64,000 nucleotides of DNA from Pseudanabaena sp. PCC 7367 (lineage in GTDB: Bacteria; Cyanobacteriota; Cyanobacteriia; Pseudanabaenales; Pseudanabaenaceae), in NCBI RefSeq assembly GCF_000317065.1, contig NC_019701.1, forward strand, positions 1,951,001 through 2,015,000, given 5' to 3'. This document shows positions 1 to 64,000 of the stretch, piece after piece. The stretch's first letter is position 1. Every line of letters starts with the position of its first letter. Under the pieces are notes generated by a model, which made no database searches, was not told where the DNA came from, and saw nothing but the letters and a program-made list of their open reading frames with translations. The position numbers were made by a program, and so were the translations under genes.

Positions 1-288
1 CTGATCATTAGTCTAGCGAAAAGCCGACCATTCCAAACCTGTCGATCGCTAGAATTATTGGTTTCTGATGGAGAGAATTAATCCATGACTAGTGCTTTTT
101 CGTACCAGGTGTTAGGCAGGCTTGATATTTAGGAAGCAATATTTATGTCTTTGAGATCGATATTCTGTCTAAATTCTGTTCAAATTCTGTTCAAGAAGGG
201 CGATCGCCTCTGGCATAGGAATTGGTGCTGTTCGATCGCGCCAGACTATGCCGCCTAACCGATCGAGAATCACAAACAATTAATTTAA

Positions 289-1377
289 TCAAGTCCCTTG
301 GATCACCTGTTTGAATTGATAGAAAGCTGCCCACAACCGATCGAGGCTGGTTATTTGGAGCACATCACCATTGGCGCGATCGCTAATTCTAATCATTGCG
401 GTGGTGTGATTAAAGGTTGATTGGTTTGCTTCTTTCATTTCACCTAAATCAGTTGATGAATCAGATAGTGGTGGAGTTGATTCTAAACTTTCTAACACCG
501 CTAATAAACTTTGGTCGCTATGGTAATGATTCACAGGCCGATCGGCAGGATTAACTTTCTGGCCTGGCTGATCTGGCGATCGCTCTGCTCCCTCAAAATC
601 TTGACCAAGAAAAGGCAGCAAATCACTTAAATTAGTTGCCATTAATTCCAGTTGAAAGCGTTGATGCTGGAAAAAGTCCCGCACAAAATTATTCTGGGGC
701 GTAAATAATAACTCCTGAGGCGTACCGATCTGTTGCACCTGACCGCGATCCATCAGGCAAATGCGATCGCCCAGGGTTACGGCTTCCGCGATGTCATGGG
801 TGACCAGCACCATTGTTTTATGAAGCAAGGCTTCTAGCTGTTTGAACTCCCGCTGGATCTGCTGACGCGTGATCTGGTCAAGTGCGCCAAAGGGTTCGTC
901 CAGCAATACGATCGGCGGATTGGCGGCCAAAGCCCTGGCAATCCCAACCCGTTGCTGTTGGCCACCACTGAGTTGATCGGGGTAGCGATGTTTAAATTCA
1001 ATCCCAGGCAAGCCGACTAATTCGAGTAAGGTTTCTACCCGATCGGCGATCGCGGGCTTACTCCATCCCAACAATCTTGGCACTACGGCAATATTTTCCG
1101 CCACGGTGTAATGGGGAAACAGCCCCACATTTTGAATCACATAGCCAATCCCCTGACGCAGCTTTTCGGGTGGGAGCTGGCGGATGTCGTTGCCGTTGAT
1201 CAAAATTTGGCCGGAACTGGGTTCAACCAGGCGATTGAGCATTTTCAAAGTGGTGGTTTTGCCGCAACCACTAGTACCGATCAAGGCCAGGGTTTCGCCT
1301 GCTGCCACGCTGAAGGAGATGTTTTCTACGGCGGTTTGGGCTTGATAGGTTTTGCTGAGGTTAATCGTCTCGATCAA
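289..1377 (-). CDS. ABC transporter ATP-binding protein, glycine betaine/choline (OpuBA/ProV) type
   Basis: ATPase subunit of an importer, most like the osmoprotectant (quaternary amine) family. A complete ABC domain fills residues 1-240: Walker A GTSGCGKT (34-41), Q-loop Q82, signature LSGGQQQR (136-143), Walker B IVLLDEP (156-162), H-loop His194. The 'GTSGCGKTT' and 'NRLxEPxxG' pattern is typical of OpuBA/ProV. Family members often carry two C-terminal CBS domains that sense ionic strength. Here the roughly 120-residue tail is Ser/Asp/Gln-rich, and only the last 40 residues (around 'IRISDRANGDVLQITSLDRL') faintly resemble CBS. Transcription runs leftwards, so partner permeases may lie beyond the left edge. 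The substrate is inferred from the family only. Confidence 0.8.
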   Translation of the reverse strand: MIETINLSKTYQAQTAVENISFSVAAGETLALIGTSGCGKTTTLKMLNRLVEPSSGQILINGNDIRQLPPEKLRQGIGYVIQNVGLFPHYTVAENIAVVPRLLGWSKPAIADRVETLLELVGLPGIEFKHRYPDQLSGGQQQRVGIARALAANPPIVLLDEPFGALDQITRQQIQREFKQLEALLHKTMVLVTHDIAEAVTLGDRICLMDRGQVQQIGTPQELLFTPQNNFVRDFFQHQRFQLELMATNLSDLLPFLGQDFEGAERSPDQPGQKVNPADRPVNHYHSDQSLLAVLESLESTPPLSDSSTDLGEMKEANQSTFNHTTAMIRISDRANGDVLQITSLDRLWAAFYQFKQVIQGT

Positions 1378-1496
1378 AGTTTATTTAATGCTGAAAATCT
1401 CATATCTGAGTAGATGTATTGGCGCAAAAAACATGTATTTGTTGTGTTAATATTTGTCAAAAGATGCACCAAATCTTAGTCTATTTATCTGTCTGT

Positions 1497-1691
1497 TTAA
1501 AGCTTAGGCTTTGTCCATGACAACCAACCCTCATGGGTAACAGACCAAGCTTCGCTGGGTTTAGCAGCCTGAGGTTCTTTAGGGGCAGCTTTTGTCCCTT
1601 TTTTAGGCTCAGATTTTGAAACCTTAAACAATTTACTTGCTAGTGCTTGGAAATTATCAAATTGTTCATTTTTCTGCTGACTCTCGCCCAT
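1497..1691 (-). CDS. Small hypothetical protein, 64 aa
   Basis: Short Lys/Pro/Ala-rich cytoplasmic protein of unknown function. An N-terminal amphipathic stretch ('FQALASKLFKVSKSE', about residues 14-28) resembles small cyanobacterial proteins that start with an 'F-x-A-L-x-x-K-L/V' helix. It is followed by a charged KKGTKAAPK linker and a Trp-rich end. An AGGA motif lies about 7 nt upstream of the ATG, which supports translation. It faces away from the accessory genes at 1.9-2.9 kb. No enzyme motif or membrane segment is visible. Confidence 0.5.
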   Translation of the reverse strand: MGESQQKNEQFDNFQALASKLFKVSKSEPKKGTKAAPKEPQAAKPSEAWSVTHEGWLSWTKPKL

Positions 1692-1875
1692 AATTAATTC
1701 CTGTATTTAGCGTTTAAATGATTGCTACATCTTCTGGTATACGCTATTCTGTATTATCGCAGCAAAAAGCGACTAAGCTTTTGCTTAGCGCTTCTGCTAT
1801 ATTTCGCTTGTTGACAACGCTGAATAACTGCTGAGTATTGGAGTACAGCGCAGTTATTAGGTTTGTCAACTCATT

Positions 1876-1948
1876 GGGGAGAGTGTACCTGGAGGTACTG
1901 CACGAATTCCTACTCGGCGCATCTGGGGTTCGATTCCCCCTCTCTCCA
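1876..1948 (+). tRNA. Degenerate tRNA-like sequence (pseudo-tRNA candidate)
   Basis: The 73 nt from GGGGAGA to the discriminator A match tRNA layout. There is a 7-bp acceptor stem (1876-1882 with 1941-1947, one G-T), a 4-bp D stem (GTAC 1885-1888 with GTAC 1895-1898; loop CTGGAG), and a canonical T-loop TTCGATT (1929-1935) on a stem with 4 good pairs and one T-C mismatch. The anticodon arm is abnormal: CGA/TCG close an 8-nt loop, and outer pairs need a bulged A. If TTCCTA marks U33 plus anticodon, the anticodon would be CCT (Arg). CCA is not encoded; 'CAA' follows. It could be a decayed tRNA, an element-borne tRNA or an old attachment site. Confidence 0.45.
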
Positions 1949-1976
1949 CAACAAATGCACTCATATATAAGCGCAT

Positions 1977-2591
1977 ATGCTATTAACTAATTTAAAGGAC
2001 GAGACAATACTTGATCAAGAGCCGCAAGCCGATAAAGTGTTTACAAGTTTTTTGTCTGCTAACCCTAACTGGTCTGCGGATTTAGTATTAGATAGGATTT
2101 CAAGAGGTGTAGTCAGACTTAGAAAAGATCCAGATTTACAAGTTATAAGGATAATCGATGAAAATCCAGGCAAAGGCTCTAAGCTTATATCGCAAAAAAC
2201 AAACTACGATGGCGACCATAGCTTGAGGATAGTTAAAGGGTTAATAAAAAAAGGTATTTGCGGCTATGTAAGAGTACAAAACCCAATACATCCTAAAATG
2301 AGCGCACCTTACCTTATCTATCTCTTACCTGGGTTGACTTATGAAAAAATCAAATCAGCTATAGAGTCAAAATCTACTGCTCAGCTTGATTTACAAGGCA
2401 CCAGACAACCTAAGCCGACAAAATCCAGCCACGAATTACTATCTTTTCCGCCTGCCGATTCTGTTAGTTTTGGTAAACGGATCAAAGAACTTGAAAATGA
2501 AAACCAATCCCTTAAGCAAAAGATAGGCGATCTAGAAAACAATTTTGAAGCCCTAAAATCATGGGTAGCTGATGTAATACTTGGCAAATAG
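1977..2591 (+). CDS. Hypothetical protein with C-terminal coiled coil, 204 aa
   Basis: Not recognised. The reading frame is AT-rich and contains no CGATCG motif, unlike the flanking genes, which suggests acquisition by transfer. The N-terminal 120 residues are soluble alpha/beta-looking sequence with a basic patch ('RGVVRLRKDPDLQVIRI', about 43-59). A Pro/Ser-rich linker covers about 140-165. Residues about 165-200 have leucine/isoleucine heptads (RIKELENENQSLKQKIGDLENN), a good coiled coil for dimerisation. Such a layout fits a DNA-binding or plasmid/phage-type accessory protein, but no helix-turn-helix can be named. It starts 29 bp after the tRNA-like sequence. No clear ribosome binding site precedes the ATG. 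Confidence 0.55.
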   Translation: MLLTNLKDETILDQEPQADKVFTSFLSANPNWSADLVLDRISRGVVRLRKDPDLQVIRIIDENPGKGSKLISQKTNYDGDHSLRIVKGLIKKGICGYVRVQNPIHPKMSAPYLIYLLPGLTYEKIKSAIESKSTAQLDLQGTRQPKPTKSSHELLSFPPADSVSFGKRIKELENENQSLKQKIGDLENNFEALKSWVADVILGK

Positions 2592-2651
2592 AATTAAGCA
2601 TTAAAATAATCTTGGTGAGTCAAGTATATTAATGCCTTAATTACTTTATCT

Positions 2652-2903
2652 GTGTTCCCATCATTCATAGGAATCGCTACTAGCTCTCCTGGTAACCTTG
2701 CTAAGCCAGATATTTTGCTTGGCGAGGATTTTTATGAGGCTGATTATGATTATGTGCAGCTATACATCGTTCGTAATTGGGATATAACAATTAAGCAACT
2801 CAATTCCAGGAGTGCATTTAAGTCAAAGTGCCTCAATTTCTCGATCGCCTTTTTCATTGTAAGCCTACTTCTGTTTGCGATCGCCGTAATCTACAAAGTC
2901 TAG
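2652..2903 (+). CDS. Small hypothetical protein with one C-terminal membrane helix
   Basis: 83 aa from a GTG start. A hydrophobic helix fills the last 25 residues ('SIAFFIVSLLLFAIAVIYKV'). The preceding 'FYEADYDYVQLYIVRNWDITIKQLNSRSAFKSKCL' looks like a cytoplasmic helical segment leading into the membrane. It could be a complete tail-anchored small protein or the surviving fragment of a longer membrane protein of the kind found in accessory or defence loci. Codon use is AT-rich up to the last 60 bp. It lies 60 bp after the coiled-coil gene on the same strand. Confidence 0.35.
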   Translation: MFPSFIGIATSSPGNLAKPDILLGEDFYEADYDYVQLYIVRNWDITIKQLNSRSAFKSKCLNFSIAFFIVSLLLFAIAVIYKV

Positions 2904-2975
2904 GTGGCTTTGCTAAGATCTTAGCTAATAGTCTTCAAAATAACTAACACATAATCAGGCCAAAGATAAAACCCT

Positions 2976-3635
2976 ATGAAAGCATTAGTGGCAGGCGCAA
3001 CCGGCGGCACAGGTAGCCGAATTGTAAAAGAACTGGTCGATCGCAACATTTCCGTGCGGGCGTTGGTTCGAGACGAAAAAACCGCCAAGGAACTCCTGCC
3101 CCCCGAAGCAGAACTAGTATTTGGGGACGTGTTGCAGCCGGAAACCCTGGAAAAGGCGATCGAAGGGTGTGATGTATTGCTCAGTGCCACCGGAGCCAGA
3201 CCCAGCTTTAACCCCACTGGCCCGTTGATGGTGGATTATGTTGGCACGAAAAACCTAATTAATGTGGCCAAAGCCAAGGGCATCAATCAATTTGTGATGG
3301 TTTCTTCGATGTGTGTGTCTAAGTTTTTCCATCCGTTGAATTTATTCTGGCTGGTGCTCTATTGGAAAAAGCAGGCCGAGGGTTATGTGCAGCAAAGTGG
3401 TGTACCCTATACGATCGTGCGGCCAGGGGGCTTGCGCAATGACGAAAAACCCGGTGGATTGGTGATGGAGCCAGCAGACACCATGTTTGAGGGTAGTATC
3501 CCCCGTACTAAGGTGGCGCAGGTATGTGTGGAGGCATTGTTTCAAGCTGAGGCCAAGAATAAAATTGTGGAAGTGATCACCAAAGAAGAGGTTGAAGATG
3601 TGGCGATTCAGGAGCAATTCGCCAGCATCAGTTAA
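2976..3635 (+). CDS. NAD(P)-binding atypical SDR family protein
   Basis: A 219-residue Rossmann-fold protein of the atypical short-chain dehydrogenase (NmrA/SDR5-like) group. The dinucleotide-binding loop GATGGTGS is at residues 7-14, an acidic GDVLQPETL motif follows strand 4, and 'FVMVSSMCV' is in the position of the catalytic Ser strand. The usual YxxxK is replaced by 'YWKKQAEGYVQQSGVPYTIVRPGGL', as in atypical SDRs. Cyanobacterial and plastid relatives act in chlorophyll, quinone or photosystem-related redox roles, but the substrate cannot be told here. It stands alone between the accessory patch and the L,D-transpeptidase gene. Confidence 0.8.
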   Translation: MKALVAGATGGTGSRIVKELVDRNISVRALVRDEKTAKELLPPEAELVFGDVLQPETLEKAIEGCDVLLSATGARPSFNPTGPLMVDYVGTKNLINVAKAKGINQFVMVSSMCVSKFFHPLNLFWLVLYWKKQAEGYVQQSGVPYTIVRPGGLRNDEKPGGLVMEPADTMFEGSIPRTKVAQVCVEALFQAEAKNKIVEVITKEEVEDVAIQEQFASIS

Positions 3636-3863
3636 AAATATATAAACTTTAGTAATTAAATTGATGATTACCCCCATTTTATAGGCGAAAATAGTTATAT
3701 GAGAAGTATTAGGGGATATGTACTAATCAGGTTTTTGATTTTTTAATTTAAGCCTGGTTAGCACCGCCAGATTGTGGTGATTGGGGCAGCTTCTCGGCAG
3801 CTATTTGAAAGCATAAATAGCAATTATCTAGCCATAACTTGACGATAATTTGGGGGCGTAATC

Positions 3864-4556
3864 ATGCTTAGCAAAAAAGCATCTAGTTTCTTATTCAAAA
3901 ATTTGCGTGGGGTTGCCGCGATCGCCTTATTCACCTTTGCTGGTATGGCGATGTTGCCAAAGTTAAACCCAAGATTAAACCCAAGATTAAACCAGGTAAC
4001 CATTCAGGCCATATCCGCCCAGGAAACACCGACGATCATTCCGCCCACAGTGCCACCCTTTGCGCCCACGATCATGCCGCCAGAAATGCCACCGCGCGAG
4101 CTGGAAGTGAAAAAGGCGGCGATCGAACCAATTGCCCAGCCCCAACCAATCTCCAGCAATCCACAACTAGCATCGATTAGCAGGCTCAAACAAACTCAAA
4201 AACGCTGGATCGAGATCCGCCTCAAATCACAGCGCTTGGTAGCCTGGGAAGGCGATAAACAAGTTTACGCGGTAATCGTTTCTACCGGTAAAGCCGGACA
4301 CAGCACACCACCGGGTTCCTTTGCGATCCAATCTAAGCACCGCATCGCTCGAATGCAAGGTGCAGACTATGATGTGCCTGATGTACCATTTACGATGTAT
4401 TACAGCGGCAATTATGCGGTACATGGCGCTTACTGGCATCACAGCTTTGGTACACCCGTCAGTCATGGTTGTACTAATGTGGCTCCCGATCATGCCGAAT
4501 GGCTGTTTAACTGGGCTTCGATCGGCACGCCCGTAGTAGTGCATAGCGAGGCGTAA
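3864..4556 (+). CDS. L,D-transpeptidase (YkuD domain)
   Basis: Periplasmic enzyme that would make 3-3 cross-links in peptidoglycan or anchor proteins to it. A hydrophobic N-terminal signal (about residues 14-32) precedes a Pro-rich stretch ('PPTVPPFAPTIMPPEMPP'), then the YkuD domain (about 112-230). The active-site block is 'HGAYWHHSFGTPVSHGCTNV', with nucleophile Cys203 in SHGC and His in the HGAYWH segment. The common HGC[IV]R ending is SHGCTNV here. A short in-frame duplication gives LNPRLNPRLN just after the signal. Single gene, with about 230 bp of leader. Confidence 0.9.
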   Translation: MLSKKASSFLFKNLRGVAAIALFTFAGMAMLPKLNPRLNPRLNQVTIQAISAQETPTIIPPTVPPFAPTIMPPEMPPRELEVKKAAIEPIAQPQPISSNPQLASISRLKQTQKRWIEIRLKSQRLVAWEGDKQVYAVIVSTGKAGHSTPPGSFAIQSKHRIARMQGADYDVPDVPFTMYYSGNYAVHGAYWHHSFGTPVSHGCTNVAPDHAEWLFNWASIGTPVVVHSEA

Positions 4557-4648
4557 AAATAATCTAATATTGCTAGATCGGCTACTCGCATCTGATCGCA
4601 AATCCGAGTAAGATGATTAGTCTATAGTTCTAGGTCGAGCAGTAGGCT

Positions 4649-5371
4649 ATGTTTGCCCAATTTCGCGCTCAATATCCCCAGGGCAGTATTCAAACTGAGA
4701 TGCTGTCAAAGGTTGACGGTATGCATGTGTTCCGCGCCACGATCGGACATGGCGAGGTGGTGTTGGCAACTGCGACTGCAACTGATCCAGATATTGAGGT
4801 AGCGGAAGATCGGGCAATTAGACGCGCCCTCACGATCGCTGGGATCAATTTTGATCGTGGTTATGGGATGCAAGCAACCTTGATGCCGCAACCGCAACAT
4901 GCCCTGAATGGCTCAACCGTTAATTCGTTTACTGATGCTCAAGATGCCGAACATGAACCTCTAGCTGGTGCTGTGAATTCAGCCGCTCTGGCGGGTCAGC
5001 AGCAATTAAACCTGGCTGGATCAGTTGCTCAGACCAATAAGTCTAATAATGTGGCTGACTATGAAGATGAGTATGAGCCAGAACCGCAACCCAAACCCAA
5101 ATCCCGCAAGAAAGCCAAGAACTATCAACCAGAATCAGAACCAGAGCCAACCCCACCGATCGAGCCGGAAATTAGCACTGAGCCGATCGATCTTTCTGAT
5201 CCGATCGCCCAAACCGATGTGGAACTAGAGCGATTGGGCTGGGGCAAAGAGGAAGGCCGCAAATATTTACAACAGGCATTTAGTAAGCGATCGCGCCATC
5301 AACTCACCAAATCTGAGATGCTAGAATTCCTCAATCATCTCAAGGCTCAACCAACTCCCCAAGATTTCTAG
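4649..5371 (+). CDS. Conserved cyanobacterial hypothetical protein next to pabB
   Basis: 240 aa, function unknown. The N-terminal domain (about 1-80) has a 'VVLATATATDPDIEVAEDRA' segment followed by 'RRALTIAGI', conserved in similar cyanobacterial proteins and distantly reminiscent of single-strand annealing (Rad52/DdrA-like) folds; that link is weak. A variable Glu/Pro/Lys-rich middle (about 130-185) leads to a C-terminal helical domain ('LGWGKEEGRKYLQQAFSKRSRHQLTKSEMLEFLNHL'). The stop codon is 3 bp before the ATG of the chorismate-using enzyme, so the two are probably cotranscribed. Confidence 0.7.
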   Translation: MFAQFRAQYPQGSIQTEMLSKVDGMHVFRATIGHGEVVLATATATDPDIEVAEDRAIRRALTIAGINFDRGYGMQATLMPQPQHALNGSTVNSFTDAQDAEHEPLAGAVNSAALAGQQQLNLAGSVAQTNKSNNVADYEDEYEPEPQPKPKSRKKAKNYQPESEPEPTPPIEPEISTEPIDLSDPIAQTDVELERLGWGKEEGRKYLQQAFSKRSRHQLTKSEMLEFLNHLKAQPTPQDF

Positions 5372-5374
5372 CCC

Positions 5375-6781
5375 ATGACAGCATGGCTATGGCAAAAGCA
5401 CTCACTACCCGATCATGTCTCCACTGCCCAGATCTGGGAGGTGTTATTTGGTCATGAATCGATCGCAGTTTTATTGGAAAGCCCCAAGGCCAACTCCAAC
5501 CATTCATCACTAACTCATGGGAAAACAGCCCGCTATTCGATCGCGGCTGGATCGCCAAAGGAATATTTCACGCCGGAATTAGGCCAGATTTTACCCTGTT
5601 TAAAGGAATTACAAGCAAAGGTAAGACATGAATATGATTTAGAGGGAAAATTGCTTCCAGATGAGATTTTGGAACTTCCTTTTATTGGTGGCTATTTAGG
5701 TTGGTTGGGGTATGACCTGGCCTGGGAAATTGAGAAATTGCCCTATCTCAAACCAGATGTATTGCCATTCCCCGTAGCATTCTGGTATGCACCAAGGAAC
5801 TTCGCCATCATCGATAACTGGCAGAAACAAGTTTGGCTGGCGGCGATCGATCAAGCTGAATTAACCAAGATGGGCGATCGGATCACTGAGCTTGTTCAAC
5901 GAGGATTAAAAAAAAATGATTCTCTGATTTCTCTTTCTCATACATCAACCTCCGCACTCAAAATCGACTTCCTTAGTGATGCTGCTGCCTATGAAGCAAT
6001 GGTCAGGAAAGCAAAGGCACATATTAAGGCAGGTGATATCTTCCAGGCTAATCTATCGCTGCGTTTTGGGGTGGATTGGCCAGGGGATGGTTGGCAGCTT
6101 TATCAAAAATTACAATGGATTAATCCTTCGCCATTTGCGAGCTATTGGCGTACCCCCTGGGGCGAAATGATCAGTGTTTCACCGGAGCGATTGGTTAAAT
6201 TAACTGAGCAACGGGCAGAAACCAGGCCGATCGCTGGCACTCGCCCCCGTGGCGATGATGCCCAATCTGACTTAGCCTATGAGCAGGAAATGCTTGCCTC
6301 TACGAAGGAACGAGCCGAGCATATTATGCTGGTGGACTTAGAACGAAATGACCTGGGTCGAGTATGCAAGTGGGGCAGCGTTCAGGTAGATGAATTACTA
6401 GTGGTGGAGCGCTACAGCCATGTGATGCATCTGGTTAGTAATGTGATTGGCGAACTGAGCAGCGATCGAGATGGTATTGATCTCATCCGCGCCACGTTCC
6501 CCGGCGGCACGATTACGGGTTGCCCAAAGGTGCGCTGTATGGAGATTATTGAAGAACTCGAACCCTGTCGCCGTAGCTTGTTCTATGGTTCCTGTGGCTA
6601 TCTCGATCGACGTGGCAATCTGGATTTGAATATTTTAATCAGGACTTTGCTTAAATGTGACGATCGGATCTGGGGACAGGTGGGTGCGGGGATCGTGGCT
6701 GATAGTGAGCCCGATCGGGAATGGTTGGAATCGCTGCAAAAGGCGAAAGCACAGCTTGCCGCGTTAGATCTCTTAATTTAG
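5375..6781 (+). CDS. pabB: Aminodeoxychorismate synthase component I / anthranilate synthase component I family
   Basis: Chorismate-utilising enzyme of 468 aa that would aminate chorismate towards folate (PabB) or tryptophan (TrpE). The C-terminal chorismate-binding half shows 'KAKAHIKAGDIFQANLS', 'PIAGTRPRG', 'LERNDLGRV', 'YSHVMHLVSNV', 'TFPGGTITGCPKVRCMEIIEELEP' and a final 'GQVGAGIVADSEPDREW'. The N-terminal half keeps LLES, the motif of the Trp-feedback site in TrpE. PIAGT (rather than PIKGT) is also TrpE-like, but its length and lone position beside a conserved hypothetical gene are usual for cyanobacterial PabB. No glutamine amidotransferase gene lies next to it. Confidence 0.8.
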   Translation: MTAWLWQKHSLPDHVSTAQIWEVLFGHESIAVLLESPKANSNHSSLTHGKTARYSIAAGSPKEYFTPELGQILPCLKELQAKVRHEYDLEGKLLPDEILELPFIGGYLGWLGYDLAWEIEKLPYLKPDVLPFPVAFWYAPRNFAIIDNWQKQVWLAAIDQAELTKMGDRITELVQRGLKKNDSLISLSHTSTSALKIDFLSDAAAYEAMVRKAKAHIKAGDIFQANLSLRFGVDWPGDGWQLYQKLQWINPSPFASYWRTPWGEMISVSPERLVKLTEQRAETRPIAGTRPRGDDAQSDLAYEQEMLASTKERAEHIMLVDLERNDLGRVCKWGSVQVDELLVVERYSHVMHLVSNVIGELSSDRDGIDLIRATFPGGTITGCPKVRCMEIIEELEPCRRSLFYGSCGYLDRRGNLDLNILIRTLLKCDDRIWGQVGAGIVADSEPDREWLESLQKAKAQLAALDLLI

Positions 6782-6798
6782 ATTTTTTAGACCAGGGA

Positions 6799-6834
6799 AG
6801 CGATCGTTTAATCCCAAAACAGAATTCGATCGCT
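6799..6834. terminator. Stem-loop between convergent pabB and the MIF-like gene
   Basis: AGCGATCG (6799-6806) pairs with CGATCGCT (6827-6834): an 8-bp perfect stem around a 20-nt loop, built from two copies of the HIP1-type palindrome. It sits between two converging genes, where a bidirectional terminator is expected, but no strong T-run follows on either strand, so termination is only a possibility. Confidence 0.35.
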
Positions 6835-6857
6835 ACTCCTAAAATTCAAAAAACACC

Positions 6858-7208
6858 CTAGAATGTCGATCCATTCCAACCCCACATCGATCCCTTCGAG
6901 TCATTAAACTCAATATAAATCCGGTTTTGCGCCACTCCCAGGACATCTTCCAAACTGCTACAAAAATCCTGACTCATGGACTTCGTTTGTGGTGGCGACA
7001 TCGTGCCCACACTCTTAATTTCCACATAGCAGGTGGGTTCCGTTGTGCCACCAAAGGTCATCGCTACATCAGGCTCAAACGCAGTCATAATATACGATTC
7101 CGGCTTACCAGTGTGTTTGGCCAGCGCCGCCGAAAGACTTTTGAGCATGGTTTCTACTTCAGCGGCAGCAGGGGCAGCGATCGAGGATTGCACTTTAATC
7201 AGGGGCAT
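6858..7208 (-). CDS. MIF-like tautomerase (macrophage migration inhibitory factor family)
   Basis: A 116-residue homologue of MIF/D-dopachrome tautomerase, a trimeric cytosolic keto-enol tautomerase. Pro2 after the initiator Met ('MPLIKVQSS') is the expected catalytic base. The family pattern 'LSAALAKHTGKPESYIMTAFEPDVAMTFGGTTEPTCYVEIKSVG' and the C-terminal 'NRIYIEFNDSKGSMWGWNGSTF' are well kept. Homologues occur in Prochlorococcus and other cyanobacteria, with phenylpyruvate as the usual test substrate and the physiological one unknown. Convergent with pabB. Confidence 0.9.
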   Translation of the reverse strand: MPLIKVQSSIAAPAAAEVETMLKSLSAALAKHTGKPESYIMTAFEPDVAMTFGGTTEPTCYVEIKSVGTMSPPQTKSMSQDFCSSLEDVLGVAQNRIYIEFNDSKGSMWGWNGSTF

Positions 7209-7307
7209 GGTTATTTAAATATGTATCTACTAGGTATGTTAGGTATGTACAGCTTAAAATATGAATGGCGATCGAGCAAAGTTCAATATGGTTAAAGAAT
7301 GCAGTTT

Positions 7308-8960
7308 CTATTCTTCTGCCAACGCCCGATGAATGAACTGCACCACGATCGAACCTTCGCCCACTGCCGAAGCTACCCGCTTGGTGGAGCTACTCCGCAC
7401 ATCACCCACCGCATAGATGCGAGGACGACTGGTTTCAAATAGGGCTGGTTGGCGATCGAGTGGCCAATCTGCTAATTCCTCTTCGCTTAAATCATGGCCA
7501 GTTTTAACGAACCCTTTTTCATCCGTAGCGATCGCCTGATCCAGCCAATCCGTATTGGGTTTTGCACCAATGAAAATAAACAAATTAGGAACATCCATCA
7601 CCCAGCTTTCACCGGATTGGCGATTGCGGCAGGTAACTTGCTTGAGCTTGCCATCTGCCCCAGATAGTTCCGTAATTTCCGTATGGCAATGCAATTCAAT
7701 ATTTGGGGTTTCTTCAATCCGACGAATCAGATAGCGCGACATACTGTGGGAAAGGTCTTTGGATCTAATGAAGATATTTACTTTCCTGGCATGTTTAGAT
7801 AAAAATACCGCCGCCTGACCCGCCGAATTGCCACCCCCCACCACGATCACATCCTGTTGGGTACATAGCTGTGCCTCCATCGCCGTTGCCCCATAAAAGA
7901 TGCCCCGACCTTCATACTGAGTCAGGTTATCCAGTGGCAATTTGCGATATTTGGCTCCCGACGCGATCACAACTGACCTGGTGATAATTTTGCGATCGCC
8001 ACTCACTTCTACTTCATAGAGCGGGAAGCGACAGGTTAATGATTTTGCGCAAACTGGGGTAGCAATATTCGCACCAAACTTTTGGGCTTGCATATAGGCA
8101 CGTTCCGCCAGATCTCGCCCAGAAATGCCAGTGGGGAAACCCAGATAGTTTTCGATTTTGGAACTTGTACCCGCCTGGCCACCGGGGCCTTCTGCATCGA
8201 TCGCGGTTACCTTCAGCCCTTCGGAGGCCGCATATACCGAAGCCGCCAAGCCAGCAGGACCCGCACCAATCACCAGTACATCATTTACTTCTTGATCCAG
8301 GACATTAAACCCTAGCCCCGTGGCGATCGCCTCGTTGGGTGGGTTTTTATATACATTCCGATTGCGATAGAGAATAATTGGTGTTTCATCTGGCTTGACC
8401 CCAAAACTTTCCAGAATTTGATACACCCCTTCATCAGCATCAATATCAACCCACATATAGGGTTGGCCGTTTTTAGATAAAAATTCTTTGATCCTGAAGG
8501 TGTCCTGGGAAAAGCGTGAGCCAATCACCTTCACTGGTGAAAGTTGGCTGGCGGTCAGGGCAGTGCGTCGGATCAAGAAGGTGCGCAGAATTAAATCGCT
8601 TAGCTCCGAATTCTCTACAACCACCCGTTGCAGCTTTTGGGGCGTAATCCGAATTACTTTGGTTTTACCCACTGCTTGAGCATAGATAACGGCGGCACGA
8701 GTTGAGAGCATATCCGTATCGCCAGTAAACTCACCGGGCATGTGTCTGGTAATTTGGACTGGTTTGTCACCCTCTGCGCCTGCATGTTGCAGAATATCGA
8801 TCGCCCCTTCTAAAACCACAAAGAAGTCAAAGACCTGATCGCCCTCTTCAAATAAAATTGCACCATCGGTAAATTCTTCTTCGATCCCATAGCTCCTGAG
8901 TGCATCTATTTGGGCAGGAGTAAGAACCGGAAAAGCTTCATCGGGACCAATTCTTGTCAT
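7308..8960 (-). CDS. Cyclic-nucleotide-binding domain fused to thioredoxin-reductase-like FAD/NAD oxidoreductase
   Basis: 550 aa in three parts. Residues about 20-135 form a cNMP-binding beta-barrel ('ILFEEGDQVFDFFVVLEGAIDI'...'HMPGEFTGDTDML'). Residues about 140-225 form a thioredoxin/glutaredoxin-like fold. Residues about 228-550 form a TrxR-like module with FAD motif 'VLVIGAGPAGLAAS' and NAD(P) motif 'VIVVGGGNSAGQAAVFL'. The CxxC of thioredoxin reductase is replaced ('GIFYGATAMEAQLC'), and the glutaredoxin-like part has 'SRFSQDTF' where a CxxC would be. It should bind FAD and pyridine nucleotide but cannot use the normal dithiol relay; a diaphorase or sensor role is possible. Single gene. 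Confidence 0.85.
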   Translation of the reverse strand: MTRIGPDEAFPVLTPAQIDALRSYGIEEEFTDGAILFEEGDQVFDFFVVLEGAIDILQHAGAEGDKPVQITRHMPGEFTGDTDMLSTRAAVIYAQAVGKTKVIRITPQKLQRVVVENSELSDLILRTFLIRRTALTASQLSPVKVIGSRFSQDTFRIKEFLSKNGQPYMWVDIDADEGVYQILESFGVKPDETPIILYRNRNVYKNPPNEAIATGLGFNVLDQEVNDVLVIGAGPAGLAASVYAASEGLKVTAIDAEGPGGQAGTSSKIENYLGFPTGISGRDLAERAYMQAQKFGANIATPVCAKSLTCRFPLYEVEVSGDRKIITRSVVIASGAKYRKLPLDNLTQYEGRGIFYGATAMEAQLCTQQDVIVVGGGNSAGQAAVFLSKHARKVNIFIRSKDLSHSMSRYLIRRIEETPNIELHCHTEITELSGADGKLKQVTCRNRQSGESWVMDVPNLFIFIGAKPNTDWLDQAIATDEKGFVKTGHDLSEEELADWPLDRQPALFETSRPRIYAVGDVRSSSTKRVASAVGEGSIVVQFIHRALAEE

Positions 8961-9285
8961 TTTTTATAGTTCTCAAGCTATCTAATAAAGAGCTGGATCA
9001 GTAACTGGACTAATAATTTAGCTATTGCAATGGGAATTCTTTTACCAACATGGCGATCGAAATAGTCACAATATTGCTGGTTATTCTGTTTATATAGATC
9101 TGATTACATAGATCTCGCATCATAACTTGTTTGGCACAGCAATAGCTCTAACTGGATTGTTTCAAGATGCTATTTATAAACATATAAACATAAGTTAAGC
9201 TTAGCTCCCAGGCGATCTAACCTTGATCCTATGGCAAGATTGTTTAGATCCCTAATTAAATTATTTTAAATCACTGGCAATCGAT
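8961..9285. other. Intergenic, divergent promoters
   Basis: Lies between the divergent cNMP/TrxR-like gene and the hypothetical gene at 9286. AT-rich. A direct repeat ATAGATCT occurs twice within about 25 bp (around 9095-9118). No RNA gene or ORF was recognised. Confidence 0.5.
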
Positions 9286-9816
9286 ATGTCATTTGCTGCT
9301 GAGCTGGAGCTAACCAATCCACCGAGTTTTCCTGATGCGATCGCCCATACTGAAAAACTGCTCAGTCATAGCGATCGGTTAACGGATCTGGAGCTAGAAA
9401 AGCTGCTTATCAATTTATTGCAAACAAGTAATGGGTCGCGTGGCTTTTTTGTTTGCTATCTGACGGGTAATTGGCAACTTGCTGATCATCCCAACCAGCC
9501 GATTGTTAACGCATTGACAACTTGCGCTGATTCGATCGCGGAGCTATTAGTTAAAAATCTGGCCATGTCTACGGCGATGGCAATTACGCACCAGCACCAG
9601 GGCAGCCATGAACAAGCCACGGGCTCTGAACAGGTGGCCAGACGATCGCTCCATTTAATCAAGCTGCTGAATCTACCAACGATCGCTCAAATCGCTACCC
9701 AACTGCATCGATCGGCAACTAGTGGTGACGGTGATTATGCTAGTTTTCTCGACAAGTGGGGCTATGATCAAGAGCAGCGCAAGGCGATCGCAGTCAGCCT
9801 GGAAATGGTCGAATAG
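9286..9816 (+). CDS. Hypothetical protein, 176 aa
   Basis: Not recognised. Soluble and mostly helical, with no membrane segment or signal. Features are 'NGSRGFFVCYLTGNWQLADHPNQPIVNALTTCADSIAELLVKNLAMSTAMAITH' in the middle and a C-terminal 'DYASFLDKWGYDQEQRKAIAVSLEMVE' end. Codon use and CGATCG motifs match the host, so this is probably a lineage-conserved gene. The next gene starts about 60 bp downstream on the same strand. Confidence 0.65.
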   Translation: MSFAAELELTNPPSFPDAIAHTEKLLSHSDRLTDLELEKLLINLLQTSNGSRGFFVCYLTGNWQLADHPNQPIVNALTTCADSIAELLVKNLAMSTAMAITHQHQGSHEQATGSEQVARRSLHLIKLLNLPTIAQIATQLHRSATSGDGDYASFLDKWGYDQEQRKAIAVSLEMVE

Positions 9817-9877
9817 CTATTAATAACTTGTAATAACTAAAGGATTGAATGGGGCACATTTTCTATATCATTTAGCC

Positions 9878-10246
9878 ATGACTAATATTGAAACCTTTGC
9901 CGCCGTGTTCGATCGCCTCAAGCAAATCGCCCAGCGCTATGCCGACAAGTTAATTGTGTCTAAGGATAGCCCTGGTAATTATTATCTCGACACCAATTAC
10001 ATCCGAGATAACGAAAGAGCCTTATTTTTTGGTGCGGTACAGGTCAAGAAGTATTATGTCAGCTATCACCTGATGCCGTTGTATGTGTTTCCAGAATTGA
10101 AGGAAACAATCTCGCCACAGCTAAAAAAACGAATGCAGGGGAAGGCTTGTTTTAATTTTAGAAGCGTGAATGAGGAGTTGTTTAAGGAATTAGCCGAGCT
10201 AAGCGATCGGGGCTTGGCTAAGTATCAGGAGGCTGGTTATATCTAG
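9878..10246 (+). CDS. DUF1801/YdhG-like hypothetical protein
   Basis: 122 aa using the ATG at 9878; a TTG at 9845 would add 11 unlikely residues (NGAHFLYHLAM). The core 'GAVQVKKYYVSYHLMPLYVFPELKETISPQLKKRMQGKACFNF' resembles the small YdhG/DUF1801 fold found in bacterial and phage-host proteins of unknown function ('LKKRxQGKxCFNF' ending). Cytoplasmic. It follows the 9286 gene closely and may share its transcript. Confidence 0.6.
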   Translation: MTNIETFAAVFDRLKQIAQRYADKLIVSKDSPGNYYLDTNYIRDNERALFFGAVQVKKYYVSYHLMPLYVFPELKETISPQLKKRMQGKACFNFRSVNEELFKELAELSDRGLAKYQEAGYI

Positions 10247-10321
10247 CTCTAAACCCTACTGGGATAAACACTCTACTACCAACAGTAGTTTTCGTAGAAG
10301 GCAACAATTTTCCTGTATCTA

Positions 10322-10864
10322 ATGATAAAAGCAGTGAAAAACATAAAAGAATCTTATAAAACAATAGCCTTGAGTGATCCTGATTATGAAAGACTAATCG
10401 TAGAAATAGAAATCAATGATTATTTTGTGGCTTTACTGACTCAAGAAGAAGGACCTATAAAAATTGGATTTCCTGCTGGTGTTGATGCAAGTGGGGAAAG
10501 TTTTACATATATAGAATTCGATATAGCTTCATTCCCAAAGATAGTAGAGCAAGCAAGGAATTACTTGCTTTATCAAGCTCAGCTACAAGACCATTACCAT
10601 TCAAAAATAATAGAAACAACGGAAGAAGGCCATCACATACAAATATATGATCACTCTATTTATGATCAGTATGTTACAAAAATCACTATAGAGGCTGACT
10701 ACTATATGTCACTGATAATGCAAGAAGAAACACGAACACCTAGCGAAATAAAAATAGAATTGCCGGTGACTCGCGGTAGAGGCAATTTTGCCCGTCAGAA
10801 AATTGATTTAGATTCTTTTTTGGAAATTATAGAACTAGCGAGGAAACATTTAGTTGGGGAATAG
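10322..10864 (+). CDS. Hypothetical protein with two tandem related domains
   Basis: 180 aa, family not recognised. Residues about 22-85 ('YERLIVEIEINDYFVALLTQEEG'...'FDIASFPKIVEQARNYLL') and about 110-177 ('YDQYVTKITIEADYYMSLIMQEET'...'IDLDSFLEIIELARKHLV') align with each other, so the protein is an internal duplication of a roughly 65-residue alpha/beta unit. The gene is AT-rich and without CGATCG motifs, unlike its neighbours, which points to transfer. Such tandem-domain proteins are sometimes immunity or inhibitor proteins, but no toxin partner is visible here. Confidence 0.6.
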   Translation: MIKAVKNIKESYKTIALSDPDYERLIVEIEINDYFVALLTQEEGPIKIGFPAGVDASGESFTYIEFDIASFPKIVEQARNYLLYQAQLQDHYHSKIIETTEEGHHIQIYDHSIYDQYVTKITIEADYYMSLIMQEETRTPSEIKIELPVTRGRGNFARQKIDLDSFLEIIELARKHLVGE

Positions 10865-10893
10865 TAACCCGATGCTTTTGACCTAGTTCACTA

Positions 10894-11385
10894 TTATCTA
10901 GTTGCTAATTGTCGGGACAGCTTCGATGCCTTGGCTTGATAGGCGGCTCTGGTTCCTAATACAAACCTTTCGCCTCTAAACCAGCGATATAGATCGTAAA
11001 CGTCTAGCAGCAGGCAAATCCCCAGGGAAACTTCAAGCAACATAGCCCAGATAAAGAATAAGGGGCGATCGCTATAGGTTAGTTTTGCACCAACCAGGTC
11101 AGTCAAAAACCGTAGCTCTAAGTAGATTAGCAAAGGAATCCAGGGGATCAGATGGCCAATTCCCAAAAGCCGCACCAGGCCACCATAGTAATAGGCGATC
11201 GCCACAATGATGCCAAATGCTGGGATCAGGCTAAGCAAAGTATATTGAGCGATCGGATCAAACAGAAAGAAGGCCGCACTCCAGAGCACCAGATTTAACC
11301 AGATTAACCAAACTTTGACCCAGGTTTTCATAGACAGCCAGGAATAACCAATCTGCGCCCATTTATTATTTTTATTAGTAATCAT
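10894..11385 (-). CDS. Hypothetical membrane protein, about four helices
   Basis: 163 aa inner-membrane protein. Hydrophobic segments are at about 23-42, 48-72, 80-95 and 110-132, and the C-terminal tail is basic ('RWFRGERFVLGTRAAYQAKASKLSRQ'). No named family. It is transcribed divergently from a MarR regulator across 118 bp that contain a palindromic operator, so it is the likely target of that regulator. Confidence 0.65.
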   Translation of the reverse strand: MITNKNNKWAQIGYSWLSMKTWVKVWLIWLNLVLWSAAFFLFDPIAQYTLLSLIPAFGIIVAIAYYYGGLVRLLGIGHLIPWIPLLIYLELRFLTDLVGAKLTYSDRPLFFIWAMLLEVSLGICLLLDVYDLYRWFRGERFVLGTRAAYQAKASKLSRQLATR

Positions 11386-11408
11386 GTTAGTTTTTTCCTT
11401 AAGCTAGT

Positions 11409-11476
11409 TTAGTCAAGTAAGTTTATAGTCAAGTCAATTGACTAAATCATAATTCTATCTGCTAACTTGGTCAAGT
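11409..11476. promoter_or_regulatory. Probable MarR operator region
   Basis: The 19-bp inverted repeat TAGTCAAGTCAATTGACTA covers 11426-11444 (7-bp arms, 5-bp spacer). The same half-site recurs as TTAGTCAAGT at 11409-11418 and TTGGTCAAGT at 11467-11476. The arrangement between a marR gene and its divergent neighbour is the classical layout for autoregulation plus repression of the membrane protein. Confidence 0.6.
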
Positions 11477-11503
11477 GGCTTTACTAAGCGCTACTAAGAT
11501 TAA

Positions 11504-11971
11504 ATGCAACAGCAAGATGTAATTCAAAAATTCCAGGAATTTGTGGCCACGGAAGGTGAAACCCTGGGGCGGCTCTTGGTATGGGCAGAGCAGCGGGTAA
11601 TGCAAAAAATCCTGCAACGGTTGCATGAGCTGGGCTATGCCGATACTTCGCTGTCAGAGCTTGGCCTGATGCAACAAATTTGCCTGGTGGGGATGCGCCA
11701 AAATGATCTCGCTCACCAGATGAAAATGTCTAAGCAGGCTGTGGGTCAACTGCTAGATAGCCTGGAGCGTAAACAACTTGTGACCCGATCGCCCGACCCC
11801 AACGATCGCCGCGCCAAGGTGATCGCCTACACGCCAACTGGCTATCAATTTATTGCCGATACGATCGATGCCACGCTGGCAGTGGAACAGGAGATCGCTG
11901 AATTATTGGGTAAAGAAGCTTATATGGGTTTAAAAAATAGTTTGCTGCTTTTAAACGAGGAGTTGGATTAG
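11504..11971 (+). CDS. MarR family transcriptional regulator
   Basis: 155 aa winged-helix dimeric regulator. The helix-turn-helix is 'QNDLAHQMKMSKQAVGQLLDSLERKQLVTRSPDPNDRRAKVIAYTPTG' (about 66-112), where 'DPNDRRAK' is the wing signature. The C-terminal helices carry the dimer interface. MarR proteins normally repress a neighbouring gene and release DNA on binding a small phenolic or oxidant. Here the neighbour is the divergent four-helix membrane protein. Confidence 0.9.
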   Translation: MQQQDVIQKFQEFVATEGETLGRLLVWAEQRVMQKILQRLHELGYADTSLSELGLMQQICLVGMRQNDLAHQMKMSKQAVGQLLDSLERKQLVTRSPDPNDRRAKVIAYTPTGYQFIADTIDATLAVEQEIAELLGKEAYMGLKNSLLLLNEELD

Positions 11972-12029
11972 AGGAATTTATACTTTGATTCAGTATAATA
12001 GTATAAATAATTCACAGGGTTGATCAACT

Positions 12030-12779
12030 ATGCAGAAACCTAGAAATTCATATAAAGATTCATCCTTTGCCGATTTTTATGACCTTATTATTGAGCGATT
12101 AGGTAGAGGCCGCTGGGACTCTGAAGCGGTGAGGCTTTTGGCAAAGAAATTTGGGGATCCAATTTTAGAGATAGGGTGTGGAACTGGGCTTAAGCTCTTG
12201 CCACTCGCAAAGACAGGATACATAACAGTAGGTTTGGATAACTCCTCTGAGATGCTAAGGGTTTTTCAGGAAAAGCTTGAAACCTATGATTCGAGAGTAA
12301 AAAAGCGTGTTTGCACTATATTAGGGGAAATGACCAATCCTCTAGTGAACCAGAAGCATTTTCGACTAATTATTCTTCCTGGTAGCCAATTTTTACATCT
12401 TTGTTCATCAGAAGAACGCCTTTCCTGTTTGCAAAGTATTTATCAGATGCTTGATGACAATGGAGTAGTTTATATTGCAAATTCCAATTTAGCAGAAAAG
12501 CCTGTATATGATTGGGTAGATCAAGCAGGGAAAGCTGAAGGTAACTGGATTTTACAAGCTAGGCGTGCATTAAATAATGGTGCTTATCAGGAAGATTTTC
12601 GGATCACATCAAGGATAGATACAGCGATAGAGTATTTATTTTGCTGGCGCTTATACCCTATTGAAGATATACAAATGAGAAGCTTGCTCGATGAAGCCAA
12701 TCTACAATGTATTACGACCCCATCTGATTTACCTCAAAGACTAAATTCTAATATTTACTTATGTCAGAAAGCTACCTAG
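12030..12779 (+). CDS. Class I SAM-dependent methyltransferase
   Basis: 249 aa Rossmann-type methyltransferase. Motif I is 'ILEIGCGTG' (45-53), followed by an acidic 'VGLDNSSEML' (motif II), 'FRLIILPGSQFLHL' (motif IV region) and 'LDDNGVVYIANSN' (motif V/VI). The substrate is unknown; small-molecule methylation is most likely. The gene is AT-rich with no CGATCG, in contrast to the adjacent ccsB and marR, so recent acquisition is possible. Confidence 0.8.
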   Translation: MQKPRNSYKDSSFADFYDLIIERLGRGRWDSEAVRLLAKKFGDPILEIGCGTGLKLLPLAKTGYITVGLDNSSEMLRVFQEKLETYDSRVKKRVCTILGEMTNPLVNQKHFRLIILPGSQFLHLCSSEERLSCLQSIYQMLDDNGVVYIANSNLAEKPVYDWVDQAGKAEGNWILQARRALNNGAYQEDFRITSRIDTAIEYLFCWRLYPIEDIQMRSLLDEANLQCITTPSDLPQRLNSNIYLCQKAT

Positions 12780-12941
12780 CTTGAATTTTCTAATAAATAA
12801 AAGTGATTCTGAAGGCATGGGAATTTTAATTATTTATTGCATTTACTCAAAAGACATTGAAGCATTGGTTAGAATTTAATAAATAAAGGATCAGTCGAAG
12901 TCAAAATTCAGCTATTTTCTATATTTTTATATTCATAAATT

Positions 12942-14291
12942 GTGAATTCAACCCTGCTCCTCAAAAAACTCTATAAACGCAACCTGCAACCAGTTCTCAC
13001 CGATCTCAAATTTGCGATCGCGTTGCTTTTAATCATTGCCCTGTTTAGCATTACTGGTACTGTGATTGAGCAGGGCGAAACCCTGGATTTTTATGAAGCC
13101 AACTACCCACTCCATCCAGCTTTATTTGGCTTCCTCAGCTATAAAGTAATCTTGGCGATTGGCCTCAATCATGTTTATAGTACCTGGTGGTTTTTATCGA
13201 TTCTGGTGCTGTTTGGCACTAGTTTGATCGCCTGTACCTTTTCGCGGCAACTGCCGATGCTGAAGGTGGCCAGACGCTGGAGCCACTACACCAGAGCCAA
13301 GAGCTTTGAGAAATTACCCCTAAGCACTGCCCTGGAGGGGCGATCGCTCGATCAACTTGCGCCAGTGTTGGCACAAAAAGGTTATCGTCTGTTTCAAACT
13401 GATGACAAGCTCTATGCCCGTAAGGGTTTGGTGGGGCGGATTGGGCCGATTATTGTCCATGCCAGTATGATTTTGATTTTGCTAGGTGCGATCGGTGGAG
13501 CGCTAACTGGTTTTGTTGCCCAGGAAATGATCCCCAGTGGTCAGACTTTTGCAATTACGAACATCACTGAAGCGGGTATCTGGGCGAGACCCTGGCTGCC
13601 CAAGGATTGGCTGGTGCGGGTGAATCGATTCTGGATCGACTATACCCCTGGCGGCACGATCGATCAGTTTTATTCCGATCTCTCGGTACTGGATAAGGAT
13701 GGTAATGAAGTCGATCGTAAAACTATTCATGTCAATGAACCACTGCGCTATAAGGGCGTAACGCTATATCAAGCTAATTGGGATGTGGCGGCGATTAGGT
13801 TTCAGGTAAACCAGAGCCCAATCATCCAACTGCCCATGACCAAATTGCAGGACGTGAACAATAAGGCCAAAGCCTGGGGCACCTGGTTACCAACCAAACC
13901 AGACTTGAGCGCAGGGGTGACTCTGATTACGCCGGATTTGCAGGGCACTTTTTTAATCTATGGTACTGATGGCCAACTGATGGACACGATCCGGGTGGGC
14001 GGTAGCTCCGAGATTAATGGCGTGACGGTGAAGCTGAAGGATGTGATTGGTAGTACGGGTTTACAGATCAAGGCCGATCCCGGCGTGCCGATCGTCTATG
14101 CTGGGTTTGGTTTGCTGATGCTGGGGGTGGTGATGAGTTATGTCAGCTATTCCCAAATCTGGGCATTGCAGGTGGGCGATCGCCTCTATGTGGGTGGTAA
14201 GACTAACCGTGCCCAGGTAGGGTTTGAAGCTGAATTGTTGGAAATTATCGATCGGATGGCCGGCTCAACCCCTTCACTATCAGCGGTTTAG
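12942..14291 (+). CDS. ccsB: Cytochrome c biogenesis protein Ccs1/CcsB (ResB family)
   Basis: 449 aa thylakoid membrane protein that, with CcsA, delivers haem to apocytochromes c on the lumen side. ResB features are three N-terminal helices (about 21-41, 79-98, 165-188), a large lumenal domain ('[18 protein letters not shown]', '[19 protein letters not shown]') and a last helix near 385-405. A GTG start is used. No ccsA is adjacent. A convincing Rho-independent terminator lies 110 bp downstream. Confidence 0.9.
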
Positions 14292-14400
14292 CTTCACGTC
14301 AGCCTGTTCACGTTGTTTTCACGGGTTCACTTTTAAAATATAAGGGCATCATGAAACAAGCTAATTCCCTTTTTCAGGGTGTATCCACATATTTAAAACC

Positions 14401-14446
14401 CACCTCACTGTGCTAGGTATTTTACTTAGAATGGCGAGGTGTTTTT
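14401..14446 (+). terminator. Rho-independent terminator of ccsB
   Basis: CACCTC (14401-14406) pairs with GAGGTG (14436-14441). Inside, CTAGGTA pairs with TACTTAG (7 bp, one G-T) around a TTT loop. TTTTT follows at 14442-14446. It has the correct orientation and distance for ccsB. Confidence 0.8.
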
Positions 14447-14564
14447 ATTGCTGTCTATTCCTGGTTTGCAATCCTTCGCATTCATGGTCAATGGCTCGAT
14501 CGCCCAGCATCTTAGTTTTTCCGCGCGTAACAAACCCTGCTGGCATTGCACTTGATCTGACGAC

Positions 14565-14960
14565 TTAGTCTAAGCCCAGCTTTCTACTTAAATTGCGATC
14601 GTAAATCGCCCTGTGCCAATCGTTGGCGGTTTTTAGTTGCTGTGGGTTAGTTCCTTTAACATCATATAAATCCGCATTATATAAATATGCCCCTTGCAAA
14701 AAAGCCCCCCGCAAGTCAGCACCGCGTAGATAAGCCCCCCGCAGATCCGCACCAATCAAATTCGCACCAGTTAAGTTTGCCCCCACCAAATTTGCACCAC
14801 TAAGATCAGCATCTTGCAAATCAGCTTGATATAGATCGCATCCCACACACACCTTATCTCGCACAAGTTTTTTGAAGTGGGCAGGATTTTCCGCCATTGT
14901 TGGCAACGGGGAACAGAGGCAAGCTGTGATAATTATGGTCGTCAGCGTAAATAATTTCAT
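14565..14960 (-). CDS. Exported pentapeptide-repeat protein
   Basis: 131 aa with a signal peptide (about 1-23, 'TIIITACLCSPLPTMA'), then a right-handed quadrilateral beta-helix of A(D/N)LxX repeats from about residue 43 to 97 (CDLYQADLQDADLSGANL...). Two cysteines just before the repeats ('VCVGCDL') could form a disulfide or bind a metal. Periplasmic or thylakoid-lumen location is inferred. The biochemical role of such proteins in cyanobacteria is largely unknown. Confidence 0.8.
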   Translation of the reverse strand: MKLFTLTTIIITACLCSPLPTMAENPAHFKKLVRDKVCVGCDLYQADLQDADLSGANLVGANLTGANLIGADLRGAYLRGADLRGAFLQGAYLYNADLYDVKGTNPQQLKTANDWHRAIYDRNLSRKLGLD

Positions 14961-15182
14961 GGCTTACCCCTTAAAACTTTTTAACTAATGCCTTGATCTA
15001 ATTATGGCAGGAATTACCTTAAATCATTTATTACGCTCTATTTTGAGGAGAAAGGAATTGCAATCGGTAGCGATCGTGGTGGGTTAAAGTTAAGCTGTGC
15101 CATAGTTTAGAAAACCCGATTGATTGCTTCGATTATCGTCCTAATTGGAATCCTCAGCAGACCAAAAGTGTTCGGCGAGCCA

Positions 15183-15551
15183 ATGCCAAGTCCTATTTTT
15201 TTCTTAACCATTCTTGCGATCGGACTTATTGTCGCCGGTCAAATACTCCTCAAAACTGGTGCTGATCATCTCGGTTCGCTCGATACCCTGAGTTTAATTG
15301 ACAAGATCTTGAAGATATCAACCCAACCTTACTTTATCTCTGGATTAGGGATTTGCGCGATCGGCTCTGTGCTATTCATTGTAATTTTGTACCGTAGTAA
15401 ACTCAGCACTCTTGCCCCCTTAATCGCAGTCAGCTATATCCTTTCCGTCCTTGCTGGTATTTTTATCTTTGGCGAAAGCGTCACCGGTCAAAAATGGCTG
15501 GGAATTTTGTGTATTGTGGCAGGAGTGGTGCTATTGATAACTGCACCCTGA
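15183..15551 (+). CDS. Small EamA/SMR-type transporter, four helices
   Basis: 122 aa starting at the ATG at 15183; a TTG at 15120 would add 21 residues. Four membrane segments (about 5-22, 50-70, 75-93, 99-118) with 'GQILLKTGADHLG' in the first loop and a final 'GESVTGQKWLGILCIVAGVVLL' match half-size DMT superfamily proteins (EmrE/ArnE-like). These act as homo- or heterodimers exporting cations or flipping lipid-linked sugars. Substrate unknown. Confidence 0.75.
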   Translation: MPSPIFFLTILAIGLIVAGQILLKTGADHLGSLDTLSLIDKILKISTQPYFISGLGICAIGSVLFIVILYRSKLSTLAPLIAVSYILSVLAGIFIFGESVTGQKWLGILCIVAGVVLLITAP

Positions 15552-15901
15552 GGCCTATGCATCAGAAAGCAAATAACAGTCAGGCTATTTCAAGTATGAT
15601 ATTAAATGAACAAATGATAACTAGCTTAATAATCCAAAAAGTTTGTTTTTGGTAATCATATAATTAAGTAATTAAGCTGAGGATGATTTGCTCAAAAGTC
15701 TTTTCAAGCAGATAGGGTATTTGTTCCAGAGGTCGATCGTATTCATAGCTAGATGTAGTAGATACAAGTAAATTATTTTCTCAGCTAATGCTTGAGCATT
15801 AAGGCAAGTAACTTATGCTTAGCAACTACGGTTTTAACCACAGTAAATAGGCAAAAAATTAATTTTGATCAGGTAATAGCACGGATCAGTAATGGAGATA
15901 T
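15552..15901. other. Intergenic, nothing recognised
   Basis: AT-rich spacer between the small transporter and the receiver gene. It contains short A/T runs and a GCTTGAGCATTAAGGC-like imperfect repeat near 15787. The only functional signal recognised is the GGAG at the 3' end that serves the GTG start of the receiver gene. Confidence 0.5.
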
Positions 15902-16291
15902 GTGGCTCTTATACTAGTTATTGATGATGACAGGATTGTATGTGAATTAATAGTTAAGACCCTGGACGCACAAGGTTTTAGGGCTGTGAGCGCAACTAGT
16001 GGCGAGATGGGGTTGCGCTTAGCTCAGCAACTCAAGCCGGATCTGGTGTTGTGCGATGTGGTCATGCCTACGATCGATGGCTATGAGGTGCTCGAAAAGT
16101 TACAGCAAGACCCAGAGACGATTGCGATCCCGTTCATTTTTCTGACTGCCCTGGATTCCAGCCAGGATATGCGCAAGGGTATGAACTTTGGTGCGGATGA
16201 CTATTTAACCAAACCGATCAGCCAGGAAATTTTGATTAAAGCAGTCAAAAGTCGCTTGATTCGCTACGGCAAGTATAAAGAAGTGAATTAA
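15902..16291 (+). CDS. Single-domain response regulator (CheY-like)
   Basis: 129 aa receiver without an output domain. Acidic pocket Asp8-Asp10, phosphoacceptor Asp52 in 'LCDVVMP', Thr82 and Lys104 ('YLTKPI') are all present, so it should be phosphorylated and act by protein contact or in a relay. A GTG start is preceded by GGAG. No histidine kinase gene is nearby. Confidence 0.9.
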   Translation: MALILVIDDDRIVCELIVKTLDAQGFRAVSATSGEMGLRLAQQLKPDLVLCDVVMPTIDGYEVLEKLQQDPETIAIPFIFLTALDSSQDMRKGMNFGADDYLTKPISQEILIKAVKSRLIRYGKYKEVN

Positions 16292-16385
16292 GTGGAGCCA
16301 AGGGTTGTGAGCCGATTCACGCTCTACTCAGACAAGTTTTTGCGGCAATGGTATGGGAATGGGAGCAAGGATTTTAGCAAATGGT

Positions 16386-17414
16386 TTAAGCATGAATAGA
16401 GCCATCTGGCATAATTGCTCCAGATAACTTGGCACCGACTAAGTTAACCATTATTCGATCGCCAACTCTTAATTTAGCACCCTGCAAATTTGCACCACGC
16501 AGATCTGCTCCATTGAGATCGGCACTAACTAGATTGGCTCTGCGTAAGTCCGCATTCTGAAGATTAGCTTGCAGCATATTGGCACGAAACAGATTAGCAC
16601 TGGCGAGATTGGCTCCAGCCAGATTAATTTTATGCATGAAGGCATCGCTCAGGTTGGCATTACTGAGATTTGCATTACTCAGGTTCCGCCCCGCCAAGTC
16701 ACGTTCGCGTAGGTTTGCGCCACTCATATCCACACCGCTCATGTCGATGTTGCCAGATTCCCTTGCTTCATTACTACTGGCATTATTGATATTACTGGCA
16801 TAGGTACGATCGTAACCATTGTGGCCATTACTGGCATGATCACCAGCCCCATTATTGCTACCGCCACGATTATTATTACTGTGAGTAGTACCGCGATAGC
16901 TACCTGGATATACATCATAGTCATTGGTAGCATAATTATTGCCATAGCCTGCATCGGTGCTATGGGTATTGACGCTATAGGCGCTGGAATAATTATTATA
17001 GTTATGGCTAGGATTGGCTTGCTCAGTGCCGCCAGATCGATCAGTGCCCTTGGTTGCATTGGTTGCAGTAGCTGAGGGTGAGGGCGATCGGGCAGGGCGA
17101 CGACTATACACCGGGCGTGGTGGCCGCGATCGGGTTTGCGGGTTGGCTGGTCGATAGCGGTTGGTGGTCTTACTGGCCTGCGATCGGTTGTGGTGATGGA
17201 GCGTATGATTTTTGATGTAGTGGCTCACCTTTTCGCGGGCTTCGTTTAGATCTTGTAATTTAGCCCGTGCCTTATCAAGCAGGCGGGGATTACTTTGGGG
17301 AATGCGATCGGGATGCCAAATAAAAGCCAGATCCTTATAAGCCTGATTTACTTCTTCCAGAGAAGCACCAGGCTCAATTTCTAAGACTCGATAGAAGGGG
17401 GTTAGATCGGGCAT
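16386..17414 (-). CDS. J-domain protein with Asn/Ser/Tyr-rich linker and pentapeptide repeats
   Basis: 342 aa. Residues 5-68 are a J-domain with HPD at 34-36, so it should stimulate an Hsp70 (DnaK). Residues about 75-225 are a disordered, basic-then-Asn/Ser/Tyr/Gly-rich linker (many NN, GY and SY pairs), prion-like in composition. Residues about 225-335 are pentapeptide repeats (ANLxx) forming a beta-helix. Zinc-finger and peptide-binding domains of classical DnaJ are missing. Chaperone targeting to a specific surface, or to a condensate via the linker, is a reasonable inference. Confidence 0.85.
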   Translation of the reverse strand: MPDLTPFYRVLEIEPGASLEEVNQAYKDLAFIWHPDRIPQSNPRLLDKARAKLQDLNEAREKVSHYIKNHTLHHHNRSQASKTTNRYRPANPQTRSRPPRPVYSRRPARSPSPSATATNATKGTDRSGGTEQANPSHNYNNYSSAYSVNTHSTDAGYGNNYATNDYDVYPGSYRGTTHSNNNRGGSNNGAGDHASNGHNGYDRTYASNINNASSNEARESGNIDMSGVDMSGANLRERDLAGRNLSNANLSNANLSDAFMHKINLAGANLASANLFRANMLQANLQNADLRRANLVSADLNGADLRGANLQGAKLRVGDRIMVNLVGAKLSGAIMPDGSIHA

Positions 17415-17520
17415 TCATTCATAGACTGACTGCCTTCAGTTTACTTCAATATCTGGTTTGACCCGATTTTACTTAAGGAATTATGACGGTTTGGCCTCAA
17501 TGCCTGCTCATCTCTCCAAC

Positions 17521-18609
17521 CTAGAGCGCCGCAATGATTGTCTGGGCGATCGCCACTTCGCCGTGCAAATCTAGTTGTTCAGAGCAGCGCGGGGGCTGGA
17601 GTGGTGCATTTAAAAATTGCCAATCACCAGCATAAAAATCCTGGGGTGAGATAATCACATGCTCGGCATAATCCTGTACGCCAGCGATCAGGGTTTGCGC
17701 TTCCACAAAACCATCTCTGGTCATACAAATGACTGGTAAACCTACTCGTAGTGACTCGGCCAAAGTGCTATAGCCAGGTTTAGACACAATTCGATCGCAA
17801 ACCACCATCATGTCCACGGGGCGCAACTGTTCAGATTGTTCTTTGATCTGAAGCAAATTGGGCAAATCGGGGGCATGGCGATCGAAGGTGATAAATTGGC
17901 GCTCTGGAAACTTGGCTAAATTATGATAGGGGATTTCGCTGAGTCCCAATCCACCAAAGGTGAGCAAGATTGTTTGCCGATCGGGCTCAAGTCCAAACCG
18001 TTGCCGGAGCGTGGCAGCATCATAGCGCGGTGTACCGCCAGTTAAACCCACATCTTCGATCTTGGCATTGCTAAACGAAGCCATTGGTTCCGCAAAGGGG
18101 AGCCGAAACAGCCGATCGCATTTGCCATATAAATCAGCCACCCGATCGGCCAGTTCAATATATTCAGCGCCATATGCTGCGCCCCAATCCCGATAGATAA
18201 AATCCCAGCCAAAATTACCGGCCATCCAACAGGTCACCCCAGCAGCCTGGGCGATCGCCGTTACTAATGGGGGAATATCGGCAAAAATTAGATCAACATG
18301 ATTGGCCTGGATAAATTCTGCTTCTGCGGCAATTATTTGCGCTTGCTCCTGCCAGATTTGATTCATTTTGGCCAGAGTGGCAGGGCGATCCATCTGGATG
18401 CTATCGCGTTGCACCACGCCCACATCAAAGCTACGACGATGATAAACAAAATCACCGGGGATATAAGACTGTAATAAATCCAGTGGCGCAGTGGTAGCAA
18501 TAATAATCCTGGTTTCCGGTTGCTGGCGCTGAATTTCGGCCACTACGGCAGCAGTGCGGGTGGCATGGCCAAAGCCATGATTGGTGATGGCGACGTAAAT
18601 GGTGGGCAT
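17521..18609 (-). CDS. Glycosyltransferase, GT1/MurG-like fold
   Basis: 362 aa. The N-terminal 'YVAITNHGFGHATRTAAVVAEIQ' is the glycine/histidine loop typical of GT-B enzymes, and similar to the N-terminal half of plant L-arabinokinase-type proteins. The C-terminal half has 'TILLTFGGLGLSEIP' and the nucleotide-sugar site 'VVCDRIVSKPGYSTLAESLRVGLPVICM'. It would transfer a sugar in the cytosol. Donor and acceptor are unknown. Single gene. Confidence 0.75.
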   Translation of the reverse strand: MPTIYVAITNHGFGHATRTAAVVAEIQRQQPETRIIIATTAPLDLLQSYIPGDFVYHRRSFDVGVVQRDSIQMDRPATLAKMNQIWQEQAQIIAAEAEFIQANHVDLIFADIPPLVTAIAQAAGVTCWMAGNFGWDFIYRDWGAAYGAEYIELADRVADLYGKCDRLFRLPFAEPMASFSNAKIEDVGLTGGTPRYDAATLRQRFGLEPDRQTILLTFGGLGLSEIPYHNLAKFPERQFITFDRHAPDLPNLLQIKEQSEQLRPVDMMVVCDRIVSKPGYSTLAESLRVGLPVICMTRDGFVEAQTLIAGVQDYAEHVIISPQDFYAGDWQFLNAPLQPPRCSEQLDLHGEVAIAQTIIAAL

Positions 18610-18883
18610 AGGGGTTTAGTGGGGGCGATCGCTAAGATATTGATAATACCGAAATCTGGATCACACTGACGTTGTAATAGTTAGTCGTTTGTACTTATTA
18701 CATGATTTACATGATCAAAACATTTGACTATATCTTGAATGCTTACCCATCCAAATGTTTAGCCGATCAATCCTAATTAATCTGGATTAGACTTCTGTTG
18801 CTCACCAACCTTACTCAGTACCAAGCTGGCTTCAATCTTCTCTGTCCTAAATACAAATTTCTACTACAACTTTTGGCAAATAA

Positions 18884-19852
18884 TTAAGCAGGATCGACTT
18901 GATTGGGTTCTAGCTCTGCTTCTGTTACGCTACCCCGCCCACTCACCAGATAAATACTTGCCAACGTCAAGCCCACCCCAAACCATTGCACCGATCGCAA
19001 GCTTTCCTGCAACAAAATGCTACTAAACAGCAAGGCAAACACCGGGGTCGAAAAAGTCAGCGTACTGAGAGTAGTCAAACTACCCGTGCTAGCAAAATAG
19101 AAGAACAAACCATAGGCGATCGCACTGCCAAAGATCGCTGCATAGGCAATACAAAGCCATTGCCAATTCACCAGCGATTGCCATTGATTTTGTTCATACA
19201 TACCAGACAGGAGCAACAACGGTAAGCCTCCCAGGAACATATGCCAACCCGTAGCAGCAACCGGATCGGCATGGGCTACCACTGGCCGGATTAAAATTGT
19301 GCCCACCGCCATCGACAACGAAGCCCCCAGCATCAACCATTCCCCCGTGGTAAAAACACCGCCCGCAATTACCGCAGCTAGATCGCCTTGGCCAAAGGCA
19401 GTGAGCAGATCCGCTGGCAGACCAATCAGGCCAATCCCAACCACGCCAACAAACAGGCCAATTACGCCTAACCAACTAATTCGCTCTTGGTAGATCAGCG
19501 CCGCCAACAAAGCCACCGCCAGTGGTTGTGAGTCAATAATCAGCGATCCCAATCCAGCTCCGGTTCTGACCAGCCCCAGCGCCAGGAAAAATTGAAATAA
19601 AAAGCCGTCCACCAACGCAAAAATGCTAATCCATAGCCAGGCTCGCCAACCCATTGGTTGCGATCGGCCTAACCAACTAGCTGCTGCGATCACGATCAGC
19701 CCAGCGGGCATAATCCGCATCCCTGCCAAAAACAATGGCTCCGTTTGCGGTAACACTGCTTTCATCGCCACCATTGCCGTTCCCCACAGGAAAAAAGGCA
19801 GGATCACAAATCCAGAGCGACGGGACAGTTCAGGCAATTGAGATTTGGGCAT
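18884..19852 (-). CDS. EamA/DMT family transporter, ten helices
   Basis: 322 aa inner-membrane permease with two EamA repeats (about 14-140 and 170-305). Typical elements are 'LWGTAMVAMKAVLP' near the start, 'EPLFLAGMRIMPAG', and a second-repeat 'FSTPVFALLFSSILLQESL'. It probably exports a metabolite such as an amino acid or nucleobase. Charged tail 'VTEAELEPNQVDPA'. No regulator is adjacent. Confidence 0.85.
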   Translation of the reverse strand: MPKSQLPELSRRSGFVILPFFLWGTAMVAMKAVLPQTEPLFLAGMRIMPAGLIVIAAASWLGRSQPMGWRAWLWISIFALVDGFLFQFFLALGLVRTGAGLGSLIIDSQPLAVALLAALIYQERISWLGVIGLFVGVVGIGLIGLPADLLTAFGQGDLAAVIAGGVFTTGEWLMLGASLSMAVGTILIRPVVAHADPVAATGWHMFLGGLPLLLLSGMYEQNQWQSLVNWQWLCIAYAAIFGSAIAYGLFFYFASTGSLTTLSTLTFSTPVFALLFSSILLQESLRSVQWFGVGLTLASIYLVSGRGSVTEAELEPNQVDPA

Positions 19853-20274
19853 TGGGTTCTAGAACTAAGCTGAGTTGATTGGTGGTGGAAGAAAGTGAGT
19901 GAATAAGACAGGCGATTAACAATTATTGGCAATTAACAATTATTAAGGATTGTATCGAAAAATCAAGCTATAACCAAAGGCTCTGGGGATACGATCGGCG
20001 ATCGCGGTTGCCATAATTTCCCCTCAAAAGTGATAATAACCAAATTATTTACAAATCATTACAAAATTAGCAGCTTTAGGAGTTGACTATCGTCGCAACA
20101 AAGGCTAGAAAGGCGAGGAAAACAATTACTAAAAAACTCTTAAAACTCTTAAAAAAATAGCTCCCTCCACCTCACCCCACCTCAACCAGTCTGGAAAACC
20201 AGATGTTTTTTGGATTGCATAATCCCTAATGTTTTAAATGTGTAGAAATTGAATTTAGCTAGTTAGGTGAAAAG
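19853..20274. other. Intergenic between divergent genes
   Basis: Carries the short tandem repeat AAAACTCTT (two copies near 20137-20155) followed by an A7 tract, a pyrimidine-rich block (CTCCCTCCACCTCACCCCACC) and the leaders of both flanking genes. No ORF or RNA gene recognised. Confidence 0.45.
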
Positions 20275-21099
20275 ATGGAGATGCCCACCAATCGCAGGTC
20301 TGACCAAATCCAGGCGTTAGGAGATATCCTGCATTTAGTTGAGCAGTTAGATATTGAAGATATTGCAACTGTTACCAGCGGCAGCCGCTTGGGGCGGGTG
20401 GTGGATTTGTTGGCGCAGGTACAGCAAACCCTGGCTTTAAATTCAGCAAATTCAGCGGGTGGGCAGCGGGGCAACTCGATCGCTACGACCGATCGGCGCA
20501 AGCATAACAAGCACAATAAGCATAAAACTAATGGCACTAATGGGGTAGCCAAATCAGGGGCAACCGCAAAAAATGGGATCGCTAACCATAACTTAGCTCT
20601 GGTTAATGCCAGCGAAGCCGATGCCATAAGCCAAGAAAACCAGAATGGTAACCTTACGGCAACCCAACAGCGCCAGCCAAACAAATCATCAAGCTCTACG
20701 GCTAAATCACCACCGCAAAAAGCAGTAGCAGCAAAATCGCATAAGAAGGCTAAACAAACGAAGCGCAAACAATCTAAGACAAAGGGTACAAACGCTAGAA
20801 CCAGACGCGTTGATCCCAAGCGGATTATGATTAGCTACCTAAAACAGGTGTTTGCCGATCCGGAGGTTTTTCCCGATCGCCATAGCATAACTAGTTTTTT
20901 CGAGCGGCATTTTCAGATTGAGTTCCAAATCGATAAAGAATCCCGCCCAGAGCTAGTCTCGCGCCTGTCGCGGTTGGCGATCGCCCAACAGGTTAGCCGC
21001 AACGAGCTAGGCGATTTACTACTGGCCGATACTAATCAGAAGTATGGGGATTTCCTCAAGCAGGATGAGGCTACCTTCAGGCAGGGGTGGCGATCTTAG
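20275..21099 (+). CDS. Hypothetical protein with a disordered basic middle
   Basis: 274 aa. The N-terminal helical segment (about 1-62, 'RRSDQIQALGDILHLVEQLDIEDIATV') and a C-terminal helical domain (about 180-274, 'KRIMISYLKQVFADPEVFPDRHSITSFFERHF') flank a 110-residue Asn/Lys/Ala/Ser-rich disordered linker with clusters of lysine. The layout could suit a nucleic-acid- or membrane-tethering scaffold. The family was not recognised. Host-like codon use. Confidence 0.65.
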   Translation: MEMPTNRRSDQIQALGDILHLVEQLDIEDIATVTSGSRLGRVVDLLAQVQQTLALNSANSAGGQRGNSIATTDRRKHNKHNKHKTNGTNGVAKSGATAKNGIANHNLALVNASEADAISQENQNGNLTATQQRQPNKSSSSTAKSPPQKAVAAKSHKKAKQTKRKQSKTKGTNARTRRVDPKRIMISYLKQVFADPEVFPDRHSITSFFERHFQIEFQIDKESRPELVSRLSRLAIAQQVSRNELGDLLLADTNQKYGDFLKQDEATFRQGWRS

Positions 21100-21278
21100 G
21101 CGATCGTAAAGGATACTTAGATCTTAGAGATCTTAGATAATTTAGATATTCAGGACAGACCTGCCAATAACTTCGCAATCCCAAGTAATCCCAAGTAATC
21201 AGTAATTAGCGAGGGTATTTGCTTGATCCGGGCCAAAGTCTTGATGCCTTGACTGCGCTGCGATACTAATTTATTTAA

Positions 21279-22040
21279 TTAACCAATAAATAGCGCCGGA
21301 TCAGAGGTTGAAACCAATTCCAGCGCCAGTTCCACATCCTGAATGCTGCTAGTAACGGTGCCCAGAATTTCGCCCGTGGAGATGCGTTCGATTACTGTGC
21401 CCTGCACTGGGAAACCAAATCCGGGCTGGATTCTGGCTGAAAACAAGCCTATGTCATTAAAGCTAAAGTTGCCCACAATCACGATCCGATCGCCATCGGC
21501 CAGGTTGAGATCGCTAATTTGATCGGCGTTGTCAATGCTAAAACCCGCCGTATCTGCCCGCAACACAAACGTATCTGCACCGCCAGCGCCAACCAGCAAA
21601 TCAGTGCCAAAGTCACCGATCAAAATATCATCATCAATGCCGCCGCTCAGGAAATCATTGCCCTGACCACCGCGCAGAAAATTAGCGCCATTATTGGCCA
21701 ACACCAGGTCATCGCCAATGTTGCCATTCAGGACATTGTTGCCAAATTCACCCACCAGCTCATCATCACCTTTGCCACCTCTAAGATAATCATTACCAGT
21801 GGAGCCAAACAGAAAGTCACTGCCCTGGTTGCCATTCACCACATCATCGCCACTAGAGCCAACGATCGTATCGCTGCCATTAAAGCCGCGAATCCCGGCT
21901 GGGTTGTCGATCGTGAATTCTGGGCGCAATTCCAGGTCATCGGCCAAGTCAGACAGATCAAAGAAAAATGAGGAGCTGTTGGCGATCTGTGTGATCAATT
22001 CGTAGCTGCTGAGCAGAAATGAGTTGTTAATAATAGCCAT
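21279..22040 (-). CDS. RTX (haemolysin-type calcium-binding repeat) protein
   Basis: 253 aa. Residues about 50-170 hold some nine GGxGxDxLx-type nonapeptides ('GGKGDDELVG', 'GGQGNDFLSGG', 'VGAGGADTFVL') that fold into a calcium beta-roll. The short C-terminal region ends 'ELVSTSDPALFIG'. No N-terminal signal is seen, as expected for type I secretion with a C-terminal signal. No enzyme domain is present, so a surface or structural role is likely. Several repeats have N replacing D (GNNVLNG, GANFLRG), which may weaken calcium binding. Confidence 0.85.
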   Translation of the reverse strand: MAIINNSFLLSSYELITQIANSSSFFFDLSDLADDLELRPEFTIDNPAGIRGFNGSDTIVGSSGDDVVNGNQGSDFLFGSTGNDYLRGGKGDDELVGEFGNNVLNGNIGDDLVLANNGANFLRGGQGNDFLSGGIDDDILIGDFGTDLLVGAGGADTFVLRADTAGFSIDNADQISDLNLADGDRIVIVGNFSFNDIGLFSARIQPGFGFPVQGTVIERISTGEILGTVTSSIQDVELALELVSTSDPALFIG

Positions 22041-22672
22041 AGTTTTAATCTATACCCCGCTTGATTGGTAGTTTTTGCTTGATTAGCTGCTGGCAATTTC
22101 TTGCTTTGCTTGCTGATTGATGAGGCGCTCACATGATCGCTGAGATGGTGATAACTTATTACTTAATTACTTATTACAAAACGATGCCTTTGCAAGAGCT
22201 TTAATAGCTTTAATAGATAGGGCTTCCCGATGTTGATTGACGGGCTTGCCAGGAGAATGTTCCCAAATCCGAGCAATAGCCGATCGCATTTGATCGCTTA
22301 ATTACTGCTATTTCTATCGAGACATTGTGCAATCAGCAACTAAATTGCTCAGCTCCAGCAGATATTCAGGCAAAAAAAATTAAGTCTCCTGCACATGCAT
22401 TGCTCAAAGCTAATTGCGTTTCTGTATTTATCTATCCTTCATCGTGAGCCGCCATCTTGTTATCATGCTTCAGGTTAGAAATAATTAGAAATTAAAAGTA
22501 GCCGCAGATAAATTGTGTTGTCTTGGACGAGCTATCCTACCAGTAACCAGTAACCAGTAACCAGCGTTGGCCACTGATAGCGCTCTTTGGCAGCTATCTG
22601 GAATCAAGAAATCAAGAATTAATAATCAAGTATTAATAAAGAGAAAAAATATGGCGGTAATAGTCCTAAAGC
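22041..22672. other. Intergenic, short tandem repeats
   Basis: 632 bp between the divergent RTX gene and the ABC transporter genes. A 7-bp unit CAGTAAC is repeated three times with a partial fourth (about 22541-22565), and 'GCTTTAATA' is doubled near 22199-22216. No ORF or RNA gene seen. Confidence 0.5.
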
Positions 22673-24274
22673 ATGAAAGTTGAATTACGCGGCATTAGTA
22701 AAAACTTTGGCAAGGTACGGGCAAATCAAGATATATCGATCACGATTCCGGCTGGGGCGATCGTCGGGTTGCTGGGGGAAAATGGCGCTGGTAAAAGCAC
22801 CCTGGTCAAAATTTTAAGTGGTTTTATCTCTAGCGATCGCGGTGAAATTTGGCTAGACGATCGCTTAGTTCAACTCAAAAGCCCTGCCCATGCGGTGCGA
22901 TCGGGGATTGGCATGTTACACCAAGACCCGCTAGATTTTGCGCCACTGACGGTTTTAGACAACTTTATGACCGGGCAATCCAATCGTTTTGGTCGGTTCT
23001 GGCTCGATCGTAAAACCGCAAAAAGGCAACTTAAACAACTGGGGCAGCAGTATGGATTCACCCTGGCAGCCGATCGATTGGTGGCAAAGTTGAGCGTAGG
23101 CGAGCGGCAACAACTTGAAATCTTGCGATTGTTATCGTTGGGAGTAAATACCCTGATCCTGGATGAGCCGACTACTGGGATCTCTTTGCCCCAGAAATTA
23201 TTATTATTTGCCACGATCAGGGAATTAGCCGCCGCCGGAAAATCAATTATTTTTGTATCCCACAAGCTTGAGGATGTAGAAACTCTTTGCGATCGCGTGG
23301 TGGTGATGCGGCAGGGGCGGATCGTTGGGGAATTGAATCTGAAGCAGAATTTTGCTTTAAATATTAAAGATATTATCAATATTTCACCACAGGAGCCAGG
23401 TCTAGTTAACTCTGTGGCTAATTCTAGCTCTGCATCCACATCCGATGCATCCACATCCGAACAGATCGATCAACTGGTCGAGATGATGTTCGGGCGGGAA
23501 CTTGCGGTTGCCAACAAACCAGAGACAGCCCAGGCCGATCCCAGTTTGCGCCTGGAAGCGATCGAAGTGCGTAGCGATCGCCTTAACCTGAGTATTAAGC
23601 AATTCACCGCCCAGCAGGGTGAAGTAATTGGCCTAGCAGGACTGGAGGGCAACGGCCAGAGGTTATTACTATTGCTGTGTGCTGGCTTATTAACGGCAAA
23701 TTCGGGGCATATTTATCTGGGCGATACCAATATGACCAATCGCACCTATCAGCAATATCTGCGCACAGGGGTGAGTTATATACCAGCCGATCGCCTGGCA
23801 GAAGGTTTGGTGGGCGGTTTATCCATTCAAGAGCATTTTGCCCTGCGATCGATCGATACATCCGGCAGTACCCTTGGCCGCACATTTATTAACTGGCGTA
23901 ATACCCTGGCCAAAACCCATCGCGCGATTAATACCTATAATATTCGCGGCTTTCCCACCTCCAGAGTCGAGCAGCTTTCTGGTGGCAATCAACAACGTAC
24001 CCAGTTGGCCTTACTGGCTGAAAATTTAAACCTGTTGCTGATGGAACACCCGACCAGGGGGCTGGATATTGATTCAGCACAATGGGTCTGGCAACAGATG
24101 GTGGAGCGCTGCCGCCAGGGCACAACGATTTTGTTTATTTCTGCCGACCTCGATGAGATTATGCAATGGAGCGATCGGGTGTTGGTATTTAGTGGTGGTC
24201 AGGTCACTGAACCGATCGCTACCAAAAATTTGACGGTCGATCGATTAGGTCAGATGATTGGCGGTAAGTTCTAA
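22673..24274 (+). CDS. ABC transporter ATP-binding protein, BMP/nucleoside (NupO/RbsA-like) type
   Basis: 533 aa with two fused ABC domains, as in importers that work with basic membrane lipoproteins (nucleosides) or ribose-type sugars. Domain 1 has Walker A GENGAGKS (35-42) and signature 'LSVGERQQ'. Domain 2 has a degenerate P-loop 'AGLEGNGQ' and signature 'LSGGNQQR', the usual asymmetry of this family. A Ser/Thr-rich linker lies between them (around 'SSSASTSDASTSEQ'). The downstream permease starts 28 bp later. The family substrate is probably a nucleoside or purine. Confidence 0.85.
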   Translation: MKVELRGISKNFGKVRANQDISITIPAGAIVGLLGENGAGKSTLVKILSGFISSDRGEIWLDDRLVQLKSPAHAVRSGIGMLHQDPLDFAPLTVLDNFMTGQSNRFGRFWLDRKTAKRQLKQLGQQYGFTLAADRLVAKLSVGERQQLEILRLLSLGVNTLILDEPTTGISLPQKLLLFATIRELAAAGKSIIFVSHKLEDVETLCDRVVVMRQGRIVGELNLKQNFALNIKDIINISPQEPGLVNSVANSSSASTSDASTSEQIDQLVEMMFGRELAVANKPETAQADPSLRLEAIEVRSDRLNLSIKQFTAQQGEVIGLAGLEGNGQRLLLLLCAGLLTANSGHIYLGDTNMTNRTYQQYLRTGVSYIPADRLAEGLVGGLSIQEHFALRSIDTSGSTLGRTFINWRNTLAKTHRAINTYNIRGFPTSRVEQLSGGNQQRTQLALLAENLNLLLMEHPTRGLDIDSAQWVWQQMVERCRQGTTILFISADLDEIMQWSDRVLVFSGGQVTEPIATKNLTVDRLGQMIGGKF

Positions 24275-24302
24275 ATCCCAAATCCCCAACCATAAATCCT
24301 AA

Positions 24303-25391
24303 ATGAGACTGATTTACTATCGCCTCGGGTCTTTGCTGCTGTCGCTGGTGTTTATCGCTGGCGTAATTCTGCTGGCGGGAGCCTCACCGATCGCGGTGGT
24401 GGCCAGTATGTGGAAGGGGGCCTTTGGCAGCGCTGACCAATTGGCCAGGGTCGTTGCCACCCTTGCGCCATTATTACTCTGTGCCAGTGGTTTGGTGTTC
24501 ACCTTCACGGCTGGATTATATAACCTGGGGATCGAGGGGCAGATTGCCTTTGGCGCGATCGCCACGATGGTAGTAGTGCAACCATTGCAAAACGCACCTT
24601 TGCCACCTGGATTGATTATAATTCTGGCGCTTGGTGGCGGCATTATTGGTGGGGCGCTGTGGGGGTTGGTGTGTGGTTTGCTCAATGTCTATGGCAAGGT
24701 AAATGAGATTTTTGCTGGCCTGGGCTTGAATTTTGTGGCGCAGGGACTAGCTCTGTATTTAGTATTTGGCCCCTGGCAACGGCCTGGTGTGGCCTCAATG
24801 AGTGGCACTGAGCTAATTAATCAATCCCTGTGGCTGGCTAAAATTGGCAATACTGAAGCAAGTCCGATCGCCCTGGCTTTAGGCATTGCGGCGGTGATGA
24901 TCACGGCGATCGCAGTGCGGGGGACTTATTTTGGGCTCAAGCTCAAGGCGGTGGGCAACAATCTCCGCGCGGCTCATGTGCTCGGTATTCCAGCGATTAG
25001 ACAGCTTCTGCTGGCTTTTATGATCTGCGGCGCTATGGCAGGGTTGGCTGGTTCGCTTCAGGTGCTGGCAGTGTTTCATCGCTTTCTGCCGGGGATTTCT
25101 AGTAATCTGGGTTTTTTGGCTTTACTGGTGATCATGCTGGTTAACTATGAACCGCTGTTGATTTTGCCGATCGCCTTTTTGTTTAGTGCCCTGAATATTG
25201 GCAGTTTACAATTGCCGCTGTCCCTTGATTTAGAATCTTCTCTGTCTGGCGTAATTCAAGGATCGCTGTTGTTGTTTGCTTTGCTGGGGCAGGGGCTGGC
25301 CGATCGCTTCCCTGGTACAAAAACACCGCGATCGATTGATAGCCCAGATAGTTCTAATCGGTCTGAGCCGATCGCTGAGCCTAACTCCTAG
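24303..25391 (+). CDS. ABC transporter permease, BMP/nucleoside type (first subunit)
   Basis: 362 aa, eight to ten membrane helices. The family hallmark 'AGLYNLGIEGQIAFGAIAT' (about 70-88) corresponds to the 'FNIGxEGQ' motif of YufP/RbsC-like permeases, and 'GLKLKAVGNNLRAAHVLGI' is the cytoplasmic coupling loop. The C-terminal tail is hydrophilic. It forms the pore with the second permease at 25673. Confidence 0.85.
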   Translation: MRLIYYRLGSLLLSLVFIAGVILLAGASPIAVVASMWKGAFGSADQLARVVATLAPLLLCASGLVFTFTAGLYNLGIEGQIAFGAIATMVVVQPLQNAPLPPGLIIILALGGGIIGGALWGLVCGLLNVYGKVNEIFAGLGLNFVAQGLALYLVFGPWQRPGVASMSGTELINQSLWLAKIGNTEASPIALALGIAAVMITAIAVRGTYFGLKLKAVGNNLRAAHVLGIPAIRQLLLAFMICGAMAGLAGSLQVLAVFHRFLPGISSNLGFLALLVIMLVNYEPLLILPIAFLFSALNIGSLQLPLSLDLESSLSGVIQGSLLLFALLGQGLADRFPGTKTPRSIDSPDSSNRSEPIAEPNS

Positions 25392-25672
25392 AATTTTTGG
25401 GCATTACATAGCATTACATGATTGAGGAATGAAATGCTGATATCGCAAATATCGCAAATATCAAAACATATGCTTGAGCTTAGTTAGACCGATCGTTAAA
25501 TACTTGAGTCATCCGGCCAATGCGCAATGCCGATGCTTGAATAGATGATTGAATAAATAAACTTCCCTGCATCGTCTATGCCTATATGCCTATAAATTCA
25601 GATCGTTAAACTAGATTCGGTTTCTATTTTCTGCGCCATAATCATTTAACTAACCAAGCCGGGAAAGGCATT

Positions 25673-26647
25673 TTGGACATAGAGCAAATTATTATTATCC
25701 TCAGTACGGCGATCGCTTCTTCCACACCCTTGATCTATGCCTGCATTGGCGAGACGATCACCGAGCGATCGGGCACAATTAATCTCTCGGCCGAAGGCAC
25801 CATGCTGATGGGGGCGATGACTGGCTTTGCGGCGGCTAAATACAGCGATAGCTTACTGGTGGGTTTTCTGGCCGCCGGGACAGTGGGCGCATTGATTGCC
25901 CTGATTGTGGCGGTGGGGGCAATTACGCTGAGGCGATCGCAGGTGGCGATCGGGTTTGTGCTGGCGCTGCTATGTGGCGATCTTTCTTCTTTTCTGGGTA
26001 ATCCAGTGGTGCGGATTCCAGGGCCAACTGTGCCCAGTTTCAAGCTACCAATTTTGCAGCATATTCCAGTGGTGGGGCAATTACTATTCCAGAGCGATTT
26101 GCTGGTGTATTGCAGCTATTTATTAATTATTGGCACCTGGATTTTTTTCTATCGCACCCCGGCTGGCCTAACGCTACGATCGATCGGTGAACAACCGGCA
26201 GCGGCCTTTGCCCGTGGTCATAATGTAATCTGGCAACGCTATCTTTATACGCTGATTGGTGGGGCGCTGATGGGGATCGCGGGCGCTGCTTTTTCGCTGG
26301 ATTTCAAGGCGGGTTGGAGTCATCGCCATACCGCTGGTTATGGTTGGATTGCCCTGGCGATCGTGATTTTTGGCAGTTGGAATCCGCTGCGGGTGGCAGG
26401 TGGCGTTTATTTATTTGGCATATTGCAATCGTTGGCGAGTGTAGCACAGGATACAATTACTGGAGTGCCCACCCAGATTTTTAATGTGGCTCCATTTGCG
26501 CTCATGATTCTAATGCTGGCGCTAACCTCTGGCGAATGGTTGGAACGCTTGTTGCAATATTTACCTGCACCGCTGAGGTCGGCGATCGCCAATACGATCC
26601 GCACTAGGCCACCTGCGGCTTTGGGTAAACCATTCAAGCAGGATTAG
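25673..26647 (+). CDS. ABC transporter permease, BMP/nucleoside type (second subunit)
   Basis: 324 aa from a TTG start with GGGAAAGG upstream. Eight or more helices. 'ERSGTINLSAEGTMLMGAMTG' is the second-subunit counterpart of the NLGxEG motif (YufQ-like), and 'LRSIGEQPAAAFARG' is the coupling loop. It is 281 bp after the first permease, so it may be on the same transcript with a long spacer. A gene for the lipoprotein binding subunit does not follow. Confidence 0.85.
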   Translation: MDIEQIIIILSTAIASSTPLIYACIGETITERSGTINLSAEGTMLMGAMTGFAAAKYSDSLLVGFLAAGTVGALIALIVAVGAITLRRSQVAIGFVLALLCGDLSSFLGNPVVRIPGPTVPSFKLPILQHIPVVGQLLFQSDLLVYCSYLLIIGTWIFFYRTPAGLTLRSIGEQPAAAFARGHNVIWQRYLYTLIGGALMGIAGAAFSLDFKAGWSHRHTAGYGWIALAIVIFGSWNPLRVAGGVYLFGILQSLASVAQDTITGVPTQIFNVAPFALMILMLALTSGEWLERLLQYLPAPLRSAIANTIRTRPPAALGKPFKQD

Positions 26648-27340
26648 CTAAAGGGCAATGCTTACTCTAACGCTGTAGCGATCGGGTTTTACTGCTTAAT
26701 CCTATTTAAATGCAACAGTTAGAAACTATTTATAATTGAGTTCGACAGACCTCTGTAAATCCTATACTTGCCGTTCCTGGCGATCGCCTAAAGCCCTCAT
26801 TAAGTTTGGTAGTAAGCATTTCTCGTCGAGATAACGTATTTATAGATAGATAGTAGCTTTAGCAATTTAGCGCTCCGCAAGCTGGTAAAGGCGATCGATC
26901 CCCTGGCCAACTGCTCCTGACTTTAATTGACATAGCCGATTGCTGCTCTATGTTTCTAAGTGACAAGGACATGGAGAGTTAAAATTGGTCAGTGGTTGTC
27001 GTGATTTAGATTTAGTTATCTAGATTACCTAGATTACCTAGATTATTTAGATTAACGGGATTAAGACTGGCGCAACGATCGTAAGTTAAGAGATTAATTA
27101 GAGATTAATAGGTAGAACTGGCAAACCTGTGATCTAGTCAATTGCTCTAGTCAATAAGACAAATAACCATTAGCAACTACTGTTTAACTGTTTAACCAAC
27201 TTAAAATAAGGGATTGCAATTCAGACGGATAAGATACTTGATCAGAGCAACAACCATCATAATTTCCCTGGTTGACTAATACTTTGCAACGCTGCGATCG
27301 CAATTAATCATCAAACTTTAACTACAACTCAAGATTTGGA
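26648..27340. other. Intergenic / accA leader with 9-bp repeats
   Basis: 693 bp. Four near-identical 9-mers (TAGATTACC, TAGATTACC, TAGATTATT, TAGATTAAC) run from about 27021 to 27056. The rest is AT-rich with no ORF, and the last part is the probable long 5' leader of accA. No riboswitch was recognised. Confidence 0.5.
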
Positions 27341-28315
27341 ATGGCAGAACGTTTAATCTTACTAGACTTTGAAAAACCCCTGGCGGAGCTGGAAAACCGG
27401 ATCGATCAGGTACGCAACCTGGCAAAAGAGAATGGCATCGAAGCCGATGACAAGATAGTTGAGCAGATTACCCAGCTAGAGCTACGGGCTGACTCATTGC
27501 GCCAGGAAATTTTTAATTCACTCACGCCAATGCAACGGATGCAGGTGGCCAGACATCCCCGTCGTCCCAGTACCTATGACTACATTCAAGCGATGACCGA
27601 TGATTGGATGGAACTGCATGGCGATCGGCGCGGCAATGATGATCCAGCGCTGGTGGGTGGATTTGCCCGCTTGGGTGAGCATCCAGTCATAATTTTGGGG
27701 CATCAAAAGGGGCGAGATACCAAAGACAATGTGGCACGTAATTTTGGCATGGCTTCCCCCGGTGGCTATCGCAAGGCGCTGAGGTTAATGGAACATGCCG
27801 ATCGCTTTGGGATTCCGGTAATTACGTTTATTGACACGCCTGGTGCTTATCCTGGGGTAGCAGCCGAAGAACAGGGGCAGGGTGAGGCGATCGCAGTTAA
27901 CCTCAGGCAAATGTTTAGCTTTGGTATCCCGATTGTTTGCACCGTGATTGGCGAAGGGGGCTCCGGCGGGGCGCTGGGAATTGGCGTTGGTAATCATCTG
28001 ATGATGTTCGAGCATTCGATCTATACGGTGGCAACCCCAGAGGCCTGTGCGGCGATCCTGTGGCGGGATGCGGCAAAGTCTTATAAAGCAGCGGAAGCCC
28101 TAAAAATTACGGCCACTGATCTTAAAAGCCTGGGCGTGGTCGATCAAATTTTACCCGAACCGATCGGTGGAGCCCATCGCAATCCCCTGGCCGCAGCAGC
28201 CACCCTCAAGGAAGCTTTGATCGGCAATCTCGATCGCTTGATCCAACTAGAGCCAGGTCAGCTTAAGCAGCACCGCTATGAAAAGTTCCGCCAGATCGGT
28301 GTTTTTCTCGAATAA
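27341..28315 (+). CDS. accA: Acetyl-CoA carboxylase carboxyltransferase subunit alpha
   Basis: 324 aa, full family length. AccA with AccD transfers carboxyl from biotin to acetyl-CoA, making malonyl-CoA for fatty acids. Signatures seen are '[27 protein letters not shown]' near the N-terminus, '[31 protein letters not shown]', the oxyanion/CoA site '[20 protein letters not shown]', '[14 protein letters not shown]' and '[16 protein letters not shown]'. Convergent with sqdB. Note that a biotin-synthesis gene (bioU-like) lies 11 kb away; this is not an operon link. Confidence 0.97.
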
Positions 28316-28396
28316 GCGAGTTTCAATTAAGCCAAGTGGCGATCGATTAGCCAATTACCAATACCATGCTAGACATGAAGGATGAATTTATATCAC

Positions 28397-28447
28397 CAAA
28401 AATAAAGAGCAGACCAATCTCCCTGAACCAGAGAGTTATTGATCTGC
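28397..28447 (-). terminator. Strong Rho-independent terminator of sqdB
   Basis: Read leftwards, a 10-bp stem (28438-28447 with 28409-28418, one A-C mismatch), a two-base bulge and a further 5-bp stem (28431-28435 with 28419-28423) close on a 7-nt loop. A T-rich run complementary to 28397-28408 follows. Outer bases TCACC/GGTGA (28392-28396 and 28447-28451) can extend the structure, so it may also help terminate accA from the other side. Confidence 0.75.
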
Positions 28448-28509
28448 GGTGATGAAATGCTCTAATCGCCTGCTAGTGTAAATTATAAATTAATTCCCTA
28501 ACACAACTC

Positions 28510-30015
<1,506 letters not shown>

Positions 30016-30747
30016 CTAGTCAATAATTTTGATCTTGCCAGTGTGAATATAGCTGAACACTAAATTAAGTTGATTATATTCCTGCTCAGTCAGGGTGCGT
30101 TTGGCAAAGGTGGCATTAAAAATAGCTCTACTTAAGTGGCTATAACCCTTACGACTCATCTTGCCAGAGCGAATCAGACGCGAGACCACCTCTTCAATGC
30201 TCATCGCTTCGGTGGCTGGTTTACTGCTGGGGCGCAGTGATGGATTAGTTGGTTGTCTAGTTCTTGGCGTGGTTGATGATGATTGCAGAGTCGTTTTTTG
30301 GCCACCCATCTGCTGGGGCTTGGCTAGCGGTGCGGCTGGAATTTCTGGTGCGGTAGTGGCTCTGGGTGGGTTTTTACTCAGACTACGGGCGATCGCTGCT
30401 TTTAGTAATACCGGATCAAAGGGTTTGGTTAAATAATCCTCTGCCCCCATTTCCATGCAACGCATCACGCTATCTAGTTCCTCTAGAGCGGAAATCATAA
30501 TTACCGGCATATGCTGGAGGGTCTCGCTGGCCTTGACTTTGCCCAGCACCGTATAGCCATCTACCTCCGGCATCATAATGTCGAGCAGAATCAGGTCAAA
30601 TAGCTGCTTACTGAGTATTTTGAGGGCTTCTTTGCCATCTGCGGCCATGGTTATTTTGCACCCTTGCTGCCGGAGACGACGCGCCAGGGTATCTCGGTTC
30701 ATTTCGCTATCATCTACAATCAGTACGCTATAGCCTCGCTCCACCAT
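30016..30747 (-). CDS. Response regulator with uncharacterised C-terminal domain
   Basis: 243 aa. Receiver at about 5-125 ('LIVDDSEMNRDTLARRL', phosphoacceptor Asp in 'LILLDIMMPEVDG', 'YLTKPF'). A Pro/Thr/Gln-rich linker (about 128-180) leads to a conserved-looking helical C-terminal domain ('MSIEEVVSRLIRSGKMSRKGYSHLSRAIFNATFAKRTLTEQEYNQLNLVFSYIHTGKI'), which is not a known DNA-binding type. The receiver is clearly paralogous to those of the next two genes. No kinase is adjacent. Confidence 0.85.
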   Translation of the reverse strand: MVERGYSVLIVDDSEMNRDTLARRLRQQGCKITMAADGKEALKILSKQLFDLILLDIMMPEVDGYTVLGKVKASETLQHMPVIMISALEELDSVMRCMEMGAEDYLTKPFDPVLLKAAIARSLSKNPPRATTAPEIPAAPLAKPQQMGGQKTTLQSSSTTPRTRQPTNPSLRPSSKPATEAMSIEEVVSRLIRSGKMSRKGYSHLSRAIFNATFAKRTLTEQEYNQLNLVFSYIHTGKIKIID

Positions 30748-30978
30748 GAATCATCCTTTATTGCAATTTCTAGATATAGCCGACCAATAATCTAGTTAGT
30801 TTCTATTCCTTGCTAGTCTCATTATGCTGTACGGAATTAATAATTACTGTGATTTATTTGCTGTTTGGGCAAACCAGAAGTTATTTTTATTTTGCGATCG
30901 GTGGTAATCCCAAAATCGCCCCAAACACTGCTTCCTGCTTTAGCGATCGTTTTGATCGCCCTCATGTTCTAAAAATTA

Positions 30979-31050
30979 GCAGTATTCTTGACATCTGCAG
31001 TATTCTTGACATCTGCAGTATTCTTGACATCTGCAGTATTCTTGACATCT
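30979..31050. repeat. Four tandem copies of an 18-bp unit
   Basis: GCAGTATTCTTGACATCT is repeated exactly four times (30979-30996, 30997-31014, 31015-31032, 31033-31050) with no spacers. Each copy contains TTGACA and the PstI-type palindrome CTGCAG across junctions. The last copy runs into the stop codon of the diguanylate cyclase gene. On the + strand it keeps an open frame (SILDIC repeats), probably by chance. Confidence 0.95.
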
Positions 31051-32053
31051 AGGTAATTAGGCCAGCACTAAGACCATCATGCCAAACTTGCACCTGGTTC
31101 TTACCCTGCTGCTTAGCCAAAAAGAGCGCTTTATCAGCATTGGCAATTATTTCCGAATAACCACGATCGCCACCAGCCAGCACTGCCGTAACCCCTAAGC
31201 TGATGGTGACATACATACTGGCAGCCGAATATGCATGATTAATCTGCAAGTTCTCCACATCCTGCCGTAGCTCTCTTGCCAATTTCTCCGCCCCGCTCAA
31301 AGGCGTATTGGGTAAAATAACCACAAATTCTTCACCGCCATATCTGGCCACAACATCATGGGGGCGCTTGATCGTGCGCTGGGCAACTCTGGCAACTTGT
31401 TTTAAGCATTCATCACCAGCCTGATGGCCATAGGCATCATTAAATTGTTTAAAGAAGTCAATATCAAAAATGATCAGCGCGATCGTTTGCTTCTCGGCGA
31501 CTGCGATCGACCAGGCCTTAGCGATCGCATCATCAAAATAGCGGCGATTGGCAATCCCAGTTAAACCATCCAATTTAGAGAGTTGCTCTAGCTGCTGATT
31601 AACTTCCGCCAATTTTTTATTGGCTTCTTCTAGTTGCTGTCGGTAAATTTCTTCTTGATCGCGGAGGCGTTTTTTCTCTAGGCAGGCACTGGTGCGCGCC
31701 TTCAGCAACACCCGATTAAAGGGCTTGTGTAAATAATCCTCTGCCCCCATTTCAATGCATCTGACCACACTATCAATCTCGTCTACAGCGGAGATCATAA
31801 TCACTGGGATGTGGCTCAGTTTAAGATCTGCTTTCAAATATGCCAGCAATTCATAGCCATTCATCTGGGGCATTTGAATATCTAGGAGGATTAGGTCAAA
31901 ATTATGCCCACTAAGCATTTCGAGCGCTTCTTTACCATTTTCCGCCGCGAGTATTTGTTGATATCCCTGACGTACCAAATGTCGCCGCAACACGTCACGG
32001 TTCATTTCATTATCGTCAACGATTAATAGGTTAAAATCTTCATGATTTGGCAT
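31049..32053 (-). CDS. Response regulator with GGDEF output (diguanylate cyclase)
   Basis: 334 aa. Receiver (about 8-125, 'LIVDDNEMNRDVL', Asp in 'LILLDIQMPQMNG', 'LHKPFNRV'), a coiled coil (about 125-162) and a GGDEF domain (about 165-325) with active site 'RYGGEEF'. RPHD precedes it by five residues and matches the RxxD inhibitory site, so product feedback is expected. It should make c-di-GMP when phosphorylated and dimerised. It overlaps the upstream receiver gene by 14 bp, so translation is coupled. Confidence 0.92.
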   Translation of the reverse strand: MPNHEDFNLLIVDDNEMNRDVLRRHLVRQGYQQILAAENGKEALEMLSGHNFDLILLDIQMPQMNGYELLAYLKADLKLSHIPVIMISAVDEIDSVVRCIEMGAEDYLHKPFNRVLLKARTSACLEKKRLRDQEEIYRQQLEEANKKLAEVNQQLEQLSKLDGLTGIANRRYFDDAIAKAWSIAVAEKQTIALIIFDIDFFKQFNDAYGHQAGDECLKQVARVAQRTIKRPHDVVARYGGEEFVVILPNTPLSGAEKLARELRQDVENLQINHAYSAASMYVTISLGVTAVLAGGDRGYSEIIANADKALFLAKQQGKNQVQVWHDGLSAGLIT

Positions 32054-32417
32054 TTTGGTTTAGCAATGCTTGGATTTTACCTAAAAGACGCTTAAATTCG
32101 ATCGGTTTGGTGTCGTAGTCATTACAACCTGCGGCCATGCCCTTTTCACGATCGCCAGTCATGGCATGGGCCGATAGCCCAATCACCGGAATATGCTGAG
32201 TAATGGTATTTGTTTTGAGCTGTCTAGTGGCCTCCCAGCCATCCAGTACGGGCAAACTCATATCCATTAAAATCAGGTCTGGGGGGTCTGCTTGGGCGAT
32301 CGCCAACCCTTGCTTACCATCGGTGGCGATTTCAACCTTAAACCCCTTGCGGATCAGCCGCCGCGATAGCATATCCCGATTCATTTCATTATCTTCAACC
32401 AGCAGAATCCTAGTCAT
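32040..32417 (-). CDS. Single-domain response regulator
   Basis: 125 aa receiver: 'LLVEDNEMNRDMLSRRLIRKGF', phosphoacceptor Asp in 'LILMDMSLPVLDG', 'GLSAHAM' and 'YDTKPI'. First gene of a cluster with the receiver-GGDEF gene; the stop overlaps the next start by 14 bp. It could hand phosphate to, or compete with, the downstream receivers, which share its EMNRD segment. No kinase is encoded beside it. Confidence 0.9.
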   Translation of the reverse strand: MTRILLVEDNEMNRDMLSRRLIRKGFKVEIATDGKQGLAIAQADPPDLILMDMSLPVLDGWEATRQLKTNTITQHIPVIGLSAHAMTGDREKGMAAGCNDYDTKPIEFKRLLGKIQALLNQNAKS

Positions 32418-33114
32418 ATTGGGTCTATCTGAACTATATCAATATGAAATGAATAACAACAACACGAATTGGGTTCAAACTTGGTTTAACCCAGATTTTA
32501 AAGATCATAGCAGCGCAACTAGGTTAGCGATCTAAACCACTTATGGAGCTTTACTAGGAGAATGCTTAATCTATTGCTGCTCTTTACTTAATTGATGCAA
32601 GGATAAGGATAATATTTGATTAAAACTTGCGCATGGTTTATTTATAGCTAGTAGCTAGCAATCTGCCCAACCATGCCAGCAAACCAATTGTTTAATATTT
32701 CAGTCTAATTAATTATCCCCCGATTTAATACCACCATGCTACTCAGAAAGTTTGAGTAAAATTTAAGTAAAAATAGACAACAGACAATTAGTCCACTTAG
32801 TCCCGCTGAAAAAGATGTGCCAGTAATGTATGTAAGTTTAATATACTCATTATTAGAACCTGTAGCCATAATTACTGCTGCGATCCTGGTTAAGAATGCG
32901 TTAGCTTTATATTGGCAGAATATGGCTGTTGCCAAAATATGGCTAAGCACTTAATCATTGAGCGTTTTTACCGACAGAAAACCAGGCCAAGCTTTTTGGC
33001 TTAAACCAGCAAACCATAGAAATTAATGATTACTCTGCATAGAATATTCGCTATGGTAGTAATATATTAATACTTAAAAACATTATAAGTGCAGATCAAG
33101 CTTAGGCGGCTCCT
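32418..33114. other. Intergenic upstream of the LysR regulator
   Basis: 697 bp between divergent genes. The only ORFs (an 81-aa minus-strand one at 32705-32950) are low-complexity and not convincing. ACTTA-N9-TAAGT at 33072-33090, 24 bp before the TTG start, is an inverted repeat with T-N11-A spacing, the usual LysR autoregulatory layout. Confidence 0.5.
33072..33090. promoter_or_regulatory. Possible LysR box
   Basis: ACTTAAAAACATTATAAGT is an inverted repeat with 5-bp arms and a 9-bp spacer, giving the T-N11-A core of LysR operators. It lies directly ahead of the LysR-type gene. The surrounding sequence is AT-rich, so chance occurrence is possible. Confidence 0.4.
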
Positions 33115-34077
33115 TTGAAGCAAGCAACTCTACATCAGTTAAAGGTATTTGAAGTAGCAGCTCGTCATGGCAGTTTTACTCGCGCTGCTGAAGAGTTATT
33201 TCTAACTCAGCCGACAGTATCCATGCAAATCAAGCAGCTCACCAAAGCCGTTGGTTTACCTCTGTTTGAGCAAGTAGGCAAGCGGTTATATCTAACTGAG
33301 GCTGGGAAAGAATTATTTAGCACCTGCCAGAATATCTTTGGTCTCTTGTCACAGTTTGAAATGACAGTGGCGAATATGAAGGGGATGAAACAGGGTAGCC
33401 TGAGTCTGGCTGTAGTAACTACCGCAAAATATGTAATTCCCCGGCTATTAGGGCCATTCTGCCAACGATTTCCTGGGATTGATGTATCGCTCAAGGTTAC
33501 CAATCATGAGCGTCTTCTAGAGCGATTGGGAAATAATAAGGATGATTTGTATATCCTCAGTAAACCGCCCACTAATACTGATATTTCCTCATATCCATTC
33601 CTAGAGAATCCACTGGTGGTACTTGCGCCTAGCAATCATCCGTTGGTAAATGAATCAAATATTCCGATCGAGCGGTTGGCCCAAGAGCCGTTTATAATGC
33701 GTGAGCCTGGTTCAAATACGCGTAGAACTGTAGAGAAACTGTTTGCCGAGCATGATGTATCGGCGCAAATCCGCTTGGAGTTATCCAGTAATGAGGCGAT
33801 CAAACAGGCGATCGCTGGTGGTTTGGGCATATCAGTGCTTTCATTGCACACCCTGGCACTTGAAGGAGCTAGCAATCAAATTAAAATTCTTGATGTTGAG
33901 CATTTCCCGATTATGAGCCACTGGTATGTGATCAACCTGTCTAGTAAGCAATTATCGGTGGTGGCAGAAACCTTCCTGGACTACCTTAAGAACGAAGGCA
34001 AAGAGATTGCCGACCAAAGTGTAGTGCCATTGCAAAAGAATATGAAGGATGCCAGTAAAGCGGCTGTATCCCTCTAA
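33115..34077 (+). CDS. cmpR: LysR-type regulator, CmpR-like (inorganic-carbon response)
   Basis: 320 aa from a TTG start. The N-terminus 'KQATLHQLKVFEVAARHGSFTRAAEELFLTQPTVSMQIKQLTKAVGLPLFEQVGKRLYLTEAG' closely follows CmpR from Synechocystis/Synechococcus, as I recall it. CmpR activates the bicarbonate transporter and other low-CO2 genes and uses 2-phosphoglycolate and RuBP as effectors. The effector domain (about 90-300) is intact. Related CcmR/NdhR and RbcR proteins begin differently. The cmpABCD operon is not in this window, but carboxysome and NDH-1 CO2-uptake genes are. Confidence 0.75.
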   Translation: MKQATLHQLKVFEVAARHGSFTRAAEELFLTQPTVSMQIKQLTKAVGLPLFEQVGKRLYLTEAGKELFSTCQNIFGLLSQFEMTVANMKGMKQGSLSLAVVTTAKYVIPRLLGPFCQRFPGIDVSLKVTNHERLLERLGNNKDDLYILSKPPTNTDISSYPFLENPLVVLAPSNHPLVNESNIPIERLAQEPFIMREPGSNTRRTVEKLFAEHDVSAQIRLELSSNEAIKQAIAGGLGISVLSLHTLALEGASNQIKILDVEHFPIMSHWYVINLSSKQLSVVAETFLDYLKNEGKEIADQSVVPLQKNMKDASKAAVSL

Positions 34078-34108
34078 ATCAAGCTAAATCAATTTAAATT
34101 AAGCTAAA

Positions 34109-35128
34109 TCAAATTGAATAATTCAAGGGAAAAGCTCGCACGCCACGTGGCCGGACATAGACCGTTTGGCGTGGTTGGAGATTGAGATCATGAAAGCGAT
34201 CGCGGGTGAGATGAGCAGTTAATACCTGACCATCATCAAGCACCACCTCTGCTTGCACTTCCCAGCCCAGATGGATAATCCGATTAATCCGGGCAGGAAG
34301 CGTCGAGCCATTGGCAGCAGTTTCGATCAAAATATCCTGGGGACGAATATAAACATGCTCATGTTCATCAAAGGCATGGCCGCTGCTGGAAAAAGCCGAT
34401 AGATTATTTGGTACCACATTCACCGGACCAATGAAACTCATTACAAAAGGCGTGGCCGGATGATCATAGATTTGCTCTGGTGTGCCCACTTGTTCAATCA
34501 AGCCCTTATTCATCACCACGATCGAATCGGCCACCTCCATTGCTTCTTCTTGATCGTGGGTCACAAACACACTGGTCACATGCACCTCATCATGCAAACG
34601 GCGTAACCAGGCGCGGAGTTCTTTGCGGACTTTGGCATCGAGCGCCCCAAATGGCTCATCTAGCAATAAAACCTTGGGCTCCACAGCCAGAGCTCTGGCC
34701 AGGGCGACCCGCTGACGTTGACCGCCGGAAAGCTGAGAGGGGAAGCGATTGCCCAACCCAGCCAACTGCACCAATTTTAGGAGTTCATCTACTTTAGGCT
34801 TGATTTCGGCTTTGGGGCGTTTGCGAATCTCTAGGCCAAAGGCAATATTCTGGCGCACGGTCATGTGGCGAAACAGGGCATAGTGCTGAAACACAAAGCC
34901 AATATTACGATCGCGCACATCCTGGTGGGTGGCATTCTCACCGGTCAGAAAAACCTCGCCCGTGTCGGGAATTTCCAGGCCAGCGATCAGGCGCAAAAGA
35001 GTCGATTTCCCCGAACCCGAAGGCCCCAACAAGGCCACCAGCGATCCCGATTCGACCTCCAGATTAATATTATCAACGGCTTTAAAGTCTCCATAGTATT
35101 TCGATACATTCTGAACCACTATGCCCAC
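34109..35128 (-). CDS. cysA: Sulfate/thiosulfate ABC transporter ATP-binding protein
   Basis: 339 aa. The ABC domain has Walker [10 protein letters not shown] (35-43), '[22 protein letters not shown]' and signature 'LSGGQRQR', and the C-terminal regulatory OB-type domain has 'VNVVPN' and 'VYIRPQDI', the CysA arrangement. It powers uptake of sulfate. The permeases CysT/CysW and binding protein are not adjacent, unlike the usual operon. Convergent with the LysR gene, with only 31 bp between them. Confidence 0.88.
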
Positions 35129-35430
35129 TTGTAAAAACCTCTAGCCTAAATTAATAGAGAACACTTTGCTTGTTTGATTTGGCGCTTATTTGGCAATCAT
35201 GTTGTTGCGCCGATCGCTCTAAGAAAAACGTTTGATCAAATCCACACCTTGCCGATCGGTTTACCGATGATTAGATCTTCTATGTATCATATCCTACATT
35301 TAATTATTTTATGGTTCTTTGGTGATGATGCCCAAATCTATGTATAGGTTCCCCCGATCATGAGTATATACCTAGATATTCCAGCTAACTGTGATGCGGA
35401 TCTAGATTAGCAATCTGAAGTATATAGCTT
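35129..35430. other. Intergenic, nothing recognised
   Basis: 302 bp of AT-rich DNA holding the cysA leader and the 3' flank of the flavoprotein gene. No repeat, RNA or ORF stands out. Confidence 0.5.
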
Positions 35431-36789
35431 TTACAAATTGGCGATCGCATTACCAGCCAGCCATGCCGTAGTCCAGGCGCTTTGAAAATTAAACCCACCC
35501 GTAACACCATCAATATCCAGCACCTCGCCCGCAAAAAATAAATCAGGGCAAATGCGACTCTGCATTGTCTTAAAGTCTACTTCTTTTAAACTCACACCGC
35601 CACAGGTGACAAATTCCTCCTTAAAAACGCCCTTGCCAGCGATCGTTTGTTCACAACTATTTAATTGGGTAATTAATTGATTAATCTGCGTTTTGGCTAA
35701 ATCTGCCCAACGCAAGTCTGCGGCGATCGCCACCCCCATTAGTAAATATTGCCATAGTCGCTTGGGTAAATTAAACGGGCAATAGCTACTTATCTGACGT
35801 TTGGGAAATTGTTGCTTGGTGGTTAATAATTGCTGGCGAATTTGATCTGAATTTAAATTGGGCAACCAGTTGATCTGAAGCTGAGCTTGATAGTGGCGAT
35901 CGCTTAGGAATCTGGCTCCCCAGGCCGATAGTTTCAATACCGCAGGGCCACTCATGCCCCAATGGGTAATTAACAGCGGGCCAGATTGAGTGAGGTCGGC
36001 TGGTTTCTTTTTATTTGTTGTTTTCTTGTTCCGCGTCGGTTGAGGCTGTTTATTGATTTGATTTGTTGCTTGGGTAAGGGCGATCGTTGATGAATTATTA
36101 TGTATGGCATGTATGGCATGTATGGCTGAATTATCAATAGTTCCTAAGGCTTTAATGCTTGCCTGCACCTGCTCAACACTCACACCAGCCAGTTGATGCA
36201 GCTTTGGATCATTAATATTGAAGGTAAACAACGAAGGCACTGGTGCAATGATCTCATGACCTAGTTGCTGTGCTAACTGATAGCCCTGGGGGCTCCCGCC
36301 TGTGGCCAAGAGGAGGCGATCGCCAATCACTTCCTGCCCCGATCGCAGGGTGAGCAAGAACTTATGATCGTTAGCTTGGACATCAACCACGGGCGATCGG
36401 GTATAAATTTCTACCCCTGCCTGCCGCGCCGCATTGATCAAGCAATCAGCGATTGTGCTGGAATCGTCGGTGGTTGGGAACATGCGTCCATCTGCCTCAG
36501 TTTTGAGTAACACTGATTCATGCTCAAACCACTGCACCAGATCGCGGGGCTGAAATCGACTCAACGCCCCCCGCATCTCCCGGCCACCCCTGGGATAATG
36601 CTCCACCAGCTTAGCTGGATCAAAACAGGCATGGGTAACATTGCAACGACCACCCCCAGAAATCAACACCTTGGCCAGGGGTTTACTGCCAGCTTCAAAT
36701 AGCTTTACCTGGGCAAGGGGATTGGCTCTGGCACAGGCGATCGCCCCAAAAAAACCAGCCGCCCCACCTCCTACTACAATTACCCGCAT
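35431..36789 (-). CDS. NAD(P)/FAD-dependent oxidoreductase, HI0933/YhiN family
   Basis: 452 aa flavoprotein of unknown substrate. FAD site 'VVGGGAAGFFGAIACARA' at the N-terminus, 'SGGGRCNVTHA' (about 44-54), 'ATGGSPQGYQLAQQLGH' and the C-terminal 'GGVSLKEVDFKTMQSRICPDLFFAGEVLDIDGVTGGFNFQSAWTTAW' are family hallmarks. An unusual low-complexity insertion of about 50 residues (around 220-270: AIHAIHAIH, many N/T/K) interrupts the middle domain; a 9-bp tandem repeat at 36101-36126 created part of it. Confidence 0.9.
   Translation of the reverse strand: MRVIVVGGGAAGFFGAIACARANPLAQVKLFEAGSKPLAKVLISGGGRCNVTHACFDPAKLVEHYPRGGREMRGALSRFQPRDLVQWFEHESVLLKTEADGRMFPTTDDSSTIADCLINAARQAGVEIYTRSPVVDVQANDHKFLLTLRSGQEVIGDRLLLATGGSPQGYQLAQQLGHEIIAPVPSLFTFNINDPKLHQLAGVSVEQVQASIKALGTIDNSAIHAIHAIHNNSSTIALTQATNQINKQPQPTRNKKTTNKKKPADLTQSGPLLITHWGMSGPAVLKLSAWGARFLSDRHYQAQLQINWLPNLNSDQIRQQLLTTKQQFPKRQISSYCPFNLPKRLWQYLLMGVAIAADLRWADLAKTQINQLITQLNSCEQTIAGKGVFKEEFVTCGGVSLKEVDFKTMQSRICPDLFFAGEVLDIDGVTGGFNFQSAWTTAWLAGNAIANL
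36101..36126. repeat. Nearly three copies of a 9-bp tandem repeat within the YhiN-like gene
   Basis: TGTATGGCA repeated (26 bp) inside the coding sequence. In the reverse frame it encodes repeated Ala-Ile-His. Being a multiple of three it keeps the frame, and it may vary in number between strains by slippage. Confidence 0.9.
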
Positions 36790-36964
36790 TCTACAATTAC
36801 TCGCATTGTTGCTTTGCTGACCTATGGCAGCTTCAATAGACTTGTGGGCAAGAATATCGATCGTTTAGATCCTGGCGATTGGATCAAAATATTGCCACTT
36901 AATATCAATTTTGGACAATACCTTGCCTGACATAATATTAGGCTTAAATTTATAGTTACTGGAG

Positions 36965-39187
36965 TTAGAGCACATCGGTATAGGTAAAACTCGGCGAAGC
37001 CAGCACCAGCACCACAGTAGTGGATAGGGTTCCGGCCATACTTTGTAAGTTTTGATAATACTTAGCATAATCCTCAACTTGGTCAGGACGAGCGATCCCT
37101 AAGAAGACCAGATCCGCATCCTGGGATGAATTGCCCAAGATCTCTTTGAAGGGGCGATCGGCAGCTACGATGATCTGTGGGATCGCCCGGATTCTGAGTT
37201 CTTGCATCAAATTCTCTAAATTGTTGTGGGCAGACTGAGCGGCACTTTCGGTTGGTGCTACCAGCCTGAGGTTTATTTCCGCCCTGCGCCATAGCACACT
37301 AGTTTGCAGTAGATGCGCCAGCAACAACATCAGACCACCGTTACCCTGCAAGCCGCCCCACCACACATCAATCCGGCGATGTTGAACCCGCTTGAGCTTG
37401 TCGATCTCACGGAAAATCACTACGTTTCGATCGCTCTGATATAAATTAGCAATAAATTGACAGTAGCGATCGCGGCTCTCGGCATTTTCATTATCACCCA
37501 GGATCACCGTATTAGGAATCAAGGGCCCCAAACCATAGGCTTGCACCAGTTGCTCTGCGCCCGCATAGGGGTCGTCGGCTGTGACAATCCGCACCAAACT
37601 CTGAATCCCATGCTTACTCAAATAGTCGCGTACCGTGACCTCCATTTGGGTCTGTCGAGCGGGATTGCCAAAATCACAGGGCAGCACGCTGGCAACCGTA
37701 ATCAAGCCGCGATTGTGGGTAATAATTGCCGCTAATTCAATTAAATGCCATCGTTTGGTGGGTGATCCGGAGAACACTAAAATATTCGGCCGCCAGTTCT
37801 TGGCATCAGGTTTGTAATCAAGGCGCAAAATCCCCGCCCGAATCAGCGCCATCCAGATCCCCCGTCGCACATCCCCCCAGGCACTTTCTAGCTCCCGCTG
37901 CTCTAGCCACAGGAAAATCCCAGCCACAATTACCGCCGCCACTGTAGTAGCAACGGCATTAATTAAAAACATCACTGCCAGGCAGCCGATTGCTCCCAGT
38001 AAAGACCAGGCCCAATGCACCCAGAAAGTGGGGCGAAACGAAGGACTGCGCAGAAAAGTTTCGATCCCAGCGGCTACATTCAGCACCAGGTAGGTGGTTA
38101 GGAAGAACATGGTCAAAACTGGCGCAATCAAGTTCAAATCACCAACTGCCACCGCAATCAGGGCGATCGCCAGGGTTACTACTGTTCCTACTCTAGGTTC
38201 ATCATCCGCACCACTACCCGCCCCCAAAAACTTAAGCTGTCTGGGCAGCACGCCATCTCTGGCCAACGCTTGCAATACCCTAGGCGCACCCAAAATACTA
38301 CCGATCGCACTGGATAGGGTTGCTCCCCACACCCCCAATAAAATCGCATCACCCCAGAACGAAAGTTGTCTCATAATCAGCCGATCTTCAATCAGGCTTT
38401 GGGGGTCAGCGCGCCAGGCCATAAAAAACGGCAAAATCATATAAACCGCATAACCAGCCGCGATCGCCGCCATGGTGCCGATCGGAATGGAACGGGAGGG
38501 ATTTTTGAGATCGCCGGACAAATTTACGCCTGCGGTAATGCCTGTAACGGCGGGAAAAAATACCGCAAACACGCCCCAGAAGCCTTCTTCTGGCTGAGCC
38601 GGAACCGCCCACATATCTATTTCAATCCCATCCAGGGGTTTACCCAGCGCAAAGGACAGCAGCGAGATAATGATCGCCGCCATGATGAAATATTGAGCTT
38701 TAATGGCCAGTTGTGCCGACTTGATCGCCAGGAATGCCACCAATAGGGTAGTGATTAATGCTACGAGCTTTTGATCTAACCCCTGGAAAGTAAGCGATAC
38801 ACTCTCCGCAAAACCGATCGTGTAAAGAGCAACAGAAAGGGTTTGGGCAAAATATAGCGGGATGCCCACCGCACCGCCAGTTTCAATCCCCAGCGATCGA
38901 GAAATCATGTAATAAGCACCGCCCACCCGTACCACACGATCGGTGGCAATTTCGGAAATCGATAGCCCGGTCAGGAAAGTAATCAAAGTAGCGATCGTGA
39001 CGATCACCAAAGTGCCCTTTAACCCGACATTGCCAACTACCCAACCAAAGCGCAGATACATAATTACGCCCAAAATAGTCAAGATTGAGGGTGTAAAAAC
39101 TCCGGCAAAAGTGCCCAGACCACCAGTAGCTGGCTCAACTACACTCGCCCCGGCGGTGGCTTGCGGATCGGAATTATTTTTGACCAT
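36965..39187 (-). CDS. Cation-chloride-cotransporter-like / APC permease with C-terminal regulatory domain
   Basis: 740 aa. Residues about 22-470 form twelve membrane helices with the CCC-type start 'GGLGTFAGVFTPSILTILGVIMYLRFGWVVGN' and 'GGAYYMISRSLG'. Residues about 480-740 are a soluble domain ('RPNILVFSGSPTKRWHLIELAAIITHNRGL') that resembles the C-terminal domain of NKCC/KCC proteins and has a universal-stress-like appearance. It probably moves K+, Na+ or amino acids with chloride; the ion cannot be set from sequence. Relevant to salt or osmotic control. Confidence 0.85.
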   Translation of the reverse strand: MVKNNSDPQATAGASVVEPATGGLGTFAGVFTPSILTILGVIMYLRFGWVVGNVGLKGTLVIVTIATLITFLTGLSISEIATDRVVRVGGAYYMISRSLGIETGGAVGIPLYFAQTLSVALYTIGFAESVSLTFQGLDQKLVALITTLLVAFLAIKSAQLAIKAQYFIMAAIIISLLSFALGKPLDGIEIDMWAVPAQPEEGFWGVFAVFFPAVTGITAGVNLSGDLKNPSRSIPIGTMAAIAAGYAVYMILPFFMAWRADPQSLIEDRLIMRQLSFWGDAILLGVWGATLSSAIGSILGAPRVLQALARDGVLPRQLKFLGAGSGADDEPRVGTVVTLAIALIAVAVGDLNLIAPVLTMFFLTTYLVLNVAAGIETFLRSPSFRPTFWVHWAWSLLGAIGCLAVMFLINAVATTVAAVIVAGIFLWLEQRELESAWGDVRRGIWMALIRAGILRLDYKPDAKNWRPNILVFSGSPTKRWHLIELAAIITHNRGLITVASVLPCDFGNPARQTQMEVTVRDYLSKHGIQSLVRIVTADDPYAGAEQLVQAYGLGPLIPNTVILGDNENAESRDRYCQFIANLYQSDRNVVIFREIDKLKRVQHRRIDVWWGGLQGNGGLMLLLAHLLQTSVLWRRAEINLRLVAPTESAAQSAHNNLENLMQELRIRAIPQIIVAADRPFKEILGNSSQDADLVFLGIARPDQVEDYAKYYQNLQSMAGTLSTTVVLVLASPSFTYTDVL

Positions 39188-39853
39188 ATAAAACCATATA
39201 AAAAGCTAGGTTGGGAGTAATAATGCACCGAAATAGAAAAGATCGTTAATGCTAATTAAGCAAATTGAGCAATAACCAGCCTCGATCCAGTCGTTGCTTA
39301 TGATTACATATGCAGAATTAATAAAAAGTGAAATATAGCAAGATCAAACGTAATTCATGGCAACCAGAGTGGGAGAAATCGATGCGATCATGGCTATCTA
39401 ACAGTCCTATGCCATAAGCCCCTTAAAAAAATTCAATTGAGTAACCAAAGAATCTCGATCGCCACTGCTATTTAAGCATTTAGGAAAGAAGCCTCGCACC
39501 TGAGCCAGCTCAAACCATCAGCCGCGACAAAAGGCAAATATGCTGGCCAAATACTGGCCAACCCTAGATTTCCTCAATTTGACTATAATTACCCATAAAT
39601 TCAAGATTCAAGATTAATCACGAATGCTTAAGTAGATGCCCACGGAGAGATATTATAGGAGCGATATTAAGCGATATTATTTGTATGATTCTGGTTTAGG
39701 TCTATGGCAGTGAGTGATCAGCCATACTAGCTTAGATAATCCGGCAGCGATCGTAGATTAGGCAGATATTTCGAGATCTACGCAAAAATATGACTAATGC
39801 TATAGCTAAGCTTCAATCGTAATTATTCTAATGGCAAGGAAATTAAGGAAAGC
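39188..39853. other. Intergenic, divergent leaders
   Basis: 666 bp between the divergent permease and bioU-like genes. GCGATATTA is repeated twice around 39660-39680 and 'TTCAAGAT' twice around 39600. AT-rich. No RNA gene or ORF recognised. Confidence 0.45.
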
Positions 39854-40837
39854 ATGACAATTAAGGTGGGAATTCTGGGATTTGGTGGACTTGGTCAAGC
39901 GGCGGCTAAAATACTCAACCAAAAGCAGGAAATGACCTGGGTGGCAGTCGCCGACAAAAATGGGTTTGCCTATGCACCACAGGGATTGGATCTAAAAACT
40001 ACGATCGCGGCCTATCAAAATCAGGATTCAGTTGGACATCTAGAACCATTTGGATTGCTCTCAACTGAGAGTATTGCCGAATTGATCGCCACGGCTCAGG
40101 ATGTGGACGGCTATTTCCTGGCATTACCCAACTTACCAAATACATTTATGGCCAGTGTTGCCCAGCAATTTATTGAAGCTGGCTGGCAAGGAGTTTTGGT
40201 GGATGCGATCAAGCGCACCAGTGCAGTTGAACAGTTGGTGGAGCTAACTACAGATTTAACCAATTGTGGTATCACCTATATGACTGGCTGCGGCGCAACA
40301 CCGGGTCTGTTAACTGCTGCTGCCTCGATCGCGGCGCAGAGCTTTGCCGAAGTGCACAGCATGGAAATTGAATTTGGGGTGGGGATCGCCAATTGGGCGG
40401 CCTATCGCGCCACGATCCGCGAAGATATTGCCCATATGCCTGGGTATGATGTGGAAACCGCCAGGGCAATGAGTGATGCTGAGGTGGAAGCATTGCTAGA
40501 GCAAACCAATGGCATTCTTAGTCTCAAGGATATGGAACATGCCGACGATATTTTGTTAGAGCGACTGGGCATTTGTAGCCGCGATCGGGTCACCGTCGGT
40601 GGGATTGTTGATACGCGCAACCCCAAAAAGCCAATCAGCACCACCATGAAATTGACGGGACGCACCTTTGAGGGCAAAATCTCTACCCATACCTTCACCC
40701 TGGGCGATGAAACCAGCATGGCGGCGAATGTATGTGGCCCTGCCTTTGGCTATCTCAAGGCGGGCTTAAGTCTGCATCAGCGCGGCATCAGTGGCTTATT
40801 CACCTCAGCGGAAGTGATGCCTTTATTTGTGAAGTAA
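39854..40837 (+). CDS. bioU: BioU-like suicide enzyme (biotin synthesis), saccharopine-dehydrogenase-like
   Basis: 327 aa. The N-terminal Rossmann motif '[17 protein letters not shown]' and the overall pattern match cyanobacterial BioU, which replaces BioA. BioU forms an imine between a lysine side chain and 7-keto-8-aminopelargonate and gives up that lysine's nitrogen, so each protein turns over once (lysine 124 in Synechocystis). The counterpart here would be Lys120 in '[15 protein letters not shown]'. '[20 protein letters not shown]' and '[24 protein letters not shown]' are other conserved blocks. No other bio gene is nearby. Identification is from memory of the family; a generic Gfo/Idh-like or saccharopine-dehydrogenase role is the alternative. 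Confidence 0.72.
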
Positions 40838-41139
40838 GCTAGTTGAATAAAGGGTAGTCATGCAGTAGTAAGGATAATTGGCAATCGATTTAAAATTCGG
40901 CGCTTAGCTTGTTTGGGTTATGGACATTCAACTATCTCCTAGATCCTTACTTGTTAACCACTACCGAATAAAGTTTATAAATTTGTAAGTAAATAAACTT
41001 AGCCTCAACTCCAATCTGAGCCGAGTCAGTGGTGGTTTAGTCCGGTATAAGATTCTAAATCCACAGGTCTAATCCACTACACCGTAACTAACTAATAACT
41101 AGCCGATCGGCCTTAAACCCAGCACCCCAGCACTTATGA
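40838..41139. other. Intergenic, nothing recognised
   Basis: 302 bp between two convergent genes. No clear terminator hairpin with T-run. Ends in a short (GAT)n run (about 41138-41157) that enters the downstream gene's C-terminus. Confidence 0.45.
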
Positions 41140-41643
41140 TTATGATGATGATGATGTGGCCGCCAGAATGTCATCTTTCAACCTGCATTTATCGATCGTT
41201 TCCGAATCGATCGTGGCCAGTCCTGTTCTTACCATTTCTGCATTGATTAATACTGGAGTTTCTTGCCCATCCCGATCGACCCGAATCAATACCTCTGCAA
41301 AATCTTCCCTGGCATCCCCTAGATCAGGGCGCTCTAGCCAATAGACCGTGAGGGCTGAAGAGGAATTCTGGTTGATGATATTAAGCAATGCTTGCCGCGC
41401 CTCTGGGCCACCCGGTTGATCGGGGTCAGGGGTCTTGATGCCGCATAGGTCTAAAGAGTAGACATTTTCGATCGAACCAGCCTGAGCAACTACTTCGTCA
41501 CCACGAATAATATTCACATCGTTTCTCGCCCTCAGGGGAGTAGAAGCATCAATCATTGCCTCATAGGGATTGTTCGATGTGGATTGCCCGCAGGAAAAGA
41601 TTGCTAGGCTGGCCAATAGAAGGGCGGTTGATTTGTAATTCAT
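41140..41643 (-). CDS. Lipoprotein with a divergent SNase-like (thermonuclease) fold
   Basis: 167 aa. Signal peptide with lipobox IFSC gives a lipidated Cys18. Residues about 60-150 resemble an OB/SNase fold ('DLCGIKTPDPDQPGGPEARQALLNII'...'EVLIRVDRDGQETPVLINAEMVRTGLATI'). The first catalytic Arg of nucleases appears to be lost ('SLDLCG' where RxxG is usual), so binding rather than cutting is likely. The C-terminus is a serine run (SSSS), partly from simple repeats. Outer or plasma membrane attachment is inferred. Confidence 0.7.
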   Translation of the reverse strand: MNYKSTALLLASLAIFSCGQSTSNNPYEAMIDASTPLRARNDVNIIRGDEVVAQAGSIENVYSLDLCGIKTPDPDQPGGPEARQALLNIINQNSSSALTVYWLERPDLGDAREDFAEVLIRVDRDGQETPVLINAEMVRTGLATIDSETIDKCRLKDDILAATSSSS

Positions 41644-41908
41644 CGCAATATTTATTGATAGAGTAACTGGGTATTTGGTCGTTCAACGAGGCTAAACAGT
41701 GAAATTAGCCATGTTGTAAATTTTTTACAGATATTGCGCTAATTGGTTCTATCTGATCGCCCTTGGCAAGCATCTGGAAGTAGCTGAGCATGATGCCTTT
41801 TGCTAGTATTAGGCAATGCCCCTATGGGCTTGTAGCCAGAATGACTAAATCATTACATATGGTCAAAAAATTGGTTAGAGTAAATAGCTGATCAGGGAAA
41901 TTAGCCAA

Positions 41909-42484
41909 ATGCAAAAAGGACGGTTAGAAGCATTTAGTGATGGCGTACTAGCGATCGTAATTACGATTATGGTGCTAGAAATGAAAGTACCCGATGAAGC
42001 TAACCTAGCCGCCCTAGAGCCAATTATCCCCGTGTTTATTAGCTATGTAATTAGCTTTATTTATCTGGGGATCTATTGGAATAACCACCACCATCTATTG
42101 CAGATTTCAACCCAGATTAATGGACACATCCTGTGGGCCAACTTGCATTTGTTATTTTGGTTATCATTGATTCCCTTTGCAACCGGTTGGATTGGTGAGA
42201 ATAATTTCGCCACCCTGCCAGTGGTGCTCTATGGTGTGATTTTATTTTTTGCCGCGATCGCCTATCGCATCTTGACGATCGCCTTAATTAGGCACCACGG
42301 TCAAAACTCCCCCTTGGCGAAGGCAATGGCGAATGATACCAAAGGCAATATATCACTAGCTTCTTATGTGATCGCAATTCCGCTTTCCTTCGTAAACCCA
42401 CTGCTCAGCTTTGGTTTATATATCCTGGTGGCAGCAATCTGGTTTATTCCCGATCGTCGGATCGAGAGAATAACTAATTCTTAG
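41909..42484 (+). CDS. TMEM175-family (DUF1211) potassium-channel-like membrane protein
   Basis: 191 aa with six hydrophobic segments. The hallmark 'RLEAFSDGVLAIVITIMVLEM' (FSDG at 9-12) is the pore-lining first helix of bacterial TMEM175 channels, which form tetramers and conduct K+. 'YWNNHHHLL' in helix 3 is also typical. Stands alone. Host-like codon use. Confidence 0.88.
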   Translation: MQKGRLEAFSDGVLAIVITIMVLEMKVPDEANLAALEPIIPVFISYVISFIYLGIYWNNHHHLLQISTQINGHILWANLHLLFWLSLIPFATGWIGENNFATLPVVLYGVILFFAAIAYRILTIALIRHHGQNSPLAKAMANDTKGNISLASYVIAIPLSFVNPLLSFGLYILVAAIWFIPDRRIERITNS

Positions 42485-42534
42485 CCAAACTAATTCTTAT
42501 CTAGGTCAATAAATTTCTATCGGTCTATCTAGCC

Positions 42535-42816
42535 CTACTGCACTGAGATGCTGCGGAAATCATGCGCCATAAAATCACGGCAATTAACGGCGTGATCAGT
42601 TAGGGCATCGGTCGGGCGTACCGTACATTTAAGGCGATAGTCATTCGTGAAAAATTGACAGTTGGCGCAGGGAATTTGGCGTAGTTGCTTTACCCGCTTG
42701 AGACCAGCGGTACAAGAAGCGATCGCATTCCAAACTACTAGGCCAGTTAATGTCCATGCCATTACCGCACAAAAGGGGATAAGGACAGGTTCAAGCAAAA
42801 GCCTGATTGTATGCAT
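42535..42816 (-). CDS. Small membrane protein with Cys4 tail (conserved cyanobacterial)
   Basis: 93 aa. One or two hydrophobic helices at the N-terminus (about 5-35), then a tail with C-x2-C-x10-C-x14-C ('IPCANCQFFTNDYRLKC'...'NCRDF'), a likely zinc or iron-sulfur site, or redox cysteines. Similar short proteins are common in cyanobacteria and have no assigned function. Confidence 0.65.
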   Translation of the reverse strand: MHTIRLLLEPVLIPFCAVMAWTLTGLVVWNAIASCTAGLKRVKQLRQIPCANCQFFTNDYRLKCTVRPTDALTDHAVNCRDFMAHDFRSISVQ

Positions 42817-43667
42817 AGAGAATTATTTATAACTAGCCATAGATTTAAGATAATAGCTAATAGTATAGCAAAGAGCATCGCAAGGGCGATCGTGGCGATG
42901 CAGACAGTGGAAATAACTTTTAAACAAATGGCCAAAATAAATCAAAAGCCTCCAGAAAAAATTAAATTTGGTGGCTACTTCATTTATTCTGTTGTATGTC
43001 TGGCTTGCGTTTGAGGATACCAAAAGATAGATAAATTATCGATCTCAAGATATATTTATATCTTCACGATATTTTATATCTTCACAATATATTTATACCT
43101 TTACATCTTCTACATCTTTACTATCTCTAAACATAGACCAAAGCCAGGACATAATTCAAAAAGACATATCCTGCCAAAGCCATAACCACAAGTCTCATTC
43201 CTTCACTTAGCATGTGACAAATACCACTCTTCTTAACTGTAAATTTAAAATAATCTTCTTAAAACTTTTGTTTTCGTGACTACACAATCAAATAATTAGG
43301 CAAATATTTAGGTCAACGAAAATTAACATCATAGATAGCCAGAACTCTACTAATGTCTGGGCTCCCATAAGGATGATTCAATATTAATCTCTTTACATCT
43401 ACCCTTATAGGTATTTATAGGTATATATAGCTATAAATTTATTCTATCCTATCCATAGGCAGCACCACTGATTGCGATCGGTGCGTAGTTTGTTCAGTTG
43501 CCTGAGAAAATGCTGGGCAAGAAACAATAAAAAAACCAGAGTGTGCACCCTGGCTTGCTTAAATATTTGGAATATTCGATTGATTAAAATTATCTAACTT
43601 CTCCTAGGAAGTGCTTGGTAAACCATCCCAAGACAAAAGCAGAGAAATAAATAATAAATAATTGTAC
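42817..43667. other. Long intergenic region, AT-rich, with the atpC terminator
   Basis: 851 bp. The segment 43030-43110 is made of imperfect repeats of ATATTTATATCTTCAC. 43405-43450 is also A/T-rich with TATAGGTAT repeats. The only clear functional element is the terminator at 43529-43553. A 67-aa ORF at 42811-43014 is not convincing. Confidence 0.5.
43529..43553 (-). terminator. Rho-independent terminator of the ATP synthase gamma gene
   Basis: Read leftwards: a 7-bp stem (43547-43553 with 43536-43542, one G-T) on a GCAC tetraloop, followed by seven T (complement of A7 at 43529-43535). It is 115 bp after the stop codon. Confidence 0.85.
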
Positions 43668-44618
43668 TTAATTGTTCAATGCTTCTGCACCACTGGCGAT
43701 CTCCAGAATTTGTTGAGTAATGCTGGCCTGACGTGCTTTGTTATATTGCAAAGTCAGGGTTTTGATTAGCTCGACTGCATTCTCGCTAGCATTATTCATC
43801 GCGGTCATTCTGGCCGCCAATTCGCTCGCCGCCGCTTCCTGTAGTGCCCGCAACAATTGGTTATTAAAATAGAGCGGTAGGAGGGCATCTAAGATTTGCA
43901 CGGGATCTTGCTCAAAGATCATATCAGCAGGTACTTCTCTAACCACTGTTTCCAGGGTCTCGCGCTCCACCTCAAATTGACCTTCTTTCACAATCAAGCG
44001 GAAGATTTCGTCGTCCTTGGGCTCCAGTCCTTGGGGATCGAGGGGCAAGATGGTTTGCACCACGGGGCGGGAACTAATCAACGAAATAAAGCGGGTATAA
44101 ACTAGCTCAACCCGATCGACTGTTTCCGACAGGAACGCCGACAATAGCTCATCGGCAATCATGCCAGCTTCAGCGGCAGTGGGGATTTGCTCCAGGCCAG
44201 TAAATTCTGCTTCGATCGGCTGTTCGCGGCGAGTAAAATATTGCACCGCTTTGCGACCAGCCAGTACATATGTATAGCCAATGCCCTGTTCAGTGAGTTC
44301 CTTGGCGCGGTTTTCGGCGCGGCGAATCACATTGGTGTTATAGCCACCGCACAGACCCCGATCGCCAGAAATAACCACGATCGCTACGTTTTTAACTGGG
44401 CGCGTTTGCAATAAGGGTAGCTCAACATCGGTAAATTTGAGACGGCTTTGTAAGCGGAATAACACCTGGGCAAGGCGATCGGCAAAGGGACGGGTTGCCA
44501 AAACCTGTTGTTGTGCCCGTCTCACCTTAGCGGCTGCCACCAGGCGCATAGCTTCGGTGATTTTGCGGGTATTTTTGACGCTAGAGATGCGATCGCGGAT
44601 CGATTTTAGGTTTGCCAT
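43668..44618 (-). CDS. atpC: ATP synthase F1 subunit gamma
   Basis: 316 aa, called atpC in cyanobacteria and atpG elsewhere. The central rotor shaft: N-terminal coil '[36 protein letters not shown]', '[13 protein letters not shown]', and C-terminal coil '[51 protein letters not shown]'. The cyanobacterial insertion in the middle (around 195-235) is present and lacks the two regulatory cysteines of chloroplasts. It usually follows atpA in one operon; here it has its own terminator and is bordered by a glycosyltransferase, so it is detached. Confidence 0.97.
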
Positions 44619-44988
44619 GAATTCAGGTGATAGGGAAGTACGACAACTTATTGTGAAATACTGCTAGACATTGCCAACCACAGACTAATCAGGGTATAGC
44701 TTGTTGGTAGTCGGTAATGTAATGCTAAAGGTGATTATTAAATCGTTAAACGGTTGAACTTAAGGTGAACTTAGCTCAATCTTAGTCAAGCTGATCAGCA
44801 AACAAATCATTCAGCCTACTTAAGCTGACTTCATGATTAAGAAATATTTACACCAGATCTAATCATATATCTGCAGGTGCATCTATTACTAGAGTTTTCT
44901 GTAAAAACTAAAAACTAAACTTAGTTTTCTTCCAGAGCGGCCAGAGTGGGATAGATCAATAATTAAAGATTAATAATCTAAGTAGAAA
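44619..44988. other. Intergenic with an A+T palindrome
   Basis: 370 bp containing the atpC promoter region and the 3' flank of the GT4 gene. AAAACTAAACTTAGTTTT (44911-44928) is a palindrome followed leftwards by a T-rich run, so it might be a weak terminator of the GT4 gene. Confidence 0.4.
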
Positions 44989-46191
44989 TCAATAGACCCT
45001 GGTAATTGGCAAACAGGCTTTTTTATAGACTGCTTCTGTTTGTTGCGCTAATTTTGACCAGGTAAAGCGATCGTGTAGTTCCTGTTTTGCATTCTCGATT
45101 AAGCTACTCCGGAATTCACGATCCTGTAAAACTTTCAGAATTCCCCTAGCCAGCGATTCACTATCATTCGTGTGCGTGATTACACCTGTCTTGCCATCAC
45201 GTACCACTTCTGGCAGTCCGCCCGTATCCGAAACCACCGTCGGCACTGCCGCCGCAAAACTCTCTAGCGCCACGATGCCAAAGGGCTCATACAAGCTAGG
45301 AAATACGGCGCAATCGGCAATGGTCTGGAACTTATACAGGTCTTCATCGGCCATGAAACCCGTGAAAATAACTTTGTGATAAATACCTAGATCCCAGGCC
45401 TGTCGTTTGAGCAAAATTGAATAGGCTTCACCGGAACCAATGATCACAAACTTGACCTTATCCTGCGTGACTGCCAGGATCTTGGGTGCTGCATTTAGCA
45501 ACATGAAAATGCCTTTTTCATAGGTCAATCGCCCCACATAATAAACAATGCATTCATCGGGTTGGGCATACTTTTGGCGCAGAGCTTGGCGATCGAAGGT
45601 TTGGGCTCTGGCTTGCTGGGCTTTTTCAATTCGTTTTTGACTTAAGCCGTTGTAGATCACGCTGATTTTCTGGCGATCGCAGTGCAATGCACGCTCTACT
45701 TCATCGCGCATATAGTTGGTGCAAACAATCACATTTTGCGCGATCGCCGTAATTTTCATCTCTTTGCTATTCACAAACCGCTGTGTATCATTGTGAATCC
45801 CATTCCAACGGCCATGTTCAGTGGCATGAATCGTAACCACGATCGGCAATTGCAGTTGTTCTACGATCGTAATTACCGCGTCAGTTACCAACCAATCATG
45901 GGCATGAATAATATCAAAGGCAAACTCACCAATTAGCTGTAAGGCATGTTTGGCCATGCTTTTGTTCATATTGGCAACCCAATGAAAAAAATCGTCACTG
46001 GGTTCCACGGCAACGCGGTGCACCACTACACCATCAACGACTTCATAGGCAGGAGCGCCGCTGACTTCCACCGTAATGAGATGGATTTTATGACCGAGTT
46101 TAACTAGTTCGGGATATAAAGCTGCCACATGCCTGGAAAGACCGCCAATTATTCGAGGTGGGAACTCCCAGGCTAAGGCAATAATGTTCAT
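44989..46191 (-). CDS. Glycosyltransferase family 4 (glycogen-synthase-like)
   Basis: 400 aa GT-B enzyme. 'AWEFPPRIIGGLSRHVAALYPELVKLGHKIHLIT' is the N-terminal glycine loop shared by GT4/GT5 enzymes, 'DIIHAHDWLVTDA' follows, then 'VIYNGLSQ', 'YVGRLTYEKGIFML' and the EX7E motif 'EPFGIVALE'. It probably uses a nucleotide-sugar donor for a polysaccharide or glycolipid. It is not a full glycogen synthase (too short). Single gene. Confidence 0.88.
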   Translation of the reverse strand: MNIIALAWEFPPRIIGGLSRHVAALYPELVKLGHKIHLITVEVSGAPAYEVVDGVVVHRVAVEPSDDFFHWVANMNKSMAKHALQLIGEFAFDIIHAHDWLVTDAVITIVEQLQLPIVVTIHATEHGRWNGIHNDTQRFVNSKEMKITAIAQNVIVCTNYMRDEVERALHCDRQKISVIYNGLSQKRIEKAQQARAQTFDRQALRQKYAQPDECIVYYVGRLTYEKGIFMLLNAAPKILAVTQDKVKFVIIGSGEAYSILLKRQAWDLGIYHKVIFTGFMADEDLYKFQTIADCAVFPSLYEPFGIVALESFAAAVPTVVSDTGGLPEVVRDGKTGVITHTNDSESLARGILKVLQDREFRSSLIENAKQELHDRFTWSKLAQQTEAVYKKACLPITRVY

Positions 46192-46296
46192 GGTTTAAGT
46201 GACTAAAGTGAGGCGTGTAGGTATTATTCGCAAGGGCTTTTTAATTATGGCACGAAACCTTTTCGCAATTTTAAATCTCTAAATCTCTGTAACAAA

Positions 46297-48009
46297 CTAG
46301 CTACTTTCGCCCAATTGGTTATCTTGCTTGGCTTCCGCATTACTGCCAATTAGATAGATCCGATCGCGCCCTTCGGCTTTGGCTTGGTAAAGGGCATGAT
46401 CGGCAAAGGTAATCAGCATATCAGGCTGAGATCGATCGATCGGAAATAGGGTGGCAATCCCATAGCTAAGGCTGATATAGGGGTTGCGTCTGGCTTCAGC
46501 ATTGGGAATTTGTAAAGCAGCAACCCGATTGCGGAGCTGATGCGCAATCTGATAGGCGCGCAGGCTGTTGGTATTGGGTAAAACAACTGCAAACTCTTCG
46601 CCCCCATAGCGAGCTACTAAATAACTAAGCGGATTATGGGAGCGGAAGTTATTTTGCGCTAGGAAATGCATCAGCGTAAATAGAAAGGAATCTTGTTCTA
46701 ATTCCATCGCCAACTCAGTTAAGGTATTGCTAATTACCTCAGCTACCTGTTGTAAGCAACGATCGCCCTCTTGGTGGCCGTAGGTATCGTTGAAGTTTTT
46801 GAAGTAGTCAATATCACACATCACCAAAGAGAGCGGCAGTTTTTGCTGCTTGTGGTGACTCCAAACCTGAGCTAAATATTCATCAAAGTAGCGTCGATTA
46901 GCTACACCAGTTAAATAGTCGGATGTGACCAGGCGGCTTAATTGCTGATTGGTGTCCTCCAGTTGCTGGCGACTCTGGTTCAATTCTTCGTAGAGTTGGG
47001 CTTGGCGAATGGCGATCGCCACCTGATTAGCTAGTGCCGTGACTAGATTGACCTCTGGTAATTTCCAATAGCGAGTTTGCTCTTGATTGACAAACATCAC
47101 CCCCCATAGCCTAGCGAAAGAGGCGCGATCGCTATGACTGGTCGGGATCTGAGGATCACGAAGGTCTGAAGAGCAATGATTCCCTAACGCCTGCCGATCG
47201 CCATCATGATGATCGTTTGCCACTAACTGGTTGGGTATGTCTACCTCCGCCAGAATTGGCACAATTAAACAAGCTGCAATCAGATTTTGCTTTAGTGGGA
47301 TCGCAATTGATGCTGGCAGGACAGAGCGATCGATATCATTAATCACTTCCACATTGCCATGTAGCTGGTGAGCCGTATTTTCACTGAGATAATATTCAGC
47401 CAGGGCACGGTCTAGCTGGTCATAGTTTTTGCTCTGGCTTGACTCAGCCATAATTTTCCCACCACCTTGATCATGATCAAGGCGATAGATAAAGACATGA
47501 TCGGCGATCAGAAATTCCCTCACTTCAATGGCAGTGATAGCCAATATTTCGGCTAAGTTCAAGGAAGTACGAATCCGTTGTGTGATCCGACTGACCAGGA
47601 GTTCTTGTTCGGTGTGATTCCATCGAGCCGCTTCTGTGAATACACAATCGGTTATATCAACTGACACCACAAGATAGCGCATGATTTGATTCTGACCATC
47701 CCGCTCACTGGTTGCCGATAGCAGCAGATCGATTACTTCACCGCGCTTATTAATCAATTGATAGGGAACATTGCGACAACTGCCGTTATGCCTCAATTCC
47801 GGCAACACCACTTCCCGAAAGTATTGTTGCGATCGCCAGGATAGGAACTTGGTAATGCTGCAACCAAGTACCTCCCCGCATTCATAACCCGTTACTTGCA
47901 ACCAGTAATCATTGACAGTAAGAATGTGCATCTCGGCATCACTCACATGCATCATTACTGGCGTGGAGTTGTATAGGAATTTATATGGGTCTGCTTGCGA
48001 TGTAGACAC
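46297..48009 (-). CDS. PAS-GAF-GGDEF diguanylate cyclase
   Basis: 570 aa sensor enzyme. PAS at about 10-125 ('PVMMHVSDAEMHILTVNDYWLQVTGYE'), GAF at about 140-345 (reminiscent of bilin or small-ligand GAFs but without a clear chromophore Cys), a coiled coil ('YEELNQSRQQLEDTNQQL'), and GGDEF at about 370-555 with active site 'RYGGEEF'. An insertion of about 25 residues lies just before the active site where the RxxD inhibitory site normally is, so feedback may be lost. Cytoplasmic; no membrane segment. Confidence 0.9.
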   Translation of the reverse strand: MSTSQADPYKFLYNSTPVMMHVSDAEMHILTVNDYWLQVTGYECGEVLGCSITKFLSWRSQQYFREVVLPELRHNGSCRNVPYQLINKRGEVIDLLLSATSERDGQNQIMRYLVVSVDITDCVFTEAARWNHTEQELLVSRITQRIRTSLNLAEILAITAIEVREFLIADHVFIYRLDHDQGGGKIMAESSQSKNYDQLDRALAEYYLSENTAHQLHGNVEVINDIDRSVLPASIAIPLKQNLIAACLIVPILAEVDIPNQLVANDHHDGDRQALGNHCSSDLRDPQIPTSHSDRASFARLWGVMFVNQEQTRYWKLPEVNLVTALANQVAIAIRQAQLYEELNQSRQQLEDTNQQLSRLVTSDYLTGVANRRYFDEYLAQVWSHHKQQKLPLSLVMCDIDYFKNFNDTYGHQEGDRCLQQVAEVISNTLTELAMELEQDSFLFTLMHFLAQNNFRSHNPLSYLVARYGGEEFAVVLPNTNSLRAYQIAHQLRNRVAALQIPNAEARRNPYISLSYGIATLFPIDRSQPDMLITFADHALYQAKAEGRDRIYLIGSNAEAKQDNQLGESS

Positions 48010-48904
48010 TTACCCTGAACCTGATTAACCATGAAGAGAACGGGCAATTGCACGTAGATCACCGCTCGCCATCATGCACCACTAGAAAACCCTAATTCTA
48101 CCCTTAACTAGCAGCTTATTCTTGTATTAAAAATTAATTTGTATCTTACTAGAATTTATGGTTTTTGCTTACTTATTTATGCTTACTTATTTAGATGATT
48201 ATGCTAGTAAGAATGACAATGCTTGGCGCAAATATTGCTTATGTCTATTATCGCTCTATTTATATTTTAAAGGGTGGCACGAATATATAACTTTAATTAC
48301 TGGTAGCTTCACCCGCCATACCTACTCCTCACTCCTCGACCATGTTAATTATGATTGGTCGCACTCTTGCAAAAGAGTTATCACAATCGCAAATTAAGCA
48401 TCAAATTCATTGTGGTGGACTAATACTACAAGCACAGTCATAAAAAAATAAAAAGCCCAGGCAGAACACCCGAGCTAGACACATCCGAGATTAAGCTTAT
48501 CCACCTCATATGGTTGCATCCAAGGCCGGATTGGAAAACCTGAAAAAGTCGTTAATCTTGTCGCCTTCGATCGGTAATTCCCTGGGTGATAATTGCTGAG
48601 CTGCTAATTGTGCGATCGGTAATTAGCGACATTATTAAAGGCTGATATTTTAAATCGCTTGAGGTGAGCCATCTAAAGTTGGCCGATTCTAGAGATTAGA
48701 GTTGTTGGGTAATAGGCTCAAAAATCATTGAAACCAAGTCCTGGCAGGCATTTCGGCGATTTTTAGCAGAAATCCTTTAAACTCAGTCTATATAAGCTTT
48801 TCAGCGATTTTGATTGTTATATCCCAACAGGTCTATTCTATATCCACTAACCATCAAACCATGCATATTGATTAGCTTAATGAATGATTTCACCCACTGA
48901 TTAA
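48010..48904. other. Intergenic, holds the terminator of the ndhF4-ndhD4-chpX operon
   Basis: 895 bp. A stem-loop with T-run at 48444-48476 is oriented for the leftward chpX operon. A 79-aa ORF at 48158-48397 has no convincing features. No RNA gene recognised. Confidence 0.5.
48444..48476 (-). terminator. Rho-independent terminator for the chpX(cupB) operon
   Basis: Read leftwards: an 8-bp stem (48469-48476 with 48454-48461, two G-T pairs), a 7-nt loop, and T5-A-T7 downstream. It lies about 430 bp beyond the chpX stop, so the transcript would have a long 3' tail. Confidence 0.7.
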
Positions 48905-50035
48905 TCACTGATTGACGTTGTAAATTCTGGAAGTCAAGAATCGATCCATCCAGCCTTCTAGATATTTACGATTGGCGGCTAGATGCTCAGGATCGCCCGA
49001 ATCGATCGGGTGGGGCATCAGACCACGGATCGCCGCAGAGGTTACACAAAACATCGACTTTTGAAAGGTTTCGCAAATCTTAACCCGCAAATCATCTTCA
49101 CCACGCAAAGTATTTTGATAGAGCTGATGTAAATAATCAGGCAAATAGTGGCGCATATCCTGCATCAGCAATGTGGGTGGAATACCACTACCACCGATCG
49201 GCAACGGATCGGCATACAACGCGCCATAACAAAATGCACCCTGTTGGTCGGGAATCTGCTGCACCTGGGCATTATAGGAAATTGTGCCAGGGAAGGGCGT
49301 ACCCCTAAAGAAAATTGCCTCGACGTAGGGCACACCTGTATCCATTAAAAAGGTCAATTCCGCACTAGCGGGCAAAATATCATAGGTTTGGCCACCAATT
49401 TCCACCGCATAGGTAATCGGTTTGGCGGCATTGGCTACTAAGGCAGCCTGGATATGTTCAACGGTGTTTAGCACTGTTTTGATTTCGCCACGATCGTAGC
49501 GATCGCTGAGATCTAAAAACATGTCGCTCATCACTCGCCAGAATTGTCCTAATCCGCTGTAGTAGGACATCTGCCTGACCATTTCTGGCAGAAAACCAGG
49601 AAATAGACGATGCAGCGCCAGCATGATCGGATTGAATTTCAGCTTGGCCAGGATTGCTTTTTCTGCGTTTTGCTTAAAATCGTCGGTATCCAAATAGGCA
49701 TCCAAGCCACCCGAACCATGCCACAGCATTGACTTCATGCAATATTCGGCATATTCATAATTGATCCGATCGTGGTTCCAATGTTGCCACAGCTTGCCTA
49801 GGGAAAATTCGCCATTAAAATATTTTAAAAATGGAAATAATACCAGGAACTGCTGGTTGGCAATATAAATTAAATTGTTTGAATAGGCATCCAACACCAC
49901 CCCATAGCTTTTCAGAATCCCCACCACTTCGATCAGGTTCTCGCTGGATTCATCCAGTAATATGCCACCGGTTTCCAGCCGATGTACATAATCAGCAAGG
50001 GGATGGCCTGAAGGTTTTTCGATCGTATTCACCAC
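48905..50035 (-). CDS. cupB: CO2 hydration protein (ChpX/CupB type)
   Basis: 376 aa soluble subunit of the CO2-uptake form of NDH-1, which converts CO2 to bicarbonate using the redox energy of cyclic electron flow. The block 'HPLADYVHRLETGGILL', 'EYAEYCMKSMLWHGSGGLDAYLDT' and 'FFRGTPFPGTISYNAQVQQIPDQQGAFCYGALYADPLPIGGSGIPPTLLMQDMRHYLPDYL' identify the ChpX/ChpY family. The short length fits ChpX/CupB (constitutive NDH-1MS') better than CupA. It follows ndhF and ndhD on the same strand; the 369-bp gap may hold its own promoter. Which paralogue it is remains an inference. Confidence 0.85.
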   Translation of the reverse strand: MVNTIEKPSGHPLADYVHRLETGGILLDESSENLIEVVGILKSYGVVLDAYSNNLIYIANQQFLVLFPFLKYFNGEFSLGKLWQHWNHDRINYEYAEYCMKSMLWHGSGGLDAYLDTDDFKQNAEKAILAKLKFNPIMLALHRLFPGFLPEMVRQMSYYSGLGQFWRVMSDMFLDLSDRYDRGEIKTVLNTVEHIQAALVANAAKPITYAVEIGGQTYDILPASAELTFLMDTGVPYVEAIFFRGTPFPGTISYNAQVQQIPDQQGAFCYGALYADPLPIGGSGIPPTLLMQDMRHYLPDYLHQLYQNTLRGEDDLRVKICETFQKSMFCVTSAAIRGLMPHPIDSGDPEHLAANRKYLEGWMDRFLTSRIYNVNQ

Positions 50036-50404
50036 GGGTGCTTGCTAGTCTCCTTAATGCCGATTAATGCCTTTCAATGCCCAGATTGATGCTTAGTGCG
50101 AAAAGTCTATGCAATCAGTTTATCTAAATATATTTTAGAACTTGTCTGTCCTTTGCTAATTCAATTTTTTTAGTTGGAGCTAACTATCTAGCTATTTCAC
50201 CGCACTAACCGCACTAATTGATCGCTAGCTGATACCCAGTGTCAGGACTTTAGGAGATCGAGACTAGACTATTTGAGAGCCTTGTGATGGCCTTAAACTG
50301 GCAAGAATTAAAGTGCTTCAAATTCTTAATTTCCGCAATATTTAACCAATTTAATTCCCAATGTAAAAGCCTCGCCGCCAGGATTGAGACTTGAGACTTT
50401 AGGC
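50036..50404. other. Intergenic between ndhD4 and chpX
   Basis: 369 bp with repeated CGCACTAA (about 50202-50216) and no ORF. It is long for an intra-operon spacer, so a separate chpX promoter is possible. Confidence 0.4.
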
Positions 50405-51964
50405 TTAGGGGGCAGGTGATTCAAGGGCAGGTAATTCAAGCGCCAAACTAGTCGCAGCAGGATTTAGTGCCTGTTGCGATCGATCGATCAAAGCCATACT
50501 CTTGCCATCATGAGCCGGAAACATGGCGATCGCACTGGTTTCGCTCCAGCGGGTCAACCAATTGGGCAGCACCCCAAATACCACCACCAAGACCGCCAAC
50601 ACAATTGCCGGAATGCGATCGTGCCAATCCACCCTGGGTAAATGCTGCACCTCCGGAGCCAAACGACCAAAGAAAGCCCGGTTGACCAGCAATAGAAAAT
50701 ATACTGCCGTGAGGGCTGTTCCCAGCATTGAGAGCAAGGTTTGAGCAGGAAATACTGCAAAGCTGCTGCGGAACACCACAAACTCAGAAATAAATCCAGC
50801 CATACCAGGTGTACCAGCGCTCGCCATCACCCCAATAATCATCAGACTACCAATGATCGGCAAACCCCGTTCTGGATTGAGTAACCCCTTGAGAACATTA
50901 ATATCCCTGGTGCCGGTTTTGGCATACACCACCCCCACCAGCAAAAACAGCATCGCCGAGATCAATCCATGGGTCACCATTTGCATGATCGCAGCCACTG
51001 TGCTAAGGGGGGTAGCAGCAGCCAGAGCCAACAACACAAAGCCCATATGACCGATCGAACTATAGGCCACCATCTTTTTCATGTCGGTCTGGGCGATCGC
51101 ATTAAATGACCCATACAACACACTGATCACTGCCCAGATTGCTAGCCACGGGCCCAACAATTGCCAGGCATCGGGGAATAGTCCCAGGCCAAACCGCAAA
51201 ATGCCATAGGTACCCAGTTTTAATAGCACGCCCGCCAGCAAAACCGAAATCGGGGTAGAGGCTTCTACATGGGCATCCGGTAGCCAGGTATGCAGTGGTA
51301 CCAGCGGGATTTTGATCCCGAAACCCACCAATAGCAACACCAATAAAATAACTTGCTGACCGATTGGCAAAACATTGTTAGCGAGATTGGCATAGTCAAA
51401 GTTAAAGGAATTGCTGAGCCAGGCCAAGCCAAAGCAAGAAGCCAAGACCAGGGCTCCAGAGATCGCAGTATAGATCAAGAATTTGGTGGCTGCATAACCC
51501 CGTTTTTGTCCACCCCAGATGGCGATCAACAAATAAAGTGGGATTAGTTCTAGTTCGTAGAACAGGAAAAACAGCAAAAAGTTTTGCACCAGAAAAGCAC
51601 CCGTTACTGCACCACTCAAAATCAAGAGCAGGGCATAGTAGAACCTGGGTCGATCGCGTTTTTCAGCACTGCTATAAATGGCGATCGCCGTGAGCACCGT
51701 ATTGAGTACCACCAACGGCAGCGAGATGCCATCCACGCCCAAGCTATAGGAAAGTCCTAACGGTTCAATCCAGGGCAAATAGAACTCAAACTGCATCCCG
51801 GTGTTGTCCAGGGCAAACTGGGAAGCTAGCACCAAACTCCAGACCCCAGCAGCGATCGCAAAGGCTAAAGCCACCTGACGCAATCGCTTACCATCCATTT
51901 CGATCGGCCATAGGCAGATCACCAAAGCCCCCAAAACTGGCCACCAGATTCCAAAATTAAGCAT
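50405..51964 (-). CDS. ndhD4: NDH-1 subunit NdhD (CO2-uptake type, D4-like)
   Basis: 519 aa, about 14 helices: the antiporter-like subunit 4 of the thylakoid or plasma-membrane NDH-1 complex. Typical elements are 'LPWIEPLGLSYSLGVDGISLPLVVLNTVLT', 'FFLFYELELIPLYLLIAIWGG', 'LLAGVLLKLGTYGILRFGLGLFP' and 'DMKKMVAYSSIGHMGFVLLAL'. Pairing with an ndhF and a chpX gene places it in the CO2-uptake group rather than the respiratory NdhD1/D2. C-terminal tail Pro/Leu/Ala-rich. Confidence 0.88.
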   Translation of the reverse strand: MLNFGIWWPVLGALVICLWPIEMDGKRLRQVALAFAIAAGVWSLVLASQFALDNTGMQFEFYLPWIEPLGLSYSLGVDGISLPLVVLNTVLTAIAIYSSAEKRDRPRFYYALLLILSGAVTGAFLVQNFLLFFLFYELELIPLYLLIAIWGGQKRGYAATKFLIYTAISGALVLASCFGLAWLSNSFNFDYANLANNVLPIGQQVILLVLLLVGFGIKIPLVPLHTWLPDAHVEASTPISVLLAGVLLKLGTYGILRFGLGLFPDAWQLLGPWLAIWAVISVLYGSFNAIAQTDMKKMVAYSSIGHMGFVLLALAAATPLSTVAAIMQMVTHGLISAMLFLLVGVVYAKTGTRDINVLKGLLNPERGLPIIGSLMIIGVMASAGTPGMAGFISEFVVFRSSFAVFPAQTLLSMLGTALTAVYFLLLVNRAFFGRLAPEVQHLPRVDWHDRIPAIVLAVLVVVFGVLPNWLTRWSETSAIAMFPAHDGKSMALIDRSQQALNPAATSLALELPALESPAP

Positions 51965-52131
51965 CTATCTTTCTCTCTAACCCTTCGCCCTATAACTACA
52001 TCTAATCATCAAGAATCAAGCCTGAGCCTGGATCTAATATTTGGCTCTAACTACTCTAACTAATTGATATTTACACCCACTAAATATTTAGATCTGCCTG
52101 TATCTATCTTGCTGTATCTAGATACTCCTTC

Positions 52132-54030
52132 CTAAACCTGAATCAGACCTTTGAGCATTGGCAATATGTTCACGACCGCATTAAATGATGACCAGTTGGC
52201 CAGGAGTAATACCAGTAATGACAGGCTCAGGAAGATCACCAATACATATAATTGCAGTTGGCCAGATACGTTGTATTTCAAGCCCTCGGCACCAAAAATA
52301 GTGGTGATGCCCGCCAAGTTGACCACACCATCAACAATGATGCGATCGAACCAGGCACTCAGGCGTGAGACCAAACTAACCAAGCCAACGATCGTAACGC
52401 GATAGAGGCGATCGATGTAGAGATCGTAGGCAAAAAAGTCCTGTAACATCCGCTGGTAGAGATTCATCGGGCGAGACAAATTCCGATGTAGATAAATCTT
52501 GCTACCCACGATCGCCCCCAGGCAACTAGAGCCAAGCATGACTGCCAATGGCCACAGATTAATTTCCATGATTTGTGGAAACATGCCCAGATTCAACATG
52601 ATCAATGGCACTAGCAGGGTAACAATGCTCAAGCTGACCATTGCCAAAGACATCGGCCAGATCACCTCCGGCGCACGACGGGTTTTCTGGCGGGGCTCAC
52701 CCCAAAAGACCAGCCTGAATACCCTGGTCAGATTCATCATAGTCAGGGTATTGACTGCAATCAGCACCAGGAAAATTATGGGCTCGTTATACCAGAAAGC
52801 TTGTGTCCCCAGCCACATCACCCAGTAGGCACCAAGCGGGAATAAAGCGGTTAGACCAGCGGAACCAACCACAAACGCAGTGGTAGTAGCCGGCATCCGC
52901 GACCACAAACCACCCATCTCGGTCATATTTTGACCACTGGTGGTGTTAATGACTGAGCCAATACTCATAAACAATAGGGCTTTGGCGATCGCATGGACAA
53001 AAAACATCAACAGTGCGAACTCAGTCCACTGCAAGCCTACGCCAATAAAGACCAACCCCAGAAATGCACTGGTGGAATGACAGAGGGCGCGCTTAATATC
53101 AATTTGGGCGATCGCCACAAAAGAACTACCCACCGCTGTGATCACACCAATCACAATCAAAAAATCCAGGGCGATCGGCGATAATGCCAACACCTGTTGC
53201 AGCTTGATTAATACATAGGCACCACTACCGACCACCAGGGAATTTCGTAAAATCGAAGCCGGATTAGGCCCTTCCATTGCTTCATCTAGCCACAAATGCA
53301 ATGGGAACTGGGCACATTTACCGATCGGTCCGGCAGTGAGCCCCAGACAGAGCAGACTGGTGGTAAATGGATTCAATAGTTGATTTGGGGCATCGGAAAG
53401 CGCCCATGTTTCTAGATCGCTGAAGCTTAGACTACCAGCTAGACAAGATAACGCCACCACACTCATCAGCAAGAGCAGATCGCCCACCCGTTTGGTCAAG
53501 AAGGCATCACGAGCCGCCGTAACCACTAGCGGTTGTGCATACCAAAACCCCACCAGCAGATAAGTTGACAGGGTTAACATCTCCAGTAGCGCATAGCTGA
53601 GCAAGAGCGAATCACTGAGCGCCAACCCAATCATCGCCCCTTCAAAGAAGCCCATCAGGGCATAGAATCGCCCCAAGCTCCAGTCTTTTTCCATGTAGCC
53701 CAATGCAAACACCTGTGCCAGCAGACTCAGGCCAGTCACCAGCACCGTTGCGCCAATACTTACCTCTGATAGCTCCATGGTGAAATCCAGGCTAAAATCA
53801 GCCACTTGAAACCAGCTAAAATCTAGCCTTTGCACAGGTTGCCCCCAGATTGCGGCCATGCTAACTATGCTATGCAATAGCGCCAGCAGCGTCATCAGAA
53901 TATTCAAATAGGCGGCCGGCCGCTGACCAGTGCGGTGAACTATGCCTGCCGACCAGGGCACCGTAGCGATCGCACCAAGCAAACAATAGAAAGGCACACA
54001 CCAACTGGTTTGGAGCAAAAACTGATTCAT
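52132..54030 (-). CDS. ndhF4: NDH-1 subunit NdhF (CO2-uptake type, F4-like)
   Basis: 632 aa, antiporter-like subunit 5 with an amphipathic lateral helix at the C-terminus. Recognised by 'LSLDFTMELSEVSIGATVLVTGLSLLAQVFALGYMEKDWSLGRFYALMGFFEGAM', 'DAFLTKRVGDLLLL' and 'LHLWLDEAMEGPNPASILRNSLVV'. In canonical NdhF the last is '[25 protein letters not shown]'; the replaced residues mark the CO2-uptake F3/F4 group. First gene of the ndhF4-ndhD4-cupB set, reading away from the carboxysome operon. Confidence 0.88.
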   Translation of the reverse strand: MNQFLLQTSWCVPFYCLLGAIATVPWSAGIVHRTGQRPAAYLNILMTLLALLHSIVSMAAIWGQPVQRLDFSWFQVADFSLDFTMELSEVSIGATVLVTGLSLLAQVFALGYMEKDWSLGRFYALMGFFEGAMIGLALSDSLLLSYALLEMLTLSTYLLVGFWYAQPLVVTAARDAFLTKRVGDLLLLMSVVALSCLAGSLSFSDLETWALSDAPNQLLNPFTTSLLCLGLTAGPIGKCAQFPLHLWLDEAMEGPNPASILRNSLVVGSGAYVLIKLQQVLALSPIALDFLIVIGVITAVGSSFVAIAQIDIKRALCHSTSAFLGLVFIGVGLQWTEFALLMFFVHAIAKALLFMSIGSVINTTSGQNMTEMGGLWSRMPATTTAFVVGSAGLTALFPLGAYWVMWLGTQAFWYNEPIIFLVLIAVNTLTMMNLTRVFRLVFWGEPRQKTRRAPEVIWPMSLAMVSLSIVTLLVPLIMLNLGMFPQIMEINLWPLAVMLGSSCLGAIVGSKIYLHRNLSRPMNLYQRMLQDFFAYDLYIDRLYRVTIVGLVSLVSRLSAWFDRIIVDGVVNLAGITTIFGAEGLKYNVSGQLQLYVLVIFLSLSLLVLLLANWSSFNAVVNILPMLKGLIQV

Positions 54031-54867
54031 GTAGACTTAAAACAATATCTAAAAAAGGGCTGAAAACAGAAATATAAACTTGGTTTTATGAAGATAAATC
54101 ATGAAATAGAATTGCCGTTTAATACTCGGATTAAGGAGGTTGAAACTAGCGATCTAACAAAAATAGGTTAAAAATAAGTTTCCTGAAAGAGATTTCAAGT
54201 TGCTGCTTTGATTTGAAAATCTAATTTAGCTAATCTAGAACGAAGGAAGGTTTAATTTATTGCTAAGCAAGGCTTGGAGCTGGTAAACAACCACCGCCAA
54301 CTTAACAGCAAAAGTTAATGCGAGCCGCACCAACGCATCCCTAAGCATCTCTAAATTTAACCCAATTACTGCTATCACAGCAAACTGATTGAAATGTCTG
54401 GAATCTCATCAGGGAAAATCTTGATCCCACTTTAGTTCTAACCACAACCCAAAATATGGCACACAAAGTGCCGATCGCCGCCGAACTATTGGTTACCCAA
54501 TTTCAACGGTTCTGATTGGGCTAGCCAAATTAACTTTTGTTAAGCAAATAAGAGGTGGATTGAGCTAGACATGAGTCCACAGGATCGATCGCAGTTTAAT
54601 CGCAAAAGCTGTAGTGAGCACTCATTGGATTATTAATTAACTTTACTAATACAAAAGATTAAAAATAATCATTTTGATTTATATTGTCAAATAGGACTGT
54701 GTAACCCTATGCTTTGTTTAAATGCAAGTCTATGCATCTTCCAACTGGATCTCTCATTTTGCTGGAGTGAGGGGGGTTATTCTCGTGGCCAAATTCACGG
54801 TTTAATCTAACCGCTTGCCTCTAGCTTTTGAATTACACAAATTTGTTTGAATCGAAGGAGAATTAAA
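54031..54867. promoter_or_regulatory. Shared upstream region of ndhF4 and ccmK2
   Basis: 837 bp between divergent CO2-uptake and carboxysome genes, with no ORF. Two TTA-N7/8-TAA elements (54530-54543 and 54637-54649) match the CmpR recognition pattern. TTGTCA (54684-54689) and TATGCT (54708-54713) with an 18-bp spacer could form a promoter for ccmK2. These are pattern matches in AT-rich DNA and may be coincidental. Confidence 0.4.
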
Positions 54868-55176
54868 ATGCCAATCGCCGTAGGAATGATCGAAACCTTG
54901 GGTTTCCCTGCCGTTGTAGAAGCCGCAGATGCCATGGTCAAGGCTGCCAGAGTAACTCTGGTGGGCTATGAAAAGATCGGTAGTGGTCGCGTTACCGTAA
55001 TTGTGCGTGGCGATGTATCTGAAGTTCAGGCTTCAGTAGCTGCTGGCGTAGAGAACGTCAAGCGGGTTAATGGTGGTCAGGTACTATCTACCCACATCAT
55101 TGCGCGTCCCCACGAGAACCTTGAGTATGTATTGCCAATGAGCTATACCGAGGAAGTCGAACAGTTCCGCACCTAG
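54868..55176 (+). CDS. ccmK2: Carboxysome shell hexamer protein CcmK2
   Basis: 102 aa BMC-domain protein forming flat hexamers of the carboxysome facets. Start set at ATG 54868, which has GAAGGAG 9-15 nt upstream; a TTG at 54847 would add seven residues not found in the family. '[54 protein letters not shown]' is diagnostic; 'KIGSG' lines the pore. Nearly identical to the next gene. It lacks the C-terminal extension of ccmK1, so it is named K2 after Synechocystis order. Confidence 0.97.
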
Positions 55177-55323
55177 CCTAACCTAGCACTGGCAATTTGC
55201 TGGTAGGAAGCCCGATCGCTGCTCAAGCAATTGTGATTACTAGCTATTCAGCCTCGAAATTGCCAAGGCTTGCTTAATCAATTCTCAATATTTAGGTTTA
55301 GCGTTATTAGGAATTAAAAGTTC

Positions 55324-55665
55324 ATGTCGATCGCCGTAGGAATGATTGAAACCTTAGGGTTCCCTGCTGTTGTAGAAGCAGCGGATGCCATGGTTAAGGC
55401 TGCCAGAGTAACTCTGGTGGGCTACGAAAAAATTGGCAGCGGTCGCGTTACCGTGATTGTGCGAGGGGATGTCTCTGAGGTGCAAGCTTCGGTTGCCGCT
55501 GGCGTAGAGAATATCAAACGCGTTAATGGTGGTCAGGTGCTATCTACTCATATCATTGCGCGTCCCCATGAAAACCTTGAGTATGTGCTGCCGATGAGCT
55601 ATACCGAGGAAGTCGAACAGTTCCGCGAGAGTGTGACTGGTCGATCGCTTCCTTCTACTCGCTAG
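55324..55665 (+). CDS. ccmK1: Carboxysome shell hexamer protein CcmK1
   Basis: 113 aa BMC-domain protein, almost identical to the preceding one over the first 100 residues (Ser for Pro2, Ile for Val in 'ENIKRV') but with a C-terminal extension '[12 protein letters not shown]', as in CcmK1 of Synechocystis. Major facet tile together with K2. 147 bp downstream of ccmK2 on the same strand. The ATG at 55324 has no strong SD. Confidence 0.96.
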
Positions 55666-55801
55666 GCTAAGCAATTAAGCTAATTAGCCCAGTTTATGAA
55701 CCTGAATCCCAGCCCATTCATTTAGGCATATAGCTATTTGAAATCTGGATATTCTATCTGAAACCTGGATATTTAATCCTAGATACATAGAAATTAACCT
55801 A

Positions 55802-56104
55802 ATGCAGATTGCCAAAGTTCGCGGCACGATTGTCAGCACCCAGAAAGATCCAAGTTTGCAAGGCACCAAATTTTTGTTTTTGCAAATGATCGATGACCAG
55901 GGGCAATTACAACCAAACTATGAGGTAGCCGCAGATGTGGTAGGGGCTGGTGTTGATGAATGGGTATTAGTGAGTAGAGGTAGTGCAGCGCGTCAGTTCC
56001 AAGGTGGTGAACATCGACCGCTTGATGCTCTGGTGGTAGGAATTATTGACACAGTTTCTGTGGATAATTCTCTGCTCTATAGCAAGAAGGATTCGTATCG
56101 CTAG
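55802..56104 (+). CDS. ccmL: Carboxysome vertex protein CcmL
   Basis: 100 aa, EutN/CcmL family, forming pentamers that cap the icosahedral vertices. 'MQIAKVRGTIVSTQKDPSLQGTKFLFLQ' and 'VAADVVGAGVDEWVLVSRGSAAR' are the family blocks, and 'DALVVGIIDTVSV' the C-terminal strand. 136 bp after ccmK1. Followed by an unusually long gap before ccmM. Confidence 0.97.
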   Translation: MQIAKVRGTIVSTQKDPSLQGTKFLFLQMIDDQGQLQPNYEVAADVVGAGVDEWVLVSRGSAARQFQGGEHRPLDALVVGIIDTVSVDNSLLYSKKDSYR

Positions 56105-56966
56105 CTACTAAATACTTGAAATGCCTTGAGAATGGGTCAAATTAAGCCAAACTGATTGGTAATGCTCTGAGATACTCTGGCTGATCGCTAAATATTTGCC
56201 CTTAAATCTATTTTTTGGTGTATTTAGCCGCTCAGCTAAGCAGTGATTCAACTCAGCTAAAGGACTCAGCCAAAGGATTTAATGCCCATCGATATAAACA
56301 TTTGGTGTGCCTAAATCAACCTATTATTTCCGATTATTTCCGATTTTTAGATTTCAACCTGCATCGTTCCCAACCTTATTAGTCGATCAATTCAGCGATT
56401 CAATCTAGTTGATTGGAAATTTATTGGCCAGATTATTTGTAATTACCAATGCATTCGCAACAGTGATTGATCGATAATCGCCAATCAATAATCAATAACT
56501 AGATCCATAACTAGGTAAATATAAATAACAACTCTAAATATAACCAAACAAAATATAGCCAAACTGCCAAATGCAATCCGATCGCTAGCTTTAATTCAGC
56601 TTAATTATTGGTTGTGAGTTAAGCGGTTGCAGTTGATTCAAATCCCAAGTTAATCCTCTCGTAGATGAATCAAGTAAATAAATAGTTTGTTTTATATGGT
56701 TTTGCAAATTAGTTAACTGGCTCAATTTACTTAATTTATATATTAATTTTACTTAATTCGTGTATTCATCAGCATTTGTAGTATTAGCGATCGATCGCCA
56801 CTTGTTAAGCCTTGTCGGGATTAATTGTGATTGCGATCGTCCCAAATCAAGTAGATGAGGGAGTCTCTCCCACCTACTACCCGCCCAAAACTGATCCAGC
56901 CTCATGAGTGGATGGATTTTAGTGCAGAGCAGAGCAACTCAGAGCAACATAGTAGGAGAAACAGTT
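56105..56966. other. Long spacer between ccmL and ccmM
   Basis: 862 bp of AT-rich DNA with no ORF above 60 codons, apart from out-of-frame ones overlapping the ccmM start. Many short repeats such as AATCAATAATCAATAACTAG (56483-56502) and ATTTCCGATTATTTCCGAT (about 56327-56345) are visible. A second promoter for ccmMNO is plausible. Confidence 0.5.
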
Positions 56967-58997
56967 ATGCCATCCCGCCGCGCCCCCGCCCCACCCACAC
57001 CTTGGTCACCTACCCTGACCAATCCCCAAATCCATGAAAGTTCCTATATTCACCCCTCTTCCTATGTGATTGGAGATGTGAAAATTGGTGCTAATGTCTT
57101 GATCGCGCCAGGCACTTCAGTCAGAGCCGACGAGGGTACGCCCTTTTATATTGGTTCTGGCACCAACATCCAAGATGGCGTGGTAATTCATGGCCTCGAA
57201 CAAGGCCGCATTAAGGGCAATGATGGCAAAGACTATTCAGTGTGGGTAGGCGAAAACTCCTCAATTACCCATAAAGCCCTGGTGCATGGGCCCTGCTATG
57301 TGGGCGACGATTGCTTTATTGGCTTTCGCTCCACGGTTTTTAATGCCAAGGTTGGCGATGGCTGCATTGTGATGATGCATGTGTTAATTCAGGATGTTGA
57401 AATCCCACCTGGTAAGTATGTGCCCTCTGGGGCGATCATCACTACCCAACAACAGGCCGATCGCCTTCCCAACGTCAATAAGGATGATGTGGAATTTGCC
57501 CATCATGTGGTGGGGATAAATGAGGCACTGCGATCGGGCTACCAATGTGCAGAAAGTAACGTTTGCCTAGCTGATTTTCGCACCCATTTACAAAATTCCT
57601 ACACCCAAGGATCTTCCAATCCCAATAGTTATAGTAGTCAATCAACCGAAATGCAACTCAACTCAGAAGTAGTACAAGATGTGAGGCAGCTTTTGTCTGC
57701 CGGCTATCGAATTGGCACTGAGCACGTGGATCAACGTCGCTTCAGGATCAATTCCTGGCAAAGCTGTGCGCCGATCGAATCGATTCAAGAATCCCAGGTG
57801 CTGCGCGAACTCGAAAATTGCCTTGCTGAACATGCGGGTGACTATGTTCGCCTGATCGGCATTGATCCCAAAGCAAAAAGCCGAGTGATGGAAAAAATTA
57901 TCCAACGCCCTGGCGATCGCCCTGCCCAGTTCTCCTCTAGTAGTAGTGGTAATTATTCCAGCTCTAGCAGCAATAGTTATAGCCAGAATAGTGTTAGCGC
58001 TGGTGGCGGTGGGTCTAGCGATCTGCAATCGCAAATTCAACAATTGGTTAACCAGGGTTATCGCATCAGCCTGGAACATGCCGATAAGCGTAGGTTTAAG
58101 GCCAATGCCTGGAATACTGGCCCCAGCTTTGGTGCAGCCAATAGTAATACTGTGCTCAATGGCGTAAATCAATTCCTGGCCGAGCATCGTGGTGAATATG
58201 TCAAACTAATTGGCGTGGATGCCCAGGCGCGTACCAGAGCCTTTGAAGAAATTATTCAATATGCAGATGGCCGAGCGGTGCGATCGAGTAGTGGTGGCAA
58301 GGGCTTTGCTACTCCTGCCAATCGGTCTTCTAGTAGCCGATCTGGTTCTAGTTCCGTGGCCACTGGCGATCTGCACCAGCAAGTACAGCAAATTCTGTCG
58401 CAGGGCTTAAAAATTGCGATCGAATATGCCGATGAACGCCGTCATCGCGCTAGTGCCTGGAACACTGGCCCATCTTTCCAAGGCAGCCAAGCCTCCTCGG
58501 TAGTCAAAGATCTAAGAGCTTTCCTGTCTGAGCACAATGGTGAATATGTCAAACTAATTGGCGTAGATCCCAATGCCAAACGCCGCATCTCTGAAGTTGT
58601 GGTACAGCAGCCGAATGGTAAGTCTATCAATAGCAATAGTCGCAATAGTCAACCATCTAACAACGGCTACAGCAGCAGTTCTAGTAGTAGTAGCAATGGC
58701 AGCGGTAATGGCTATGGCAGTTCTGGTGGTGGCCTCAATGCCGAAGTTGAACAACAAATCCGGCAACTTCTGGCGCAGGGTCTGAAAATCAGCACTGAAT
58801 ATGCCGATCAACGCCGCTTCCGTGCCAGTGCTTGGAATACGGGCCCTGCGATCGAGGCAGGCAATTACAACGCCGCCGTAGCTTCAATTAGCTCTTTGCT
58901 ATCCGAGCATTCTGGCGAATATGTGCGCTTAGTTGGGGTTGACCCGAAGGCCAGAAAGCGGGTGAGCGAGCTATTGATCCAGCGCCCTGGTAAGTAG
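56967..58997 (+). CDS. ccmM: Carboxysome assembly protein CcmM (gamma-carbonic anhydrase + four RbcS-like domains)
   Basis: 676 aa; start ATG 56967 preceded by AGGAG. Residues about 20-205 are a left-handed beta-helix gamma-carbonic anhydrase domain with His75, His102 and His107 as zinc ligands and Cys194/Cys200. Four Rubisco-small-subunit-like domains follow (about 233-315, 351-433, 467-549, 591-674), joined by Ser/Asn/Gly-rich linkers; they cross-link Rubisco into the condensate that becomes the carboxysome. Most genera have three to five copies. Only the first copy has a Cys pair (267, 285). An internal Met229 just before the first SSU-like domain may start the short form. Confidence 0.97.
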
Positions 58998-59513
58998 AAC
59001 TGAGCTTGCAGGCGATCGATTGATTGATTATCCTGCGCCTCAACCAATCAAAATCGAGGTTAGGAAGTTAAGTGAATGGTGCTGATGCCTGGGATCGCAA
59101 TTTAAGTAAAAGTAATAATTTGCTTGATCTCAATTAGTATTAGTACCATTTCCATTCCTGGCTACTTTGCAAACCTAGTCATGCTGGCCTTAAGCATCAA
59201 GCTAAACCTAAACCTAAAAATAGACTTTTGTTTATACTGATTACGCCTAGGTCTAATTAACTTGGCCACCGCAATGCATACATAACTTTTGTTATCTAAA
59301 TTCTGTCAGGCGATCGCTTCTCTGGGAGCATTGCCAGGGTGATTTAAAACCTTTAATTTCCTAGCTAGGTTCCCGAAATTATCGTTGAGTAGCAATATGC
59401 TTAATGCACTTACTTCGTGCACTTAACGAGAGCGGGACTTTTTTATAGGTGATTTAGGTGGTTTAAGTAATTTAAGTAATCTGCTCTATTTCGTTCCGGT
59501 TGTTTGTGGTGTG
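58998..59513. other. Spacer between ccmM and ccmN with a terminator-like hairpin
   Basis: 516 bp without an ORF. It contains the hairpin at 59371-59444 described separately. The rest is AT-rich with the repeats TAAGTAATTTAAGTAATCTG near 59465. Confidence 0.5.
59371..59444 (+). terminator. Terminator- or attenuator-like hairpin between ccmM and ccmN
   Basis: Nested stems: TCCCG/CGGGA (59371-59375, 59433-59437), TCGTT/AACGA (59382-59386, 59424-59428) and GCAC/GTGC (59406-59409, 59417-59420), then TTTTTT (59439-59444). Orientation is for the ccm transcript. Partial termination would lower ccmN and ccmO relative to the upstream shell genes. Confidence 0.55.
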
Positions 59514-60548
59514 ATGCAAAATTACCCAGCTTCAATTTCATTAACAGACATAGCGCCAACTCAACTCACCGAGTCTATCTTTGAGCCGATGGTTGGCGGC
59601 GATGTGGAAATTGATCCCACCGCTACGATCGCTGCCGGGGTAATCATTCAGGCTGCGGTTGGTAGTCGGATCAAGATTGGTGCAGGCGTTTGTATTGGCA
59701 TGGGCTGTGTGATCAAAGCCTATGGTGGCAATCTTAAAATTGAGGATGGCGTGACCCTGGGCGCGGGAGTTTTAATCATTGGCCGGGGGGCGATCGGTGC
59801 GAGTGCCTGCATTGGTGCAGCGACGACAATTTTTAATTGCTCAGTAAATTCCGGTGAAATGGTGGCTACTGGTTCGCTCCTGGGCGATCGCGGTCGAGCA
59901 ATTGAAGTTGCATCTAAAGCTGCATCTAAATTAGTAGAATCTCCAGCGCAACAAAATTTATCCACTCAGGCATTGCCGATCGGGTCGAGCATTCCGCAAA
60001 GTGCGATCGATCGTAATGTTCAACCTGACACCAAACTTGATCCCAAGCTAGATTCCAAACCAGATCTGGGCAGCCTTTTACCAGAGCTAGCCACCACCAA
60101 AACTACCTTTAATGAAGCGAAAATAAGCATTTCACCCCTGGCGATTAATCCGCCCACCTATGCGCCATCGCTGCCCAACTCGTCATTAAATCCTGATAAT
60201 TCTTTTAATTCTGATCATAGCTCGGCCAAGGATCAAACAAGCCAATCGATCGCACCCAATCAATTCACTCCTGCGACCGTTGAGCCAGTTGATCCCATTG
60301 CTAATCCTGGTACTGCATCCACTTTTGTTGATCCCACGCTTAAGCCATTAATCCCACCGATCGAACCAGTTCAACCGATCGCGCCAGAGCCCGTGATTAA
60401 TAATAATGGCAGTCCAAATGGGAAGGTATATGGTAAAGCCTATGTGGAGCAAATTCTGGGGGTGATGCTACCCCATCGCCAAATTAGCCAACAATTGCCG
60501 CAGCCCAATCTCGAACAGGATGCTGGGGATAGTGGCGATCGCTTGTAG
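59514..60548 (+). CDS. ccmN: Carboxysome protein CcmN
   Basis: 344 aa from the ATG at 59514; a GTG codon precedes it in frame. Residues about 30-130 form a left-handed beta-helix related to the CcmM N-terminus ('PTATIAAGVIIQAAVGSRIKIGAGVCIGMGCVIKA'), which binds CcmM. A long Pro/Ser/Thr/Asp-rich linker (about 135-300) leads to the encapsulation peptide ('KVYGKAYVEQILGVMLPHRQ', about 304-323) that contacts CcmK shell. In other species this peptide is the very end; here about 21 residues follow it. Confidence 0.93.
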   Translation: MQNYPASISLTDIAPTQLTESIFEPMVGGDVEIDPTATIAAGVIIQAAVGSRIKIGAGVCIGMGCVIKAYGGNLKIEDGVTLGAGVLIIGRGAIGASACIGAATTIFNCSVNSGEMVATGSLLGDRGRAIEVASKAASKLVESPAQQNLSTQALPIGSSIPQSAIDRNVQPDTKLDPKLDSKPDLGSLLPELATTKTTFNEAKISISPLAINPPTYAPSLPNSSLNPDNSFNSDHSSAKDQTSQSIAPNQFTPATVEPVDPIANPGTASTFVDPTLKPLIPPIEPVQPIAPEPVINNNGSPNGKVYGKAYVEQILGVMLPHRQISQQLPQPNLEQDAGDSGDRL

Positions 60549-60707
60549 TTAAGTTTTAAATCGTTACCCGATTGAGCTTCCGAACCAATAGAATAGAGCC
60601 TAGAATAATCATATAGACTAGAATCAGGGTAAACCATAGTCTCAAGCAATTTTTTATATGCACCCTGCTCCTGCATATAATTCCTAAATCCCACGAGGTG
60701 ACCGAAG

Positions 60708-61622
60708 ATGCACCAGCTAAAGCCCCAATCCCAACAACACCGCCAAATTCAACCGCGATCGCCAGACCATCAAAACAATAAGGCGGCGCGATTGATCGAG
60801 CAACTGGATAAATTATCCGAGAGTGCGGTTGGTCTGGTTTCTACCCGTAGTTTTCCGGCTGTGGTGGGTACCGCTGATATGATGCTCAAGGCCTCTGGGG
60901 TGCTGCTGGTGGGCTATGAAAAAATTGGCCAGGGCTATTGTACGGCAGTGGTACGAGGGCGGATTGCTGATGTGCGCATAGCAGTGCAGGCTGGGATCGA
61001 AACCGCAGAGAAGTTTGAACAGTTGGTGTCGGCAACGGTGATTCCTCGCCCCATGCCCAATCTGGAATCGGTTTTACCCTTTGGCAGCAAGATCGCCAAG
61101 CAGTTTCTACAAGATCGCCTCACCCAGCGCAGCCGACTTAGTAATATGTCGATCGGCCTGATTGAAACCCGTGGCTTCCCGGCGATGGTGGGGGCAGCGG
61201 ATGCGATGCTCAAGTCGGCGGATGTGCATTTGGGAGCCTATGAATCGATCGGGGCAGGGTTATGCACAGCAATTATTCGCGGCAATGTGGCCGATGTGGC
61301 GATCGCGATTGAAGCAGGCATGCATGAGGCTGAGCGGATCGGTGAATTAAATGCCGTAATGGTAATTCCTCGCCCCCTTGATGATCTAGAAATGACCTTG
61401 CCCACGGCGCAATATTGGCTCGAAGAAATTCCGCAGCCCGTACCGCTCAAAATTCCCTTGCAGGTTAAGAAGCAACAAAAAGAGCTGGTTGAATTGCCTG
61501 AGCTTCAGCTTCAAGAGCAAAGGGACTTAATTGAGTTACCAACCGAGTCACCGCCAGAACCAGAACTACTAGAATTGCCGGATCTTAAATGGCTGGACGA
61601 TCGCCAAGACACTGATAAATAA
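60708..61622 (+). CDS. ccmO: Carboxysome tandem-BMC shell protein CcmO
   Basis: 304 aa with two BMC domains (about 37-130 and 145-232), forming pseudohexameric trimers needed for facet assembly. Domain 1 begins '[40 protein letters not shown]' and domain 2 'MSIGLIETRGFPAMVGAADAMLKSADVHLGAYESIGAGLC'. The start ATG has GAGG upstream. The 70-residue C-terminal extension contains three spaced motifs LVELPEL (260-266), LIELPTE (274-280) and LLELPDL (287-293). 159 bp after ccmN. Confidence 0.96.
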   Translation: MHQLKPQSQQHRQIQPRSPDHQNNKAARLIEQLDKLSESAVGLVSTRSFPAVVGTADMMLKASGVLLVGYEKIGQGYCTAVVRGRIADVRIAVQAGIETAEKFEQLVSATVIPRPMPNLESVLPFGSKIAKQFLQDRLTQRSRLSNMSIGLIETRGFPAMVGAADAMLKSADVHLGAYESIGAGLCTAIIRGNVADVAIAIEAGMHEAERIGELNAVMVIPRPLDDLEMTLPTAQYWLEEIPQPVPLKIPLQVKKQQKELVELPELQLQEQRDLIELPTESPPEPELLELPDLKWLDDRQDTDK

Positions 61623-61784
61623 GAGCAATAGGCTTTAATTTGGTTTGTAAAGTTTGCCAAAGTAGCCAGGGGCAATTATTGCAGCGATCGAGCGGGGCTG
61701 TCTATACTGGTTTTGTTGAATAGTTGCATAATGTCAGGGCTGGGGATCAGCGATCTCCTGGTTCGGCTATAGGTTTAATTAATT

Positions 61785-63068
61785 GTGACTCGAAATAGAA
61801 TTGGGCTAGCGGTTGGTAGTTTTTGCGTTGGGTTGATTACCTTAAACATCTGGGCAATCTATGCCAAACATGATGCGATCGCTGCTGAGCTTGAGGTCAT
61901 ACCGATCGATCGCCAAGTGCAGCAAGTTGCGGATTATTTGATTGGGGCAATGGATACCTCGGCGGCGGCGATCGCTAATCGGGATGTCGCTGATGTGCGG
62001 ATGACTACTTGTGTAGTGGAGGTAATCGATCGAGAGCCAAAAGAGTCAGTAATTTTCCTCTATCAAGAGCAAGCAATTTCCACCAAACTAGAACAACCCT
62101 ATCGGCAGCGTTTCTTACGCATTGCGCCCAGCAAAGATGGCAAGCAAGTAGAGTCGCGGTCTTTTCGTCCTGCTGTCAGCGATCGTTGGATTGGTCTATG
62201 TAATCGGGAGCCAGAGGCTAGACAGGTATCGCAAGCGGAACTAGGCGAGGCACTATGCAGCGTTTTCTTGAGTTTAGATGCTGAGCGCGATCAGTACGGC
62301 AATTACTATCGATACATAGGCTCCACTCCCCCTGAAGGTTGCCCAACTAATTTTCGGGGTGCGGTCAAAATCACCAATAAAATTCTGCTCACTGATGGGG
62401 AGATGGAAACCTGGGATCGCGGTTTTGATGCTTCCGGTAAGCAGGTTTGGGGCGCAGATGACAGCAGCTATAAGTTTAAAGATATCAATCCAGCCAGTCA
62501 GGATGCGCAACTGAATCAGATCGCGGCAATGTTGAGCGGTAAGTTTAATAATGCGGAACAGCAGCAAAGTGATCCAACTTTTCTGCCAGTGCGGTTCAAT
62601 AACTGTGTAGTGAATATTGAACCAGATGAACTTTTCCCCACCGGAACTCAGGTGATGGTCTTGGAGCAGGCCGCAAATTCACCAGAGCTGAAGTTTGCCA
62701 GCCAACGTGTTGCCCATTTATATCGATTACCCGCACCTGACAACAGCTTTAGAATGGTTACCTATAAGCTAGTCGATGGCGATTTTGCTGATTTTTGCGA
62801 TCGCCCTGCCTCAGGGAAAGTGCTGACTGCCACACAAATTGGCCAGCGTGAATGCCAGATCACCTATCAACAAGAAAGTGATTATTATGTTGGCACTACC
62901 CCCGACAGCGGTTGCCCCAGTCAGTTTAGGGGGTCTACCTACATCACGATCGACAGTCGGCTTAGCGATAGTCAACTTGAATTCTGGGAGCGTTGGTATG
63001 ATGGACGAAGTCGCCAAGTAGCAGGTTCAGAGTCCGGCTTTTATATCTACAAACCAGTTGAGCCTTAA
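61785..63068 (+). CDS. Exported protein with two tandem CpeT/CpcT-like domains
   Basis: 427 aa from a GTG start. A hydrophobic N-terminal segment (about 8-28, 'GLAVGSFCVGLITLNIWAIYA') acts as signal or anchor. Domain 1 (about 42-227) keeps family motifs 'SVIFLYQEQAISTKLEQPYRQRFLRI', 'YRYIGSTPPEGCPTNFRGAVKITNKILLTDGEMETWDRGFDASGKQVWGA'. Domain 2 (about 243-425) is a more divergent copy ('YYVGTTPDSGCPSQFRGSTYITIDSRLSDSQLEFWERWYDGRSRQVAG'). CpeT/CpcT lyases attach bilins to phycobiliprotein cysteines in the cytosol as single-domain proteins, so export and duplication suggest a different, possibly tetrapyrrole-binding, role. Follows ccmO by 162 bp; convergent with ndhE. Confidence 0.75.
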   Translation: MTRNRIGLAVGSFCVGLITLNIWAIYAKHDAIAAELEVIPIDRQVQQVADYLIGAMDTSAAAIANRDVADVRMTTCVVEVIDREPKESVIFLYQEQAISTKLEQPYRQRFLRIAPSKDGKQVESRSFRPAVSDRWIGLCNREPEARQVSQAELGEALCSVFLSLDAERDQYGNYYRYIGSTPPEGCPTNFRGAVKITNKILLTDGEMETWDRGFDASGKQVWGADDSSYKFKDINPASQDAQLNQIAAMLSGKFNNAEQQQSDPTFLPVRFNNCVVNIEPDELFPTGTQVMVLEQAANSPELKFASQRVAHLYRLPAPDNSFRMVTYKLVDGDFADFCDRPASGKVLTATQIGQRECQITYQQESDYYVGTTPDSGCPSQFRGSTYITIDSRLSDSQLEFWERWYDGRSRQVAGSESGFYIYKPVEP

Positions 63069-63089
63069 GTTAAGAGCTATCTCTAGCTG

Positions 63090-63395
63090 CTACCAACGCA
63101 GTAGATTAAACTGCTCCATGTCCACCGTGTCGCGGCTACGGTAGATCGACAACACGATCGCCAAGCCCACCGCAGCTTCGGCCGCCGCCACCGTAATCAC
63201 AAATACGGCAAACACCTGACCGCGAATATTGTCGGAATCAACATAGTTGGAAAATGCCATCAAATTAAGGTTGACTGCATTCAGCATCAATTCGATCGAC
63301 ATCAACACGCGCACTGCATTACGGCTGGTGATCAGGCCATAAATACCAATGCAGAAAAGAGCGGCGGCAACGATTAGGAAAGCTTCTAAACTCAT
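63090..63395 (-). CDS. ndhE: NDH-1 subunit NdhE (subunit 4L)
   Basis: 101 aa, three helices. '[48 protein letters not shown]' is the NuoK/NdhE signature with the membrane glutamates of the proton path. Last gene of an ndhA-I-G-E type operon entering from the right, 105 bp after ndhG. Its stop is 21 bp from the stop of the convergent CpeT-like gene. Confidence 0.96.
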
Positions 63396-63500
63396 TTTAT
63401 TTCTACTTTTGCTCTGTTTTGCTCTATTTTTAAGCGTCTGCTCAGCGATGCAGAGAGATGCAATCTGGAATTTTTTAATGCTTATTTAATGCTTAAGTGA

Positions 63501-64000
63501 CTACTTGTCAGCACTGCCTGCCAACTGCTCGCGGGGGCGCTCTAACAAGGCCAAAGACTCGTCTGTCTCCGCTACTTCAGGGGTTTGGGTTGAGGCATCG
63601 GGCACAAATTCACGGCGCGCCAGAATAATCGCACCAATCAGGGCGATCAACAGCAATACCGAAGCTAGCTCAAAGGGCAACAAATAATCACTAAAGAAAT
63701 GTTGACCAATTACCACCAGGGTAGAGGGGAACTTAGCAACACTAAAGGCTGTGACCCAATCAGTGGATGTAACCGTGACACTGAGCAGGCCAAAGATCGC
63801 TAGACAGACGATCGCTGTAATGCCATTTCGCAATAGGCCAAATTGAAGTTGCTTATATTCCTCGCGTTTGTTCACCAGCATGATCGCAAACAGAATCAAA
63901 ACGTTAACCGCACCCACATAGATCAAAATCTGTGCTGCCGCTACGAAGTCAGCATTCAGCAGGATATACATGCCAGACATGGAGAAAAATACCAGCGCCA
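63501..64000 (-). CDS. ndhG: NDH-1 subunit NdhG (subunit 6), N-terminus cut by window edge
   Basis: At least 166 codons. The frame stays open through the right edge ('ALVFFS' before 'MSGMYILLNADFVAAAQILIYVGAVNVLILFAIMLVNKREEYKQ'), and the family starts about 40 residues earlier, so the internal Met at 63980 is not the true start. NuoJ/NdhG membrane subunit, with a Thr/Glu/Pro-rich cytoplasmic C-terminus. Followed by ndhE on the same strand. Confidence 0.95.
   Translation of the reverse strand, partial: ALVFFSMSGMYILLNADFVAAAQILIYVGAVNVLILFAIMLVNKREEYKQLQFGLLRNGITAIVCLAIFGLLSVTVTSTDWVTAFSVAKFPSTLVVIGQHFFSDYLLPFELASVLLLIALIGAIILARREFVPDASTQTPEVAETDESLALLERPREQLAGSADK

Follow-up and report, generated by a model that had tools for sequence, protein, structure and literature searches.

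The gene at positions 61785-63068 of the window (the whole 64,000-nucleotide stretch of Pseudanabaena sp. PCC 7367 DNA that was analysed) was described in the initial annotation as encoding two CpeT/CpcT-like copies, the second divergent, behind a hydrophobic N-terminal anchor and in the position that follows the carboxysome operon. The question raised by this locus is whether such a protein is a chromophore lyase, a carboxysome accessory or a member of another group of exported proteins.

Gene and export segment

The features of the locus are as follows:
61785..63068, + strand, tandem exported CRL/CpeT-family gene (427 aa, GTG start)
61785..61898, + strand, putative export segment of residues 1 to 38, with TRNR as its basic n-region and a hydrophobic stretch from 7 to 28
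61899..62492, + strand, domain 1, residues 39-236, a canonical exported-branch PF06206 barrel with Cys 76, 139, 158 and 186
62493..63065, + strand, domain 2, residues 237-427, a divergent PF06206 barrel that keeps Cys 274, 338, 357 and 377
60708..61622, + strand, ccmO-type gene with two BMC domains, the upstream neighbour across a 163-bp gap, not part of the system
63090..63395, - strand, ndhE-type gene of the NADH-quinone oxidoreductase chain 4L family, the convergent neighbour, not part of the system

The GTG codon was the sole in-frame start located 5' of the hydrophobic segment, and the frame was closed two codons before it (locus L006). The N-terminus, IGLAVGSFCVGL, showed a 12-residue mean hydrophobicity of 2.13, which was typical of the exported group and above the values of all 10 cytosolic lyases (each below 1.6); these export calls came from a hydrophobicity and motif heuristic and not from a trained predictor. 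The proposed hydrophobic anchor thus appears to be correct. A signal-peptidase site is possible after AIA(33), and the segment may be either cleaved or retained as an uncleaved anchor. The promoter and terminator scan around the gene performed no better than on shuffled sequence.

Two PF06206 domains with lipocalin-like folds

The whole tandem protein matched Pfam PF06206 with 296 bits in two stretches. When scored alone, the first and second halves reached 161.7 and 135 bits, respectively, against a curated cut-off of 21, which bears out the presence of two copies of the family domain, the second of them divergent. The genome-wide PF06206 scan likewise reported each half as a match of its own (E 1.9e-48 and 8.8e-39). 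As judged from these scores and the N-terminal hydrophobicity, the protein appears neither to have a cytosolic N-terminus nor to carry a second half outside the family profile. The divergence of domain 2 was evident in its motifs, in which PYRQR was replaced by FASQR, DRG by ERW and VWGA by VAGS. An NCBIfam search with the tandem protein assigned no family.

The AlphaFold model contained two lipocalin-like barrels with a pLDDT of 85 for the whole protein, and the second half modelled alone gave the same barrel with a pLDDT of 90. The closest solved structure to both halves was CRL (CRUMPLED LEAF, At5g51020, from Arabidopsis; PDB 6lix/6liy). CRL ranked first for domain 1 with a Z-score of 25.1, followed by CpcT (20.5) and phage CpeT (16.8), and the same order was found for the second half (21.8, 19.5 and 16.5, respectively). 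Weaker matches at Z 6 to 10, a range common for barrels, included nitrobindin and the fatty-acid-binding and bile-acid-binding barrels. In a sequence search, CRL was the only solved structure matched by the tandem protein (E 2.6e-17) and by its second half alone (E 7e-11), whereas one of the cytosolic paralogues encoded in the genome matched CpcT (E 1.7e-31).

Four PF06206 genes were found in Pseudanabaena sp. PCC 7367 (contigs of 4.56 and 0.33 Mb), of which the gene at 61785-63068 is the sole tandem; the other three are separate and cytosolic. On the smaller replicon (C1, 328,634 bp), several phycobiliprotein-domain genes were found at 253497-282811 along with a gene for a cytosolic PF06206 lyase (L001), so that part of the antenna gene set lies off the main chromosome.

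An exported branch separate from the cytosolic lyases

In a tree of 62 rows, the 11 cytosolic PF06206 rows formed one clade with 100/100 support, apart from all exported rows, the tandem protein being among the latter. Domain 1 fell within the exported cyanobacterial clade in two trees (98/94 and 99/95). By its sequence, then, the tandem protein is placed outside the cytosolic CpcT/CpeT lyases, in a separate exported branch of PF06206. CRL joined the exported proteins of cyanobacteria with support of 100/99, and of 99/95 after removal of the divergent halves and PEP-CTERM forms, and its profile scores were 108 bits against the non-phototroph exported proteins, 101 against the cyanobacterial exported proteins and 55 against the cytosolic proteins. 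The placement of CRL in the exported branch is well supported but not settled, because an AU test that put CRL with the cytosolic lyases gave p values of 0.11 and 0.19, so that this grouping stays admissible.

The hydrophobicity cut was passed by 51 of the 56 exported cyanobacterial rows (in some cases two rows stand for one gene drawn from two sources) and 36/39 non-cyanobacterial exported rows, and by none of the 10 cytosolic rows. The exported relatives showed signal peptides of the AxA type or signals of the lipoprotein type, with frequent lipobox-like motifs. Cys 158/186 occur in exported and cytosolic proteins alike. The Cys pair 76/139 (274/338 in domain 2), on the other hand, was present in 55/55 exported cyanobacterial domains, all three PEP-CTERM forms, both full second domains and CRL, and in 0/10 cytosolic lyases; the 38 sequences from other bacteria had both residues in 4 cases, neither in 33 and a split pair in 1. 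Both types of pair occur in both domains of the tandem protein, while CRL has T and F at 158/186, so that these two positions were lost together. The joint presence or absence of each pair suggests two disulfides formed in an oxidising compartment.

Nostoc-type cyanobacteria also have exported PF06206 proteins that bear a PEP-CTERM-like tail (L026, L029 and L033). One such form, on a Nostoc plasmid (NZ_CP040298.1, 158765-159262), is annotated as chromophore lyase CpcT/CpeT. At least one exported member thus carries the database name of chromophore lyase, a function against which the present evidence argues.

Distribution of the exported branch

A single-sequence search of the genome contigs gave no match, and relatives were found once an alignment was used as the query. 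The genome-wide scan revealed about 43 loci with single-domain relatives that were 40-57% identical to domain 1, nearly all of them cyanobacterial. Relatives at 27-38% identity were found in Planctomycetota, Bacteroidota, Myxococcota, Pseudomonadota, Calditrichota, Tanganyikabacteria and others. A match was present in 48 of the 390 genomes of the cyanobacterial class sample, which indicates that the exported protein is not a core assembly factor. At E 1e-20, the exported gene was absent from all 37 further Pseudanabaenaceae genomes searched, so it was either gained in Pseudanabaena sp. PCC 7367 or lost in its relatives. Two further loci are of note: a contig labelled Candidatus Gracilibacteria (L055) carries an exported gene of the cyanobacterial type and is probably mis-binned, and Hormoscilla sp. 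GUM202 (L092) has a shortened frame of 155 residues that covers part of the domain and may represent an interrupted copy.

Nine genomes outside the oxygenic cyanobacteria that carry the exported form were tested. Each has just one PF06206 gene, none has a phycobilisome-domain gene and eight of the nine lack a PF01126 heme oxygenase; several of these genomes are possibly incomplete metagenome assemblies, which makes any single absence weak evidence but not the joint pattern. Phycobiliprotein genes and heme oxygenase are both present in Pseudanabaena sp. PCC 7367. A search of an open-access library gave no description of the exported branch.

The initial annotation considered the gene unusual. 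This holds for the tandem layout, which is the rare feature (it was seen in three genomes, in one of which the second half has decayed), and not for export, since exported members form a branch in many cyanobacteria and in phycobilin-free bacteria.

Tandem form and origin of domain 2

Two-domain forms were found in Pseudanabaena sp. PCC 7367, Oscillatoriales M59_W2019_021 (L036/L050) and genome G027 (L037), and their first domains clustered at 96/81. Domain 2 of the Oscillatoriales protein (L036) was 47% identical to that of Pseudanabaena sp. PCC 7367, and the second half of the G027 protein was nearly unrecognisable (9 bits against PF06206). Because the second domains have their replaced motifs in common yet retain all four cysteines, they look like modules that changed role under constraint rather than decayed.

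We also asked whether domain 2 arose by a recent duplication of domain 1 within the gene. Grouping domain 2 with the tandem first domains was rejected (AU p 0.006), and grouping it with the cyanobacterial exported clade was borderline (AU p 0.047); from these values domain 2 appears to be old or fast-evolving, within the limits that long branches set on the test. A pairing of domain 2 with CRL at 90/92 in the tree is not put forward as a relationship, both being long branches.

Gene neighbourhood and the carboxysome question

The position of the gene allows the reading that its product is a carboxysome accessory: ccmO lies upstream on the same strand across the 163-bp gap, and a simple scan found no terminator. 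The comparison of loci and genomes speaks strongly against it. No ccm or ndh gene was found within 7-20 kb at 14 other exported-gene loci (12 cyanobacterial, 2 non-phototroph), and the exported gene followed ccmO at 0 of the 19 ccmO loci examined in same-family relatives. The other genomes of the family, most of which have ccmO, lack the exported gene. Carboxysomes are cytoplasmic, whereas the tandem protein bears a predicted export signal. A link to the carboxysome operon, after which the initial annotation placed the gene, was therefore abandoned, and we regard a carboxysome role as scarcely credible.

The conserved neighbours of the exported gene formed lineage-specific blocks only and indicated no functional partner. 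Neighbour clusters among the non-phototrophs included antisense shadows of the exported gene itself, and no conclusion was drawn from them. As for the carboxysome genes themselves, two nearly identical ccmK-type shell genes lie in tandem at 54847-55176 and 55324-55665, and ccmO is the last ccm gene in Pseudanabaena sp. PCC 7367, while in most of the same-family relatives examined (L144-L162) ccmO is followed, at a distance of about 1 kb, by a ccmK-type gene. The window as a whole contains 74 copies of GCGATCGC, a HIP1-type palindrome, against 0.9 expected; such abundance is usual for many cyanobacteria.

Possible function of the tandem protein

CRL is the only characterised protein among those placed in the branch, and we accordingly judged a CRL-like envelope role to be the most likely one. 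The crl mutant has severe plastid replication defects, and CRL is an outer-envelope protein (PMC4686620). According to a passage of PMC12373785 citing Yoshimura 2024, CRL has the Omp85 protein Oep80 as an interaction partner, and without CRL the Oep80 complex drops from about 200 to 160 kDa. By analogy with this protein, we consider it about an even chance that the tandem protein is an extracytoplasmic member of the exported PF06206 branch, together with CRL, and serves as an accessory or adaptor in Omp85-type envelope biogenesis rather than as a bilin lyase. It would be exported by Sec and face the periplasm, the lumen or the outer membrane, and the four cysteines of each domain would form two disulfides. 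Domain 1 may have kept a conserved pocket for a hydrophobic ligand or a partner segment, and domain 2, which lost the canonical pocket motifs and kept the fold and cysteines, may offer a second, different binding site. The Omp85 link is borrowed from a single plant protein, CRL, whose direct role is termed unclear (PMC12373785).

A lipocalin-like extracytoplasmic carrier of a small hydrophobic ligand, such as a fatty acid, lipid, quinone or tetrapyrrole breakdown product, is a possible but less probable reading; it would have no Omp85 role, and its two domains would represent two specificities. The export signals, patchy distribution and motif change in domain 2 are consistent with it, as are the matches to nitrobindin and the fatty-acid- and bile-acid-binding barrels, although these matches lie in the Z range common for barrels and the ligand remains hypothetical. 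Binding or attachment of bilins outside the cytoplasm seems improbable to us. Membership in PF06206, the core motifs EQA, PYRxR, DRG and WG found in both domain 1 and CpcT, and the phycobiliproteins and heme oxygenase of Pseudanabaena sp. PCC 7367 argue for it; against this, relatives occur in genomes without phycobiliproteins and mostly without heme oxygenase, the motifs in common with CpcT are lost from domain 2, the genome already has three separate cytosolic PF06206 genes, and phycobilisomes, according to a passage of PMC10254012, lie at the cytoplasmic (stromal) surface of thylakoids. For the exported branch, phycobilin attachment is unlikely, since the nine genomes tested outside the oxygenic cyanobacteria are without phycobiliproteins and eight of them without heme oxygenase. 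Tetrapyrrole binding by the tandem protein is possible: a 2020 paper reportedly described CRL as a bilin lyase homologue retaining the bilin pocket, so that binding of a bilin or tetrapyrrole should not be dismissed. We hold it to be very doubtful that the hydrophobic segment anchors a lyase with its domains on the cytoplasmic face. The uncertain cleavage site would allow this, and PMC8836251 counts CRL among the signal-anchored proteins of the outer envelope, but the extra Cys pair runs throughout the cyanobacterial exported branch and is absent from the cytosolic one, the relatives show clear AxA-type or lipobox signals, and basic residues precede the hydrophobic segment.

We thus judged the CRL-like envelope role to be most likely, followed by a general hydrophobic-ligand carrier, with bilin attachment unlikely. 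As a more tentative extension, plant CRL may have come from a bacterial member of the exported branch and not from a phycobilin lyase; the branch would be a general accessory of envelope assembly in diderm bacteria, misnamed as chromophore lyase, and the tandem protein would consist of two modules with split roles. One survey dated the emergence of CRL to plant terrestrialization (PMC11135702), an origin that would be revised if CRL belongs among the bacterial exported proteins. A genetically simple bacterial relative would open the role of CRL at the chloroplast outer envelope to experiments in bacteria. The two-domain form offers a natural comparison between a conserved module and a diverged one.

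Comparison with known systems

Like the tandem protein, CRL has an N-terminal hydrophobic segment, a barrel and equivalents of the Cys pair 76/139, and it has the core motifs EQA, (P)FRQR, DRGFD and QVWG in common with domain 1. In contrast, CRL is a single-domain eukaryotic protein of the chloroplast outer envelope without the second Cys pair. The phycocyanobilin lyase CpcT (PDB 4o4o/4o4s) belongs to the same Pfam family, has the same fold and contains Cys 158/186 and the core motifs of domain 1; unlike the tandem protein, it is cytosolic, has a single domain without Cys 76/139 and lies in the separate branch supported at 100/100. The CpeT of cyanophage P-HM1 (PDB 5hi8) also adopts the same fold, but its 136 residues form a single domain without an export segment.

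The single-domain relatives include the exported proteins of Gloeocapsopsis (L060), Calothrix (L062) and Planktothrix (L079), which were 40-57% identical to domain 1 and had a predicted signal or lipoprotein peptide and the four cysteines, although the second domain was missing. The tandem proteins of M59_W2019_021 and G027 had the same exported two-domain layout as the Pseudanabaena sp. PCC 7367 protein, while their gene neighbourhoods differed from its locus.
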